A stretch of 39,533 bases of DNA from Verrucomicrobiota bacterium (GTDB lineage: Bacteria; Verrucomicrobiota; Verrucomicrobiia; Limisphaerales; UBA9464): assembly GCA_947454705.1 (NCBI GenBank), contig CANGKZ010000044.1:1-39533 (forward strand). Direction: 5' to 3'. Position 1 is the first letter of the stretch. The number at the start of each line of letters is the position of its first letter. A program made the position numbers and the translations under genes. The notes beneath the pieces were generated by a model. The model had not been told where the DNA came from. It saw nothing but the letters and a program-made list of their open reading frames with translations, and did not search any database. Below are positions 1-39,533 of this stretch, piece after piece.

Positions 1-235
1 CGGGGCGGTGGGTGCTGAGGCCTGATGCTGGATGCTAGATGCTAGGCATTGGGCTGTTGGCATTAAGTTGGGAGTCCCGTGTTCACGCGGTTCGGGGGAC
101 TGAGTGGGAGGGCAGCGAGGGGAGGGATCGGAAGCCAGCGTTGTTCGTCGCGTCCAACTTTGGACTTTGGACTTTGGACTTTGGACTTCGAATCCGGTCC
201 GTCGCGGTTCGCAGGCATGGGGGGTATTTGAAAAT
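1..235. repeat. Repeat-rich leader with two heptamer arrays
   Basis: This spacer upstream of the CotH-type gene holds no convincing gene. It has three tandem GATGCT(G/A) heptamers at 24-44 and four perfect TTTGGAC heptamers at 159-186. A decayed end of the VR-B palindrome lies at about 67-100 (GGAGTCCCGTGTTCACGCGG, compare GGAGTCCCGTCTTCAGACGG near 10880). The same heptamers recur in other spacers of this window, so they form a family rather than chance runs. Confidence 0.8.
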
Positions 236-3200
236 ATGAACTCAACGCACGCCATTCCGGCGCTTCCATTCGGCTTCCGATCCGCATCGGTCCGTTGGGT
301 TTTCTGGCTTCTGGCGCTGATGGCGTTGTGCGCGGGGAACGCGGGGAACGCGGTCCGCGCGCAGATCATTCGCGACGATTCCTTCCTCGGTTTCTCCTCC
401 AAATGGCAGGCCTGGCCGGGCACCAACGAGCCGCCGGTGGGGACTCCCACTTGGCTGAATCTCGGTTACGACGACCAGACGTGGCGCAAGGTCACGGTGC
501 CGTTGTCGCTCGACAGCTTCGGCCTGCAGGAGAATCCGTCGCTCCGGGACATGCGGGGCAAGTACACCACGCTCTTCCTTCGCCGGACCTTCACCGTGAA
601 TGATCCGGCCCGCTACGACGTGGCGCACCTTTACGGGTACATGCAGGGCGGCTGCGTGGTGTGGATCAACGGACAGGAAGTCGCCCGCGTGCTGGTGCCG
701 CCCGATCCGATTCCGCTCACCGCCGTCGCCTTGGCGCGGACCAATTTTGATTCGGGATCGCTGGACCTCCAGTTGCCGATCTCGGCGGTTCACGCGGGCA
801 CCAATGTGATTGCCGTGCGCCTGTTGAACACGGCGCTGTCGAGCGACCAGTTGTATTTCTCCATCTACCTCGACGGAACGCGGGATCGGATCCCTCCGCT
901 CGTGGATCGCGTGGTGCCGGAGCCCGAGAGTGTTCGCAATGCGCTGACCCAGCTGGAAGTGGTGTTCTCGGAACCGGTCACCGGTGTGGATGCGGCGGAT
1001 CTGCTCGTGAATGGCGTTCCTGCGGTCGCGGTGACCGAACCTTCGGCGGGGAATTTTGTGTTCACCCTGCCGCCGTTGAAGCCGGGGCAGGTGACGATCT
1101 CTTTCCGACCGGATCACGGCATCGTGGATCGATCCAGCAGCGCCAACCCACTCTCGGTGGAAGGCAGCTGGAAGTATTTTCTCGATCCCACGGCGCGTCT
1201 GGAGGCGATCCGCATCACGGAGTTCCTCGCCGATAACTCGCGGGGAATTCGTGACGAGGATGGCAATCGCGAGGACTGGATCGAGCTGCGCAATTTCGGT
1301 TCGGAACCGGCGTCGCTCGAAGGCTGGGGCCTGGGGACGGATCCGAGCGGGGCGGGGCGATGGAAGTTTCCGGCGCGGACGATGGGGGCTGGAAGTTATC
1401 TGGTGGTGTTCGCGAGCGGGAAGAACCGGAGCACGCCCGCGGGAACGCTTCACACGGATTTCAAATTGCCGAAGGCAGGCGGACGGCTGCTGCTGTTCAA
1501 ACCCGACGGAACGGTTGCGGGCGGCTTCTCCCCGTATCCGGCGCAGGTGGAGGATCGTTCGTACGGAACGGTGATCGGCAACACCGGGGCCGAGGGCTAT
1601 TTCGTCACGCCCACGCCTGGGGCTGCGAATTCCGAGGGCGGCATTGGGTTCTCTTCGGCGGTTTCGTTCAGCGTCGCGAGCCAGTCGTATTCGGGATCGA
1701 TGAAGGTGGCGTTGACCACGTCCGACCCGACCGCGGTGATTCGATACACGCTGGACCAGAGCGAGCCGGTGTCCACATCGCCCGCCTATTCGGGGCCGCT
1801 CTCGATCAGCACGATGGCGATGGTTCGCGCCCGCGCCTTCACACCGGGGCTGCTTCCGGGGCCGGTTCACACCGAGTATTATTTCCCGGTGGCACCAAGC
1901 CTCGCCGCGTTCACCTCCACGTTGCCGGTGATGGTGATCAATGATTTCGACGGCGGACGTCCACCGCTCGGCTACCGGATTCCGTCGTTCGTCCAGGTGT
2001 TCGAACCCGGAATCGACGGTGTGACCCGCCTGCAGACCGCCCCCACCTTGAGCACTCGCGCGGGGCTGGCCACCCGGGGATCGAGCACGGCGTCGAATCC
2101 GAAGCCGAATCTGCGTGTGGAATTTCTGGATGAAGTGGACCAGGACCGGAAGTTGCCGCTTCTGGGCCTGCCAGACGAAGCCGACTGGATTCTTTACGCA
2201 CCGGGCGGGTTTGATCCGGCGCTCATCAACAACGCGTATGCCCACGAGTTGAGTCGCAGCATTGGACGCTATTCGCCGCGGACGCGATTCGTGGAGGTGT
2301 TCCTGGTCACGCAGGGTGACGGTCCGCTCACGTCGGCGCACTACGGCGGCGTGTACATCCTGGAGGAACGGATCGAACTCGGGAAAAACCGCGTGGATGT
2401 GGAGCGGGTCGCACCCGGGGACGAGGTCGCTCCAGAGGTCACCGGCGGATACCTGTTCAAGATTGATCGCGCCAGCGGCAGCGAGGGCTATGTGAAAACC
2501 ATCCGGCAGGAGATTCTGGTGGTGGAACCCTCGGCCGCGGAACTCAACGCATCGCAACAAACCTGGCTCAATTCCTACTTCAAGTCGTTCGAGACCGCCC
2601 TGTACGGCACAAACTATCGCGATCCAGTGCTCGGATACCGGCCCTATGTGGATCGTCCTTCGTGGATCGATCATCACCTGATCAACGTGCTGTTGTTCAA
2701 TGTGGATGCGCTTCGATTGAGCGCGTTTTTCTACAAGTCCAAGGACGGCCCGCTCACGTTTGGTCCGCTGTGGGATTTTGACCGAGCGATGCGATCGACC
2801 GATGGACGCGATTTCAGCCCGCGCGTGTGGCAGAGCCAGACCGGCGATCTGGGGACCGATTACTTCAACTACATCTGGTGGGCGAAGCTCTTCCGCGATC
2901 CGGATTTCTTCCAGGAATACACCGACCGGTTTCAGGAGCTGCGACAGGGCGCGTTCAGCACGCCCGCATTGCACGAGCTCGTGGACCGTCTGTCCTCGCA
3001 GGTGGCCGAGGCGCAACCGCGCGACGCGGCACGCTGGGGAAACCGCGCGCGCGGCGGCTATGCGAAGGAGATTCGCGATTTGAAATCCTGGATCTCGAAT
3101 CGGGTGGATTTCATGGACAGCCAGATGGTGCGAATGCCGCTGGTGCGTACCAATTTCACCGGCACCGAAGCGACGCTTGATTTCGAGGCCGGGTCGGGTC

Positions 3201-4141
3201 TGTCGGTTTACGTGACCACCGACGGCACCGATCCCCGCGCTCCTGGGGGCGATGTCGCACCGGGTGCCCAACTTTGGAACACCGGTGTCTCGTTCCACAC
3301 CAATGCGCTGATCACCGCGCGGGCGTTTTCGCTGACTGCGGTGGGGCAGACCGGAATTCACAATCCGCCCATCGCGAGTCATTGGTCCGGTCCGGTGCGT
3401 GTGGCCGTAAAGGTGGCCCCGTCGCCGCTCAAGGTGACCGAGATCCAATTCAACCCGGCCAAGGACGCCGGCGTGTCGGACGAACAGGAGCTGGAGTACG
3501 TGGAGCTGCTCAATGTGTCGGGCGCGGAACTGGATCTGTCGGCGTACCGAATTCGGGGCGGGATATCCTTCGACTGGCCGGCCGATGGTTCCTCGCGTGT
3601 GCCGGCGGGCGCGCGGGTGTTGGTGGCGCGGAATCCGGTGCTGTTGCGTCAACGCCTGCCCGGCGTCGGCCTGTTGCATGGACCTGTTCAAGGGAACCTG
3701 TCGAACTCGGGCGATGTGATCGAAGTACAAACACGCAGCGGACTCGTCTTGAGCCGCGTGGAATACCGGGACACATGGGCACCCGGGGCGGATGGGGATG
3801 GGTACACGCTGGTGCCCGTGTACGAGGGCGCGATGGATGAAAGCTTTGGTGTGGTGTCGAATTGGACGCGCAGCGCGTTGCCGGGAGGTTCTCCGGGAAT
3901 CCTCGATGGATCCTCCGTGCCGGACTTGGCGCCATCGGTTCGCGTGGATGGTTCCGGGGTGAAGCTGCGTTTTGTCGGAGCCCGGAATCGCACCTATACG
4001 ATTCGCGGTACCGACGATCCCACCCGCGCCAGCGGATGGCGCACGCTCGGCACCGTGACGGCACCGAACGGAACTGGCGTGTTGGAATGGACCGAGCCTG
4101 CATCCGGGACCACGCGATTCTATCAAATCGTCGCACCGTGA
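236..4141 (+). CDS. Exported CotH-kinase-like / lamin-tail multidomain protein
   Basis: A 1301-residue secreted protein. The chosen ATG at 236 is followed by an N-terminal basic/hydrophobic signal peptide (about residues 1-42, ending AVRAQ); in-frame starts further up would add residues read from TTTGGAC repeats. Visible order: galactose-binding-like beta domain (about 45-215), Ig-like domain (220-318), lamin-tail domain (322-468), chitobiase C-terminal-like Ig domain (478-550), CotH-like kinase region (600-960), a second chitobiase-like domain (978-1055), a second lamin-tail domain (1062-1220) and a small C-terminal beta domain (1229-1301). The CotH signature is visible as FNVD (N822, D824) and WDFDR (846-850). 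CotH proteins are atypical kinases of spore-coat or secreted proteins; here the substrate is unknown, and a surface or matrix protein is inferred. It stands alone with repeats on both sides. Confidence 0.85.
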   Translation: MNSTHAIPALPFGFRSASVRWVFWLLALMALCAGNAGNAVRAQIIRDDSFLGFSSKWQAWPGTNEPPVGTPTWLNLGYDDQTWRKVTVPLSLDSFGLQENPSLRDMRGKYTTLFLRRTFTVNDPARYDVAHLYGYMQGGCVVWINGQEVARVLVPPDPIPLTAVALARTNFDSGSLDLQLPISAVHAGTNVIAVRLLNTALSSDQLYFSIYLDGTRDRIPPLVDRVVPEPESVRNALTQLEVVFSEPVTGVDAADLLVNGVPAVAVTEPSAGNFVFTLPPLKPGQVTISFRPDHGIVDRSSSANPLSVEGSWKYFLDPTARLEAIRITEFLADNSRGIRDEDGNREDWIELRNFGSEPASLEGWGLGTDPSGAGRWKFPARTMGAGSYLVVFASGKNRSTPAGTLHTDFKLPKAGGRLLLFKPDGTVAGGFSPYPAQVEDRSYGTVIGNTGAEGYFVTPTPGAANSEGGIGFSSAVSFSVASQSYSGSMKVALTTSDPTAVIRYTLDQSEPVSTSPAYSGPLSISTMAMVRARAFTPGLLPGPVHTEYYFPVAPSLAAFTSTLPVMVINDFDGGRPPLGYRIPSFVQVFEPGIDGVTRLQTAPTLSTRAGLATRGSSTASNPKPNLRVEFLDEVDQDRKLPLLGLPDEADWILYAPGGFDPALINNAYAHELSRSIGRYSPRTRFVEVFLVTQGDGPLTSAHYGGVYILEERIELGKNRVDVERVAPGDEVAPEVTGGYLFKIDRASGSEGYVKTIRQEILVVEPSAAELNASQQTWLNSYFKSFETALYGTNYRDPVLGYRPYVDRPSWIDHHLINVLLFNVDALRLSAFFYKSKDGPLTFGPLWDFDRAMRSTDGRDFSPRVWQSQTGDLGTDYFNYIWWAKLFRDPDFFQEYTDRFQELRQGAFSTPALHELVDRLSSQVAEAQPRDAARWGNRARGGYAKEIRDLKSWISNRVDFMDSQMVRMPLVRTNFTGTEATLDFEAGSGLSVYVTTDGTDPRAPGGDVAPGAQLWNTGVSFHTNALITARAFSLTAVGQTGIHNPPIASHWSGPVRVAVKVAPSPLKVTEIQFNPAKDAGVSDEQELEYVELLNVSGAELDLSAYRIRGGISFDWPADGSSRVPAGARVLVARNPVLLRQRLPGVGLLHGPVQGNLSNSGDVIEVQTRSGLVLSRVEYRDTWAPGADGDGYTLVPVYEGAMDESFGVVSNWTRSALPGGSPGILDGSSVPDLAPSVRVDGSGVKLRFVGARNRTYTIRGTDDPTRASGWRTLGTVTAPNGTGVLEWTEPASGTTRFYQIVAP

Positions 4142-4423
4142 TCCGAATCTGACGCTTTCGCACGGAGTCCCGCAATCACGCGGCTCCGGTGCGCGCGCGG
4201 GAAAGTTACCAACGGTGAGTTCGAAGATCGCAGATTGATCAAGCGATGCTGCATGCTGGATCCAAGATTCCGAACCCTCCGTCGGATCGGCAGTCGCCAC
4301 GATTTTGGAGTGCGGTGGCAGAGCGCAGCGCCGACACCGCTTTCGATCCCGGGTGAAAAGAAAAACCGACCGCCCACCTCCGCGCCATCCTTCGTCGTAC
4401 GATGCCGCATTCGCCCCGTTTTC
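4142..4423. repeat. Gene-free spacer with decayed palindromic repeats
   Basis: No gene is supported here. About 4155-4185 resembles a decayed VR-B arm (GGAGTCCCGCAATCACGCGG). A degenerate GATGCTG array is at 4245-4260. A hairpin-forming segment at 4312-4340 pairs GCGGTG with CACCGC around a GC-rich loop, like a REP-type palindrome. Confidence 0.55.
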
Positions 4424-4615
4424 GTAGCCGCCGAGGGAACGAGGCGGATCACCCGAAGCCACCAAGTGGTCGTCGCTCAATGGGTCGAGCTTCACCTGGC
4501 CAATCAACAGTCTCACTTTACCCTGTAAACGATCCGCCCCCGCACGTCCGGCCCAATGAAAGATCGGGTGCGATTCTCGAACCCGCCTGATCCGCCTCGT
4601 CCCCTCGGCGGCTAC
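4424..4615. repeat. VR-A palindromic element, full copy 1 (192 bp)
   Basis: A 192-bp element with long near-perfect terminal inverted repeats. The left end begins GTAGCCGCCGAGGGAACGAG and the right end is its complement ending CTCGGCGGCTAC; about 28 bp pair on each side. It has exactly the same length as the copy at 19549-19740, and the two share internal blocks such as GTCGTCGCTCAAT and CACGTCCGGCCCAATG. It encodes no protein, so it is either a MITE-like non-autonomous element or a structured intergenic repeat. Confidence 0.8.
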
Positions 4616-4715
4616 AAATGCAAAGAATCGGCAGGGAAAACGCGCTTCATCCCGTTTCTGCTTTCATGCTTTCCAAATTCACTCCCGCTGAGTTTGGCTT
4701 GAGTTCGACGCGCCG
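4616..4715. repeat. CTTTCCTG-type array downstream of VR-A
   Basis: About 4645-4690 carries a degenerate period-8 run (TTTCTGCTTTCATGCTTTCC then AAATTCACTCCC). The same run follows the VR-A half copy near 17495-17525 and occurs alone at 30576-30612, so it is part of a composite repeat. No gene is seen. Confidence 0.6.
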
Positions 4716-5306
4716 ATGAATAACGCCGCAACCGCATCAACGGAGGACGAATCGCAAACGAGCTTTCGATCAGTCAATTCTGCACGAGGCAAGGGAGGGG
4801 TGTTTTTTGGATTTACTGGCTTGTCCTTCCTCTGCATGGGAATCGCCTTCGGCTCGATGACCTAACCTCCGGCAAGGTACTCATGGCCTGGGGCTTTCTC
4901 CCTGCTTTTCATTGCGATTGGCTTGTCCTTGCTCGCCTTCATCATCGTCGCAGCCATCCGCAATCTGACTTATTACACGACGATTACCCAAGGAACCCTC
5001 GAATGGGGGCGGATCGACAACGGCACGATTTCGGGAACGCTGCAACTCAGCGAAGGGCAACGGATCAACTGCGTCGACGGAACGGACGAGGGGTTTCACA
5101 TCGCTGCCTTCCTCAAGAGCGGTAAGTGGGTTGTCATCGACGGTAGGTACTTCTGCGGTAATTCCGACGCCAGGCGGCTCCTCTCGTTTGTCGGCGAGCA
5201 CTTCAAAGAAATTGAAATTCAGCTAAATGGAGTCGTGACTATTCCCAGTTCCGGTGGGGGCATTTCTTCGAAAACGCTGACAAACGTTTTAAGCCCTCCG
5301 TCATGA
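4716..5306 (+). pseudogene. Two-helix membrane protein split by an in-frame TAA
   Basis: One reading frame runs from ATG 4716 to TGA 5304, interrupted by a single TAA at 4863-4865 (codon 50). The first part is a 49-residue peptide with one hydrophobic segment (FFGFTGLSFLCMGIAFGS). Directly after the stop the same frame continues with a second hydrophobic helix (AFSLLFIAIGLSLLAFIIVA) and a soluble C-terminal domain of about 110 residues. Helix-loop-helix-soluble domain in one frame suggests a single membrane protein broken by a recent nonsense change. An alternative is two separate peptides, the second starting at the TTG at 4923. The family is not recognised. Confidence 0.5.
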
Positions 5307-5367
5307 GGGTCCAGACTCCAATCCGACGTCTGCGGCGTGCGTTTGCCGCCCCTGGAATTCCACCGAA

Positions 5368-5958
5368 ATGACTGCGAGAAAATCAGCACTGCTCTTCACT
5401 CTTCTTGCCGCCGCAGTTCTTGGCGCGGTCGGTATTGGGCTGTTGCTTCCAAGTCGCCAGGCGGGTGTGTTGGAACCCTATTCGGGGCCGCTGATCGGCT
5501 TAGGTTATGCCGGAGGGAAGCCTGACGCAGTCGGTGGTGGTATTGTGCTCTTCAAGTATTTCAACGACGGTTCCCAGACCATCGAGTTGAGACCAACGGT
5601 GGTTCTTCGACAGCGCAGGGGAGGGACAGGGTGGGTTCAGGAACCTTCCACGGTATCGAATAGGTTTCGAATTCCAGCGAGGCAGGTTCTGACCTTCGAG
5701 TTTCGTAGTCCATCGGGATCCGATCCATGGGCGGCACAGTTCGAGAAATCGACGCTTCCGCATCCGGTGGTTTGGTTCGCAGATCAGTTCAAGCGGCTGC
5801 TGGGCAAGCGAAGTAGTTTTCCCCCGTTTGAAGCCGTCCTGTCGACCCCGCTCATGCAGGGCCTTCAACCGAAAGTTGAACCAGGCAATGCACCGAATTC
5901 CGGTCCTGCGATGTTATTGACGAATACGAGCGCGGTGGGGCCGGAGCGTCATCCGTGA
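5368..5958 (+). CDS. Hypothetical membrane-anchored protein
   Basis: A 196-residue protein with an N-terminal hydrophobic helix (about residues 7-28) acting as signal anchor or signal peptide. The rest is soluble, with a beta-rich stretch around residues 55-115 (IELRPTVVLRQRRGGTGWV) and a Pro/Asn-rich tail. It follows the broken membrane gene by about 60 bp on the same strand, so the two may once have formed a unit. No known domain is recognised. The ATG at 5368 is the first start before the hydrophobic segment. Confidence 0.6.
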   Translation: MTARKSALLFTLLAAAVLGAVGIGLLLPSRQAGVLEPYSGPLIGLGYAGGKPDAVGGGIVLFKYFNDGSQTIELRPTVVLRQRRGGTGWVQEPSTVSNRFRIPARQVLTFEFRSPSGSDPWAAQFEKSTLPHPVVWFADQFKRLLGKRSSFPPFEAVLSTPLMQGLQPKVEPGNAPNSGPAMLLTNTSAVGPERHP

Positions 5959-6010
5959 TCGGAGTTGTGATCGTTCGGCCACACCAATCACTCTGCTGGG
6001 AAAGAAATTC

Positions 6011-6991
6011 GTGAGCATCAAGAACATTGGAATCATCGGAGTGGGCGGGGTGGGAGGCTACTTCGGAGGCAAACTGTGCCGGCTGCAAACGGACGACAGC
6101 GGGATCCGCGTTTCGTTCGTGGCGCGCGGTGAGCATCTACGGGTGATTCAGGAATCCGGCCTGTTGTTGGCCTCGGAGGGCGATGGCGAACAGGTCTGTC
6201 GGCCCGCCTTGGCGACGAACGACTTCAGGGAACTCCCGCCGTTGGACCTTTGCCTGATCTGCGTCAAAGAGTTTGATCTTTCGGCGGCGTTGACCGCGCT
6301 GGCTCCTCTCGTCGGTGAGAACACGATGCTTCTGCCGCTGTTGAACGGAGTGGATGTCCATTCCAGGGTCCGAAGCGTGATCCAAAACCCAAAGGCGGTC
6401 GTGCTGCCTGCGTGCGTGTACGTGGGGACCCACATCGAGCGACCCGGCATGGTTCGCCAGAAAGGCGGCTCGTGCAGGATCCTCTTCGGTCTCGATCCCC
6501 AGCGGAGCGATTATGACCCGCAGGAATTGATCTCTCTGTTCGATCAGGCCGGCATCAAATCCGAGTGGACCTCGGACATTCAGGTGGAGATCTGGAGGAA
6601 GTTCATCTTCATCTGCGCGTATGGATTGGTGTCCGCCGCCTGCGGCAAGACGCTGGGAGAGATTGTCCGGGATCCGGGGCTTCTGGCGGAGGTTCGAGGC
6701 ATCATGACGGAAGCGAGCGCGCTGGCGCGGGCATCGGGCGTCCGATTGCCTGACGACATCGTCGAGAAGTCGCTCTTGAAGGCCCGTGATTTTCCTTCGA
6801 CCGCCAAGACGTCCTTTCAGCGGGACTTTGAGCGTCCGGACAGACTCGATGAGCGGGACCTGTTCGGCGGTGCCATGCTCCGACTGGCGGAGCGACTGAG
6901 CATCGAGGTTCCGGCAACCCGTGCAGTCTTCGCCGAACTCATCAAGCGAAAGCCGGTTCAAACGGAAGGCGGCAGTTTAAACCGCAGATAA
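6011..6991 (+). CDS. Ketopantoate reductase family (PanE/ApbA) oxidoreductase
   Basis: A 326-residue NADP-dependent dehydrogenase of the 2-dehydropantoate 2-reductase family, which reduces ketopantoate to pantoate in pantothenate/CoA synthesis. The Rossmann glycine motif GVGGVGGYFGG is at residues 10-20, a conserved Lys follows the second core strand (CVKEFD, K86), LLNGVD carries N112, and WRKF carries the expected catalytic Lys (K197). Family members include paralogs of unknown substrate, so panE is not assigned. The start is GTG at 6011, just before the first beta strand. The last six residues (GSLNRR) and the stop codon are supplied by the VR-C repeat starting at 6971, so the original C-terminus may have been replaced. 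Confidence 0.85.
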   Translation: MSIKNIGIIGVGGVGGYFGGKLCRLQTDDSGIRVSFVARGEHLRVIQESGLLLASEGDGEQVCRPALATNDFRELPPLDLCLICVKEFDLSAALTALAPLVGENTMLLPLLNGVDVHSRVRSVIQNPKAVVLPACVYVGTHIERPGMVRQKGGSCRILFGLDPQRSDYDPQELISLFDQAGIKSEWTSDIQVEIWRKFIFICAYGLVSAACGKTLGEIVRDPGLLAEVRGIMTEASALARASGVRLPDDIVEKSLLKARDFPSTAKTSFQRDFERPDRLDERDLFGGAMLRLAERLSIEVPATRAVFAELIKRKPVQTEGGSLNRR

Positions 6992-7136
6992 ACGCAGATG
7001 AACGCAGATGAACGCAGATGGGGAGGGAGATGAATCGTTGGATGCCCCTCAAGTTCATTCACCGGCTGGGTGATTCGCAATGGCCTCCGTTCCGCGCATT
7101 CGAATCTGCGTTCATTGCGGTTGTTTTCCCTCCCAA
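6971..7136. repeat. VR-C palindromic repeat, copy 1
   Basis: A CGCAGATGAACGCAGATG-type tandem at 6983-7020, and its reverse complement near 7105-7125 (ATCTGCGTTCATTGCGGTTG), frame a variable middle. The reverse complement of 11038-11214 matches it along its length, including GGCAG-AACCGCAGAT at the left and GCGGTTGTTTTC at the right. It overlaps the end of the ketopantoate reductase-like gene. Confidence 0.75.
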
Positions 7137-7162
7137 CTCCGGAGTTATGCGGCGGCATTCCT

Positions 7163-7314
7163 CACACGTTTGGAGTACCGCGTTTACGCGGCTCTGCGGT
7201 TGGACGAGGGGTTATCGAACGGTTGGAAATCAACCGGCTGCATCCCTCGAAACACGCCTCCCCGAACCGTCTGAAGACGGGACTCCAAACGAATGAGAAA
7301 ACCCTCTCGGCAGC
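7163..7314. repeat. VR-B hairpin element, copy 1 (152 bp)
   Basis: Begins CACACGTTTGGAGTACCGCG and contains the hairpin CCGCGTTTACGCGG. It ends with a second hairpin CCGTCTGAAGACGG followed by GACTCCAAACGAATGAG and CGGCAGC. The two ends form an inverted repeat (CGTTTGGAGT...ACTCCAAACG). Same length and order as 24205-24356. It lies 26 bp after VR-C copy 1, making the composite repeated in inverted form at 10854-11214. Confidence 0.75.
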
Positions 7315-7351
7315 TTCCGAGACAGCGGCCCGACCATGCGCGACAGCAACT

Positions 7352-7597
7352 TCAGCCGGCAGCGCGTGGCGGCGGGGCGCCAAAATGTTTCAGGAAGAGT
7401 TCCCGGCATTTGATCAGCCCTTCGTCCGTCAGGGCCACCGATTTGGACTTGTTGGCGGCGTCGTAGATCAAGCCCTTGGTGCAGAGGCGCTCCAGGACAT
7501 CCCAGTCCATTCCTTTCCACGCGCGATTGCCGTCGTGGAGCGTCAGAAAGAGCAGGGCCAACGCCATTTCATCGACTTTGTCTTGGTCAAAGTTCAT
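7352..7597 (-). CDS. DUF6429 family small protein
   Basis: An 81-residue cytoplasmic protein read on the minus strand, opposite to all neighbours between 4.7 and 17.2 kb. It matches the small DUF6429 pattern: KVDEMALALLFLTLHDG, RAWKGMDWDVLERL, GLIYDAANKSKSVALTDEGL. This family looks like a compact winged-helix-like fold and its function is unknown. The ATG at 7597 is preferred because the family begins with a short acidic N-terminus (MNFDQDKVDEM); upstream in-frame codons read into unrelated sequence. It lies just inside the left arm of the inverted composite repeat. Confidence 0.8.
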   Translation of the reverse strand: MNFDQDKVDEMALALLFLTLHDGNRAWKGMDWDVLERLCTKGLIYDAANKSKSVALTDEGLIKCRELFLKHFGAPPPRAAG

Positions 7598-7929
7598 AGC
7601 CGAACTCTGGGGGGTGGCGGCTTCATTTTCAAGTGGGTGGCGGCATGGACTCCCGCGCGCCCGTCCTCTTACCAATCTTGGTTTTTGAGTTTGATGAGGG
7701 AAACGCGTAGGCTTCGGCCGGTTCGTTTTTCGGTGAAAGAGGAGTGGTACATCTCAATGGATTCTGGACTGCGCTTCCTTGGGTGCGAGGTGACGGGGCG
7801 AAGCGCGCACTTTAGCGGAGGTGCGCCCTACTCTCTGCGCTGTGGCACCCGCCGAGTTAAAGTTCGGCGGTCGATCCGTTGTGGGCCTTGAATGATATGA
7901 ATGTCGTATCGAACAGGAGCAGGGGACAG
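7598..7929. other. Spacer with two hairpins, no gene seen
   Basis: No supported gene. Two short hairpins lie before the next gene: GCGCAC (7804-7809) with GTGCGC (7821-7826), and CCGCCGA (7849-7855) with TCGGCGG (7864-7870). They may be another intergenic palindrome family or transcript-end structures. Confidence 0.45.
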
Positions 7930-8226
7930 ATGTGGAGGCGGGGAGTCGGGTATGTCCTGAGCTTCTCTCTCGCCGTGGTGGTGGGAGAAATTTCCATGTT
8001 TCGTTTCAGTCGGGATGTTTTGGATCGTTTGTTTCCAAGCGTGCATCGCGATTGGCCTGCGGGGTGGGTTGCGTTGCTGGTTTTGATCGCCGCAGCGGGA
8101 TCCGGAATCTACCTGATGTGGCGGCGCGAGATTCTGCTCGGGGTGGTGATTTTTGGACTCTCTGCAGGAGGAGTGGGGACTGTGGCCTTTCAGCTCCTGT
8201 TGTTGCATACGCTTCCATCCTGTTAA
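7930..8226 (+). CDS. Small three-helix membrane protein, unknown function
   Basis: A 98-residue integral membrane protein with hydrophobic segments at about residues 8-24, 46-63 and 69-93. The ATG at 7930 is chosen because AGGGGAC lies about 6 bp upstream as a ribosome binding site; in-frame starts at 7879 (GTG) and 7897 (ATG) would add up to 17 polar residues. No family recognised. It sits inside the block bounded by the inverted composite repeats. Confidence 0.5.
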   Translation: MWRRGVGYVLSFSLAVVVGEISMFRFSRDVLDRLFPSVHRDWPAGWVALLVLIAAAGSGIYLMWRREILLGVVIFGLSAGGVGTVAFQLLLLHTLPSC

Positions 8227-8283
8227 CTCCAAACCAGCTGCAGGAACTAATTGTCGGGTGTCGCGGAGGCCACGGAGTTTTGG

Positions 8284-8365
8284 GCAATACCGGGCTTCGG
8301 CGGTGGTTCACCTGGGGCGTTCGCCTCGTTCTCGGGCTTGAGCCTCGATGCTAACCCGGTATTGC
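8284..8365. promoter_or_regulatory. Perfect 11-bp inverted repeat before the antitoxin gene
   Basis: GCAATACCGGG at 8284-8294 is perfectly complementary to CCCGGTATTGC at 8355-8365, with 60 nt between that also hold small hairpins. The right arm ends 6 bp before the antitoxin ATG. It could be a repeat element end, an operator (antitoxins often repress themselves), or an mRNA hairpin masking the start. Confidence 0.4.
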
Positions 8366-8371
8366 TACGAT

Positions 8372-8587
8372 ATGAGCAGCATCCAAGAAATCGAGGCCGC
8401 GATCGAGACGCTGCCCGCTGAGCAGTTCCTGCTGCTGCGAGAGCACATGCAGAAGCGCTTCGAGGAACAGTGGGACAAGCAGTTCGAAGAGGACGCCTCC
8501 AGCGGCAGGCTGGAGGCAGCCGCGGCGGCAGCGATTGCCGAGCACCGGGTGGGGCGGAGCACCCCTTTCCCTGCGAATGCGCAGTAG
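8372..8587 (+). CDS. Addiction-module antitoxin-like protein (orphan)
   Basis: A 71-residue, mostly helical and charged protein: MSSIQEIEAAIETLP at the start, a Glu/Lys-rich middle (EQWDKQFEEDASSGRL) and an EHRVGRSTPF tail. This layout matches a common antitoxin group whose genes overlap a downstream RelE/HigB-like toxin gene. The ATG at 8372 fits the family start; an upstream ATG at 8348 would add eight unrelated residues. Its toxin partner survives only as a short stub overlapping its stop codon. It likely folded with and neutralised that toxin; now it may be free to act against a related toxin elsewhere. Confidence 0.65.
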   Translation: MSSIQEIEAAIETLPAEQFLLLREHMQKRFEEQWDKQFEEDASSGRLEAAAAAAIAEHRVGRSTPFPANAQ

Positions 8588-8672
8588 AGCTGTCAGGAGT
8601 TTCCGGGACAGATTCCACGAGCAGCCTGAGACGATGCATAGCTCGGCGATCAGTGGCATCCATCAGGACTGA
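8577..8672 (+). pseudogene. Truncated RelE/HigB-like toxin stub
   Basis: A 31-codon frame starts 11 nt before the end of the antitoxin gene, the usual overlap in these modules. It begins MRSRAVRSFRDRFHEQPE, similar to the first residues of toxins paired with this antitoxin type (start Met, basic residues, then xFRxxFxxLPE). After that the reading frame loses resemblance and stops at 8670-8672, far short of the roughly 90-100 residues of such toxins. Interpreted as a decayed toxin gene; the call rests on a short match plus the overlap geometry. Confidence 0.45.
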
Positions 8673-8814
8673 GGACGGAAAAAGAAATCAAAGGGGGAAG
8701 AAATGATGTGGAGAAATTCGCCGCTTAAGCTCTTGTTTCCATCAAGGCCGTGGGGTTGGCAACGAATCTCCGGCGTATTGTCCCAATTGCTCACCAATCA
8801 TCCGAAGACTTGCT

Positions 8815-9084
8815 ATGCGCGATCTTACCGACCCGTTCTGGATCAAGTTCAAGGGGGCGCTTTTTCTTCTGCTCGGAGTGTTCTCCGGCGGTCTGATACT
8901 GGCTGAGTTGCCATCCCTGCGAGTGGCGTGCCTGCTTCTCATTACGGTTTGGGCGTTCTGCAGGGCGTACTACTTCGCATTTTACGTCATCGAGAAGTAC
9001 GTCGATCCCAGCTTCCGATTCAGTGGTCTCGGCTCCGCTGCCCGGTACCTCATGCAACCACGTCCGAAGATTTCGGCCTCTTGA
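8815..9084 (+). CDS. Small two-helix membrane protein
   Basis: An 89-residue protein with two hydrophobic segments (about residues 12-30 and 36-55) followed by an aromatic-rich stretch (FCRAYYFAFYVIEKYVDPSFRFSG) and a basic tail. The pattern looks like a conserved small verrucomicrobial membrane protein, but no named family is recalled with certainty. A different-frame ORF starting at 8703 has a good ribosome binding site (AGGGGGAAGAAATG) but weak protein character; if translated it would overlap this start. Confidence 0.6.
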   Translation: MRDLTDPFWIKFKGALFLLLGVFSGGLILAELPSLRVACLLLITVWAFCRAYYFAFYVIEKYVDPSFRFSGLGSAARYLMQPRPKISAS

Positions 9085-9206
9085 GGGTTCGAGCCCATCG
9101 TGCTCCGTGAGTGGCCGAACTGGCCACTCACGCTGACGTGGCGAGCGCGTTTGGCTTTAGCGGTGGTTTCCTTGGAGGACTGGGCGCGGAGTTTCGGGAA
9201 TTGGAG

Positions 9207-9743
9207 ATGATCCTGCACCGAGTTAATTCTCGTATTCGACGGGCAACAATCGCGGCCGCTGCCGCCCTTGCTGGCTTGGTTGGGTTTGGCGGTCCACACT
9301 GGGTGGGTGGCTATTGGCGGGGTGCCTATTTCTCATGTCTCTGCAGCGCGGATATGGTCGCCGAGTTCTGTGACGGCCAAGTCGTGACTCACCTGGATCC
9401 ATGGCCCAGTTCCGCCGATTCCCCGGGCAGCTCCCGCACGATTTCCAGCAATGCTGCGGGGGCCTATCGCCGCACGGGCTGGCATTCCTTTGAGTGGTCG
9501 CAGCCAACGGGTCGTGGTGGCCTGTCTCGTCTCACAGTTAAGCCGGGCTGGCTGGTCTGCCGCATCGAGGACCCCGAAACCCGCCAGGTCTGGTGGGGTT
9601 ACCGCGAATACAACGTCTCCCGCATCCTGCGGATCCGCGCGCATCGGCAGCAAAGCCTCCAGCCAAGGGCTCCCGTGAATGGCCGTTTGCCGTCGGGTTC
9701 TGATTTTGAATTGGCCGCGCCGGCAGGCGGTCCAGTTCGCTGA
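9207..9743 (+). CDS. Hypothetical exported or anchored protein
   Basis: A 178-residue protein. The ATG at 9207 follows a GGAG ribosome binding site and starts a basic stretch plus hydrophobic helix (about residues 9-25), a signal peptide or anchor. Upstream in-frame starts would place this helix in the middle of the protein. The body has a Cys pair (CLCSADMVAEFC, about residues 41-52), a Ser-rich linker and a Trp/Arg-rich strand region (CRIEDPETRQVWWGYREYN). No family is recognised. Confidence 0.5.
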   Translation: MILHRVNSRIRRATIAAAAALAGLVGFGGPHWVGGYWRGAYFSCLCSADMVAEFCDGQVVTHLDPWPSSADSPGSSRTISSNAAGAYRRTGWHSFEWSQPTGRGGLSRLTVKPGWLVCRIEDPETRQVWWGYREYNVSRILRIRAHRQQSLQPRAPVNGRLPSGSDFELAAPAGGPVR

Positions 9744-9773
9744 ACTTGTCCAGAGGCCGCTTCAACCAACTTC

Positions 9774-10166
9774 ATGAAGTCGACACCGACACAGCTTTGG
9801 AACGCCTGGCGTACCTCAACGGAGCTGCGTGAAACTGCCGAGGCCTGGATTACCAAGCCAGAGAGCGATTGGACTGAAGATCACGAACGGTTGCAGGGAA
9901 TGATTCGGTCGGCGCCTGAGGAGGCACTCGCGACGATGCTGGGCATCATGCAGATGACCGACGAACCGAGGCTGTTGAACGGGCTGGCCGCCGGTCCGTT
10001 GGAGGATTTTCTCGGCGTGCATGGAGAGGCCTACATGGACACGATTCACACTCTCGCGCTGGAGCATCGCCGTCTGCGCGAGGTCTTGGATGGCGTTTGG
10101 CAGGGGGCGATGCCGAAGCGGGTATGGCGAAGGGTCGAGCTGCTCAAGCAGAGCGCCTTTTCATGA
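9774..10166 (+). CDS. DUF6869 family protein
   Basis: A 130-residue soluble helical protein. The central and C-terminal parts match the DUF6869 pattern: LLNGLAAGPLEDFLGVHGEAYMDTIHTLA followed by LREVLDGVW and PKRVWRRVELL. Members are small orphan proteins of unknown function often found in accessory regions. It begins 30 bp after the preceding gene and may share its transcript. The ATG at 9774 gives a typical family length. Confidence 0.75.
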   Translation: MKSTPTQLWNAWRTSTELRETAEAWITKPESDWTEDHERLQGMIRSAPEEALATMLGIMQMTDEPRLLNGLAAGPLEDFLGVHGEAYMDTIHTLALEHRRLREVLDGVWQGAMPKRVWRRVELLKQSAFS

Positions 10167-10389
10167 AGCGAACCAACCTGTCGGTAGGATTGGTCTACCA
10201 GCAGTTCATTGAAAAACCGAAGACTCGAATGAATCGTGGACTTCCAATGAACTGTTTGGCTTCGAGGCTGCGGTGATTGGTGATTCGGTAAAATCCAAAT
10301 CGCGACCAACCACGATTCCGTGGGCGTTGAGCAGAGTGAACCAAGCCACCGAGATGCCCCAGGATGCGGGCTGGATCCGGAGGGAATCG
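10167..10389. other. Short spacer, nothing definite
   Basis: No gene supported. A small hairpin is possible near 10180-10200 (GGTAG with CTACC). In-frame upstream extension of the next gene is open across 10273-10389, but the peptide is polar and unlike a signal. Confidence 0.4.
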
Positions 10390-10749
10390 ATGCGCACCAC
10401 ACGACAATCTTCCAAATGGCTCAAGGGGCTGTTCTTGGGCGGAGCGCTTTGTGCTTTCGGCGGCTTCATCGGTTCAGCCGTTTACGCCGTCCTCCATGAG
10501 TGGCCTCGGCACACATCAGCCCTGCCGCTTTATGCTCGGATGGTAGCCGGCGCGTTGATCTGTTTTGGCCTGACCTTCGGAATGACGCTGGTTCACACCG
10601 CCAGCACTGGTGGCTACTATTCCGGACTCGCTCGGCGACAGGTCACTCGGAAAAACGATCCCATTCATTTTTGGACGCTGCTTGGCAGCATCGGAGTGTT
10701 GCCGCTGGCAATAGTGGTCTTTGGAGTTTGGAAATTCATCACCGCCTAG
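10390..10749 (+). CDS. Small three-helix membrane protein
   Basis: A 119-residue protein beginning MRTTRQSSKWLKG with a basic N-terminus, then hydrophobic segments at about residues 13-34, 48-66 and 93-115. It has no recognised domain. The start at 10390 is preferred because the preceding open sequence from 10273 lacks hydrophobic or domain character. It is the last gene before the right arm of the inverted composite repeat. Confidence 0.5.
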   Translation: MRTTRQSSKWLKGLFLGGALCAFGGFIGSAVYAVLHEWPRHTSALPLYARMVAGALICFGLTFGMTLVHTASTGGYYSGLARRQVTRKNDPIHFWTLLGSIGVLPLAIVVFGVWKFITA

Positions 10750-10853
10750 TCGGAACGAACCTGCCCATCTCCGATTCCAGCGGCAGTGCTTTGGTCGATC
10801 CGCCGAGGGGCTTCCAATCCGGAAACGACGGCGCTGGCGCTGGTCGTTTTGAA

Positions 10854-10990
10854 ACTGCCGCGATGAGATTCTCAGGGGTTTGGAGTCCCGTCTTCAGACG
10901 GTTCGGGGAAGCGTGTCTTTGGGCATGCAGCGGGTCGATTTTCAACCGTTCGACAGCAGAGCCGCGTAAACGCGGTACTCCGAACGTGTG
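10854..10990. repeat. VR-B hairpin element, copy 2 (inverted)
   Basis: In reverse orientation to copies 1 and 3. It begins with ACTGCCGCGATGAG and GGTTTGGAGTCCCGTC, contains the CCGTCTTCAGACGG hairpin, and ends with CCGCGTAAACGCGG then TACTCCGAACGTGTG. It is 137 bp against 152 bp in the other two, so its centre is slightly shortened. Confidence 0.75.
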
Positions 10991-11037
10991 AGTAGCTTCG
11001 CCTTCGACCCGTCAACCTCGGGGTGATTGCGGGAGTT

Positions 11038-11214
11038 GAGAGTGAAAACAACCGCCGATGAATGCCGATGGACGCAGATTCGAATGCGGGGACCGGATGG
11101 CATTGAGACTCACCAAACAGGTGAATGAATCCGAAGCGCACCCAATGATTGATCTCCCTCTGAATCTGCGTTCATTTGCGCCCATCTGCGGTTCGAGCTG
11201 CCGTTTTCAGGCTC
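11038..11214. repeat. VR-C palindromic repeat, copy 2 (inverted)
   Basis: Read in reverse complement it matches copy 1 at 6971-7136 through both arms and the middle (GACGCAGATTCGAATGCG and GTGAATGAA are shared). Its outer ends also pair with each other (GTGAAAAC at 11042 with GTTTTCAGG at 11202). It follows VR-B copy 2 after about 47 bp. Confidence 0.75.
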
Positions 11215-11258
11215 AATTGCGGTCATTGGTTTCAATCCACAAAGGTTGATTTGATTTT

Positions 11259-11507
11259 ATGCTCTATTCCAAGCCCTGCTGCCCGCAGCTCAATGAGGCA
11301 CTCACCGAGGGGGACCAGCGGATGTTTGATTTGGTTGGTGAACCTGATTCGGTGCTGATGCTCGCGACCAGTTACACCCGGGAGGAGCATGAAGGTCAGA
11401 TGGCCCGTGTTTGGCGCCATGCCCCGGTGTACTTCTGCCCTTTCTGCGGAACTCGACTTCAGACTCCCGAGGCCGTTGAGCGCTGGCAGAGCCAAAACCT
11501 TGAATGA
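11259..11507 (+). CDS. Small CPFCG zinc-ribbon-like protein
   Basis: An 82-residue soluble protein. The C-terminal part holds FCPFCGTRL (Cys at about residues 60 and 63); CC near the N-terminus (residues 7-8) could supply further ligands for one zinc ion. The start is ATG 11259 with an AT-rich upstream stretch and no strong ribosome binding site. Similar small CPFCG proteins of unknown role are common; binding of metal is inferred from the cysteines only. Confidence 0.6.
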   Translation: MLYSKPCCPQLNEALTEGDQRMFDLVGEPDSVLMLATSYTREEHEGQMARVWRHAPVYFCPFCGTRLQTPEAVERWQSQNLE

Positions 11508-11740
11508 GTGGGGCCGGCCTGGGGTGGCGACCGGAGATCGTCACGTGGTTCGATCTCCTGGATGCGGAGGAAGGGCGCTTGGTCGGATGAGTTTCAGGTC
11601 GGACCGGACGACCGAGTAGGAAGTTCAAGGCGCGGGCGGAGGCGCATCGGTTCCCGAATCGCGGGTTGCGCCAGACTTCTGCGATGGCTCAACTTTGGAC
11701 CGTATTCGGCACGGTTCCCATCCACGTTTACTGCCCCTCC
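11508..11740. other. Spacer without a supported gene
   Basis: No gene or clear repeat recognised. In-frame open sequence from 11666 to the next ATG exists, but the peptide has no features in common with the gene that follows. Confidence 0.4.
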
Positions 11741-12355
11741 ATGAACCCACTGCGAAAAATGTTCGGTCCCAGCAAAGAGGAAATCTGGCGGCAGCTCTGC
11801 GCCGCAACGGGGGCCGACTACGTTCAGGGCGGCTTTTGGAAGGGGGACAAGGTGGAGGCCTCGCACGGGGAGTGGACCCTCACGCTGGATAACTATGTGG
11901 TGTCCACCGGCAAGGTGACCATGGTCTTTACCCGGCTGAGAGCCCCGTACATCAACCCGGACCGCTTCCGGTTCACCATTTACCGTCGTGGTTTGTTCAG
12001 CGACATCGCCAAGTGGCTCGGAATGCAGGACGTCGTGGTGGGCCATGAGGACTTCGATCGGGATTTCATCATCAAGGGAACGGACGAGGGAAAACTGCGC
12101 GCCCTCTTCGCCAACCCGAGGCTCCGGGAGTTGATCGCGGCCCAGCCTGAGATTCATTTCACGGTGAAGGACCGAGTGACCGCAGCAGCGGGATCGGGCT
12201 TTCCCGAGGATGCAGACGAGCTTCACTTCCATGTCCATGGGGTCATCAAGGACATTGAACGCCTGAAACTCCTGTTCGAGTTGTTCGCTGAAACCCTGGA
12301 TCAATTGTGCCGGATCGGTTCGGCCGATGCGGAGGCTCTCAAGCCGAACCGATGA
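11741..12355 (+). CDS. Hypothetical soluble protein with FDRDFIIKG motif
   Basis: A 204-residue protein without membrane segments. The start at ATG 11741 begins MNPLRKMFGPSKEEIWRQL, a plausible cytoplasmic N-terminus. The central block DFDRDFIIKGTDEGKLRALF followed by ELI resembles the FDxxFxIKxxDxxxxxxLL core seen in DUF3137-type and related proteins, where a beta region is followed by a segment predicting whether a folded structure is displaced. A conserved-looking EDADELHFHVHGVIKD stretch follows near residue 165. No enzyme motif is seen; the family link is tentative. Confidence 0.6.
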   Translation: MNPLRKMFGPSKEEIWRQLCAATGADYVQGGFWKGDKVEASHGEWTLTLDNYVVSTGKVTMVFTRLRAPYINPDRFRFTIYRRGLFSDIAKWLGMQDVVVGHEDFDRDFIIKGTDEGKLRALFANPRLRELIAAQPEIHFTVKDRVTAAAGSGFPEDADELHFHVHGVIKDIERLKLLFELFAETLDQLCRIGSADAEALKPNR

Positions 12356-12449
12356 GGGACGTTTCCAGAAGGGCAATGGATCGAACTGTTTTCTGCAGAG
12401 TACCCATGGCGTTTCCACATTTGGCATCGGGAAGAAGCTTCGCTTCGGC

Positions 12450-12842
12450 ATGAAAACTCGGCTTTTTGACCACATTGACCTTCGGGTGAGCGACTTGGCC
12501 GTTGCCGATGCGTTTTATCAGGTGCTCTTGCCGGCCTTGGGGTTTCCGACCCGAGGCGTTACCCCGCACTGCGTGTATTACGAGGCCGTGCGGGATCATC
12601 CGAAGCCGGAGTTTATCGGAATCATTGAAGATCGGGAGCATCTCCCCAACAGCACTCGCATCGCCATTTGGTGTGATTCGAAGGAGGAAGTGGACGCGTT
12701 GGCTCTGATTCTGGTCCGGATTGCGGCGCGGAATTTGGAGGGTCCGATGTTCTGTCCGGAGTATTCGCCCACGTACTACGCCCTCTTCTTCGAGGACCCT
12801 TGTGGCAATCGGTTGGAGGGTTGCTGCCGATGTGCGAAATGA
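12450..12842 (+). CDS. VOC/glyoxalase-fold protein
   Basis: A 130-residue single vicinal-oxygen-chelate domain, fold of glyoxalase I and fosfomycin-resistance proteins. FDHIDLRVSDLAVADAFYQ gives the first beta-alpha unit with the expected His (H8), and FFEDPCGNRLEG gives the last strand with the expected Glu (E123). The two middle metal positions are not evident (TRIAIWCDS rather than HxxF), so catalysis is uncertain. The ATG at 12450 starts right at the domain. First of three VOC-type genes within 4.3 kb, each of a different subtype. Confidence 0.75.
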   Translation: MKTRLFDHIDLRVSDLAVADAFYQVLLPALGFPTRGVTPHCVYYEAVRDHPKPEFIGIIEDREHLPNSTRIAIWCDSKEEVDALALILVRIAARNLEGPMFCPEYSPTYYALFFEDPCGNRLEGCCRCAK

Positions 12843-12945
12843 CCGGCAGCCGGCCCCAACTCCGGGCGATTCGTCAGCATCCCATTCGCGGGTTGCGATG
12901 GGAGTCGGCGATGGATCCTTCGCGGCGATAAGCCATATTCAGCGC

Positions 12946-13416
12946 ATGGACCTTCGAGTCATCGATGGAGATCTTTTGGATCAAGAGGTGGAAGTCATCG
13001 TGAACGCATGGAACAGGAACATCATCCCGTGGTGGTTGTTGCTGCCTCAGGGTGTTTCCGGCGCGATCAAGCGTCGGGCGGGTTACCAGCCGTTTCGAGA
13101 GCTGGCACGCCGGGGGGCGATTCCGCTTGGTGGTGCTGTCGAGACCGGTGCGGGCCTTCTGCCGAATCGCGCGATCATTCACGTTGCCGGAATCAACATG
13201 CTCTGGCGGTCGTCCGAGCGGGCGATCCGTGGCTGTGTTCGCAGCGCGCTCGCCCTCGCGCAGGAGCGTGGATATCGTTCCATCGCGTTTCCGCTGATTG
13301 GAGCGGGCACTGGAGGATTTTCCCCGGCGCGGGCTTTGGACATCATGCAGGACGAGGCGCGGGGGATTCATTTTGATGGAGAGGTCCGAATCGTCCGATT
13401 TCGAAAGGCCTCCTGA
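12946..13416 (+). CDS. Macro domain protein (ADP-ribose binding)
   Basis: A 156-residue stand-alone macro domain. Such domains bind ADP-ribose and some remove it from proteins or O-acetyl-ADP-ribose. Visible core: IVNAWNRNIIPWW (N20, variant of the usual NAAN), GVSGAIKRRAG (36-46) and the phosphate loop PLIGAGTGGFSP (116-127). The Trp-rich insert after NAWN marks a known bacterial subtype. The ATG at 12946 begins the first beta strand; in-frame sequence upstream overlaps the VOC gene and is not domain-like. Its partner in any ADP-ribosylation cycle is not visible nearby. Confidence 0.85.
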   Translation: MDLRVIDGDLLDQEVEVIVNAWNRNIIPWWLLLPQGVSGAIKRRAGYQPFRELARRGAIPLGGAVETGAGLLPNRAIIHVAGINMLWRSSERAIRGCVRSALALAQERGYRSIAFPLIGAGTGGFSPARALDIMQDEARGIHFDGEVRIVRFRKAS

Positions 13417-13490
13417 CGATGTGCTGCTGCGAATCCAGATTGATCCGCTTCTGTTGAACCGTCGCACCAGATTGTGCCGACTGAATCGCC

Positions 13491-13829
13491 ATGCAACACA
13501 CCCCCAACCACATCTCGCTGGGCGAACGAGTCTTTCACGTTCTGCTCTCGCTATTCCTCATTGGATACGGGTCGCTCGGGTTTCTCGCGGACGATCTCTA
13601 CCTGCCTGGCAAACGCCGTGGGGTACATCTTCACGGCGCGCCCGCTCTTTTGATGCTCATTGCGATGCTCCTGGCGTCTGCAGCCTTGCTCTCGGTTGTG
13701 GTCGACCACTATGACAGGCGAGACAATGAGCGGTACTACCGTTTCTTTGCCCGGGTCGGAGAGGGTGCCGCCTGGACGTTCTTCGCTTTGGCACTCCTTT
13801 TGGACCTGTATCAACATGTGACGCGGTGA
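13491..13829 (+). CDS. Small three-helix membrane protein
   Basis: A 112-residue protein with hydrophobic segments at about residues 12-32, 49-70 and 92-108. A YDRRDNERYYRFFARVG cytosolic or periplasmic loop separates the last two. No recognised family. It lies between the macro-domain gene and another small membrane protein, all on the plus strand with 75-100 bp gaps. Confidence 0.6.
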   Translation: MQHTPNHISLGERVFHVLLSLFLIGYGSLGFLADDLYLPGKRRGVHLHGAPALLMLIAMLLASAALLSVVVDHYDRRDNERYYRFFARVGEGAAWTFFALALLLDLYQHVTR

Positions 13830-13930
13830 CGAGGGCAGTGGTGCGGCGGAACCCACAGGCGAAGGGGATGACGCTCCCGCCCTCGCAGGCACCGGGGCCG
13901 CTCAGACTTGGAATTGGGGACGGAAACTCG

Positions 13931-14200
13931 ATGAAAACTCAAAGCACAAGCGCTCCTTGGATTCGGGTGGTTGGTCTTGGTCTCGGGCTGATTTTCTCGG
14001 TCGGTGGGGCGTGCCTCATCGCGTGCGGATTTCAACAGGTCGTTGGGGAGTCGTATCTGTCGGGAGTTCTGAATCTCTTGTTTGGGTTTTTGCTGATGCG
14101 AGGAGGCGCCTCGTTGTTTCGGGGTGTTCGGCTGCTGAGAGGTTCCACGGTAAAGTCAGCGAGCCGTGTGCTGGGGCCTGTCGCTGATTGCGGCCAGTGA
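13931..14200 (+). CDS. Small two-helix membrane protein
   Basis: An 89-residue protein with two glycine-rich hydrophobic segments (about residues 12-34 and 44-62). ATG 13931 follows GGGGACGGA, a reasonable ribosome binding site. A CTGAGC...GCTCAG hairpin lies shortly downstream (14214-14233) but without a T-run. No family recognised. Confidence 0.5.
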   Translation: MKTQSTSAPWIRVVGLGLGLIFSVGGACLIACGFQQVVGESYLSGVLNLLFGFLLMRGGASLFRGVRLLRGSTVKSASRVLGPVADCGQ

Positions 14201-14336
14201 GAAAAAGGAATACTGAGCTGTCGGTGGCTCAGTCCCGATCGCTGGCGTTAGGTCCCGCCACTCGGCATGGCATTTCTTGTATTCGGCCGGTTGGGCCATG
14301 GTGTCTTTTGGAAATGGGATCGGTGCTGATGGATTG
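14201..14336. other. Spacer with a CTGAGC/GCTCAG hairpin
   Basis: No gene. A 6-bp stem hairpin lies at 14214-14233. A GTTAGGT heptamer at about 14249 fits the integron core-site consensus, but no matching partner was found nearby, so it is not called an attC site. Confidence 0.4.
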
Positions 14337-14536
14337 TTGAACCTAAAAACGGCAGTTCAAGAAGAGTTCAACCACAGATGGACACGGATAAACACAGATG
14401 AAAGCGCGCGAAACGGAAGGATTCATGGATCACCCAGACGGTGAGACCGTTTGAGACCTCTTGAGTCACGCATCTCCCTCTCTATCTGTGTGAATCTGTG
14501 TCCATCTGTGGTTTCAACTGCGGTTTTTAGGTTGAA
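14337..14536. repeat. VR-C palindromic repeat, copy 3 (about 200 bp)
   Basis: Outer arms pair closely: TTGAACCTAAAAACGGCAGT at the left, and its complement ACTGCGGTTTTTAGGTTGAA at the right. Inside lie the CACAGATGGACACGG-type tandem (14372-14400) and its complement (14480-14512). This is the copy with the longest terminal inverted repeats, so it best defines the element's ends. Confidence 0.8.
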
Positions 14537-14563
14537 GGATCGGCCGTCGTTCCGAATTGAAAG

Positions 14564-14806
14564 ATGACGATGAACGGCAATTTTCGATTCGCGATTCCGT
14601 TGACTTGGCTCGGGTTGATTGCTGTTGGAATGGCCGTTGGTCATTTCAGATTTGGAGTGGCTTGGGGTGTCGGTGGGGTCGGAGCCATTCTTGCAATCGG
14701 GGCGATCTTTCTGAACGGGTGGTTGATGCAGTGGGAGGACGAGCAACCCGGTGGGTTCACCCATCGGACGTCCGAGGAGACGCACGATGATTCACGGCAG
14801 GTTTAG
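14564..14806 (+). CDS. Small two-helix membrane protein
   Basis: An 80-residue protein with two hydrophobic segments (about residues 10-27 and 32-54) and an acidic, His-containing hydrophilic tail. It starts 27 bp after the VR-C copy, so its promoter must lie within or beyond the repeat. No family recognised. Confidence 0.5.
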   Translation: MTMNGNFRFAIPLTWLGLIAVGMAVGHFRFGVAWGVGGVGAILAIGAIFLNGWLMQWEDEQPGGFTHRTSEETHDDSRQV

Positions 14807-14922
14807 AAAAATTTATCCCAGTCAGTCACCGGAGCGAACCGCAGGCAACCACTGCGGTTCCATCGAGGCCGCGTGCGCCGAGTGTCGGCGTTGATTTTTG
14901 TACTATTGACGATTAGTGCGCT

Positions 14923-15222
14923 ATGAGGACCTGTCCGCATTGCAGTAAGAGAGTGAGCTTCTTTCGCGTCATGCGGATGACTCAGTGGACCCCCTATCAA
15001 TGTCCCCGTTACAAACGGAAATCCAAAGTTCCTTGGTGGCAGATGGGCTTGGTTGGCGGGCTTGGTGGTGCTTTGAGCCCTGTCTTTGGAGTTGGTCTCC
15101 TCCGCGATTTCGGGTTGTGGGGATTGCTTCCGCTGGTTCCCATTGCGATCACGCTCATGACCTACAGCATGATGTTCTTCTGTGAGTTCAAGCCGGTCCC
15201 AAATGAGGAATCATCGCGCTAA
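14923..15222 (+). CDS. Zinc-ribbon-like membrane protein lacking the last Cys
   Basis: A 99-residue protein. The N-terminus has CPHC (Cys 4 and 7) and, about 20 residues later, QCPRYKRKS where a zinc ribbon would normally read CPxC; only one Cys (C27) is present in the second knuckle. Two hydrophobic segments follow (about residues 42-60 and 67-88). The pattern is a ribbon-plus-membrane-anchor protein of unknown role. The missing fourth Cys may mean altered or lost zinc binding. Confidence 0.55.
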   Translation: MRTCPHCSKRVSFFRVMRMTQWTPYQCPRYKRKSKVPWWQMGLVGGLGGALSPVFGVGLLRDFGLWGLLPLVPIAITLMTYSMMFFCEFKPVPNEESSR

Positions 15223-15366
15223 TCGGATAGGCGAGCGTCCCGTCCGCAGCCTGGTTGGTACGGCATCCGCGAGTTGCGCCGACAGGTGGCTGTGGCGCAG
15301 ATTGGGCCGGAGGGCGAGAAACGGACGATTGTTCGCTTTCGTGAAGATCATTCGTTGAATTGGTGA
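15223..15366 (+). pseudogene. Fragment of an unidentified small reading frame
   Basis: An open frame without a good start codon runs to TGA 15364-15366. Its peptide looks protein-like (QPGWYGIRELRRQVAVAQIG, then RTIVRFREDHSLNW) rather than random, suggesting the C-terminus of a decayed or displaced gene. The source family is not recognised. It could equally be a short gene starting at the GTG near 15286. Confidence 0.25.
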
Positions 15367-15383
15367 GTTAAGCGCGGAGTCCC

Positions 15384-15788
15384 ATGATTCATCAGATTTG
15401 CCTCAATCTCCCGGTTGCCGACCTGCCGAGGTCGATAGCCTTTTTCAACGCGCTGGGATTTCCCGAGAATCCGCAGGTCACCGGCGACACAGCGGCGATG
15501 ATCGTCATCAGCGATGCGATCGCCGTCATGCTCACGACTCATGCGAAGTTCCGCGAGTTCACTCCCAAGGCGGTCTGCGACACATCCAAGTCCGTTGAGG
15601 TGCTGTTCAACCTGAGCTGTGAGAGCCGGGAGGAGGTCGATGCGCTGGTAGCAAAGGCGCTCGCCGCGGGAGGTTCAACCTACGACAAACCCGAAGACCT
15701 CGGGTTCATGTATTCGCATAGCTTCGTCGATCCGGATGGCCACGGGTGGGGCCTGTTTCACATGGTCGCGCAGCCTCCGAGCCAATGA
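15384..15788 (+). CDS. VOC family protein, lactoylglutathione-lyase-like
   Basis: A 134-residue single-domain protein: MIHQICLNLPVADLPRSIAFF and LGFPENP form the first module, and FVDPDGHGWGLFHM the last strand. This subgroup is usually annotated as lactoylglutathione lyase or extradiol dioxygenase-like, with no proven substrate. His 3 and the C-terminal HM stretch are candidate metal-site residues, but the usual final Glu is not seen at its normal place. The ATG at 15384 lies directly at the domain start. Confidence 0.75.
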   Translation: MIHQICLNLPVADLPRSIAFFNALGFPENPQVTGDTAAMIVISDAIAVMLTTHAKFREFTPKAVCDTSKSVEVLFNLSCESREEVDALVAKALAAGGSTYDKPEDLGFMYSHSFVDPDGHGWGLFHMVAQPPSQ

Positions 15789-15892
15789 ATTCGCCGGCCG
15801 GCGCTTGGTGGGTGATCGAGTGCTGGCGCGTTCGACGGCCTCCCGGGCAACCGACGGGACGGATGTCGCAGCCGAACGTGGATGAATGATTC

Positions 15893-16246
15893 GTGAAACC
15901 GCCCCGCAAAATTCGCCGTCGCGTGGTTCTGGGGCTGGTTTTGTTCGCCGCGGTGCTGATCCCGTTTGTTGTCGGCCTGGTGAGCTTTGTTGAGGAGTTC
16001 GGCCGTGCGGAGAGTGTGAAGGGCTATTGGGCGAGTTTGCAGGAATTCGTGAAACAGCAGGGGCGCTACCCGAAGGATGAGGCGGAGATTGGTGCGTTCT
16101 TTCAGACTGTACCGGGCAAGGACCCGGTGGAGTATGTGGCACCTCACGACGCGAGTAGCGACGAAGTGGTGCTTTGGTGGAAGCAGAGGACGTTGTTCGG
16201 TGTGCAGGTCGGCGTCACCGAGTCGGGAAGGATTGTTAAGAAGTGA
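15893..16246 (+). CDS. Hypothetical single-helix anchored protein
   Basis: A 117-residue protein with a strongly basic N-terminus (KPPRKIRRR) and one hydrophobic helix (about residues 11-31), then a soluble domain with GYWASLQEFVKQQGRYPKDEAEIGAFF and VLWWKQRTLFGVQVGVTESG. The soluble part resembles the small periplasmic domain that follows a pilin-like helix in some verrucomicrobial proteins (a residue-level QGRYPKDEAEI), but a prepilin cleavage motif is absent. GTG start at 15893. Its stop overlaps a possible GTG start of the next gene by 4 nt, suggesting co-transcription. Confidence 0.55.
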   Translation: MKPPRKIRRRVVLGLVLFAAVLIPFVVGLVSFVEEFGRAESVKGYWASLQEFVKQQGRYPKDEAEIGAFFQTVPGKDPVEYVAPHDASSDEVVLWWKQRTLFGVQVGVTESGRIVKK

Positions 16247-16272
16247 AAACCGAGAAAACGGAGAAACACAAA

Positions 16273-16734
16273 ATGAGCAAAGTGACCCCATTCCTGATGT
16301 TCAACGACCAGCTCGAAGCGGCGATGGCGTTCTACACTTCCACCTTCCCGAATTCCGAGATCAAGAACGCCGCACGTAAGGGGGAGGATGGGCCGATCGT
16401 TTCCGCGGAGTTCGTCGTCGGTGGACAGTCCTTCATGGCCTACAATGGCGGCCCGTATTTCAAGTTCTCCGAAGGTTTCTCGCTCTTTGTGGACTGCGAA
16501 GACCAGAAGGAAGTGGACGAGTATTGGAACAAACTGGTTAGCGCGGGCGCGACGCCAGCACAGTGCGGATGGATCACCGATCCGTTCGGCGTGACGTGGC
16601 AGATCGTTCCCAAGCGATTCATGGAACTCATCGGCGACGAGAATCCAAAGAAGGTTCAGGCCGTGATGGAGGCGATGATGACCATGGTGAAACTCGATGT
16701 GGCTGGTCTGGAAAAAGCGTACAATGAGGCTTAG
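16273..16734 (+). CDS. PhnB-like VOC protein (3-dmu-9_3-mt fold)
   Basis: A 153-residue protein of the PhnB-like VOC group: VTPFLMFNDQLEAAMAFYTSTFPNSEI at the start, EFVVGGQSFMAYNGGP in the middle and CGWITDPFGVTWQIVPKRF near the end. These proteins are often misnamed demethylubiquinone methyltransferase; the fold is glyoxalase-like and the substrate unknown. ATG 16273 starts at the domain; a GTG at 16243 overlapping the previous stop would add ten charged residues. The C-terminal extension (about residues 115-153) is the usual helical tail of this subgroup. Confidence 0.85.
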   Translation: MSKVTPFLMFNDQLEAAMAFYTSTFPNSEIKNAARKGEDGPIVSAEFVVGGQSFMAYNGGPYFKFSEGFSLFVDCEDQKEVDEYWNKLVSAGATPAQCGWITDPFGVTWQIVPKRFMELIGDENPKKVQAVMEAMMTMVKLDVAGLEKAYNEA

Positions 16735-16823
16735 TGGACATGGGCGGTTCCAGCCGACTGCGAATGTCAGTGTCCGCATGCAACGGCGGGCTGCATCGCG
16801 GTAGCATTCGATTTTAAAATCCC

Positions 16824-17240
16824 ATGTTTATCAGTCCCTACGAGAAAGTTGGCGGCTTGGTTTGGGTGGCGCGAATGCTGGACAAGATCCGGTTGCGCGC
16901 CGGCGATCAGTTGCCGGAGGAATACCACGCCTACATGGGGCTGGGGTTTGATCGTCGCTGCGTGCGGTTTCTTGGGGTGACCTACCAGGCCTTGGTGGAA
17001 CGGGTCATTGCCGGCGGAACGGATGAGGAGATCCTTGAATGGTGCTTCGCCACGGGAACGCGACGCTCAGAGGACGAGATTCACGTCTGGAACGAGTACA
17101 TGATCAAGCGGGGTTGGCGTGACACCGACGCCCCACCGAACGACCTGCAGGAGTACAAAGAGAAATACGGACTTGGCCATCGTGCCGACGTTCTTACGTA
17201 TTTTGACTTCTATGAGGTGGACGAGGGCAGGAAGCCGTAG
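16824..17240 (+). CDS. DUF5069 family protein
   Basis: A 138-residue soluble protein that closely follows the DUF5069 pattern: SPYEKVGGLVWVARMLDKIRL, LPEEYHAYMGLGFDRRCVRFLGV, GGTDEEILEWCF, VWNEYMIKRGWRD. The family is frequent in Verrucomicrobiota and Planctomycetota and has no known function. Start ATG 16824; the length is typical of the family. It is the last of the plus-strand small-gene run before a repeat-rich spacer and the minus-strand metabolic genes. Confidence 0.85.
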   Translation: MFISPYEKVGGLVWVARMLDKIRLRAGDQLPEEYHAYMGLGFDRRCVRFLGVTYQALVERVIAGGTDEEILEWCFATGTRRSEDEIHVWNEYMIKRGWRDTDAPPNDLQEYKEKYGLGHRADVLTYFDFYEVDEGRKP

Positions 17241-17554
17241 CGAGCCGGGGCAGGGGGAGGTCGGAGATCGGAGATCGGAGATTCAAGATCGGTGGGAACC
17301 GCGGAGGCGCAGGGGCGCGGAGGAATTCGCAATTCTAAATGCTCAATTCAAAATGGAAAATGGGGGCGGTGATTGGGTTGAGAGCGTCCGGCCCAATGGA
17401 GGTGAGGGTAAGTTTTTGGAACCCGAGTGATCCGCCTCGTTCCCTCGGCGGCTACGCGGAGAAAGAAGCGACGCGGGAGATGAGCTTCATTCCACTCCTG
17501 CTTTCTTGCTTTCCAAATTCATCCCCTCCGGCGCTTTGGACTTTGGACTGGCGG
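17241..17554. repeat. Spacer with TCGGAGA array, VR-A half copy, TTTGGAC array
   Basis: Gene-free spacer between convergent genes. It holds three perfect TCGGAGA heptamers (17261-17281), the VR-A right half (17384-17455), a TTTCCTGC-type run with TTTCCAAATTCA (about 17495-17522) and two TTTGGAC heptamers (17535-17548). The order VR-A then TTTCCTGC run is the same as at 4424-4690. Confidence 0.7.
17384..17455. repeat. VR-A right-half copy (72 bp)
   Basis: Begins GCGTCCGGCCCAATGGA and ends with the VR-A terminal arm (TGATCCGCCTCGTTCCCTCG then GCGGCTAC). The left 120 bp of the full element is missing. The half begins at nearly the same internal point as the half at 28828-28901, so it may be a defined module. 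Confidence 0.75.
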
Positions 17555-18820
17555 CTACTTTCCGATCGTTCTCCAGCGCTTCGCTTTCAACTCCGAACGG
17601 GGGAGGCAGCCTTCCTCAGCCACGGTCACCGGAATTCTCAGCGCCAGGGCTGCCTGGAGTTTTTGTTCCAAAAATGAGGCATCTGCGGCCGGGGCTTCCA
17701 CTTCGAGGGAGAGTTCCGGCATCGGGTTGCGATGGTCGAGGGTGACGCGGTATTCGCCGATCCCGGGGACGCTTCGCACGAGTTCCTCGATCGCGGTGGG
17801 ATACACATTCACCCCGCGGATGATCACCATGTCGTCGATCCGACCCAGGATGCCGCCGACCAGAATCAATCCGTGTTTGGGGTCGCGTCGTGCGATGACG
17901 CGATCGCCCGTCCGATATCGGATCAACGGGGAGGCGGTGCGGCGCAGGGTGGTGAGCACCAGTTCTCCGGGCTGGCCTTCGGCGACGGGTTGGCCGGTCG
18001 CGGGATCGATGACCTCGGCGTAAAAACTGTCTTCGAGCACGCGCAGGATTCCCGGTTCGTCGGGAACTTCATGCGTGACCGGGCCGACTTCGGTCATGCC
18101 GTGATGATCGAACACGGCGGCGCCGTTCCAGGCGCGTCGGATCTGTTCCCGCGTGGACGGAATGCTCCCGCCGGGTTCGCCGGCGACTAAAATGGTGCGG
18201 ACGCGGTTGCGATCGGTTCCCGGATGTTCGGCGGCGAGGACGGATCCGAGGTGCAGCGCGTAGGTGGGGGTGCAGCAGAGCACGTTGCAGCCGTTCTCGA
18301 GCAGCACGCGGGCGCGCAGGCTGGTGCTCATGCCGCCGCCGGCGATGCCCATGCAGCCGAGTCGTTGCGCGGCTTCAAAGGCGAGCCAGAAGCCAAGGAA
18401 CGGACCAAAGCTGAAGGCGAAGAACACGCTGTCGCCCGGCTTCACCCCGGCCGCCTGAAACACCTTCACCCAGTCGTCCACCATGCCCGACCAACTTTCC
18501 GGAGTGTCGAGCCAGCGCATCGGGGAGCCGGTGGTCCCGCTCGTTTGGTGGCACCGCGTGTAGCGCGCCAACGGTTCTGAGAGATTCGTGCCGTAGGGCG
18601 GATTCGCGGCCTGGTCAGCGACGAGTTCCGCCTTGGCGGTGAAGGGGAACCGCGCGGCGAAATCGGCGGGAGAGGACGGGACGGAGCTGCATCCCACCGC
18701 GGCAAATTTGCGTCCGTAGAACGGATTGACCGCGGTGGTGTGCGGGAGCAATCGGCACAGTGAATCCCAAGAGGCAGGGGGAATTCCCTGCATCAGAGTT
18801 GGTGCGGAGAGGTCCGCCAC
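17555..18820 (-). CDS. Phenylacetate-CoA ligase (PaaK) family adenylating enzyme
   Basis: A 421-residue ANL-superfamily enzyme of the PaaK type, which activates aryl or other carboxylic acids with ATP and CoA. The AMP-binding P-loop TSGTTGSP is at residues 93-100, an HHGMTEVGP block at 239-247, the ATP-binding YRTGD at 302-306, and GRIDDMVIIRGVNVYP at 326-341 opens the C-terminal domain. Length is near the family norm (about 430). The substrate cannot be told from sequence; no phenylacetyl-CoA epoxidase genes are nearby. It lies 27 bp after the membrane-protein gene ending at 18848, same strand, so the two probably form an operon. Its 3' end abuts TTTGGAC repeats. Confidence 0.85.
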   Translation of the reverse strand: MADLSAPTLMQGIPPASWDSLCRLLPHTTAVNPFYGRKFAAVGCSSVPSSPADFAARFPFTAKAELVADQAANPPYGTNLSEPLARYTRCHQTSGTTGSPMRWLDTPESWSGMVDDWVKVFQAAGVKPGDSVFFAFSFGPFLGFWLAFEAAQRLGCMGIAGGGMSTSLRARVLLENGCNVLCCTPTYALHLGSVLAAEHPGTDRNRVRTILVAGEPGGSIPSTREQIRRAWNGAAVFDHHGMTEVGPVTHEVPDEPGILRVLEDSFYAEVIDPATGQPVAEGQPGELVLTTLRRTASPLIRYRTGDRVIARRDPKHGLILVGGILGRIDDMVIIRGVNVYPTAIEELVRSVPGIGEYRVTLDHRNPMPELSLEVEAPAADASFLEQKLQAALALRIPVTVAEEGCLPRSELKAKRWRTIGK

Positions 18821-18847
18821 GGTGGGCCGGGGGAAGCGTCAGCCCGG

Positions 18848-19423
18848 TCAGGCGACGCGGCCGGAGGTGCCGCCGGCCTTCGCGGGGGCGGACGCGGTGG
18901 TGGGCTTCTTGACCGGCACGGCGGCGGGCTTGAAGCGGGTCACGAGTGCGCCGCCGACGAGCGCCAGCACGATGCCGACATAGAAGGCCGGATTGACGGT
19001 GCCGAAGTTGATCTTGTCGCGGTCGATGTAGAGACCGACGAGCGCGTTGATGACCGGCGCGCCACCGAAGACGATGGCCATGACTTCTGGCGGTTTACCA
19101 TTGGCTCCGAAGGCAAGGAGACATCCGAACGCACCCACGGCGCCTGCGATGCCGGCGATCAGCGACCAGGTCATGCCGGTGCCGGTGTATCCGCTGAAGG
19201 CGACACCCTTCGACATGAGCAGGAAGAGCGGGGCGAGCACGGCGGTGAGGAAGTAGGCGATGCCAACGAAGAGGAACGCCTTGTAGCGACCGTTGATCGG
19301 GTCAGCCATGAACACCTGTCCCTTGTGGAGCAGGATGCCATAGACGCCCCACGAGAAAACGGTGAGGAAGGTGAAGGCCAGCCAGGTGTTTCCAGGTGCA
19401 GCGGTGCCGGTCGCAGAATTCAT
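18848..19423 (-). CDS. EamA-like multi-helix membrane protein
   Basis: A 191-residue integral membrane protein with about five hydrophobic segments (about 12-32, 49-70, 86-106, 113-131, 145-163) and an Ala/Lys/Pro-rich C-terminal tail. FSWGVYGILLHKGQ, and FGGAPVINALVGLY near the end, resemble half-size drug/metabolite transporter (EamA) repeats and a related membrane family found in Planctomycetota and Verrucomicrobiota. Transport is inferred, not shown. ATG 19423 chosen; the upstream in-frame ATG at 19489 adds 22 polar residues. First gene of a probable two-gene operon with the PaaK-like ligase. Confidence 0.6.
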   Translation of the reverse strand: MNSATGTAAPGNTWLAFTFLTVFSWGVYGILLHKGQVFMADPINGRYKAFLFVGIAYFLTAVLAPLFLLMSKGVAFSGYTGTGMTWSLIAGIAGAVGAFGCLLAFGANGKPPEVMAIVFGGAPVINALVGLYIDRDKINFGTVNPAFYVGIVLALVGGALVTRFKPAAVPVKKPTTASAPAKAGGTSGRVA

Positions 19424-19548
19424 ACGTGTGCGGATGATACGGTTGGTTTCATTTCCGGCAACCGGATTGTCGGGAGAGGGGCGGGGCAATTAAAAATGCC
19501 AAATGAAAAATGAAAAATGGGGGCGGTTGGACTTGGATCCCCGGCTTC
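19424..19548. repeat. AAATGAA heptamer array
   Basis: The spacer upstream of the EamA-like gene includes tandem AAATGAA heptamers at 19501-19519 (2.7 copies), ending 29 bp before the VR-A element. Any promoter for the minus-strand operon should lie between 19424 and about 19500, but no clear box was identified. Confidence 0.6.
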
Positions 19549-19740
19549 GTAGCCGCCGAGGGGACGAGGCGGATCACCCCAGGCCACCGAGTAGTCGTCG
19601 CTCAATTGGGCGTGCTCTGCTTGGTAAATTGACGGCTTCAAACCACCCTGCAAGCGATTCGACTTCGCACGTCCGGCCCAATGGAGGCGCGGGTGAAATT
19701 CTCGGGCCCGGCTGATCCGCCTCGTTCCCTCGGCGGCTAC
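19549..19740. repeat. VR-A palindromic element, full copy 2 (192 bp)
   Basis: Starts GTAGCCGCCGAGGGGACGAG and ends CCCTCGGCGGCTAC. It is the same 192-bp length as 4424-4615, with well conserved ends and a more diverged centre, the pattern expected when the paired ends are what matters. It is followed by GAAGACAGAATGC, matched after the half copy at 28901 (GAAGCCCGAATGC). Confidence 0.8.
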
Positions 19741-19767
19741 GAAGACAGAATGCGCCGCGGTTCGACC

Positions 19768-19781
19768 TTTGGACTTTGGAC
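19768..19781. repeat. TTTGGAC pair beside the dehydratase 3' end
   Basis: Two tandem TTTGGAC heptamers, 7 bp from the stop of the xylonate dehydratase-like gene. The spacing from VR-A (about 28 bp) resembles the layout at 28901-28956. Confidence 0.65.
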
Positions 19782-19787
19782 GTTCCC

Positions 19788-21734
19788 TCAGTTCCCAAGC
19801 TTCGCCGTGACCGCGTCGGCGTCGTACACGCAGCCGCCCCAGGGGCCGCCGCTGATGGCTTGGAGCGCGGCCCAGAGACGGGTGTCGTCGGGGAGGTCGG
19901 GATGCGGCGCAAGGTCCGGATGCGCAGTCCGGCCCGCCAGGACGGTGGCTCCTTCCTCGGGTGAGAACGTCCGATCGCCTTCGCCCACGAGGTCCACGGT
20001 TCCGGTGAGGTTCACTCGGTCCACGATCAGACGAATGCGATCACCATTCCGCAGCCGGCCGATTGGTCCGCCCGCGAGGGCTTCGGGTCCGATGTGTCCC
20101 ACACACGCGCCGGTGCTCACGCCGCTGAATCGCGCGTCGGTGATCAAGGCCACGTGCTTGCCGAAGGGCAGATGTTTCAGGGCACTGGTAAGCTGGTAGG
20201 TTTCCTCCATTCCGGTGCCCATCGGGCCTGCGCCCATCAGCACCAGCACGTCGCCGGCGTGGATTGCATCTTTTTTGATCGCCGCGATGGCGGCCTTCTC
20301 GGTGACGAACACCTTGGCCGGACCTTCGTGACGGTACACGCCATCGGCATCGACCACGGTGGGATCGATGCTGGTCGATTTAATCACCGATCCCTGCGGG
20401 GCGAGATTTCCAGTGGGGAAAGTGACGGTGCTGGTGAGGTTCCGCGCGCGGGCTTGCGCAGGCGGGAGGATCACATCGTCGGGATTCACGCCGTCCTTCG
20501 AAACCAGCAGTTCGCGGAACCGGCTGCGTCGTTCGCTGGTTTCCCACGCCGACAGCACGTCGCCGAGCCGGTGCCCGGTCACGGTCAACACTTCCAGGTC
20601 GAGCAGTCCCAGCGCGCGCAGGTGGAGCATCACTTCTGGTACACCGCCGGCGAGGAATGCGCGCACGGTGGGGTGGTGGATTGGGCCGTTGGGGAGAACG
20701 CTGACGAGCCGCGGGGTCGCTCGATTGACGGCGGCCCAATCGTCCACGGTGGGGCGACGGAGTTTTGAGGCGTGGGCGATGGCTGGGATGTGGAGCAGCA
20801 GGTTGGTGGAGCCGCCGAAGGCCGCGTGAACAGTCATGGCGTTGCGAATGCTGGCGTCGGTGAGGAGGTCGCGCGTGCGGAGCTTGGCCTGATCGAGATC
20901 CACGAGGGCGCGGGCGGATTGGACCGCGAGTTCGCGCCACACGGGTTGACCGCTCGGGGCGAGGGCGGAGTGGGGCAGGGCGAGTCCGAGGGCTTCGGCC
21001 ACCACCTGCGCGGTCGCTGCGGTGCCGAGGAACTGGCATCCGCCTCCCGGACTCGCGCAGGCGCGGCATCCGAGATCGGCGGCTTCTTCGAGCGAGATCA
21101 ACCCGTGCGCGAACCGTGCGCCGAGGGTCTGGATCTTGCCGGCGTCTTCACCGCTCTCCGGCGGCAGCGTGACTCCGCCGGGGACGATCACCGTGGGCAG
21201 ATCGGGCGTTCCGGCGAGAGCCATGAGCATGGCTGGCAGGCCCTTGTCGCAGGTGGCGATTCCCAGCACGCCGCGCCGGGTGGGGAGGGATCGAATGAGG
21301 CGTCGGAACACGATCGCGGCATCGTTTCGATAGGGCAGCGAATCGAACATGCCGGTGGTGCCTTGGGTGCGTCCATCGCAGGGATCGGACACGTAACCGG
21401 CGAAGGGAAGGGTCTTGCGGGCGCGGAATTCCTGCGCGGCGGTGCGGACGAGTTCGCTGATTTCCCAGTGCCCGGTGTGGTAGCCCAGCGCGATCGGCGC
21501 GCCATCGGGCGCACGCAGTCCGCCCTGGGTGCTGAGAATGAGGAAGGAATCGCGGCCCAGTTCTGCGGGGTTCCAACCCATGCCGGCATTCTGGGACAAA
21601 CCAAAGAGATCGCCGCTGGGGCGGTTCAACAGCAGGTCCTCGGTGAGCGGGAGCTTGCCCTTGGGGCCTGCGGCGCGGGTTTGCAGATCGTAGATGTCGT
21701 CGGCGGTGGCGCGAAAGCTGTCGGCTGGAGTCAC
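19788..21734 (-). CDS. D-xylonate dehydratase, YjhG/YagF type (IlvD/Edd family)
   Basis: An Fe-S dehydratase that removes water from sugar acids, most likely D-xylonate to 2-keto-3-deoxyxylonate. It follows E. coli YjhG/YagF almost throughout: [88 protein letters not shown]. From the GTG start at 21734 (648 residues) the likely cluster ligands are C119, C162 and C233. The start is uncertain: the frame stays open to 21941, but residues read upstream of about 21790 come from TTTCCTGC/AAATTCA-type repeats, so GTG 21734 or a nearby unusual start is favoured. No xylose dehydrogenase or lactonase is adjacent. Confidence 0.85.
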
Positions 21735-22048
21735 GCCGCAAGAAAACCCGAGCCGGGCCGGGGAATCCAGCTTCGCGAAAACTTCGAACGGCAGGAGAGG
21801 GTGAATTTGGAAGGCAGGAAAACAGGCCCGAGAGGGAAGGCAAAAGGTCATAGGAAAAAGGTAAAAGTGAAATGGGACCAATCGCCGCAACTTGAAGCCC
21901 CCATCTCTTATGCGTCTCGGCGGTTGTCGGTCCCCCTTCAACGCTTCAACCGTTTTTACTCTTCAACTGCCGCCTGCGAATTCAACCCTTCAACACCAGC
22001 TCCTCACTTGATCCGTTTTCGGGCGCGGGGTTTGATGGGCGGGTCCTC
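21735..22048. repeat. Repeat-rich divergent spacer
   Basis: The minus strand of about 21785-21850 reads as the TTTCCTGC-type run followed by CCAAATTCACCC. Period-8 TTCAACNN units occur at 21937-21952, 21962-21969 and 21981-21996. The spacer separates the divergent dehydratase and esterase genes, so it should hold both promoters, but no clear boxes stand out. Confidence 0.6.
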
Positions 22049-22930
22049 ATGAAATTCCTCGCCGCTGTTCTCGCCATGCTTTCGTTCACCTCGCTGTTGC
22101 GCGCTGCAGTGCTGCCCGAGTTCCCGCTCTGGCCCGACGGCGCCCCGGGCGCGCTCGGCACCGGGACGAACGACATCCCCACGCTCACGCCCTACATTGC
22201 CGATCCTTCGATCGCCACCGGCGCCTGCGTGGTGGTGTGCCCCGGCGGCGGCTATGGCGGACTGGCCTCCCACGAGGGGCCGGACTACGCACTCTTTCTG
22301 AACAAGCACGGCGTGACCGCCTTTGTACTGAAGTACCGCCTCGGCAGCCACGGGTATCGGCATCCCATCATGCTCAACGACGCCGCGCGCGCCGTTCGCG
22401 TGGTCCGCAGCCGTTGGGGTGAGTACAAGCTGGATCCGCGCCGCATCGGCATCATGGGATCCAGCGCAGGCGGGCATCTGGCCTCGACGTTGCTGACCCA
22501 CTTCGACCTCGGAAACGCCGAAGCCAAGGACCCGGTGGACCGCGTGAGCTCGCGTCCCGACCTGGGAATTCTCTGCTATCCGGTGATCACCATGGAGGCA
22601 TACGGCCACACCGGTTCCCGCGATAATCTGTTGGGCAAGTTTCCGTCGGCGGAATTGATTCACCTGCTCTCGAATGAAAAGCAGGTGTCCCCCGGAACTC
22701 CTCCGACCTTCCTCTGGCACACGGTGGAAGACCAGGCAGTGCCGGTGCGCAATTCGCTCGAGTTTGCCTCAGCCCTTCAGCGCAGCGGTGTGTCCTTCGA
22801 CCTCCATATCTATCAGCAGGGCCGCCACGGAATCGGCCTGCAGGCCAAGCCGCCGGGCTTTGAGAATCCGCACCCTTGGGCGCTGGATCTCGTGTACTGG
22901 CTGAAGGTGCAGGGGTTCGTGAAGCGCTGA
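22049..22930 (+). CDS. Exported alpha/beta hydrolase, acetylesterase-like
   Basis: A 293-residue secreted esterase-type hydrolase with a signal peptide (about residues 1-20, ending LLRAA). The oxyanion-hole block VVVCPGGGYGGLASHEG is at 61-77, the nucleophile motif GSSAG gives S139, and D228 (HTVEDQAVP) and H260 (QGRHGIG) complete the triad. This matches the BD-FAE/acetyl-xylan-esterase-like group acting on acyl groups of plant polysaccharides or small esters. Together with the divergently placed xylonate dehydratase it hints at pentose or hemicellulose use (inference). ATG 22049. Confidence 0.85.
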   Translation: MKFLAAVLAMLSFTSLLRAAVLPEFPLWPDGAPGALGTGTNDIPTLTPYIADPSIATGACVVVCPGGGYGGLASHEGPDYALFLNKHGVTAFVLKYRLGSHGYRHPIMLNDAARAVRVVRSRWGEYKLDPRRIGIMGSSAGGHLASTLLTHFDLGNAEAKDPVDRVSSRPDLGILCYPVITMEAYGHTGSRDNLLGKFPSAELIHLLSNEKQVSPGTPPTFLWHTVEDQAVPVRNSLEFASALQRSGVSFDLHIYQQGRHGIGLQAKPPGFENPHPWALDLVYWLKVQGFVKR

Positions 22931-22934
22931 ACCT

Positions 22935-22985
22935 GCCCGCGAGGCGGGCCGGGCAATTTACAATTTTTAATTTAAAATTTTAAAT
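22935..22985. terminator. Probable bidirectional terminator between convergent genes
   Basis: GCCCGC (22935-22940) and GCGGGC (22944-22949) form a tight 6-bp stem with a GAG loop. They are followed by an AT-rich stretch with runs of A and T usable from both strands, reaching the stop of the minus-strand gene at 22980. Position between convergent stops fits a shared terminator. Confidence 0.45.
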
Positions 22986-23381
22986 GGACCGGGGGAGCAT
23001 CGAGACGTGGGCGGAGACCACGCGCCAGCCTTCCGGGAATCGACGCCAGAATTGACTCTGTCGGCCATGGACCTCCGGCGCACCGGTTCCATTTCCGCCG
23101 CGCATGAATTCGACCGTCACGGATCCGGTGTCTGTACCGAACGTGACAATGTCCCGACGGAGCGTCGTGCGCGCGAGCCCCACCGCCGGACGCGCCTTGC
23201 GGAAGGCTTCGATCTCCGCAGTGCCGTGGAGGTTTTCCGTCGCGCCAAATCGGACCACATGCGGTGAATCCCAGAACAGCTCCTGCAGCACAGGAACGTC
23301 GTTCGACACGAGCGCGGCTTCGTATCGATCGGAGGCGTGGGTGAGTTCCGCCACGACGGAGGGAAGATTGATGTCGGACAT
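22980..23381 (-). CDS. HpxZ/AtzH-like (NTF2-fold) protein
   Basis: A 133-residue protein matching the AtzH-like/HpxZ family: LPSVVAELTHASDRYEAALVSND, LFWDSPHVVRFGATENLHG, FRKARPAVGLARTTLRRDIVTFG, WRRFPEGWRVVSAHVS. HpxZ lies in oxalurate/urate catabolism gene sets; AtzH-like proteins in amidase clusters. No amidase is adjacent here. The compact NTF2-like fold suggests small-molecule binding or an accessory role. ATG 23381 is used because the family begins just before LPSVV; 23420 is an alternative. Divergent from the dioxygenase gene with about 100 bp between starts. Confidence 0.8.
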   Translation of the reverse strand: MSDINLPSVVAELTHASDRYEAALVSNDVPVLQELFWDSPHVVRFGATENLHGTAEIEAFRKARPAVGLARTTLRRDIVTFGTDTGSVTVEFMRGGNGTGAPEVHGRQSQFWRRFPEGWRVVSAHVSMLPRSI

Positions 23382-23480
23382 CGTGCAGGAATTGAACCGC
23401 CCCTCCGCCTCCCCGGGCAATGCTTGATCTTGGTCCCGCTTCGGTTGACCTTCCGTTGAACGCCTTCCCGATCATCTCTT

Positions 23481-24143
23481 ATGAACCTTTATCTGCCTTC
23501 GCCCGAACGTCGTCGATTCCTCAAAGGTCTCGCGTTCACAGCATCTCTGTTCGCGGTTCCGGGCGCGTATGCGGAGCAGCTCTTTCGCACGCCGGCGCAG
23601 ACCGAGGGACCGTTCTATCCCGATCATCTCCCGCTCGACACCGACAATGACTTGATCGTGCTGAACAACAGCCTGACGCCCGCTGCGGGGGTGGTGACGT
23701 ATCTGAGCGGACGCGTGTTGGATGCCCGGGGCAATCCGGTCAGGGATGCGCTTGTGGAGATCTGGCAGGCCGATGCCAACGGCGTGTACCTGCACACGGG
23801 CAGCGACGGCGGATCCAAGCGCGACAAGCAATTCCAGGGCTTTGGTCGGTTCCTTACCGGGAGTTCCGGGGAGTATCTTTTTCGGACCATCAAGCCGGTT
23901 CCGTATCCGGGCCGGGCTCCCCACATCCACGTGAAGGTGAAGCGCGGCGGCAAGGATTTGCTGACCACGCAGTGTTACATCCAGGGGCATCCGCAAAACG
24001 CCAAGGACGGAATCTGGAAGGAACTCAAGGGCCCGAAGGAGCAGGCTGCATTGACGCTCCCCTTTGTCCCGCTCAAGGGCGGGCGTGTAGGAGAATTGAC
24101 GGCGAAGTTCAATTTGGTGCTCGGAGTGACGCCGGAGGGGTGA
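23481..24143 (+). CDS. Tat-exported intradiol ring-cleavage dioxygenase
   Basis: A 220-residue protein of the protocatechuate 3,4-dioxygenase/catechol 1,2-dioxygenase fold. The N-terminus has a twin-arginine signal (ERRRFLKGLAFTASLF, cleavage likely near AYA-E at about 31). The four Fe(III) ligands are recognisable: Y103 (NGVYLH), Y142 (PYPGRAPHIHV), H148 and H150. WQADANG and GEYLFRTIKPVPYPGRAPH are family landmarks. Export sets it apart from classic cytoplasmic enzymes of the beta-ketoadipate route; substrates may be extracellular catechols or lignin-derived aromatics. No downstream pathway genes are adjacent. Confidence 0.85.
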   Translation: MNLYLPSPERRRFLKGLAFTASLFAVPGAYAEQLFRTPAQTEGPFYPDHLPLDTDNDLIVLNNSLTPAAGVVTYLSGRVLDARGNPVRDALVEIWQADANGVYLHTGSDGGSKRDKQFQGFGRFLTGSSGEYLFRTIKPVPYPGRAPHIHVKVKRGGKDLLTTQCYIQGHPQNAKDGIWKELKGPKEQAALTLPFVPLKGGRVGELTAKFNLVLGVTPEG

Positions 24144-24515
24144 GGGGAGCGGCAGTTAAAGGGTTGAAAAGTTGAAGCGTTGAAGGGGAGGAGGCCGATC
24201 TTTTCACACGTTCGGAGTACCGCGTTTACGCGGCTCTGCTGTTGGGCGGATGGATTCAGCAGTGGGGTAGAATATCACCCCGGACGATTTCACCTGCGCC
24301 TCCCTGAACCGTCTGAAGACGGGACTCCAAGCGAATGAGAAAACCCTCGCGGCAGCGTCGAGTTCCCCAGTTCCCCTTCAACGGTTCAACTTTTCAACCC
24401 TTCAACCGCCGCCGTTCGCCCGAAGGGCCGAAGTCGGCCGGGCCGCCTGCGGCCCAGTTTCTTTTCCCTAGGGGATTGCGGCACCGGGTTCCTTGGGTTA
24501 CCCATCGGCCGCTTT
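24144..24515. repeat. Large palindromic repeat region around VR-B copy 3
   Basis: Left to right: three period-8 NGTTGAAN units (24162-24185), VR-B (24205-24356), then four period-8 TTCAACNN units (24377-24408). The two flanking arrays are complementary, so the whole of about 24162-24408 can fold back on itself. The last 100 bp before the ABC operon carries a GC-rich stretch (GGCCGAAGTCGGCC-like palindrome near 24425-24440) and no clear promoter. Confidence 0.7.
24205..24356. repeat. VR-B hairpin element, copy 3 (152 bp)
   Basis: Same orientation and length as 7163-7314. It begins CACACGTTCGGAGTACCGCG and carries the CCGCGTTTACGCGG and CCGTCTGAAGACGG hairpins. It ends GACTCCAAGCGAATGAG plus AAAACCCTCGCGGCAGC. 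The middle about 70 bp differs from copy 1, while the hairpin ends are nearly identical. Confidence 0.8.
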
Positions 24516-25196
24516 ATGGCGGCCGAACCCATCGTGGTCATCCGGGAGTTGACCAAGTCCTATCTCCAGGGAGATCTCAACGTCACCGCCCTTAACGGGG
24601 TCTCGCTCGACATCCTCCCCGGGGAGTTTGTCGTTCTCATGGGGCCATCCGGCTCCGGTAAATCCACGTTGCTCCACATCATCGCGGGCATCGATCGCCC
24701 GACGTCGGGCTCCGCGATGATCCAGGGCATCAACATCGCGAACCTCAACGAATCCCAGCTCGCCGACTGGCGGAATCAAAACGTCGGGTTCGTCTTCCAG
24801 AGCTTCAATCTCATCCCGGTTCTCACCGCGGCGGAAAACGTCGAACTGCCGCTGTTGCTGACCGACCTCAGTTCGGCCGAGCGACGCAAGCAGGTCGCCA
24901 CCGCGCTGGATCTGGTGGGCCTGGCCGATCGCGGACATCACCGGCCGGATCAGATGTCGGGCGGTCAGCAGCAGCGCGTTGCCATCGCCCGTGCGCTCGT
25001 GACGGATCCTGCGTTGATCGTGGCCGATGAACCCACGGGCAATCTCGATGCGAAATCCGCGGGCGACGTCCTCGCCATCCTGCAGTCGCTCAGCCGCGAC
25101 GCGGGCAAGACCGTGATCATGGTCACGCACGATCCCAAGTCGGCCGCGTACGGAAGCCGCAGTCTGCATCTGGAGAAGGGGGAGATCACCGCATGA
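24516..25196 (+). CDS. ABC transporter ATP-binding protein, MacB/LolD type
   Basis: A 226-residue ATPase subunit. Walker A GPSGSGKST at 43-51, Q-loop Q95, signature SGGQQ at 148-152, Walker B LIVADE at 167-172 and switch H205 are all intact. The subtype (FVFQSFNLIP, DEPTGNLD) is that of ATPases driving FtsX/MacB-fold permeases that move peptides, macrolides or lipoproteins by mechanotransmission rather than by a channel. Its stop overlaps the start of the permease at 25193 by 4 nt (ATGA), showing translational coupling. First gene of a four-gene operon to 28756. Confidence 0.9.
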   Translation: MAAEPIVVIRELTKSYLQGDLNVTALNGVSLDILPGEFVVLMGPSGSGKSTLLHIIAGIDRPTSGSAMIQGINIANLNESQLADWRNQNVGFVFQSFNLIPVLTAAENVELPLLLTDLSSAERRKQVATALDLVGLADRGHHRPDQMSGGQQQRVAIARALVTDPALIVADEPTGNLDAKSAGDVLAILQSLSRDAGKTVIMVTHDPKSAAYGSRSLHLEKGEITA

Positions 25197-26338
25197 CCCT
25201 GACTTCCTTCGTTGTGAAGAACGCGCTCCGCAACCGGCGGCGCGCTGCGCTCACCATCATCAGCGTGGCCATCAGTTGCGGCCTGCTGGTGACGCTGCTC
25301 ACGCTCCAGCGCGAGCTGACCATTCCGCCCGAGAGCGAAGCCGCATCGCTGCGAATCATCGCGCGCAACAAGGTGTCGCTTGCCCAGCCGCTGCCGGCGA
25401 AACAGCTCTCCACCATCGAAAAAATTCCCGGCGTGGTGGCGGTGTCGCCCTTCACGTTCTTCGGCGGAAACTTTCGCGAGGAAACGGTGACCAGCTTTGC
25501 CCAGTTTGCGGTGGATCCGGTGCGGTTCCGAAATCTGATCATCGAGGGACGCATTGCGGAGGGCAGCTACGACGACTTCATCAACGACCGCACCTCGTGC
25601 TTTGTCGGGGCCGATACGATGAAACGTTATGGATTGAAGATCGGGGATCGGATGCGGTTCACCGGCACGTTTTATCCGGTGGATTTGGATCTCAAGATCA
25701 TCGCCGTATACCAGGGCACGGTGGATGACCGCGGCGTGTTTTTTCATCACAAGCTGCTGGATGAATTGATGGGCAATCCCGGAACCGTCGGTACTTGGTA
25801 TCTGCGGGTGGCTTCGGCCGAGGCTTCCAACGAAGTGATCGCACGCGTAAACGAGGCCTTCGCCAACACCTCGGCCGAGGTCCGCGCGGAGACGGAGCGG
25901 GCGTTCCAAATGGGATTCATCAGCATGCTCGGCAATGTGAAACTCCTGATCGGATCGGTGAGCTCGGTGGTGGTGTTCACTTTGCTGCTGGTGACGGTCA
26001 GCACCATGAGTATGGCGGTCCGCGAGCGCTTCCGGGAGCTGGCGGTGCTGAAGGCGCTGGGGTTCCGTCGACGCGAACTCTTCAGCTTCATTCTGGCGGA
26101 GAGCTTTGGTCTGGCCCTGTTGGGGGGATCGATCGGGATTTTCGGGGCCTGGGCCCTCTGGACCGGAATTGATCTGCAAAAGCTCACCAACGGCTTCCTT
26201 CTCTACTTCGAAGTCACCCCGCGGATCATGGCCACGGGGGGCGTGGTGGCGGTGTTCCTGGGCATTGTGTCGGCCATCAGTCCATCGATCGCCGTCGCCC
26301 GCCTCAGCGTCGTCCAGGGCCTCAAAACGCTGGATTGA
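25193..26338 (+). CDS. FtsX/MacB-fold ABC permease 1
   Basis: A 381-residue permease subunit. It has an N-terminal helix (about 12-35, after KNALRNRRRAAL), a periplasmic MacB-like core domain (about 40-250), and three C-terminal helices (about 265-290, 310-335, 343-370). The VRERFRELAVLKALGFRRRELFSFIL loop is the conserved cytoplasmic coupling segment between helices 2 and 3. It is translationally coupled to the ATPase. It is separated from permease 2 by 199 bp containing a VR-C repeat. Confidence 0.9.
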   Translation: MTLTSFVVKNALRNRRRAALTIISVAISCGLLVTLLTLQRELTIPPESEAASLRIIARNKVSLAQPLPAKQLSTIEKIPGVVAVSPFTFFGGNFREETVTSFAQFAVDPVRFRNLIIEGRIAEGSYDDFINDRTSCFVGADTMKRYGLKIGDRMRFTGTFYPVDLDLKIIAVYQGTVDDRGVFFHHKLLDELMGNPGTVGTWYLRVASAEASNEVIARVNEAFANTSAEVRAETERAFQMGFISMLGNVKLLIGSVSSVVVFTLLLVTVSTMSMAVRERFRELAVLKALGFRRRELFSFILAESFGLALLGGSIGIFGAWALWTGIDLQKLTNGFLLYFEVTPRIMATGGVVAVFLGIVSAISPSIAVARLSVVQGLKTLD

Positions 26339-26347
26339 GCCGAATTT

Positions 26348-26493
26348 GAAACCACAGATGGACACGGATGCACACAGATTGAGAGGCAGCTCATTTGAGG
26401 CGCGGAGTGTGCTCGGCACCTCTGTGATTCGAACCGATGTGGTGTCACTTCCTCTTCGGGAAATCTGTGTCCATCTGTGTTCATCTGTGGTTG
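26348..26493. repeat. VR-C palindromic repeat, copy 4, inside an operon
   Basis: GAAACCACAGATGGACACGG at the left and CATCTGTGTTCATCTGTGG at the right form inverted arms around about 90 bp. It lies between two permease genes of one transporter. The transcript would form a long hairpin here, which could stop, slow or protect the mRNA and so set the ratio of upstream to downstream subunits. Confidence 0.8.
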
Positions 26494-26537
26494 ATCTTCC
26501 GGTCTGGGGAAATCGTTGAGCAATTCGTGTTTGAGTT

Positions 26538-27719
26538 ATGGCACTTCCATTAAAGTACAACTACCGCAACGTGCTGGTTCGGTGGCGATCCACGTTGTCC
26601 ACCGTACTGGGGATTGCGCTCGTGGTGGCGGTGTTTGTGCTCCTGCGCGGGCTCGCCCGCGGGATCGAGAGCACCAATGGCAACACGGGCGATCCGCGGA
26701 ACATTCTCGTGGTTCGCAAGGGCTCCCAGGCGGAGTCGGGAAGCCTCGTTTCGCGCGACCATTACCGCACCGTGCAGTTCCTCGACGGCGTGGCGCGCAA
26801 TGCCGCCGGAGAGCCGGTCGTGTCGGCCGAGTTGGTCATGATTGTCAGTGCGGCCCGACGCGGCGCGCCCGGGGAGGCGAACACGCTGCTGCGGGGCATC
26901 ACCGCGCGGGGCATGGAGCTGCGGCCGCAGGTCACGTTGGTGGACGGACGCTGGTTCACCCCGGGCCGACGCGAGGTGGTGGTGGCCCGTCGTCTTGCAG
27001 GTCGGTTCCAAGGCTTCGAGGTCGGCGGCACGTTCAAGGCTGGGGCGGAACGCCTCACGGTGGTGGGGCACTTTGACGGCACCGGCAGTGCGTTTGATTC
27101 GGAAGCGTGGATGGATGCCGATGAGTGCCGTTCCATTTTTGATCGCGACATGTATTCCAGCCTCCTTCTGCGCCCGGCGGATGAGGCGTCGGCCAAGCAG
27201 TTGATCGACCGGATTCAAAACGACAAACGTCTCTCCCTCCGGGTCGAGCGCGAGGTGGATTATTACGCGAAACAAACCATGACCGCGGTGCCGATCAAAT
27301 ACCTCGCCGGCTTCCTGGGAATCGCGATGTCGATCGGAGCCGTATTCGCCGCCATGAACACCATGTACGCCAGCGTGGCTTCGCGGACGCGCGAGATCGG
27401 CACGCTGCGGGTGCTCGGGTTCTCCCGGCGCGCCGTGGTGGCCTGTTTCCTGATCGAGGGTTCGCTTCTGGCCATGATTGGCGGGGTGGTGGGATCGGTC
27501 CTGGCCTGGGCCGTGTATGCCTATGTGGTGGTGCGGGGAATCACTTTTGGAACGCTGGATTTTCAGTCGTTCGCCGAGACGGTGTTTCAATTTCGGGTCA
27601 CTCCCGACCTCATGGTGCTCGGAGTGATCTTCTCCGCCTGCATTGGATTTGCCGGCAGCCTGCTTCCGGCGCTGCGTGCCTCGCGTCTGCCCGTGATTTC
27701 CGCCCTTAAATCCCTATGA
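26538..27719 (+). CDS. FtsX/MacB-fold ABC permease 2
   Basis: A 393-residue permease, same fold as permease 1 but a different sequence. N-terminal helix about 15-37 (LSTVLGIALVVAVFVLLRGLARGIE), periplasmic domain about 40-260, C-terminal helices about 258-280, 308-335 and 350-380. SRTREIGTLRVLGFSRRAVVACFLIEGSLLAMIGG is the coupling region. The two permeases probably make a heterodimer served by the single ATPase. The stop overlaps the adaptor start by 4 nt (ATGA). Confidence 0.9.
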   Translation: MALPLKYNYRNVLVRWRSTLSTVLGIALVVAVFVLLRGLARGIESTNGNTGDPRNILVVRKGSQAESGSLVSRDHYRTVQFLDGVARNAAGEPVVSAELVMIVSAARRGAPGEANTLLRGITARGMELRPQVTLVDGRWFTPGRREVVVARRLAGRFQGFEVGGTFKAGAERLTVVGHFDGTGSAFDSEAWMDADECRSIFDRDMYSSLLLRPADEASAKQLIDRIQNDKRLSLRVEREVDYYAKQTMTAVPIKYLAGFLGIAMSIGAVFAAMNTMYASVASRTREIGTLRVLGFSRRAVVACFLIEGSLLAMIGGVVGSVLAWAVYAYVVVRGITFGTLDFQSFAETVFQFRVTPDLMVLGVIFSACIGFAGSLLPALRASRLPVISALKSL

Positions 27720-28756
27720 CCGACGACAAGTTGAAACAGCTCCGCATCGCCTCCGAGCGGAAGCAGCGCCCCCAGGGCGGATTCTGGATTCTCCTCGGGG
27801 TGGTGGCCGCCATCACGCTCGTGGTGGTGTATTTCGCCATTCCGCGCGCCTCGGATTCGGTCCGGTCCGGCATGACCTCGAGTCGCGACGCCAAAGACAA
27901 GGATAAGGACAAGTCCAAGGCGGGATCGTCGGCTTCGTCTGCGTCGACCGGTTCCGGCACGGGCGAGGGCACCAATTCCACCGCCGGGAGTTCCGCGGCA
28001 GCGTCGGGGCGGATCCCGGGCTCCATCCTCACCGCCAGCGGCTACATCGTGAACCGCGAGCGCATTGAGATCAGCCCGCGGTTCATGGGCGTGGTGAAGT
28101 GGATTGGCGTGAATAAGGGCGACAGTGTCACGAACGGGCAGGTGATGGTGCTGCTCGATGATTCCGAATATCGCGCCCGGCTGGCCGAAGTGGATGGCCA
28201 ACTTGCGGTCGCGCGCGTGGCCGTGGAGCGGGCGCAGGTGGATTTGAAACGCGCTGAGGATCTGGTGGGCAAGAAGGTGGAAATGCAGAAGATGCTCGAC
28301 GACGCCCGGCTCGCCTACAGCTCGGCCGAGGCGCAGCTCAAGCCGCTGATGGGATCGCGCAAGCTGATCGAGACGTATCTGGATTGGTGCGTGATCCGGT
28401 CACCCGTGAACGGCGTGGTGCTGGAGAAGCTGGTGGATCCGAACGAACTGGTGACTCCGCAATCCTTCGGTGGCACGCGGGGCCCGAGCACGGCGCTGGT
28501 GGCGGTGGCGGATCCGAAGGACCTCCAGGTGGAGATTGATCTCGGGGAGTCAGACCTGCCCAAGGTGTCGCTCGGACAGAAGTGCAAGGTGAGTCCGGTG
28601 GCGTTCCGCGACCACGTGTACGATGGCGTGGTGGTCGAGCGCGCGCCCGAGGGCAGCCGTCAGAAGGGAACCATCCAACTCAAGGTGCAGATCCTGAATC
28701 CGGACCGTTTCCTGACCCCGGAGCTGAGCGCGAATGTGGATTTTCTGAAGGAGTGA
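27716..28756 (+). CDS. HlyD/MacA-type membrane-fusion adaptor
   Basis: A 346-residue periplasmic adaptor anchored by one helix (about 21-43). A long low-complexity linker (about 55-103; Lys/Asp repeats then Ser/Gly/Thr-rich) separates it from the functional part. Next come the biotinyl-lipoyl-like half (RFMGVVKWIGVNKGDSVTNGQ and LDDSEYRARL), a coiled-coil hairpin (about 160-220), the second lipoyl half (SPVNGVVLEKLVDPNELV) and a beta-barrel domain. Such adaptors bridge an inner-membrane ABC pump to an outer-membrane channel; no TolC-like gene is in the window. Coupled to permease 2. Confidence 0.9.
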   Translation: MTDDKLKQLRIASERKQRPQGGFWILLGVVAAITLVVVYFAIPRASDSVRSGMTSSRDAKDKDKDKSKAGSSASSASTGSGTGEGTNSTAGSSAAASGRIPGSILTASGYIVNRERIEISPRFMGVVKWIGVNKGDSVTNGQVMVLLDDSEYRARLAEVDGQLAVARVAVERAQVDLKRAEDLVGKKVEMQKMLDDARLAYSSAEAQLKPLMGSRKLIETYLDWCVIRSPVNGVVLEKLVDPNELVTPQSFGGTRGPSTALVAVADPKDLQVEIDLGESDLPKVSLGQKCKVSPVAFRDHVYDGVVVERAPEGSRQKGTIQLKVQILNPDRFLTPELSANVDFLKE

Positions 28757-28776
28757 GGGACCGCACTGAGAGTGGA

Positions 28777-29014
28777 GGGGGGGATGCACAACCTGATGCT
28801 GGATGCTGGATGCAAGCGATGGATCCTGCGCATCCGGCCCAATGGATGTTCGGGGGAGTTTCTGAATGCCGGCTGATCCGCCTCGTCCCCTCGGCGGCTA
28901 CGAAGCCCGAATGCATCGTGGTTCGCCGCCGTCCGTTGGACTTTGGCCTTTGGACTTCGTGGTCTTCCCGACTCCTTCTTGCCGTTCTTGGGACGGAGGA
29001 TCAGGGTTTCGCGC
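28777..29014. repeat. Spacer with GATGCTG array, VR-A half copy and TTGGACT array
   Basis: Contains GATGCTG heptamers (28795-28813), the VR-A right half (28828-28901), then three TTGG(A/C)CT heptamers (28936-28956). No gene. GGACGGAGG at about 28991-28999 lies near the next start and may be its ribosome binding region. Confidence 0.7.
28828..28901. repeat. VR-A right-half copy (74 bp)
   Basis: GCGCATCCGGCCCAATGGA at the left, GGCTGATCCGCCTCGTCCCC then TCGGCGGCTAC at the right. Same truncated form as 17384-17455. Confidence 0.75.
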
Positions 29015-30433
29015 ATGCGGATCTCCTCCCTGGTTTCCCTCGCCGCGGTTGCCTTTCCCCTCGTTCTCTCCTGCGCCGCGCCGGCCCGGGCTGCGGAGTT
29101 CTCCCAGGAACAGAAAGCCTGGCTCGCCAAGGCACATCGATTCGAACGCAAGGGCTGGACGTATCTGCACATCGAGGGCGATGGCGCATCGCGCGGATTC
29201 CAGCACGGTTATCTCCTCAGCCACGAGATTGCGGAACAGCTCCGCGTGCACCGGCGTGTGTGGGAGTACAACAGCGGAATGACCTGGCCCTGGCTGGTAT
29301 CGCGCGCCGCCGAGTTGATGACGCCCAAGGTGGATGCGGAGAATCTCGCCGAAATCGACGGCATCGTTGCGGGGATGAAGGCCGCTGGGATTCCCACCAC
29401 GCGGGATGAAATCGTGGCCTACAACGCGCAGCTGGAGTTCGAGGGGTACTGGTGGCCCAAGGAAAAGAAACGCCTCGAGGACGACCACGCCAACGCGATC
29501 AAGGAACGTTGCAGCGCGTTCATTGCCACCGGGTCGTGGACGGCCGATCACCGAATCGTGATGGGGCACAACACCATGTTCGATTACACCGAGGCGGTTG
29601 CGAATGTGGTGCTCGACATCGTGCCGGCCAAGGGGCGCCGGATCCTCATGCAAACGCAGCCGGGGTTCATCCACAGCGGGACCGACTTCTTTGTCACTTC
29701 GGCGGGGCTGGTGGGGTGCGAGACCACGATTGGGAACTTCTCCAGTTTTGATACCAACGGGATTCCCGAGTTCGTTCGGTTTCGCCGGGCAACGCAAGAT
29801 GCCGGATCCTTGGCGGAATGGACCACGATCATGCGGATCGGCAACAACGGCGGCTACGCCAACGCCTGGTTGCTCGGCGATGTGAACACGGGCGAGATCG
29901 CTCGACTGGAGCTGGGGCTGAAGTTTGTGGCGTACCAGTCCACCAAGGACGGCTACTTCGCCGGGTCCAATGTGGCGGAAGACACGGCGCTGTTGCGGCT
30001 GGAGACCGAGCGGAGTCCGACCGATATCCGTCAATCCTCGGCGGCGCGTCGGGTGCGGTGGAAGCAGTTGATGTCGGAGAACAAAGGACGCATCACGGCG
30101 AAGTCCGCGGAGCGATTTCTGGCCGACGACTACGACGTTTACTTGGGCAAGCGCAACCCCGGAGCACGGACGCTGTGTGGACACTTTGAGCTCGATCCCT
30201 CGCAGTTCGGCGGGCATGCGGAGCCGTTCTCTCCGGCGGGCACGTTCGATGGCAAGGTGGTGGATTCAGCGATGGCGAAGCAGATGCGTTTTGTGGGCCG
30301 CTGGGGCTCGGCGGACGGGATGCCATTTAGTGCATCGAAGTTCCTGAAGGCGCACCCGCAATACGACTGGCAGGAGGGAATTCTCAAAGACCGTCCGAGC
30401 CAGCCCTGGGTGGAGTTCCGCGCGGGGGAATGA
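29015..30433 (+). CDS. Exported C45-type Ntn-hydrolase / phospholipase B-like
   Basis: A 472-residue protein with a signal peptide (about 1-26). A lipobox-like VLSC at 17-20 leaves lipoprotein export possible. The domain resembles the C45 peptidase/acyl-CoA:6-APA acyltransferase and phospholipase B-like Ntn-hydrolases: ERCSAFIATGSWTADHRIVMGHN gives the likely nucleophile C166, exposed after self-cleavage between R165 and C166. HIEGDGASRGFQHGYLLSHEI (52-72) is the family's N-terminal block, and GLVGCETTIGNFSSFDTNGIPE forms part of the active-site region. Substrate unknown; amide bonds of lipids, bile-type amides or peptides are possible. Start ATG 29015; the longer frame from 28943 reads through repeats. 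Confidence 0.8.
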   Translation: MRISSLVSLAAVAFPLVLSCAAPARAAEFSQEQKAWLAKAHRFERKGWTYLHIEGDGASRGFQHGYLLSHEIAEQLRVHRRVWEYNSGMTWPWLVSRAAELMTPKVDAENLAEIDGIVAGMKAAGIPTTRDEIVAYNAQLEFEGYWWPKEKKRLEDDHANAIKERCSAFIATGSWTADHRIVMGHNTMFDYTEAVANVVLDIVPAKGRRILMQTQPGFIHSGTDFFVTSAGLVGCETTIGNFSSFDTNGIPEFVRFRRATQDAGSLAEWTTIMRIGNNGGYANAWLLGDVNTGEIARLELGLKFVAYQSTKDGYFAGSNVAEDTALLRLETERSPTDIRQSSAARRVRWKQLMSENKGRITAKSAERFLADDYDVYLGKRNPGARTLCGHFELDPSQFGGHAEPFSPAGTFDGKVVDSAMAKQMRFVGRWGSADGMPFSASKFLKAHPQYDWQEGILKDRPSQPWVEFRAGE

Positions 30434-30628
30434 GAAATTTGGAAATCAGGAAACTGAACCGAAGAGGCGGGGAAATCGAATCTCGGAGATCGGAGATCGC
30501 AGATCGAAAGAAATCCCAGAGGCACGTGAGAAATTTGGAGAGATGCTGGATGCTGGATTGGCTGGGTTTGCCTTTTTTCCTGCTTTCCTGCTTTCCAAAT
30601 TCACTCCCCCCAGCGGCGGATTTCCTGC
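30434..30628. repeat. Heptamer and octamer arrays between convergent genes
   Basis: TCGGAGA/TCGCAGA heptamers (30483-30503), two GATGCTG heptamers (30542-30555) and two and a half TTTCCTGC octamers (30576-30598) running into CCAAATTCACTCCCC. Three repeat types sit in under 200 bp, next to the stop of the ABC permease gene. Confidence 0.75.
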
Positions 30629-31471
30629 TTACGACTTGATGTCGCGCACTTGGAAGGCGGTCGCACCGATCACGAAGAAGGTGACGTTGAACCCCAGCAG
30701 CAGGCTCAGGGATTCCGTCATGCGGGACCACGGAATCGGCTGCAGGAACACCCACTGCCACGCATTCAGGTGATGGGTGATGAACCAAGTTCGGTACTCC
30801 TGGAACCAGGGAATGTTCATCAGCACGAAGTTCGCAAAGAGGAACGACAGCGCCAGCACGGTGGCCGCGGCGGGCTTCATGTTGAAGCAGGAGAACACGA
30901 AGGCCATGCCCATCACGGTGATGGCTTTCGAACACAACACCACGTGCGCAAGCAGGTAGTGGCGCAGGCCATCGCCGGGCGTGAAGAGCGTGAAGCCCGG
31001 GCCTTCTCCAAGCTGTGTCGCAAAGAGCCCGCCCTGTGGAAACCAGAGCGACGCGAAGGCCCATCCAAACAGTCCGAGCGAGAGCGACAGCACGATCGAA
31101 AACAGCGCGCCGGCAAGCCACTTCAGCGTCAGCAGCCGCAGACGTGAGATCGGCCGCGACAGGATCATTCGCAGCGTTCCGTCCTCGGCTTCCTTGGCCA
31201 CGAGGTCCCCGCCAATCAACGCGCCGTACAGCGGCAGCAGCAGGTAGGCGATGGGGATCACCACCTGCGTGGCGATGGTGATCGAGGTGAGAAACTCGGT
31301 GACCGGATATCCTCCGCCTTCGAGCGCGCGTCGCATCCCGCCGGTGGCATTGCTGAAGCGGAACATCAGGATGATGACGTTCTGCGCGAGGAGGAAGGCC
31401 CCGAAGCCGATATAAGTCCGCTTCTTTCCGAAGAGCTTCCACAGCTCGTGTTTGAACTGATTGAGGAACAT
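30629..31471 (-). CDS. ABC-2 type transporter permease
   Basis: A 280-residue integral membrane permease. It begins FLNQFKHELWKLFGKKRTYIGF, typical of ABC-2 permeases, then about six hydrophobic segments. The YGALIGGDLVAKEAEDGTLRMILSRPISRLRLLTLKWLAG block is the conserved elbow/loop of this family. Downstream (3') partner of the ATPase ending at 31500. ATG 31471 is chosen; an upstream ATG at 31543 adds a Pro/Arg-rich stretch overlapping the ATPase gene. Substrate unknown; NosY/GldF-like export or protein secretion roles are known for relatives. Confidence 0.85.
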   Translation of the reverse strand: MFLNQFKHELWKLFGKKRTYIGFGAFLLAQNVIILMFRFSNATGGMRRALEGGGYPVTEFLTSITIATQVVIPIAYLLLPLYGALIGGDLVAKEAEDGTLRMILSRPISRLRLLTLKWLAGALFSIVLSLSLGLFGWAFASLWFPQGGLFATQLGEGPGFTLFTPGDGLRHYLLAHVVLCSKAITVMGMAFVFSCFNMKPAAATVLALSFLFANFVLMNIPWFQEYRTWFITHHLNAWQWVFLQPIPWSRMTESLSLLLGFNVTFFVIGATAFQVRDIKS

Positions 31472-31499
31472 GGGGCAGGGGAGAGTGGGGCGGTCGGAA

Positions 31500-32429
31500 T
31501 CAGGACTCGGACGACGCAGCTGCGACAGCCGGAGCGGTGGCACGGGAGCGAACCAGCGATAGATAAAATCCCTCGAGCGTCTGCCGTTCCGGGGTGAGTT
31601 CGTGGAGGGCGTGGCCGTGTTGAACGAGGTGTCGTGCGAGTTCGGCGGGCGTGGTGTTGGGAGCGAGTTCCACGCGGGATTCGCGGTCGTGTCCGGCGAT
31701 CAAACCAGCTGCGGTCAGCGTTGCCGTGGCGGCCGCAAAATCATCGGTTCCCAGCCGCACCCAAAGCGTTCCGGAGCGGGCTTCGCTGACCGTGCCATCA
31801 AACACTTTTTCCCCGCGGTGCATGACCGCGATGCGTGAACACAACTGCTCGACTTCCACCAGCAGGTGACTCGACAGAAGGATGGTCAATCCGAGCTCCC
31901 GGTGCAGACGCAGGATGGTGTGACGCATCTCGTGAATGCCCTCGGGATCGAGTCCGTTGGTGGGTTCGTCGAGGATCAGCAGTTCGGGTCGCGGCAGGAG
32001 CGCTTGGGCCAGTGCGAGGCGCGCGCGCATGCCGTGCGAGTACGTGCGGACGAGGGATTGCTCGCGTCCGGTGAGTCCCACCCAATCCACGACCTCACGA
32101 ATGCGGGCATCGGCGGTGGGCGCGGTGTAGGCCGAGAGGATCTGCAGGTTCCGCCATCCGCTCAGGTAATCGTAGAACACCGGTGCCTCAAAAATGGCAC
32201 CCACGCGCGACAACGCCCGGGCGCGGTCGGCGAACACATCGTGTCCGCCAATGCGCAGCGTGCCGCCATCGGGCCAGACCTGTCCGAGCAGCATGCCGAT
32301 GGTGGTGCTTTTGCCGGCGCCGTTGTGACCGAGCAGGCCGAAGATCTCGCCGCGTTGAACCTCCAGATCGAGGTGACGCACGGCTGGGCGTCCGGCGAAG
32401 GCTTTGTGGATTCCGTCGATGCGTATCAT
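31500..32429 (-). CDS. ABC-2 type transporter ATP-binding protein
   Basis: A 309-residue ATPase: Walker A GHNGAGKS at 34-41, signature YSHGMRARL at 130-138, Walker B LLILDE at 150-155, H-loop SSH at 186-188. The C-terminal about 90 residues (from about 215) form an extra regulatory-type domain common in DrrA/CcmA-like ATPases. The start ATG overlaps the pseudopilin stop by 4 nt, so the pump and the pseudopilin are made from one transcript. Confidence 0.9.
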   Translation of the reverse strand: MIRIDGIHKAFAGRPAVRHLDLEVQRGEIFGLLGHNGAGKSTTIGMLLGQVWPDGGTLRIGGHDVFADRARALSRVGAIFEAPVFYDYLSGWRNLQILSAYTAPTADARIREVVDWVGLTGREQSLVRTYSHGMRARLALAQALLPRPELLILDEPTNGLDPEGIHEMRHTILRLHRELGLTILLSSHLLVEVEQLCSRIAVMHRGEKVFDGTVSEARSGTLWVRLGTDDFAAATATLTAAGLIAGHDRESRVELAPNTTPAELARHLVQHGHALHELTPERQTLEGFYLSLVRSRATAPAVAAASSES

Positions 32430-32974
32430 GGGGCGCTGGGATCGGTTTCCATCACGAAGAAGGTTTTCACGGCGCCGTCGGAATGAAGGTGGTTTTTCTC
32501 GCGTCCCTTGCCGCGGGTGGCGTGGAAGTTCCCTTTGTCGCTGAACAGGGTGACTCGGTTGTCGCGCACCGGCATGCCGAAGAGTTTCAATTGGTCTGCC
32601 GGTTGACCGTTGAGGAGGAAGTTCCAGAAGTAGCTGGATCCGGTGTCTTCAAACCAACGTTCGCGATCATTGGGGCACTGCAGGATTTTGGCATCGCCGA
32701 GGAAGCGCCCGAGCACTTCCTCGACCGAAGTACCGGCGGGAAGGGTGGCTCCGCGCGGACGGTTCTGCATCACGGGCATGAGATTCCGGTGGTCGTCGAG
32801 GTACAGACGCATGGAAATACCGATCTGACGCAGGTTCGAGAGGCAGGCCGTGGCACGGGCGGTGCCGGTGGCGCGCCCCAGGGTGGGCAGGAGGAGTCCG
32901 GCGAGGATTGCGAGGATGGCCACGACCACCAGCAGTTCAATCAGCGTGAAGGCGTGCCGGGAGAGCGCGTTCAT
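32426..32974 (-). CDS. Type IV pilin-like / type II secretion pseudopilin
   Basis: A 182-residue protein with a class III prepilin N-terminus: short leader MNALSRHA, then FTLIELLVVVAILAILAGLLLP with Glu five residues after the cleavage site (E13; Ala rather than Gly at -1). Then CLSNLRQIGISMRLYLDDH and a C-terminal HLHSDGAVKTFFV, the H-x-DG type ending of planctomycete/verrucomicrobial pseudopilins. It would be processed by a prepilin peptidase (not in this window) and sit in the inner membrane. Unusually it is locked by 4-nt overlaps to an anchored hypothetical gene before and to an ABC ATPase after it. Confidence 0.85.
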   Translation of the reverse strand: MNALSRHAFTLIELLVVVAILAILAGLLLPTLGRATGTARATACLSNLRQIGISMRLYLDDHRNLMPVMQNRPRGATLPAGTSVEEVLGRFLGDAKILQCPNDRERWFEDTGSSYFWNFLLNGQPADQLKLFGMPVRDNRVTLFSDKGNFHATRGKGREKNHLHSDGAVKTFFVMETDPSAP

Positions 32975-33630
32975 GGTCCGGGACGCATCATCGGGCGTCG
33001 ATTCTCCCGGAAGAGGCGTCCGCTCTCCATGTTGCGCTGCAATTCCTCCAGCAGGGGAGCCATCTCGGATTTCAACTGCGTGGACCCGTTGTCGTAAAAG
33101 GTCTTGAGACCGGATTGCACCACGCGTTCCTGCACGGCCTTGGGGATCTGGGGCATGGAGGCCTCTGGCGCGTCGCCCGATTCGCCTTCGGTTCCGCCGC
33201 CCGCTGCGGCCTGCTCGCGGGCTTCGCGGAGGCGTCGGACGGTGTCTTCCACGGCCTTGCGACGGCGTTCGGGTGGCATTTTTTCGAACGCGTTCATCAT
33301 CTCATTGAATCCGGAGGGCAGGGTGGATTCGAGAAAGACCGCCTTTTCCTCATCGGTCATGGCGGAAAACCACCGGCGCCAAGCCGGGTTCATGCGGGCG
33401 GTCCGGCGTTCCTCCAAGGTGAGGGAATTCCACAGCGCGGCGAGGCGTTTGAGGGCGTTTGCGCGGGCCTCTCCGGTGAGTTTTGAGAGGTCGGTGGCCT
33501 GAAGAAAGGCCTGAACGGTCTCCGGAGTGACCCGAAGTGCGCGAGAAATTGCGCGACCGGAAAACGCGACGAGCCAGGCGGCCGCAAGGGCCAAAACCGC
33601 AGCAAACAGGGCCTTGCGCTTCGGTGTCAT
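32971..33630 (-). CDS. Membrane-anchored helical protein, unknown function
   Basis: A 219-residue protein with one N-terminal hydrophobic helix (about 7-27), then a long, highly charged, probably helical periplasmic region with repeated Arg/Glu runs (LRREAREQAAAGGG..., MPPERRRKAVEDTVRRL) and a low-complexity Gly/Glu/Asp linker near 143-158. No family is recognised. First gene of the four-gene minus-strand operon; its stop overlaps the pseudopilin start by 4 nt. It starts 95 bp from the divergent rpmI gene. Confidence 0.6.
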   Translation of the reverse strand: MTPKRKALFAAVLALAAAWLVAFSGRAISRALRVTPETVQAFLQATDLSKLTGEARANALKRLAALWNSLTLEERRTARMNPAWRRWFSAMTDEEKAVFLESTLPSGFNEMMNAFEKMPPERRRKAVEDTVRRLREAREQAAAGGGTEGESGDAPEASMPQIPKAVQERVVQSGLKTFYDNGSTQLKSEMAPLLEELQRNMESGRLFRENRRPMMRPGP

Positions 33631-33686
33631 GGGGTGAAGCTATCGGCCTTCGGGGACGTCGTCATTACGGAAGACGCAAAAATCCC

Positions 33687-33714
33687 TTGCACCGAAGTCT
33701 CCCGTTCTTATGCT
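33687..33714 (+). promoter_or_regulatory. Candidate sigma-70-type promoter for rpmI-rplT
   Basis: TTGCAC (33687-33692), a 16-bp spacer, TATGCT (33709-33714). A start about 7 bp downstream would put transcription only about 5 nt before the rpmI ATG at 33726, implying a leaderless or nearly leaderless mRNA; no Shine-Dalgarno-like GGAG is seen before that ATG. Confidence 0.35.
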
Positions 33715-33725
33715 TCGCGCTCTTT

Positions 33726-33935
33726 ATGCGTCGTCCGAAGGGAATCAAAACGAAGAAATCGGTGGCCAAGCGGTTCAAAATTACCGCTGGTGGCAAGATC
33801 AAAGCCCGCCATTCCGGCATGCGTCACTTGCTGTCCGGCAAGAGCTCCAAGCGCCGTCGCCGTCTCGGCAAGGCCTTCATGCTCAGCAGCCGTGATGAGT
33901 ACAAGATCAAGGCGTGCTTGCCGTTCACTCGCTAA
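33726..33935 (+). CDS. rpmI: Ribosomal protein bL35
   Basis: A 69-residue basic protein of the large ribosomal subunit. KTKKSVAKRFKITAGGKIKARHSGMRH and LSGKSSKRRRRLGKAFMLSS give the L35 pattern (usual length about 65). It is followed by rplT, its normal partner. infC, usually upstream in this operon, is not present; a divergent hypothetical gene lies there instead. Start ATG 33726. Confidence 0.9.
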   Translation: MRRPKGIKTKKSVAKRFKITAGGKIKARHSGMRHLLSGKSSKRRRRLGKAFMLSSRDEYKIKACLPFTR

Positions 33936-33979
33936 GCCGCACCGGACCCGCACCTCAACCATTTTAACCACAATCCACC

Positions 33980-34363
33980 ATGCGCGTTACTAACGCAGTT
34001 GCTTCCCGCAGACGTCGCAAACGGATGCTTGAGCTGGCCAAGGGCTACCGCCTGAAGCGCAGCAAGCTTTACCGTTACGCCAGCGACGCCGTTGACCACG
34101 GTCTCCAATACGCCTACCGCGATCGTCGTCGCAAGAAGCGCGAATACCGCTATCTTTGGCAGATCCGCATCAATGCGGCTTCCCGCGCCTCCGGCATCAC
34201 CTACAGCCGCCTCATCGAGGGTCTGAAGGCCGCCCAGTGCATCATCGACCGCAAGGTCCTGGCTGACCTGGCCGCCACCGACATCGCCGCCTTCAACAAG
34301 CTCGTTGAAGTCGCCCAGTCGGCGCTCAAGGCCAAGGCTGCTGCAGCTCCGGCGAAGGCCTGA
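33980..34363 (+). CDS. rplT: Ribosomal protein bL20
   Basis: A 127-residue large-subunit protein. MRVTNAVASRRRRKRMLELAKGYR at the start, HGLQYAYRDRRRKKREYRYLWQIRINAASRASGITYSRLIEGLK in the centre. L20 binds 23S rRNA early in assembly and in other bacteria represses its own operon. A short alanine/lysine tail (AKAAAAPAKA) extends beyond the usual end. 44 bp after rpmI. Confidence 0.95.
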   Translation: MRVTNAVASRRRRKRMLELAKGYRLKRSKLYRYASDAVDHGLQYAYRDRRRKKREYRYLWQIRINAASRASGITYSRLIEGLKAAQCIIDRKVLADLAATDIAAFNKLVEVAQSALKAKAAAAPAKA

Positions 34364-34420
34364 GCAGGTTCTCCCGGGATGGATTCGTCCTTCCCGGCGG
34401 ACCGCGTAACACTCTCAGCG

Positions 34421-34450
34421 ACGGGCGGCCCCCACCGGCCGCCCGTTTTG
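34421..34450 (+). terminator. Rho-independent terminator after rplT
   Basis: ACGGGCGGCC (34421-34430) and GGCCGCCCGT (34437-34446) form a perfect 10-bp stem with a 6-nt loop, followed by TTTTG. It should end the rpmI-rplT transcript, or act as an attenuator for pheS 147 bp downstream. Confidence 0.75.
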
Positions 34451-34596
34451 CTTGGGTGGATCGATTTTGATGCGGTGTCGTTTTGTTTCGTTTCCTCCCG
34501 GATCGGATCTTTCCAACGGGACGATGCCGGAGCCCATCGCCTGATCGATCTTCCTTCTGCTCGCTTCCAAGTCGCTTCTCACTGATTCTTCCCCCC

Positions 34597-35601
34597 ATGT
34601 CCCTGCTGGAACAGATCGACTCCGTCAAACAGGCGGCGGTCGCAGAACTTCAGGCCGCCGGCGATTTGCCCGCGCTGGAACGTGCCAAGGGCGCGTTTCT
34701 CGGTGCGAGTGGACGCTTCACCGCGTTGATGAAGGAGCTGGGCTCCCTGACCAAGGAGGAGCGCCCCGCGGCCGGAAAGGCCATCAATGCCGCCAAGGGT
34801 GAGATCGAGGCCATTCTCGTGGGCCGACGCGAGGAGCTCGAGCTCAAGGCGGCGCTCCCGTCCGAGCCTGCCGATTTCACACTGCCCGGACGCCGCCGTC
34901 GTGTGGGACGCCTGCATCCGCTCACGCAGGTGACCGACGACATCGTCCGCGCCTTCCGCAAGCTCGGGTTTGCCGTCGCCGACGGACCCGAGATCGAGGA
35001 TGAGTACCACTGCTTCGATGCGCTGAACACGCCCGCCGACCATCCGGCCCGCGATGCACAGGATACCTTTTTTGTGCAGGGAGCCGGGCGTCCGCTGCTC
35101 CGCACCCACACCTCCTCGGTTCAGATCCGGGTGATGGAAAAGATGCCGCCGCCGATCCGCATCATCGTGCCCGGTCGTGTGTATCGCCGCGACAACGCCG
35201 ATGCCACGCACAATCCGACCTTCCACCAGATCGAGGGATTGTACGTGGACCGCAATGTCACCGTGGGCGATTTGAAGGGCACCGTGGAAGCGGTGTTCCA
35301 AGAACTCCTCGGCAGCGACGTGAAGCTGCGGTTCCGTCCGCACTATTTCAGCTACACCGAGCCCAGCCTCGAAATTGATTTCACCAATTCGCTGGTGAAG
35401 AAATTGGGCAAGGATTGGCTGGAAATCGCGGGCTGCGGAATGGTGCATCCGAAGGTGTTCGAGACCGTCGGATACGACCCTGAGGTCTGGAGCGGTTGGG
35501 CCTTCGGGTTCGGCATCGAGCGCATCGCCATGCTGCGCTACGGCATCACCGACATCCGCCTGTTCTACGAGAACGACACCCGCTTCCTGAAGCAGTTCTA
35601 A
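34597..35601 (+). CDS. pheS: Phenylalanyl-tRNA synthetase alpha subunit
   Basis: A 334-residue class II synthetase subunit that attaches Phe to tRNA-Phe together with PheT. N-terminal coiled coil (about 1-85), then the catalytic core. Motif 2 region GRVYRRDNADATHNPTFHQIEGLYV is at about 193-217, and motif 3 WAFGFGIERIAMLRYGI at about 302-318. Phe pocket block PEIEDEYHCFDALNTPADHPAR. ATG 34597 chosen to fit the family N-terminus; an in-frame TTG at 34483 is part of the leader. pheT is separated from it by an acyltransferase gene. Confidence 0.95.
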   Translation: MSLLEQIDSVKQAAVAELQAAGDLPALERAKGAFLGASGRFTALMKELGSLTKEERPAAGKAINAAKGEIEAILVGRREELELKAALPSEPADFTLPGRRRRVGRLHPLTQVTDDIVRAFRKLGFAVADGPEIEDEYHCFDALNTPADHPARDAQDTFFVQGAGRPLLRTHTSSVQIRVMEKMPPPIRIIVPGRVYRRDNADATHNPTFHQIEGLYVDRNVTVGDLKGTVEAVFQELLGSDVKLRFRPHYFSYTEPSLEIDFTNSLVKKLGKDWLEIAGCGMVHPKVFETVGYDPEVWSGWAFGFGIERIAMLRYGITDIRLFYENDTRFLKQF

Positions 35602-35641
35602 GCCTCGTTCCGAGTTGGCGCGAACCCTTGCGCTCCCTGCC

Positions 35642-36769
35642 GTGAGCACCCAGTCGATCTCCTCCAACCAGCCGGGCCCGCGCGTGGCCGGGTTGGATGC
35701 GATCCGATTCGTGGCCGCGGTGTGGGTGGTGTTGCACCACATCATCCCCATCCCTGAACCGATGATCGAGCGTCCGCTGGGAGTCTGGCTGAATCTCCTC
35801 TTCAACGGCCCCGCGGCGGTGATGGTGTTTTTCGTTCTCTCGGGGTTTGTGATTCATCATCCGTTCGTTCATCGGCCCTTGGGAAATCCCATTCCGTTCT
35901 GGGCGCAGCGGTGGATTCGCATTGGTCTTCCGGCGGGAATCATGACGCTGCTCACCTACCGTTTTCATTTCCTCGGAGTGTTCCCGCCGTGGGTTGGGTT
36001 CCGTCTTCAACCGCTCGGGAACGGCGCGGGATTCGATGACTTCTCGGGCCTGATGTGGAGCCTGGTTGCGGAGTCGATTTACTACGGGCTTTATCCGCTG
36101 CTTCGCGTGGCGGGGGCGCGCGTGGGGTGGGTTCGGCTGGCCACGTTCGCACTGCTTCCCGCGCTCGCGTTGCTGATGTGGCAGCCGCGCGCGCTGCTGT
36201 TCAATCACTTCACCCACTGGATGGCGTGGATCCTCGGCCTGCCCGCGTGGCTGGGCGGCTGCGCGCTCGCGGAGTCGATGGCGCGTCGGGCGGTCACGAC
36301 GTCGGAATCACGCGGATCCCACGCGGTGTTGGCCTGGCGCATCGCCGTGCTGGCCTATGGGTTGGTGGCCTCCATCCTCAAGGAACATCCGTGGCAGGGG
36401 CTGCCTCAAATTGGATACCCTTGGACGCTTCAACCGTTCGCCCTGCTGGTGGTGGGTTGGCTGCGGGCGGAGATTTTGAGTTTTCCCGCATCGGCCGGCG
36501 GACTCGCCCGGCTGCTCGAGCGCGGGGGCCGGTGGAGCTATTCGATTTACCTGGCCCACATGGCGGGTCTGTCGTTGTGGATCGCGCTCGCGGGCGGACG
36601 CGACCTCGCCACCGCACCGTGGCTTGGCGCGATTCTCCGGACCGTTTTGGTCCTGGCGGTCTGTTATCTGTTTTTCCTCGCGGTGGAATGGCCCGGTTGG
36701 CAGGTGGCCCGCTGGACCGGTCGCCGCCTCCGCGCCGCACTCACGCCGGCTGCCCTCAACCCTGCGTGA
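35642..36769 (+). CDS. Acyltransferase-3 family membrane acyltransferase
   Basis: A 375-residue membrane enzyme of the acyltransferase-3 (OafA/NodX) family, which moves acetyl or other acyl groups onto cell-surface sugars. GLDAIRFVAAVWVVLHH carries the family's first helix and catalytic His pair, VMVFFVLSGFVIHHPF the second block, then WAQRWIRI and about ten hydrophobic segments. The start is GTG 35642 (VSTQSISSNQ) just after pheS; TTG 35615 is less likely. It sits 40 bp after pheS and 45 bp before pheT, so it is carried on the synthetase transcript. Confidence 0.85.
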   Translation: MSTQSISSNQPGPRVAGLDAIRFVAAVWVVLHHIIPIPEPMIERPLGVWLNLLFNGPAAVMVFFVLSGFVIHHPFVHRPLGNPIPFWAQRWIRIGLPAGIMTLLTYRFHFLGVFPPWVGFRLQPLGNGAGFDDFSGLMWSLVAESIYYGLYPLLRVAGARVGWVRLATFALLPALALLMWQPRALLFNHFTHWMAWILGLPAWLGGCALAESMARRAVTTSESRGSHAVLAWRIAVLAYGLVASILKEHPWQGLPQIGYPWTLQPFALLVVGWLRAEILSFPASAGGLARLLERGGRWSYSIYLAHMAGLSLWIALAGGRDLATAPWLGAILRTVLVLAVCYLFFLAVEWPGWQVARWTGRRLRAALTPAALNPA

Positions 36770-36814
36770 TTCCCTGAACCCATTTTTGATACACGCGTTC
36801 CGTTTCCAACTGCC

Positions 36815-39250
36815 ATGAAAGTCACCCTGAACTGGCTCAAGCAATACGTTGATTTTGACTGGTCGCCCGAAGAACTCACCGAGCGACTTACGCTGCTCGG
36901 ACTCGAGGTCGAGGGCGTCACGCACCTGAAGGGCGACTTTGAGGGCGTGGTGGTCGCGCAGGTGATCACGCGCGACAAGCATCCGAACGCCGACAAGCTG
37001 TCGGTGTGCCGGGTGGCCGACGGCAAGGGCGAGCGCCAGATCGTTTGCGGTGCGCAGAACTTCCAGGCCGGCGACAAGGTGCCGTTGATCCTTCCCGGTG
37101 CCTCTCTGCCGCCCAAGCCGGGCGACAAGGAGCCGTTCACCATCAAGGTGGGCAAGATCCGCGGCGTGGAATCGCACGGCATGATGTGCTCGCCCACCGA
37201 GCTTGGTCTGCCGGATGTGGTGGACGGACTGCTGATCCTCCCGGCCGATGCGAAGGTGGGACAGCCGCTCGCCGAGCACCTGGGTCGCTCCGGAAGCGAC
37301 GTGGTGTATGATCTCGAAATCACGCCCAACCGGCCCGATCTCAACAGCCTGATCGGCATCGCCCGCGAAATCGCCGCACTGACCGGCAATCCGCTTCGGA
37401 TCCCCGGGAACACGCTCGAGTTTCCCTCCAGCGGCACGGCTCCCGTGGCGGTCCGTGTGGAAGCCGCCGATCTGTGCCCGCGCTACACCGCGCAGGTGTT
37501 GCGAGGCGTGAAGGTGGGACCGAGTCCCGACTGGCTCCGATCCGCGCTGGAGAAGGTGGGCCTTCGCAGCATCAACAACGTGGTCGATGTGTCGAACTAC
37601 GTGATGCTCGAAACCGGTCAACCGCTTCACACGTTTGATCTTCACCTCATCGCGAAGTCGGCTGCCGACGCCGGAGTGCCCACGCTGGTGATTCGTCGTG
37701 CGATCGAAGGGGAAGCGTTCACGACGCTCGACGGAAAAACGCACCAGCTTAAGTCGGACACCCTGCTGATTGCCGACACGGAGAAGGGGATCGCGCTGGC
37801 CGGCGTCATGGGCGGGCAGAACACCGAGATTCGCGACACCACGACCGATGTGTTGATTGAGTCGGCCTATTTCACGCCCACGCACGTGCGTCGCACGAGC
37901 AAGTCGCTCGGTCTGCGGACCGATGCGAGTTATCGCTACGAGCGCGGGGCGGATCCCGAGGCGTCGGCTGCGGCGGGACGCCGTTGCGCGGAACTCATTC
38001 TCGCGACCGCGGGCGGACGTGTGGATGGCCCTCTCGTGGATGTGCGTCCGGCGGCACTGGAAGTGAAGACCGTGACGTTGCGTCATGATCGTTCCTCCGC
38101 GCTGCTCGGCATCGAGATTCCAGTGGCCGACCAGACTGGAATGCTGGTGCGGCTCGGGCTCTCGGTGGATGCGGAAGGATCGAACGAAACCTCGACCCGC
38201 TTCCGCATTCCCTCATGGCGTGTGGATTTGAAGCGCGAGGCGGATCTGGTGGAGGAAGTGGCCCGGCTTTACGGCGTGGACCGCATTCCGTCCACGACGC
38301 CGCGTCGTGCGTCGGGCTCGCATCCGTTCGATGCCATGTACGACCAGCTCGCCGAGATTCGTCGGGTGGTGGCGGCGCTGGGACTCAACGAAGCCCAGGG
38401 GCAGACCTTGATCAGTGATGAATCGGCCCGCTGGATCACTCCGGAGCCGGTGCTGTTAGCGAATCCGTTAAGCAGCGACATGAATGCCCTGCGGCCTTCG
38501 CTGCTGCCGGGGCTCATTGATAGCTTGTCCAACAACCTCACCCGCCGAAATGGCGATGTGCAGCTCTTCGAAGTGGGCCGCGTGTTCACCAAGTCGGGCG
38601 ACACGGTGCGCGAAGGGTGGCGTCTGGCATTTGCGATGACCGGGGCGCGGAACCCGCAGTTCTGGTCGGGCGCGGATCGCGATGCGACCTGCGATCTGAG
38701 CGATCTCAAGGGCGTGGTGGAGGAAGTGATCGAATTCCTCGGACTGCGTGGCGTGGTGGTGACCCGCCGCACCGAAGTGACGCCGCTGTGGGTGGAATCG
38801 GCCACGCTCTCGCTCGGCGGCAAATTGCCGCTGGGTCAAATGGGCCAGATGCAGCCGGTGCTGGCCAAGAAGCGCGAGCTGCGCGACACGGTTCTGCTGG
38901 CGGAGCTGGATCTCGACGTGCTGCTGGCGCGTCGCAATTCGGCCAAATCGTTCAAGCCGCTGCCCCAGTTCCCGTCGGTCCGCCGCGACGTGGCGATGAT
39001 CGTACCAGAATCGGTCACCCACGATGCCGTCCTTGGTGTGGTGCGGCAGTTGAAGCCGGCGAATCTGGAGAGCATCGAGCCGTTCGATCTGTTCCGTGGG
39101 CGTCACGTGCCGGCGGGGCAGAAGAGTCTGGCCTATGCGTTGACCTACCGGGCCGCCGATCGGACCCTGCGTGAAGAGGATGTTTCGCCCGTTCACAGCA
39201 AGCTGGTGGCTGGGTTCCAACAGACTCTCGCCGCTGTGATGCGCGAGTGA
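36815..39250 (+). CDS. pheT: Phenylalanyl-tRNA synthetase beta subunit
   Basis: An 811-residue subunit. The N-terminal part MKVTLNWLKQYVDFDWSPEELTERLTLLGLEVEG is typical, the EMAP/OB-type tRNA-binding domain covers about 40-150 (VAQVITRDKHPNADKLSVCRVADG), the B3/B4 editing domain about 210-400 with B5 after it, and the ferredoxin-like anticodon-binding domain is at the C-terminus (about 715-811, PLPQFPSVRRDVAMIVPESV). All expected parts are present and the length is normal. It ends 150 bp before the IS110-type transposase. Confidence 0.95.
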   Translation: MKVTLNWLKQYVDFDWSPEELTERLTLLGLEVEGVTHLKGDFEGVVVAQVITRDKHPNADKLSVCRVADGKGERQIVCGAQNFQAGDKVPLILPGASLPPKPGDKEPFTIKVGKIRGVESHGMMCSPTELGLPDVVDGLLILPADAKVGQPLAEHLGRSGSDVVYDLEITPNRPDLNSLIGIAREIAALTGNPLRIPGNTLEFPSSGTAPVAVRVEAADLCPRYTAQVLRGVKVGPSPDWLRSALEKVGLRSINNVVDVSNYVMLETGQPLHTFDLHLIAKSAADAGVPTLVIRRAIEGEAFTTLDGKTHQLKSDTLLIADTEKGIALAGVMGGQNTEIRDTTTDVLIESAYFTPTHVRRTSKSLGLRTDASYRYERGADPEASAAAGRRCAELILATAGGRVDGPLVDVRPAALEVKTVTLRHDRSSALLGIEIPVADQTGMLVRLGLSVDAEGSNETSTRFRIPSWRVDLKREADLVEEVARLYGVDRIPSTTPRRASGSHPFDAMYDQLAEIRRVVAALGLNEAQGQTLISDESARWITPEPVLLANPLSSDMNALRPSLLPGLIDSLSNNLTRRNGDVQLFEVGRVFTKSGDTVREGWRLAFAMTGARNPQFWSGADRDATCDLSDLKGVVEEVIEFLGLRGVVVTRRTEVTPLWVESATLSLGGKLPLGQMGQMQPVLAKKRELRDTVLLAELDLDVLLARRNSAKSFKPLPQFPSVRRDVAMIVPESVTHDAVLGVVRQLKPANLESIEPFDLFRGRHVPAGQKSLAYALTYRAADRTLREEDVSPVHSKLVAGFQQTLAAVMRE

Positions 39251-39399
39251 GGTCATCCGGGAAGCGGCCGTTTGAACCGCCGATTCTAGTGGTTTTGACG
39301 GATCTGACGCTCTCAGGAATCGGATGGGCCGGGGAGGGAGCGAGTTGTTCCCTCGTGCCCGTATTCCTAAGTGCAGACGGCGATTATGGAGCAATGGTG
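39251..39399. other. Gap between pheT and transposase, probable IS right end
   Basis: Holds the non-coding end of the IS110-family element that begins beyond the window. The exact IS boundary cannot be set here; IS110-type elements lack long terminal inverted repeats. In IS1111-type members this end can encode the bridge RNA. Confidence 0.4.
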
Positions 39400-39533
39400 T
39401 TAGCCAACAAGGTGGAAGTTGGGATTTTTGAGGAGGCGGTTGAGGAGAATGAGAAGCTTGCGAAGGCAGGCTGTGAGAGCGACGAGGGGTTTTTTGCCGC
39501 GTGCCAAGAGTTGCTGGTAGTGAGCCTTGAGGA
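39400..39533 (-). CDS. IS110-family transposase, C-terminal part (cut by window edge)
   Basis: The last 43 residues, read on the minus strand to TAA at 39400-39402: LKAHYQQLLARGKKPLVALT then ACLRKLLILLNRLLKNPNF. This is the characteristic end of IS110/IS1111 (DEDD-type) transposases, where a YxxLxxRGKxxxVALxAxxRKLLxxLNxxLK helix follows the serine-containing domain. The rest, including the DEDD core and the SGC-type motif, lies outside the window. The element inserted just downstream of pheT. Confidence 0.8.
   Translation of the reverse strand, partial: LKAHYQQLLARGKKPLVALTACLRKLLILLNRLLKNPNFHLVG

Follow-up and report, generated by a model that had tools for sequence, protein, structure and literature searches.

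Repeats and genes at the locus

The window, that is, the whole 39,533-nt stretch of DNA that was analysed, carries a ketopantoate-reductase-like gene (6011-6991) whose 3′ end contains the left arm of an inverted pair of repeats, followed by a group of small genes, the right arm, and further copies of the same repeat modules (Table 1). The last codons and the stop of the reductase-like gene are encoded by the terminal repeat and the VR-C module of the left arm. The first-pass annotation had reported that two modules, VR-C and VR-B, occur at both arms in inverted order and orientation, and that the linker between them is partly conserved. Both observations hold: the modules are present at both arms, which are 71.4% identical over 371 aligned columns, and the linker conservation is real, with forms of the linker also common to other copies among those listed. 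The arm limits given here were refined from a family alignment and the terminal repeats. Inverted matches connect 6990-7115 with 11068-11193 (126 nt, 80%), 7215-7317 with 10851-10953 (103 nt, 83%), 7161-7225 with 10928-10992 (65 nt, 80%) and 6965-7009 with 11164-11208 (45 nt, 80%), and by this comparison the similarity between the arms is far above the chance level.

Short repeats aside, only the gene at 8815-9084 within the enclosed block has relatives elsewhere, among at most 15 candidates scored per genome (80% identity in G010, and 73% over part of the sequence in G005). The protein encoded at 11666-12355, to the right of the arms, has no match in any of the 12 other genomes, and the gene to the left has a close orthologue in one of the 12 (G004, 67%), with another neighbour there and no arm. 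The DNA beyond the arms therefore looks accessory as well.

Table 1. Coordinates of the repeat modules and associated features in the window
Feature	Position	Strand	Remarks
TTCAA, preferred 5-bp target	6957..6961	+	Immediately outside the left terminal repeat; partner copy lost
Left arm	6962..7318	+	Most likely a decayed composite MITE, in which a terminal repeat remnant is followed by VR-C, linker and VR-B; without right terminal repeat
Left terminal inverted repeat, degenerate	6962..6977	+	6/16 mismatches to CCTAGAAACGGCAGTT
VR-C, subterminal palindromic module	6978..7121	+	Begins AACCGCAGAT, finishes ATCTGCGTTCATTGCGGTT
VR-B core, head-to-head GGAG-tagged REP hairpin doublet	7172..7286	+	
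VR-B hairpin GGAGTACCGCGTTTACGCGG	7172-7191		Left arm
VR-B hairpin CCGTCTGAAGACGGGACTCC	7267-7286		Left arm
Enclosed small genes (DUF6429, antitoxin-like ORF, orphan membrane proteins, DUF6869)	7352..10749	.	Outside the element
Different dispersed palindromic repeat	10775..10850	.	Adjoins the right arm at its expected right end
Right arm	10850..11211	-	Most likely a second decayed composite MITE, more diverged; without right terminal repeat
Right-arm REP doublet (VR-B core)	10882..10981	-	
Right-arm terminal inverted repeat CCTGAAAACGGCAGCT	11196..11211	-	3/16 mismatches; then CTCAA, 11212-11216
VR-C-type MITE, 190 nt (14342-14531)	14337..14536	.	Two terminal repeats, exact 5-bp duplication TTGAA
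Third VR-B doublet	24149..24412	+	Flanked by alternative subterminal modules (GTTGAAGGGTTGAAAAG-like and inverse), with degenerate outer terminal repeats

A MITE family with 5-bp target duplications

Better-preserved copies have modal lengths of approximately 375 nt (VR-B with part of VR-C) and 190 nt (VR-C alone), both too short for a transposase gene, and end in 16-nt terminal inverted repeats (CCTARAAACGGCAGTT). One subterminal module, either VR-C or GTTGAAG-rich, is found on each side, to which the composite form adds the VR-B doublet. The best example of the family in the window is the 190-nt unit at 14337..14536. Neither of the two arms has a right terminal repeat, so that a target duplication cannot be shown for them, and their homology to intact copies indicates that they are most likely decayed MITE copies.

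In the genome to which the window belongs (hereafter the own genome), exact 5-bp direct repeats flank 30 of the 49 elements with both terminal repeats and at most four mismatches per end, compared to a mean of 11.3 and a maximum of 20 in 5000 shufflings. Among elements with VR-B hairpin sequence the duplication is exact in 12 of 18 (shuffled 5.2, maximum 11). In a 48-element set no match was found at flank lengths of 3, 4, 6, 7 or 8, and inverted 5-mers matched four times; across the own-genome and other-genome sets, matches at other flank lengths were isolated single cases at 2 or 3 only. TTSAA is the preferred target, and five of the 15 elements with a different left flank have exact duplications (ATGAT, TTCAT, TTTAG, TTGAT and TTCAG). 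Among the loci listed from other genomes, the duplication is exact in 26 of 38 elements (shuffled 1.95, maximum 9) and in 21 of 35 small elements with these ends at no more than three mismatches per end. In the own genome, a newly added subset of the 48-element set gave 9/17 against a shuffled 3.95, which is weak taken alone since it falls below the shuffled maximum of 10. Ends were paired at 100-450 nt in the own genome and 80-700 nt in other genomes, with mismatch limits per end of five (first own-genome count), four (48- and 49-element sets) and three (other genomes). Repeated sequences and elements within 14 nt of a locus end (8 nt for the 26/38 count) were left out, and left ends enclosing another left end were excluded in the own-genome counts and kept in the other-genome counts. 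Short units, terminal inverted repeats and a fixed 5-bp target duplication characterize DDE-type MITEs, and all three are found here.

End-sequence matches in other genomes comprise at least 107 stretches, 80 of which were used as loci. Among the matches listed, the same end sequence occurs in records titled Verrucomicrobia, Chlamydiae, Hydrogenedentota, Nitrospira and Proteobacteria, a distribution that suggests a widespread MITE family. No earlier description of it was found in the parts of the literature consulted, and one may exist among the papers that name IS1380 together with miniature inverted-repeat elements.

An IS1380-type transposase as the probable partner

A 1586-bp insertion sequence in another genome (L338:5479-7064) has two terminal repeats that match CCTAAAAACGGCAGTT without a mismatch and is the only one among the matches listed that agrees fully with the MITE at both ends. 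Its transposase matches PF13701 above the cut-off (E 2.1e-16), and its best NCBIfam model is NF033539 (IS1380; E 1e-34), with a score of 119.9 that lies below the curated cut-off of 180. Its flanks show no exact target duplication. At a further locus (L315), a gene 84% identical to this transposase adjoins one such end, the only end seen there. Five candidates were scored in the own assembly, none of which is an IS1380-type (PF13701) gene. Judging from the shared ends, an IS1380-type transposase probably moves the MITE in trans.

ISEcp1 is a member of the IS1380 family. The MITE resembles this family in ends that start with CCTAG or CCTAA, in 5-bp target duplications and in the link to a DDE transposase of PF13701. 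The left end of ISEcp1 is CCTAGATTCTACGT and its duplications are of 4-5 bp, according to the accessible part of PMC7864471, and a PF13701 gene in the congener G007 has the ends CCTAGCCCGGATATTTCACA; both differ from the MITE ends, the agreement being limited to their start.

VR-B as a REP doublet carried by the MITE

With up to three mismatches in the 5.45-Mb own genome, the left hairpin of VR-B has 165 matches (one for the reversed-pattern control), the right hairpin 140 (control, 0) and the VR-C head 114 (control, 0). A 37-mer of VR-B had no match in a collection of genome contigs that may omit the own genome. The 5-bp stem is fully paired in 122 of 143 GGAG-tagged sites, and the REP stem occurs as two Watson-Crick variants in the own genome and as four among 12 congener sites. 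VR-B thus works like a REP doublet, being tagged, high-copy and arranged in inverted pairs, with the tag GGAG and not the published GTAG. In the portions of PMC3733652, PMC2817692 and PMC3116915 considered, REPs of the GTAG superfamily, BIMEs and REPINs are likewise high-copy head-to-head hairpin doublets with the tag at the foot. The tags found in print in the part of PMC3733652 at hand are GYAG, GYRG, GTRG, GTMG and GTGG, and no GGAG-initial word appears in the main text of any of the three papers. VR-B differs from the GTAG-superfamily REPs in its GGAG tag and in that many of the doublets are MITE-borne and transpose with a 5-bp target duplication.

In two congeners (G001 and G007), RAYT-like genes are flanked by GGAG doublets, and a 20-mer of the right hairpin is identical in G007, an arrangement that resembles REP/RAYT systems, in which the gene lies between doublets of the same kind (PMC3733652, as far as its accessible text goes). 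Since a congener has a RAYT gene between doublets that include an identical hairpin, the REPs carried by the MITE appear to be RAYT-type REPs that became its cargo. Two genes in the own assembly were considered as movers of VR-B and rejected: by eye, a RAYT-like gene (C20) adjoins other GGAG doublets, and the hairpin next to a Y1/RAYT-like gene (C26) is CGTC-like, neither being the REP of the arms.

The tagged head-to-head doublets and the congener RAYT-like genes between them might also mean that VR-B and VR-C are spread by RAYT (Y1) transposases alone, in the manner of BIMEs or REPINs and with no DDE-type MITE involved. Y1 transposition is not known to yield a target duplication, whereas two-thirds of the VR-B-bearing units have an exact one; moreover, the MITE ends match an IS1380-type insertion sequence, and the own assembly (80 contigs, completeness 95.7%) lacks a close homologue of the G007 or G001 RAYT (best identity, 35%). 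Such a RAYT-only origin is considered unlikely, and our own reading of the composite as a RAYT BIME was dropped on finding the 5-bp duplications.

The mosaic is unusual, being a DDE-type MITE with a REP doublet of another mobile-DNA kind as cargo. Within the text of PMC3733652 available, the nearest parallels are GTAG-15 of A. variabilis and CGTC-1 of H. neapolitanus, where a REP dimer likewise lies within a longer inverted repeat. There, palindromes lacking the REP were not found, whereas in the present family the VR-B-free form of 190 nt is common and constitutes a transposable unit in its own right. We tentatively suggest, at somewhat less than even confidence, that one widespread MITE of the IS1380 type has repeatedly taken up RAYT-type REP doublets of several kinds and would now be the main REP vehicle in this lineage in place of the RAYT. 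If true, two unrelated transposition systems would be coupled. REPs are usually attributed to RAYT transposases, and their transport here in a DDE-type MITE with a 5-bp signature offers an alternative route to high REP copy number in a genome in which the cognate RAYT was not found.

Origin of the two arms

Because the family is so dense, the pairing and spacing of the arms are within chance. Eleven pairs of neighbouring copies 0.5-4 kb apart were observed against 10.7 (sd 3.0) under random placement, and eight inverted pairs against 5.4 (sd 2.2), with eight or more in 16% of simulations; the test used 133 elements, merged from 100 of the 165 and 100 of the 140 matches, and random positions on a single linear 5.447-Mb string free of contig ends. 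The proposal that the arms bound the enclosed genes is thus not borne out: the repeats are scattered genome-wide, which is one half of what the first-pass annotation itself had named as refuting it (the other half being the lack of a link to gene content), and inverted neighbours occur at roughly the frequency expected at random.

That annotation also raised inversion of the enclosed block by recombination between the arms. A switch of this kind would draw on the inverted geometry and on one exact stretch of 32 nt, the longest between the arms. However, exact stretches as long as 94 nt connect the left arm to others among 40 copies compared, so that inversion between these two arms is not specially favoured, and no recombinase was recognised in the seven enclosed ORFs scanned. 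We regard a switch as most improbable, and the idea of inversion finds no support in these comparisons.

In VR-B, 70 other copies are closer to the left arm than the right arm is, the latter being its 71st neighbour of 94 (78.4%) and the nearest being L036 (94.6%). The right arm has its nearest VR-B in L125 (79.1%), with the left arm second (78.4%), and clusters with L125 and L165 in the VR-B tree (support 0.896). Over the whole length, however, the best match of the right arm is the left arm (71.4%, versus 64.9-67.4% for 14 others), among copies collected partly by using the left arm as query. A complete VR-C directly joined to the linker is found only in the two arms among 105 VR-B sites, a set defined by the left hairpin with at most four mismatches alone and thus probably containing a few false copies (that at window position 4163 lacks the right hairpin); further VR-C/linker hits at L012 and L198 are separate abutting VR-C MITEs. 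These relationships make it possible that the arms share an older subtype or that the pair is of common origin.

A rival reading is a composite transposon, in which two inverted MITEs would have moved the 3.5-kb block via their outer ends. Both outer ends are left terminal repeats, the outer 5-mers TTCAA and CTCAA match at four of five positions, the rare subtype is common to both arms, and TIME-COMP elements provide a precedent (PMC4133298, in the part consulted). The flanks are no evidence for it, however, since agreement at four or more positions is reached in 184 of 306 same-geometry pairings of other copies; in addition, the left end is degenerate (6/16 mismatches), the arms diverge by 29%, and the genes beyond them likewise look accessory. 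We judge movement of the block in this way to be quite unlikely. The suggestion of a composite non-autonomous element consequently stands for each arm, as a mosaic MITE copy, and is not supported for the pair as one unit. TIMEs, the mosaic MITEs derived from Tn3, are similar to the present family in being non-autonomous, with AT-rich targets, 5- or 6-bp duplications and mosaic derivatives; their ends are approximately 40 bp and Tn3-like, whereas those described here are 16-nt and IS1380-type (PMC4133298, same part).

It is thus likely, on the comparisons above, that the arms go back to two old insertions, independent of each other, from a single mosaic MITE family. An IS1380-type transposase, formerly present or absent from the assembly, would have cut the MITE ends and inserted the element in trans with duplication of 5 bp. 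The REP doublet would have arisen by RAYT-type REP propagation and later spread as a passenger of the MITE. The left copy may have inserted into the last codons of the reductase-like gene and supplied a new stop, both copies would subsequently have lost their right ends, and their facing orientation at a distance of 3.5 kb would be a coincidence. A doubtful bounded or invertible gene block is thereby replaced by a concrete, testable element family. As single-stranded DNA, the left arm folds with a z of -2.79 and the right arm with a z of -1.35, 11 of 100 shuffles of the latter folding equally well.

The two arms in the window

The inverted repeat described in the first-pass annotation was borne out at its positions, and its arms are 71.4% identical over 371 alignment columns. 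Where the right arm should have its right end, another dispersed repeat takes over, and the ketopantoate reductase-like reading frame terminates within the left arm, so that the left-arm element encodes the residues of the product beyond KPVQ. The G004 orthologue of this gene (67%) has a different C-terminal end, and an unrelated neighbour gene, with no arm, lies downstream of it.

Features of the window (arm limits were taken from the wider family and the terminal repeats)
Feature	Position	Strand	Remarks
VR-A	4424-4615, 19549-19740, 17455, 28901		GTAG-tagged REP-like hairpin
Ketopantoate reductase-like frame	6011-6991		PF02558, PF08546
Left arm	6962-7318	+	
Antitoxin-like ORF	8348-8620		
Small membrane-protein gene	8814-9051		
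Right arm	10850-11211	-	
Preserved 190-nt MITE copy	14342-14531		TTGAA on both sides

Searching 19 genomes with the left arm yielded at least 41 own-genome matches, with 37 of the 257 candidates scored. Apart from the left arm itself, 20 of these matches are nearly full-length at 75-80% and nearer to the left arm than the right arm is. With up to three mismatches allowed, the own genome contains 165 and 140 matches to the left and right VR-B hairpins, 114 to the VR-C head and 152 to the end motif (reversed-pattern controls, 1, 0, 0 and 0, respectively). Among at least 133 VR-B elements merged from the hairpin matches listed, neighbour pairs with a spacing of 0.5-4 kb number 11, where random placement predicts 10.7 (sd 3.0); eight are inverted (expected 5.4, sd 2.2; 16% of simulations reach eight), with four convergent, four divergent and three direct pairs. 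Convergent pairs like that of the window occur, among the matches listed, on contigs C3, C18 and C59 as well as in the window itself. The proposal that the arms bound the gene block thus found no support, since the family is dense and its pair spacing is what random placement predicts; as a gene-block boundary the arms are ordinary.

The arms might still share a common origin as a pair. Over the whole length, the left arm is the best match of the right arm (71.4% vs 64.9-67.4% for 14 others), and among 105 VR-B sites a complete VR-C running into the linker is found only in the two arms, two further hits being separate, adjoining VR-C MITEs. The left side of the other sites carries a shortened VR-C (29), an alternative left module (43) or neither (29). 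A comparison of 95 VR-B copies gives the left arm 94.6% identity to one on contig C2 and places the right arm 71st among the left arm's 94 neighbours (78.4%); the right arm clusters with two C9 copies (support 0.896), one of which is its nearest VR-B at 79.1%, with the left arm second (78.4%). We interpret both arms as remnants of an older subtype.

The MITE unit and its cargo

An alignment of 42 copies shows the family extending past the window arms into an end that bears the left terminal repeat in inverted form. Two-ended elements fall mainly into a 190-nt class, consisting of VR-C alone, and a class of about 375 nt, comprising part of VR-C, the linker, VR-B and a GTTGAAG-type module. Exact 5-bp direct repeats flank 29 of 48 elements (shuffled mean 10.8, maximum 20 in 5000), or 30 of 49 once later loci are included; no flank repeats of 3, 4, 6, 7 or 8 bp were found among the 48, and inverted 5-mers match in four. 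Units bearing VR-B hairpins show the exact duplication in 12 of 18 cases (shuffled 5.2, maximum 11). Because TTSAA is the preferred target, shuffled flank pairs match fairly often, and the most telling cases are therefore the five exact duplications (ATGAT, TTCAT, TTTAG, TTGAT and TTCAG) among the 15 elements with a left flank other than TTSAA. Sequence evidence gives good support to the mechanism suggested for the MITE family; for the two decayed window arms, homology alone suggests it.

VR-B consists of a pair of hairpins arranged in inverted order, with a GGAGT tag at the foot of both, and 122 of 143 tagged sites are fully paired. Doublets built like VR-B flank a RAYT-like gene in the congener G001 (NF047646 at 72 bits, cut-off 80; PF01797 also below its cut-off) and its 83% homologue in the congener G007, where the right hairpin 20-mer is identical to that of the window arms. 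On this basis, we regard VR-B as RAYT-type REP DNA. The MITE right module follows VR-B in 74 of the 105 sites and the right terminal repeat (up to four mismatches) in 37. Other cargo between MITE ends includes, in the own genome, a GGAGTTTCGGCGG hairpin (six elements, of which two show an exact duplication) and a CCCAGGCC hairpin (one element, without exact duplication). In G016 units, the cargo comprises a tandem array as well as a single REP-like hairpin. As a mosaic, the element is moderately interesting.

What could move the element

The MITE end sequence is present in five of the 19 genomes searched (own genome 127, G016 34, G007 4, G014 2 and G001 1), and exact matches occur in records of many phyla among the genome_contigs matches listed. 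Of 38 usable small elements outside the own genome, drawn from the genome_contigs loci together with G016 and G007, 26 have an exact 5-bp duplication (shuffled 1.95, maximum 9). The sole locus among the matches listed with an IS between perfect MITE-type ends is L338, from a groundwater gammaproteobacterium. This 1586-bp IS lacks an exact target duplication, and its transposase (488 aa from the chosen start in a 502-aa frame) scores above the PF13701 cut-off; the best NCBIfam model is NF033539 (IS1380; E 1e-34, below the curated cut-off). At a second locus (L315), a gene 84% identical to the L338 transposase gene adjoins one such end. The own assembly contains no PF13701 match among five candidates scored, so that an IS1380-type transposase is only inferred to mobilise the element in trans in this host. 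The VR-B/MITE family probably breaks the own-genome assembly, and such breaks may hide cognate transposase genes.

Other repeats and genes

At least eight of the 80 own-genome contigs (C7, C11, C25, C28, C37, C50, C60 and C66; first 450 bases) have VR-B hairpins 202-423 bases from their start among the matches listed. By the pattern used, VR-A occurs as two head-to-head dimers and two single copies. By eye, a RAYT-like gene (L114, G000:C20:1-2439) is bordered by TTTGGAGTGCGG doublets of its own, which make up this genome's second REP family. In G016, a 591-nt unit (L235:523-1113) with MITE ends and an exact TTTAC duplication is filled inside by tandemly arrayed repeats of roughly 45 nt (period judged by eye). 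In agreement with the first-pass annotation, the antitoxin-like ORF, for which a family search gave no hit, is followed by a short, truncated start that is presumed to resemble RelE/ParE; the antitoxin likeness is likewise presumed. The small membrane-protein gene has 80% DNA identity to a gene in G010, a member of another genus, at a locus (L145) with different neighbours, and 73% over part of its length to G005, which from sequence looks like single-gene sharing.
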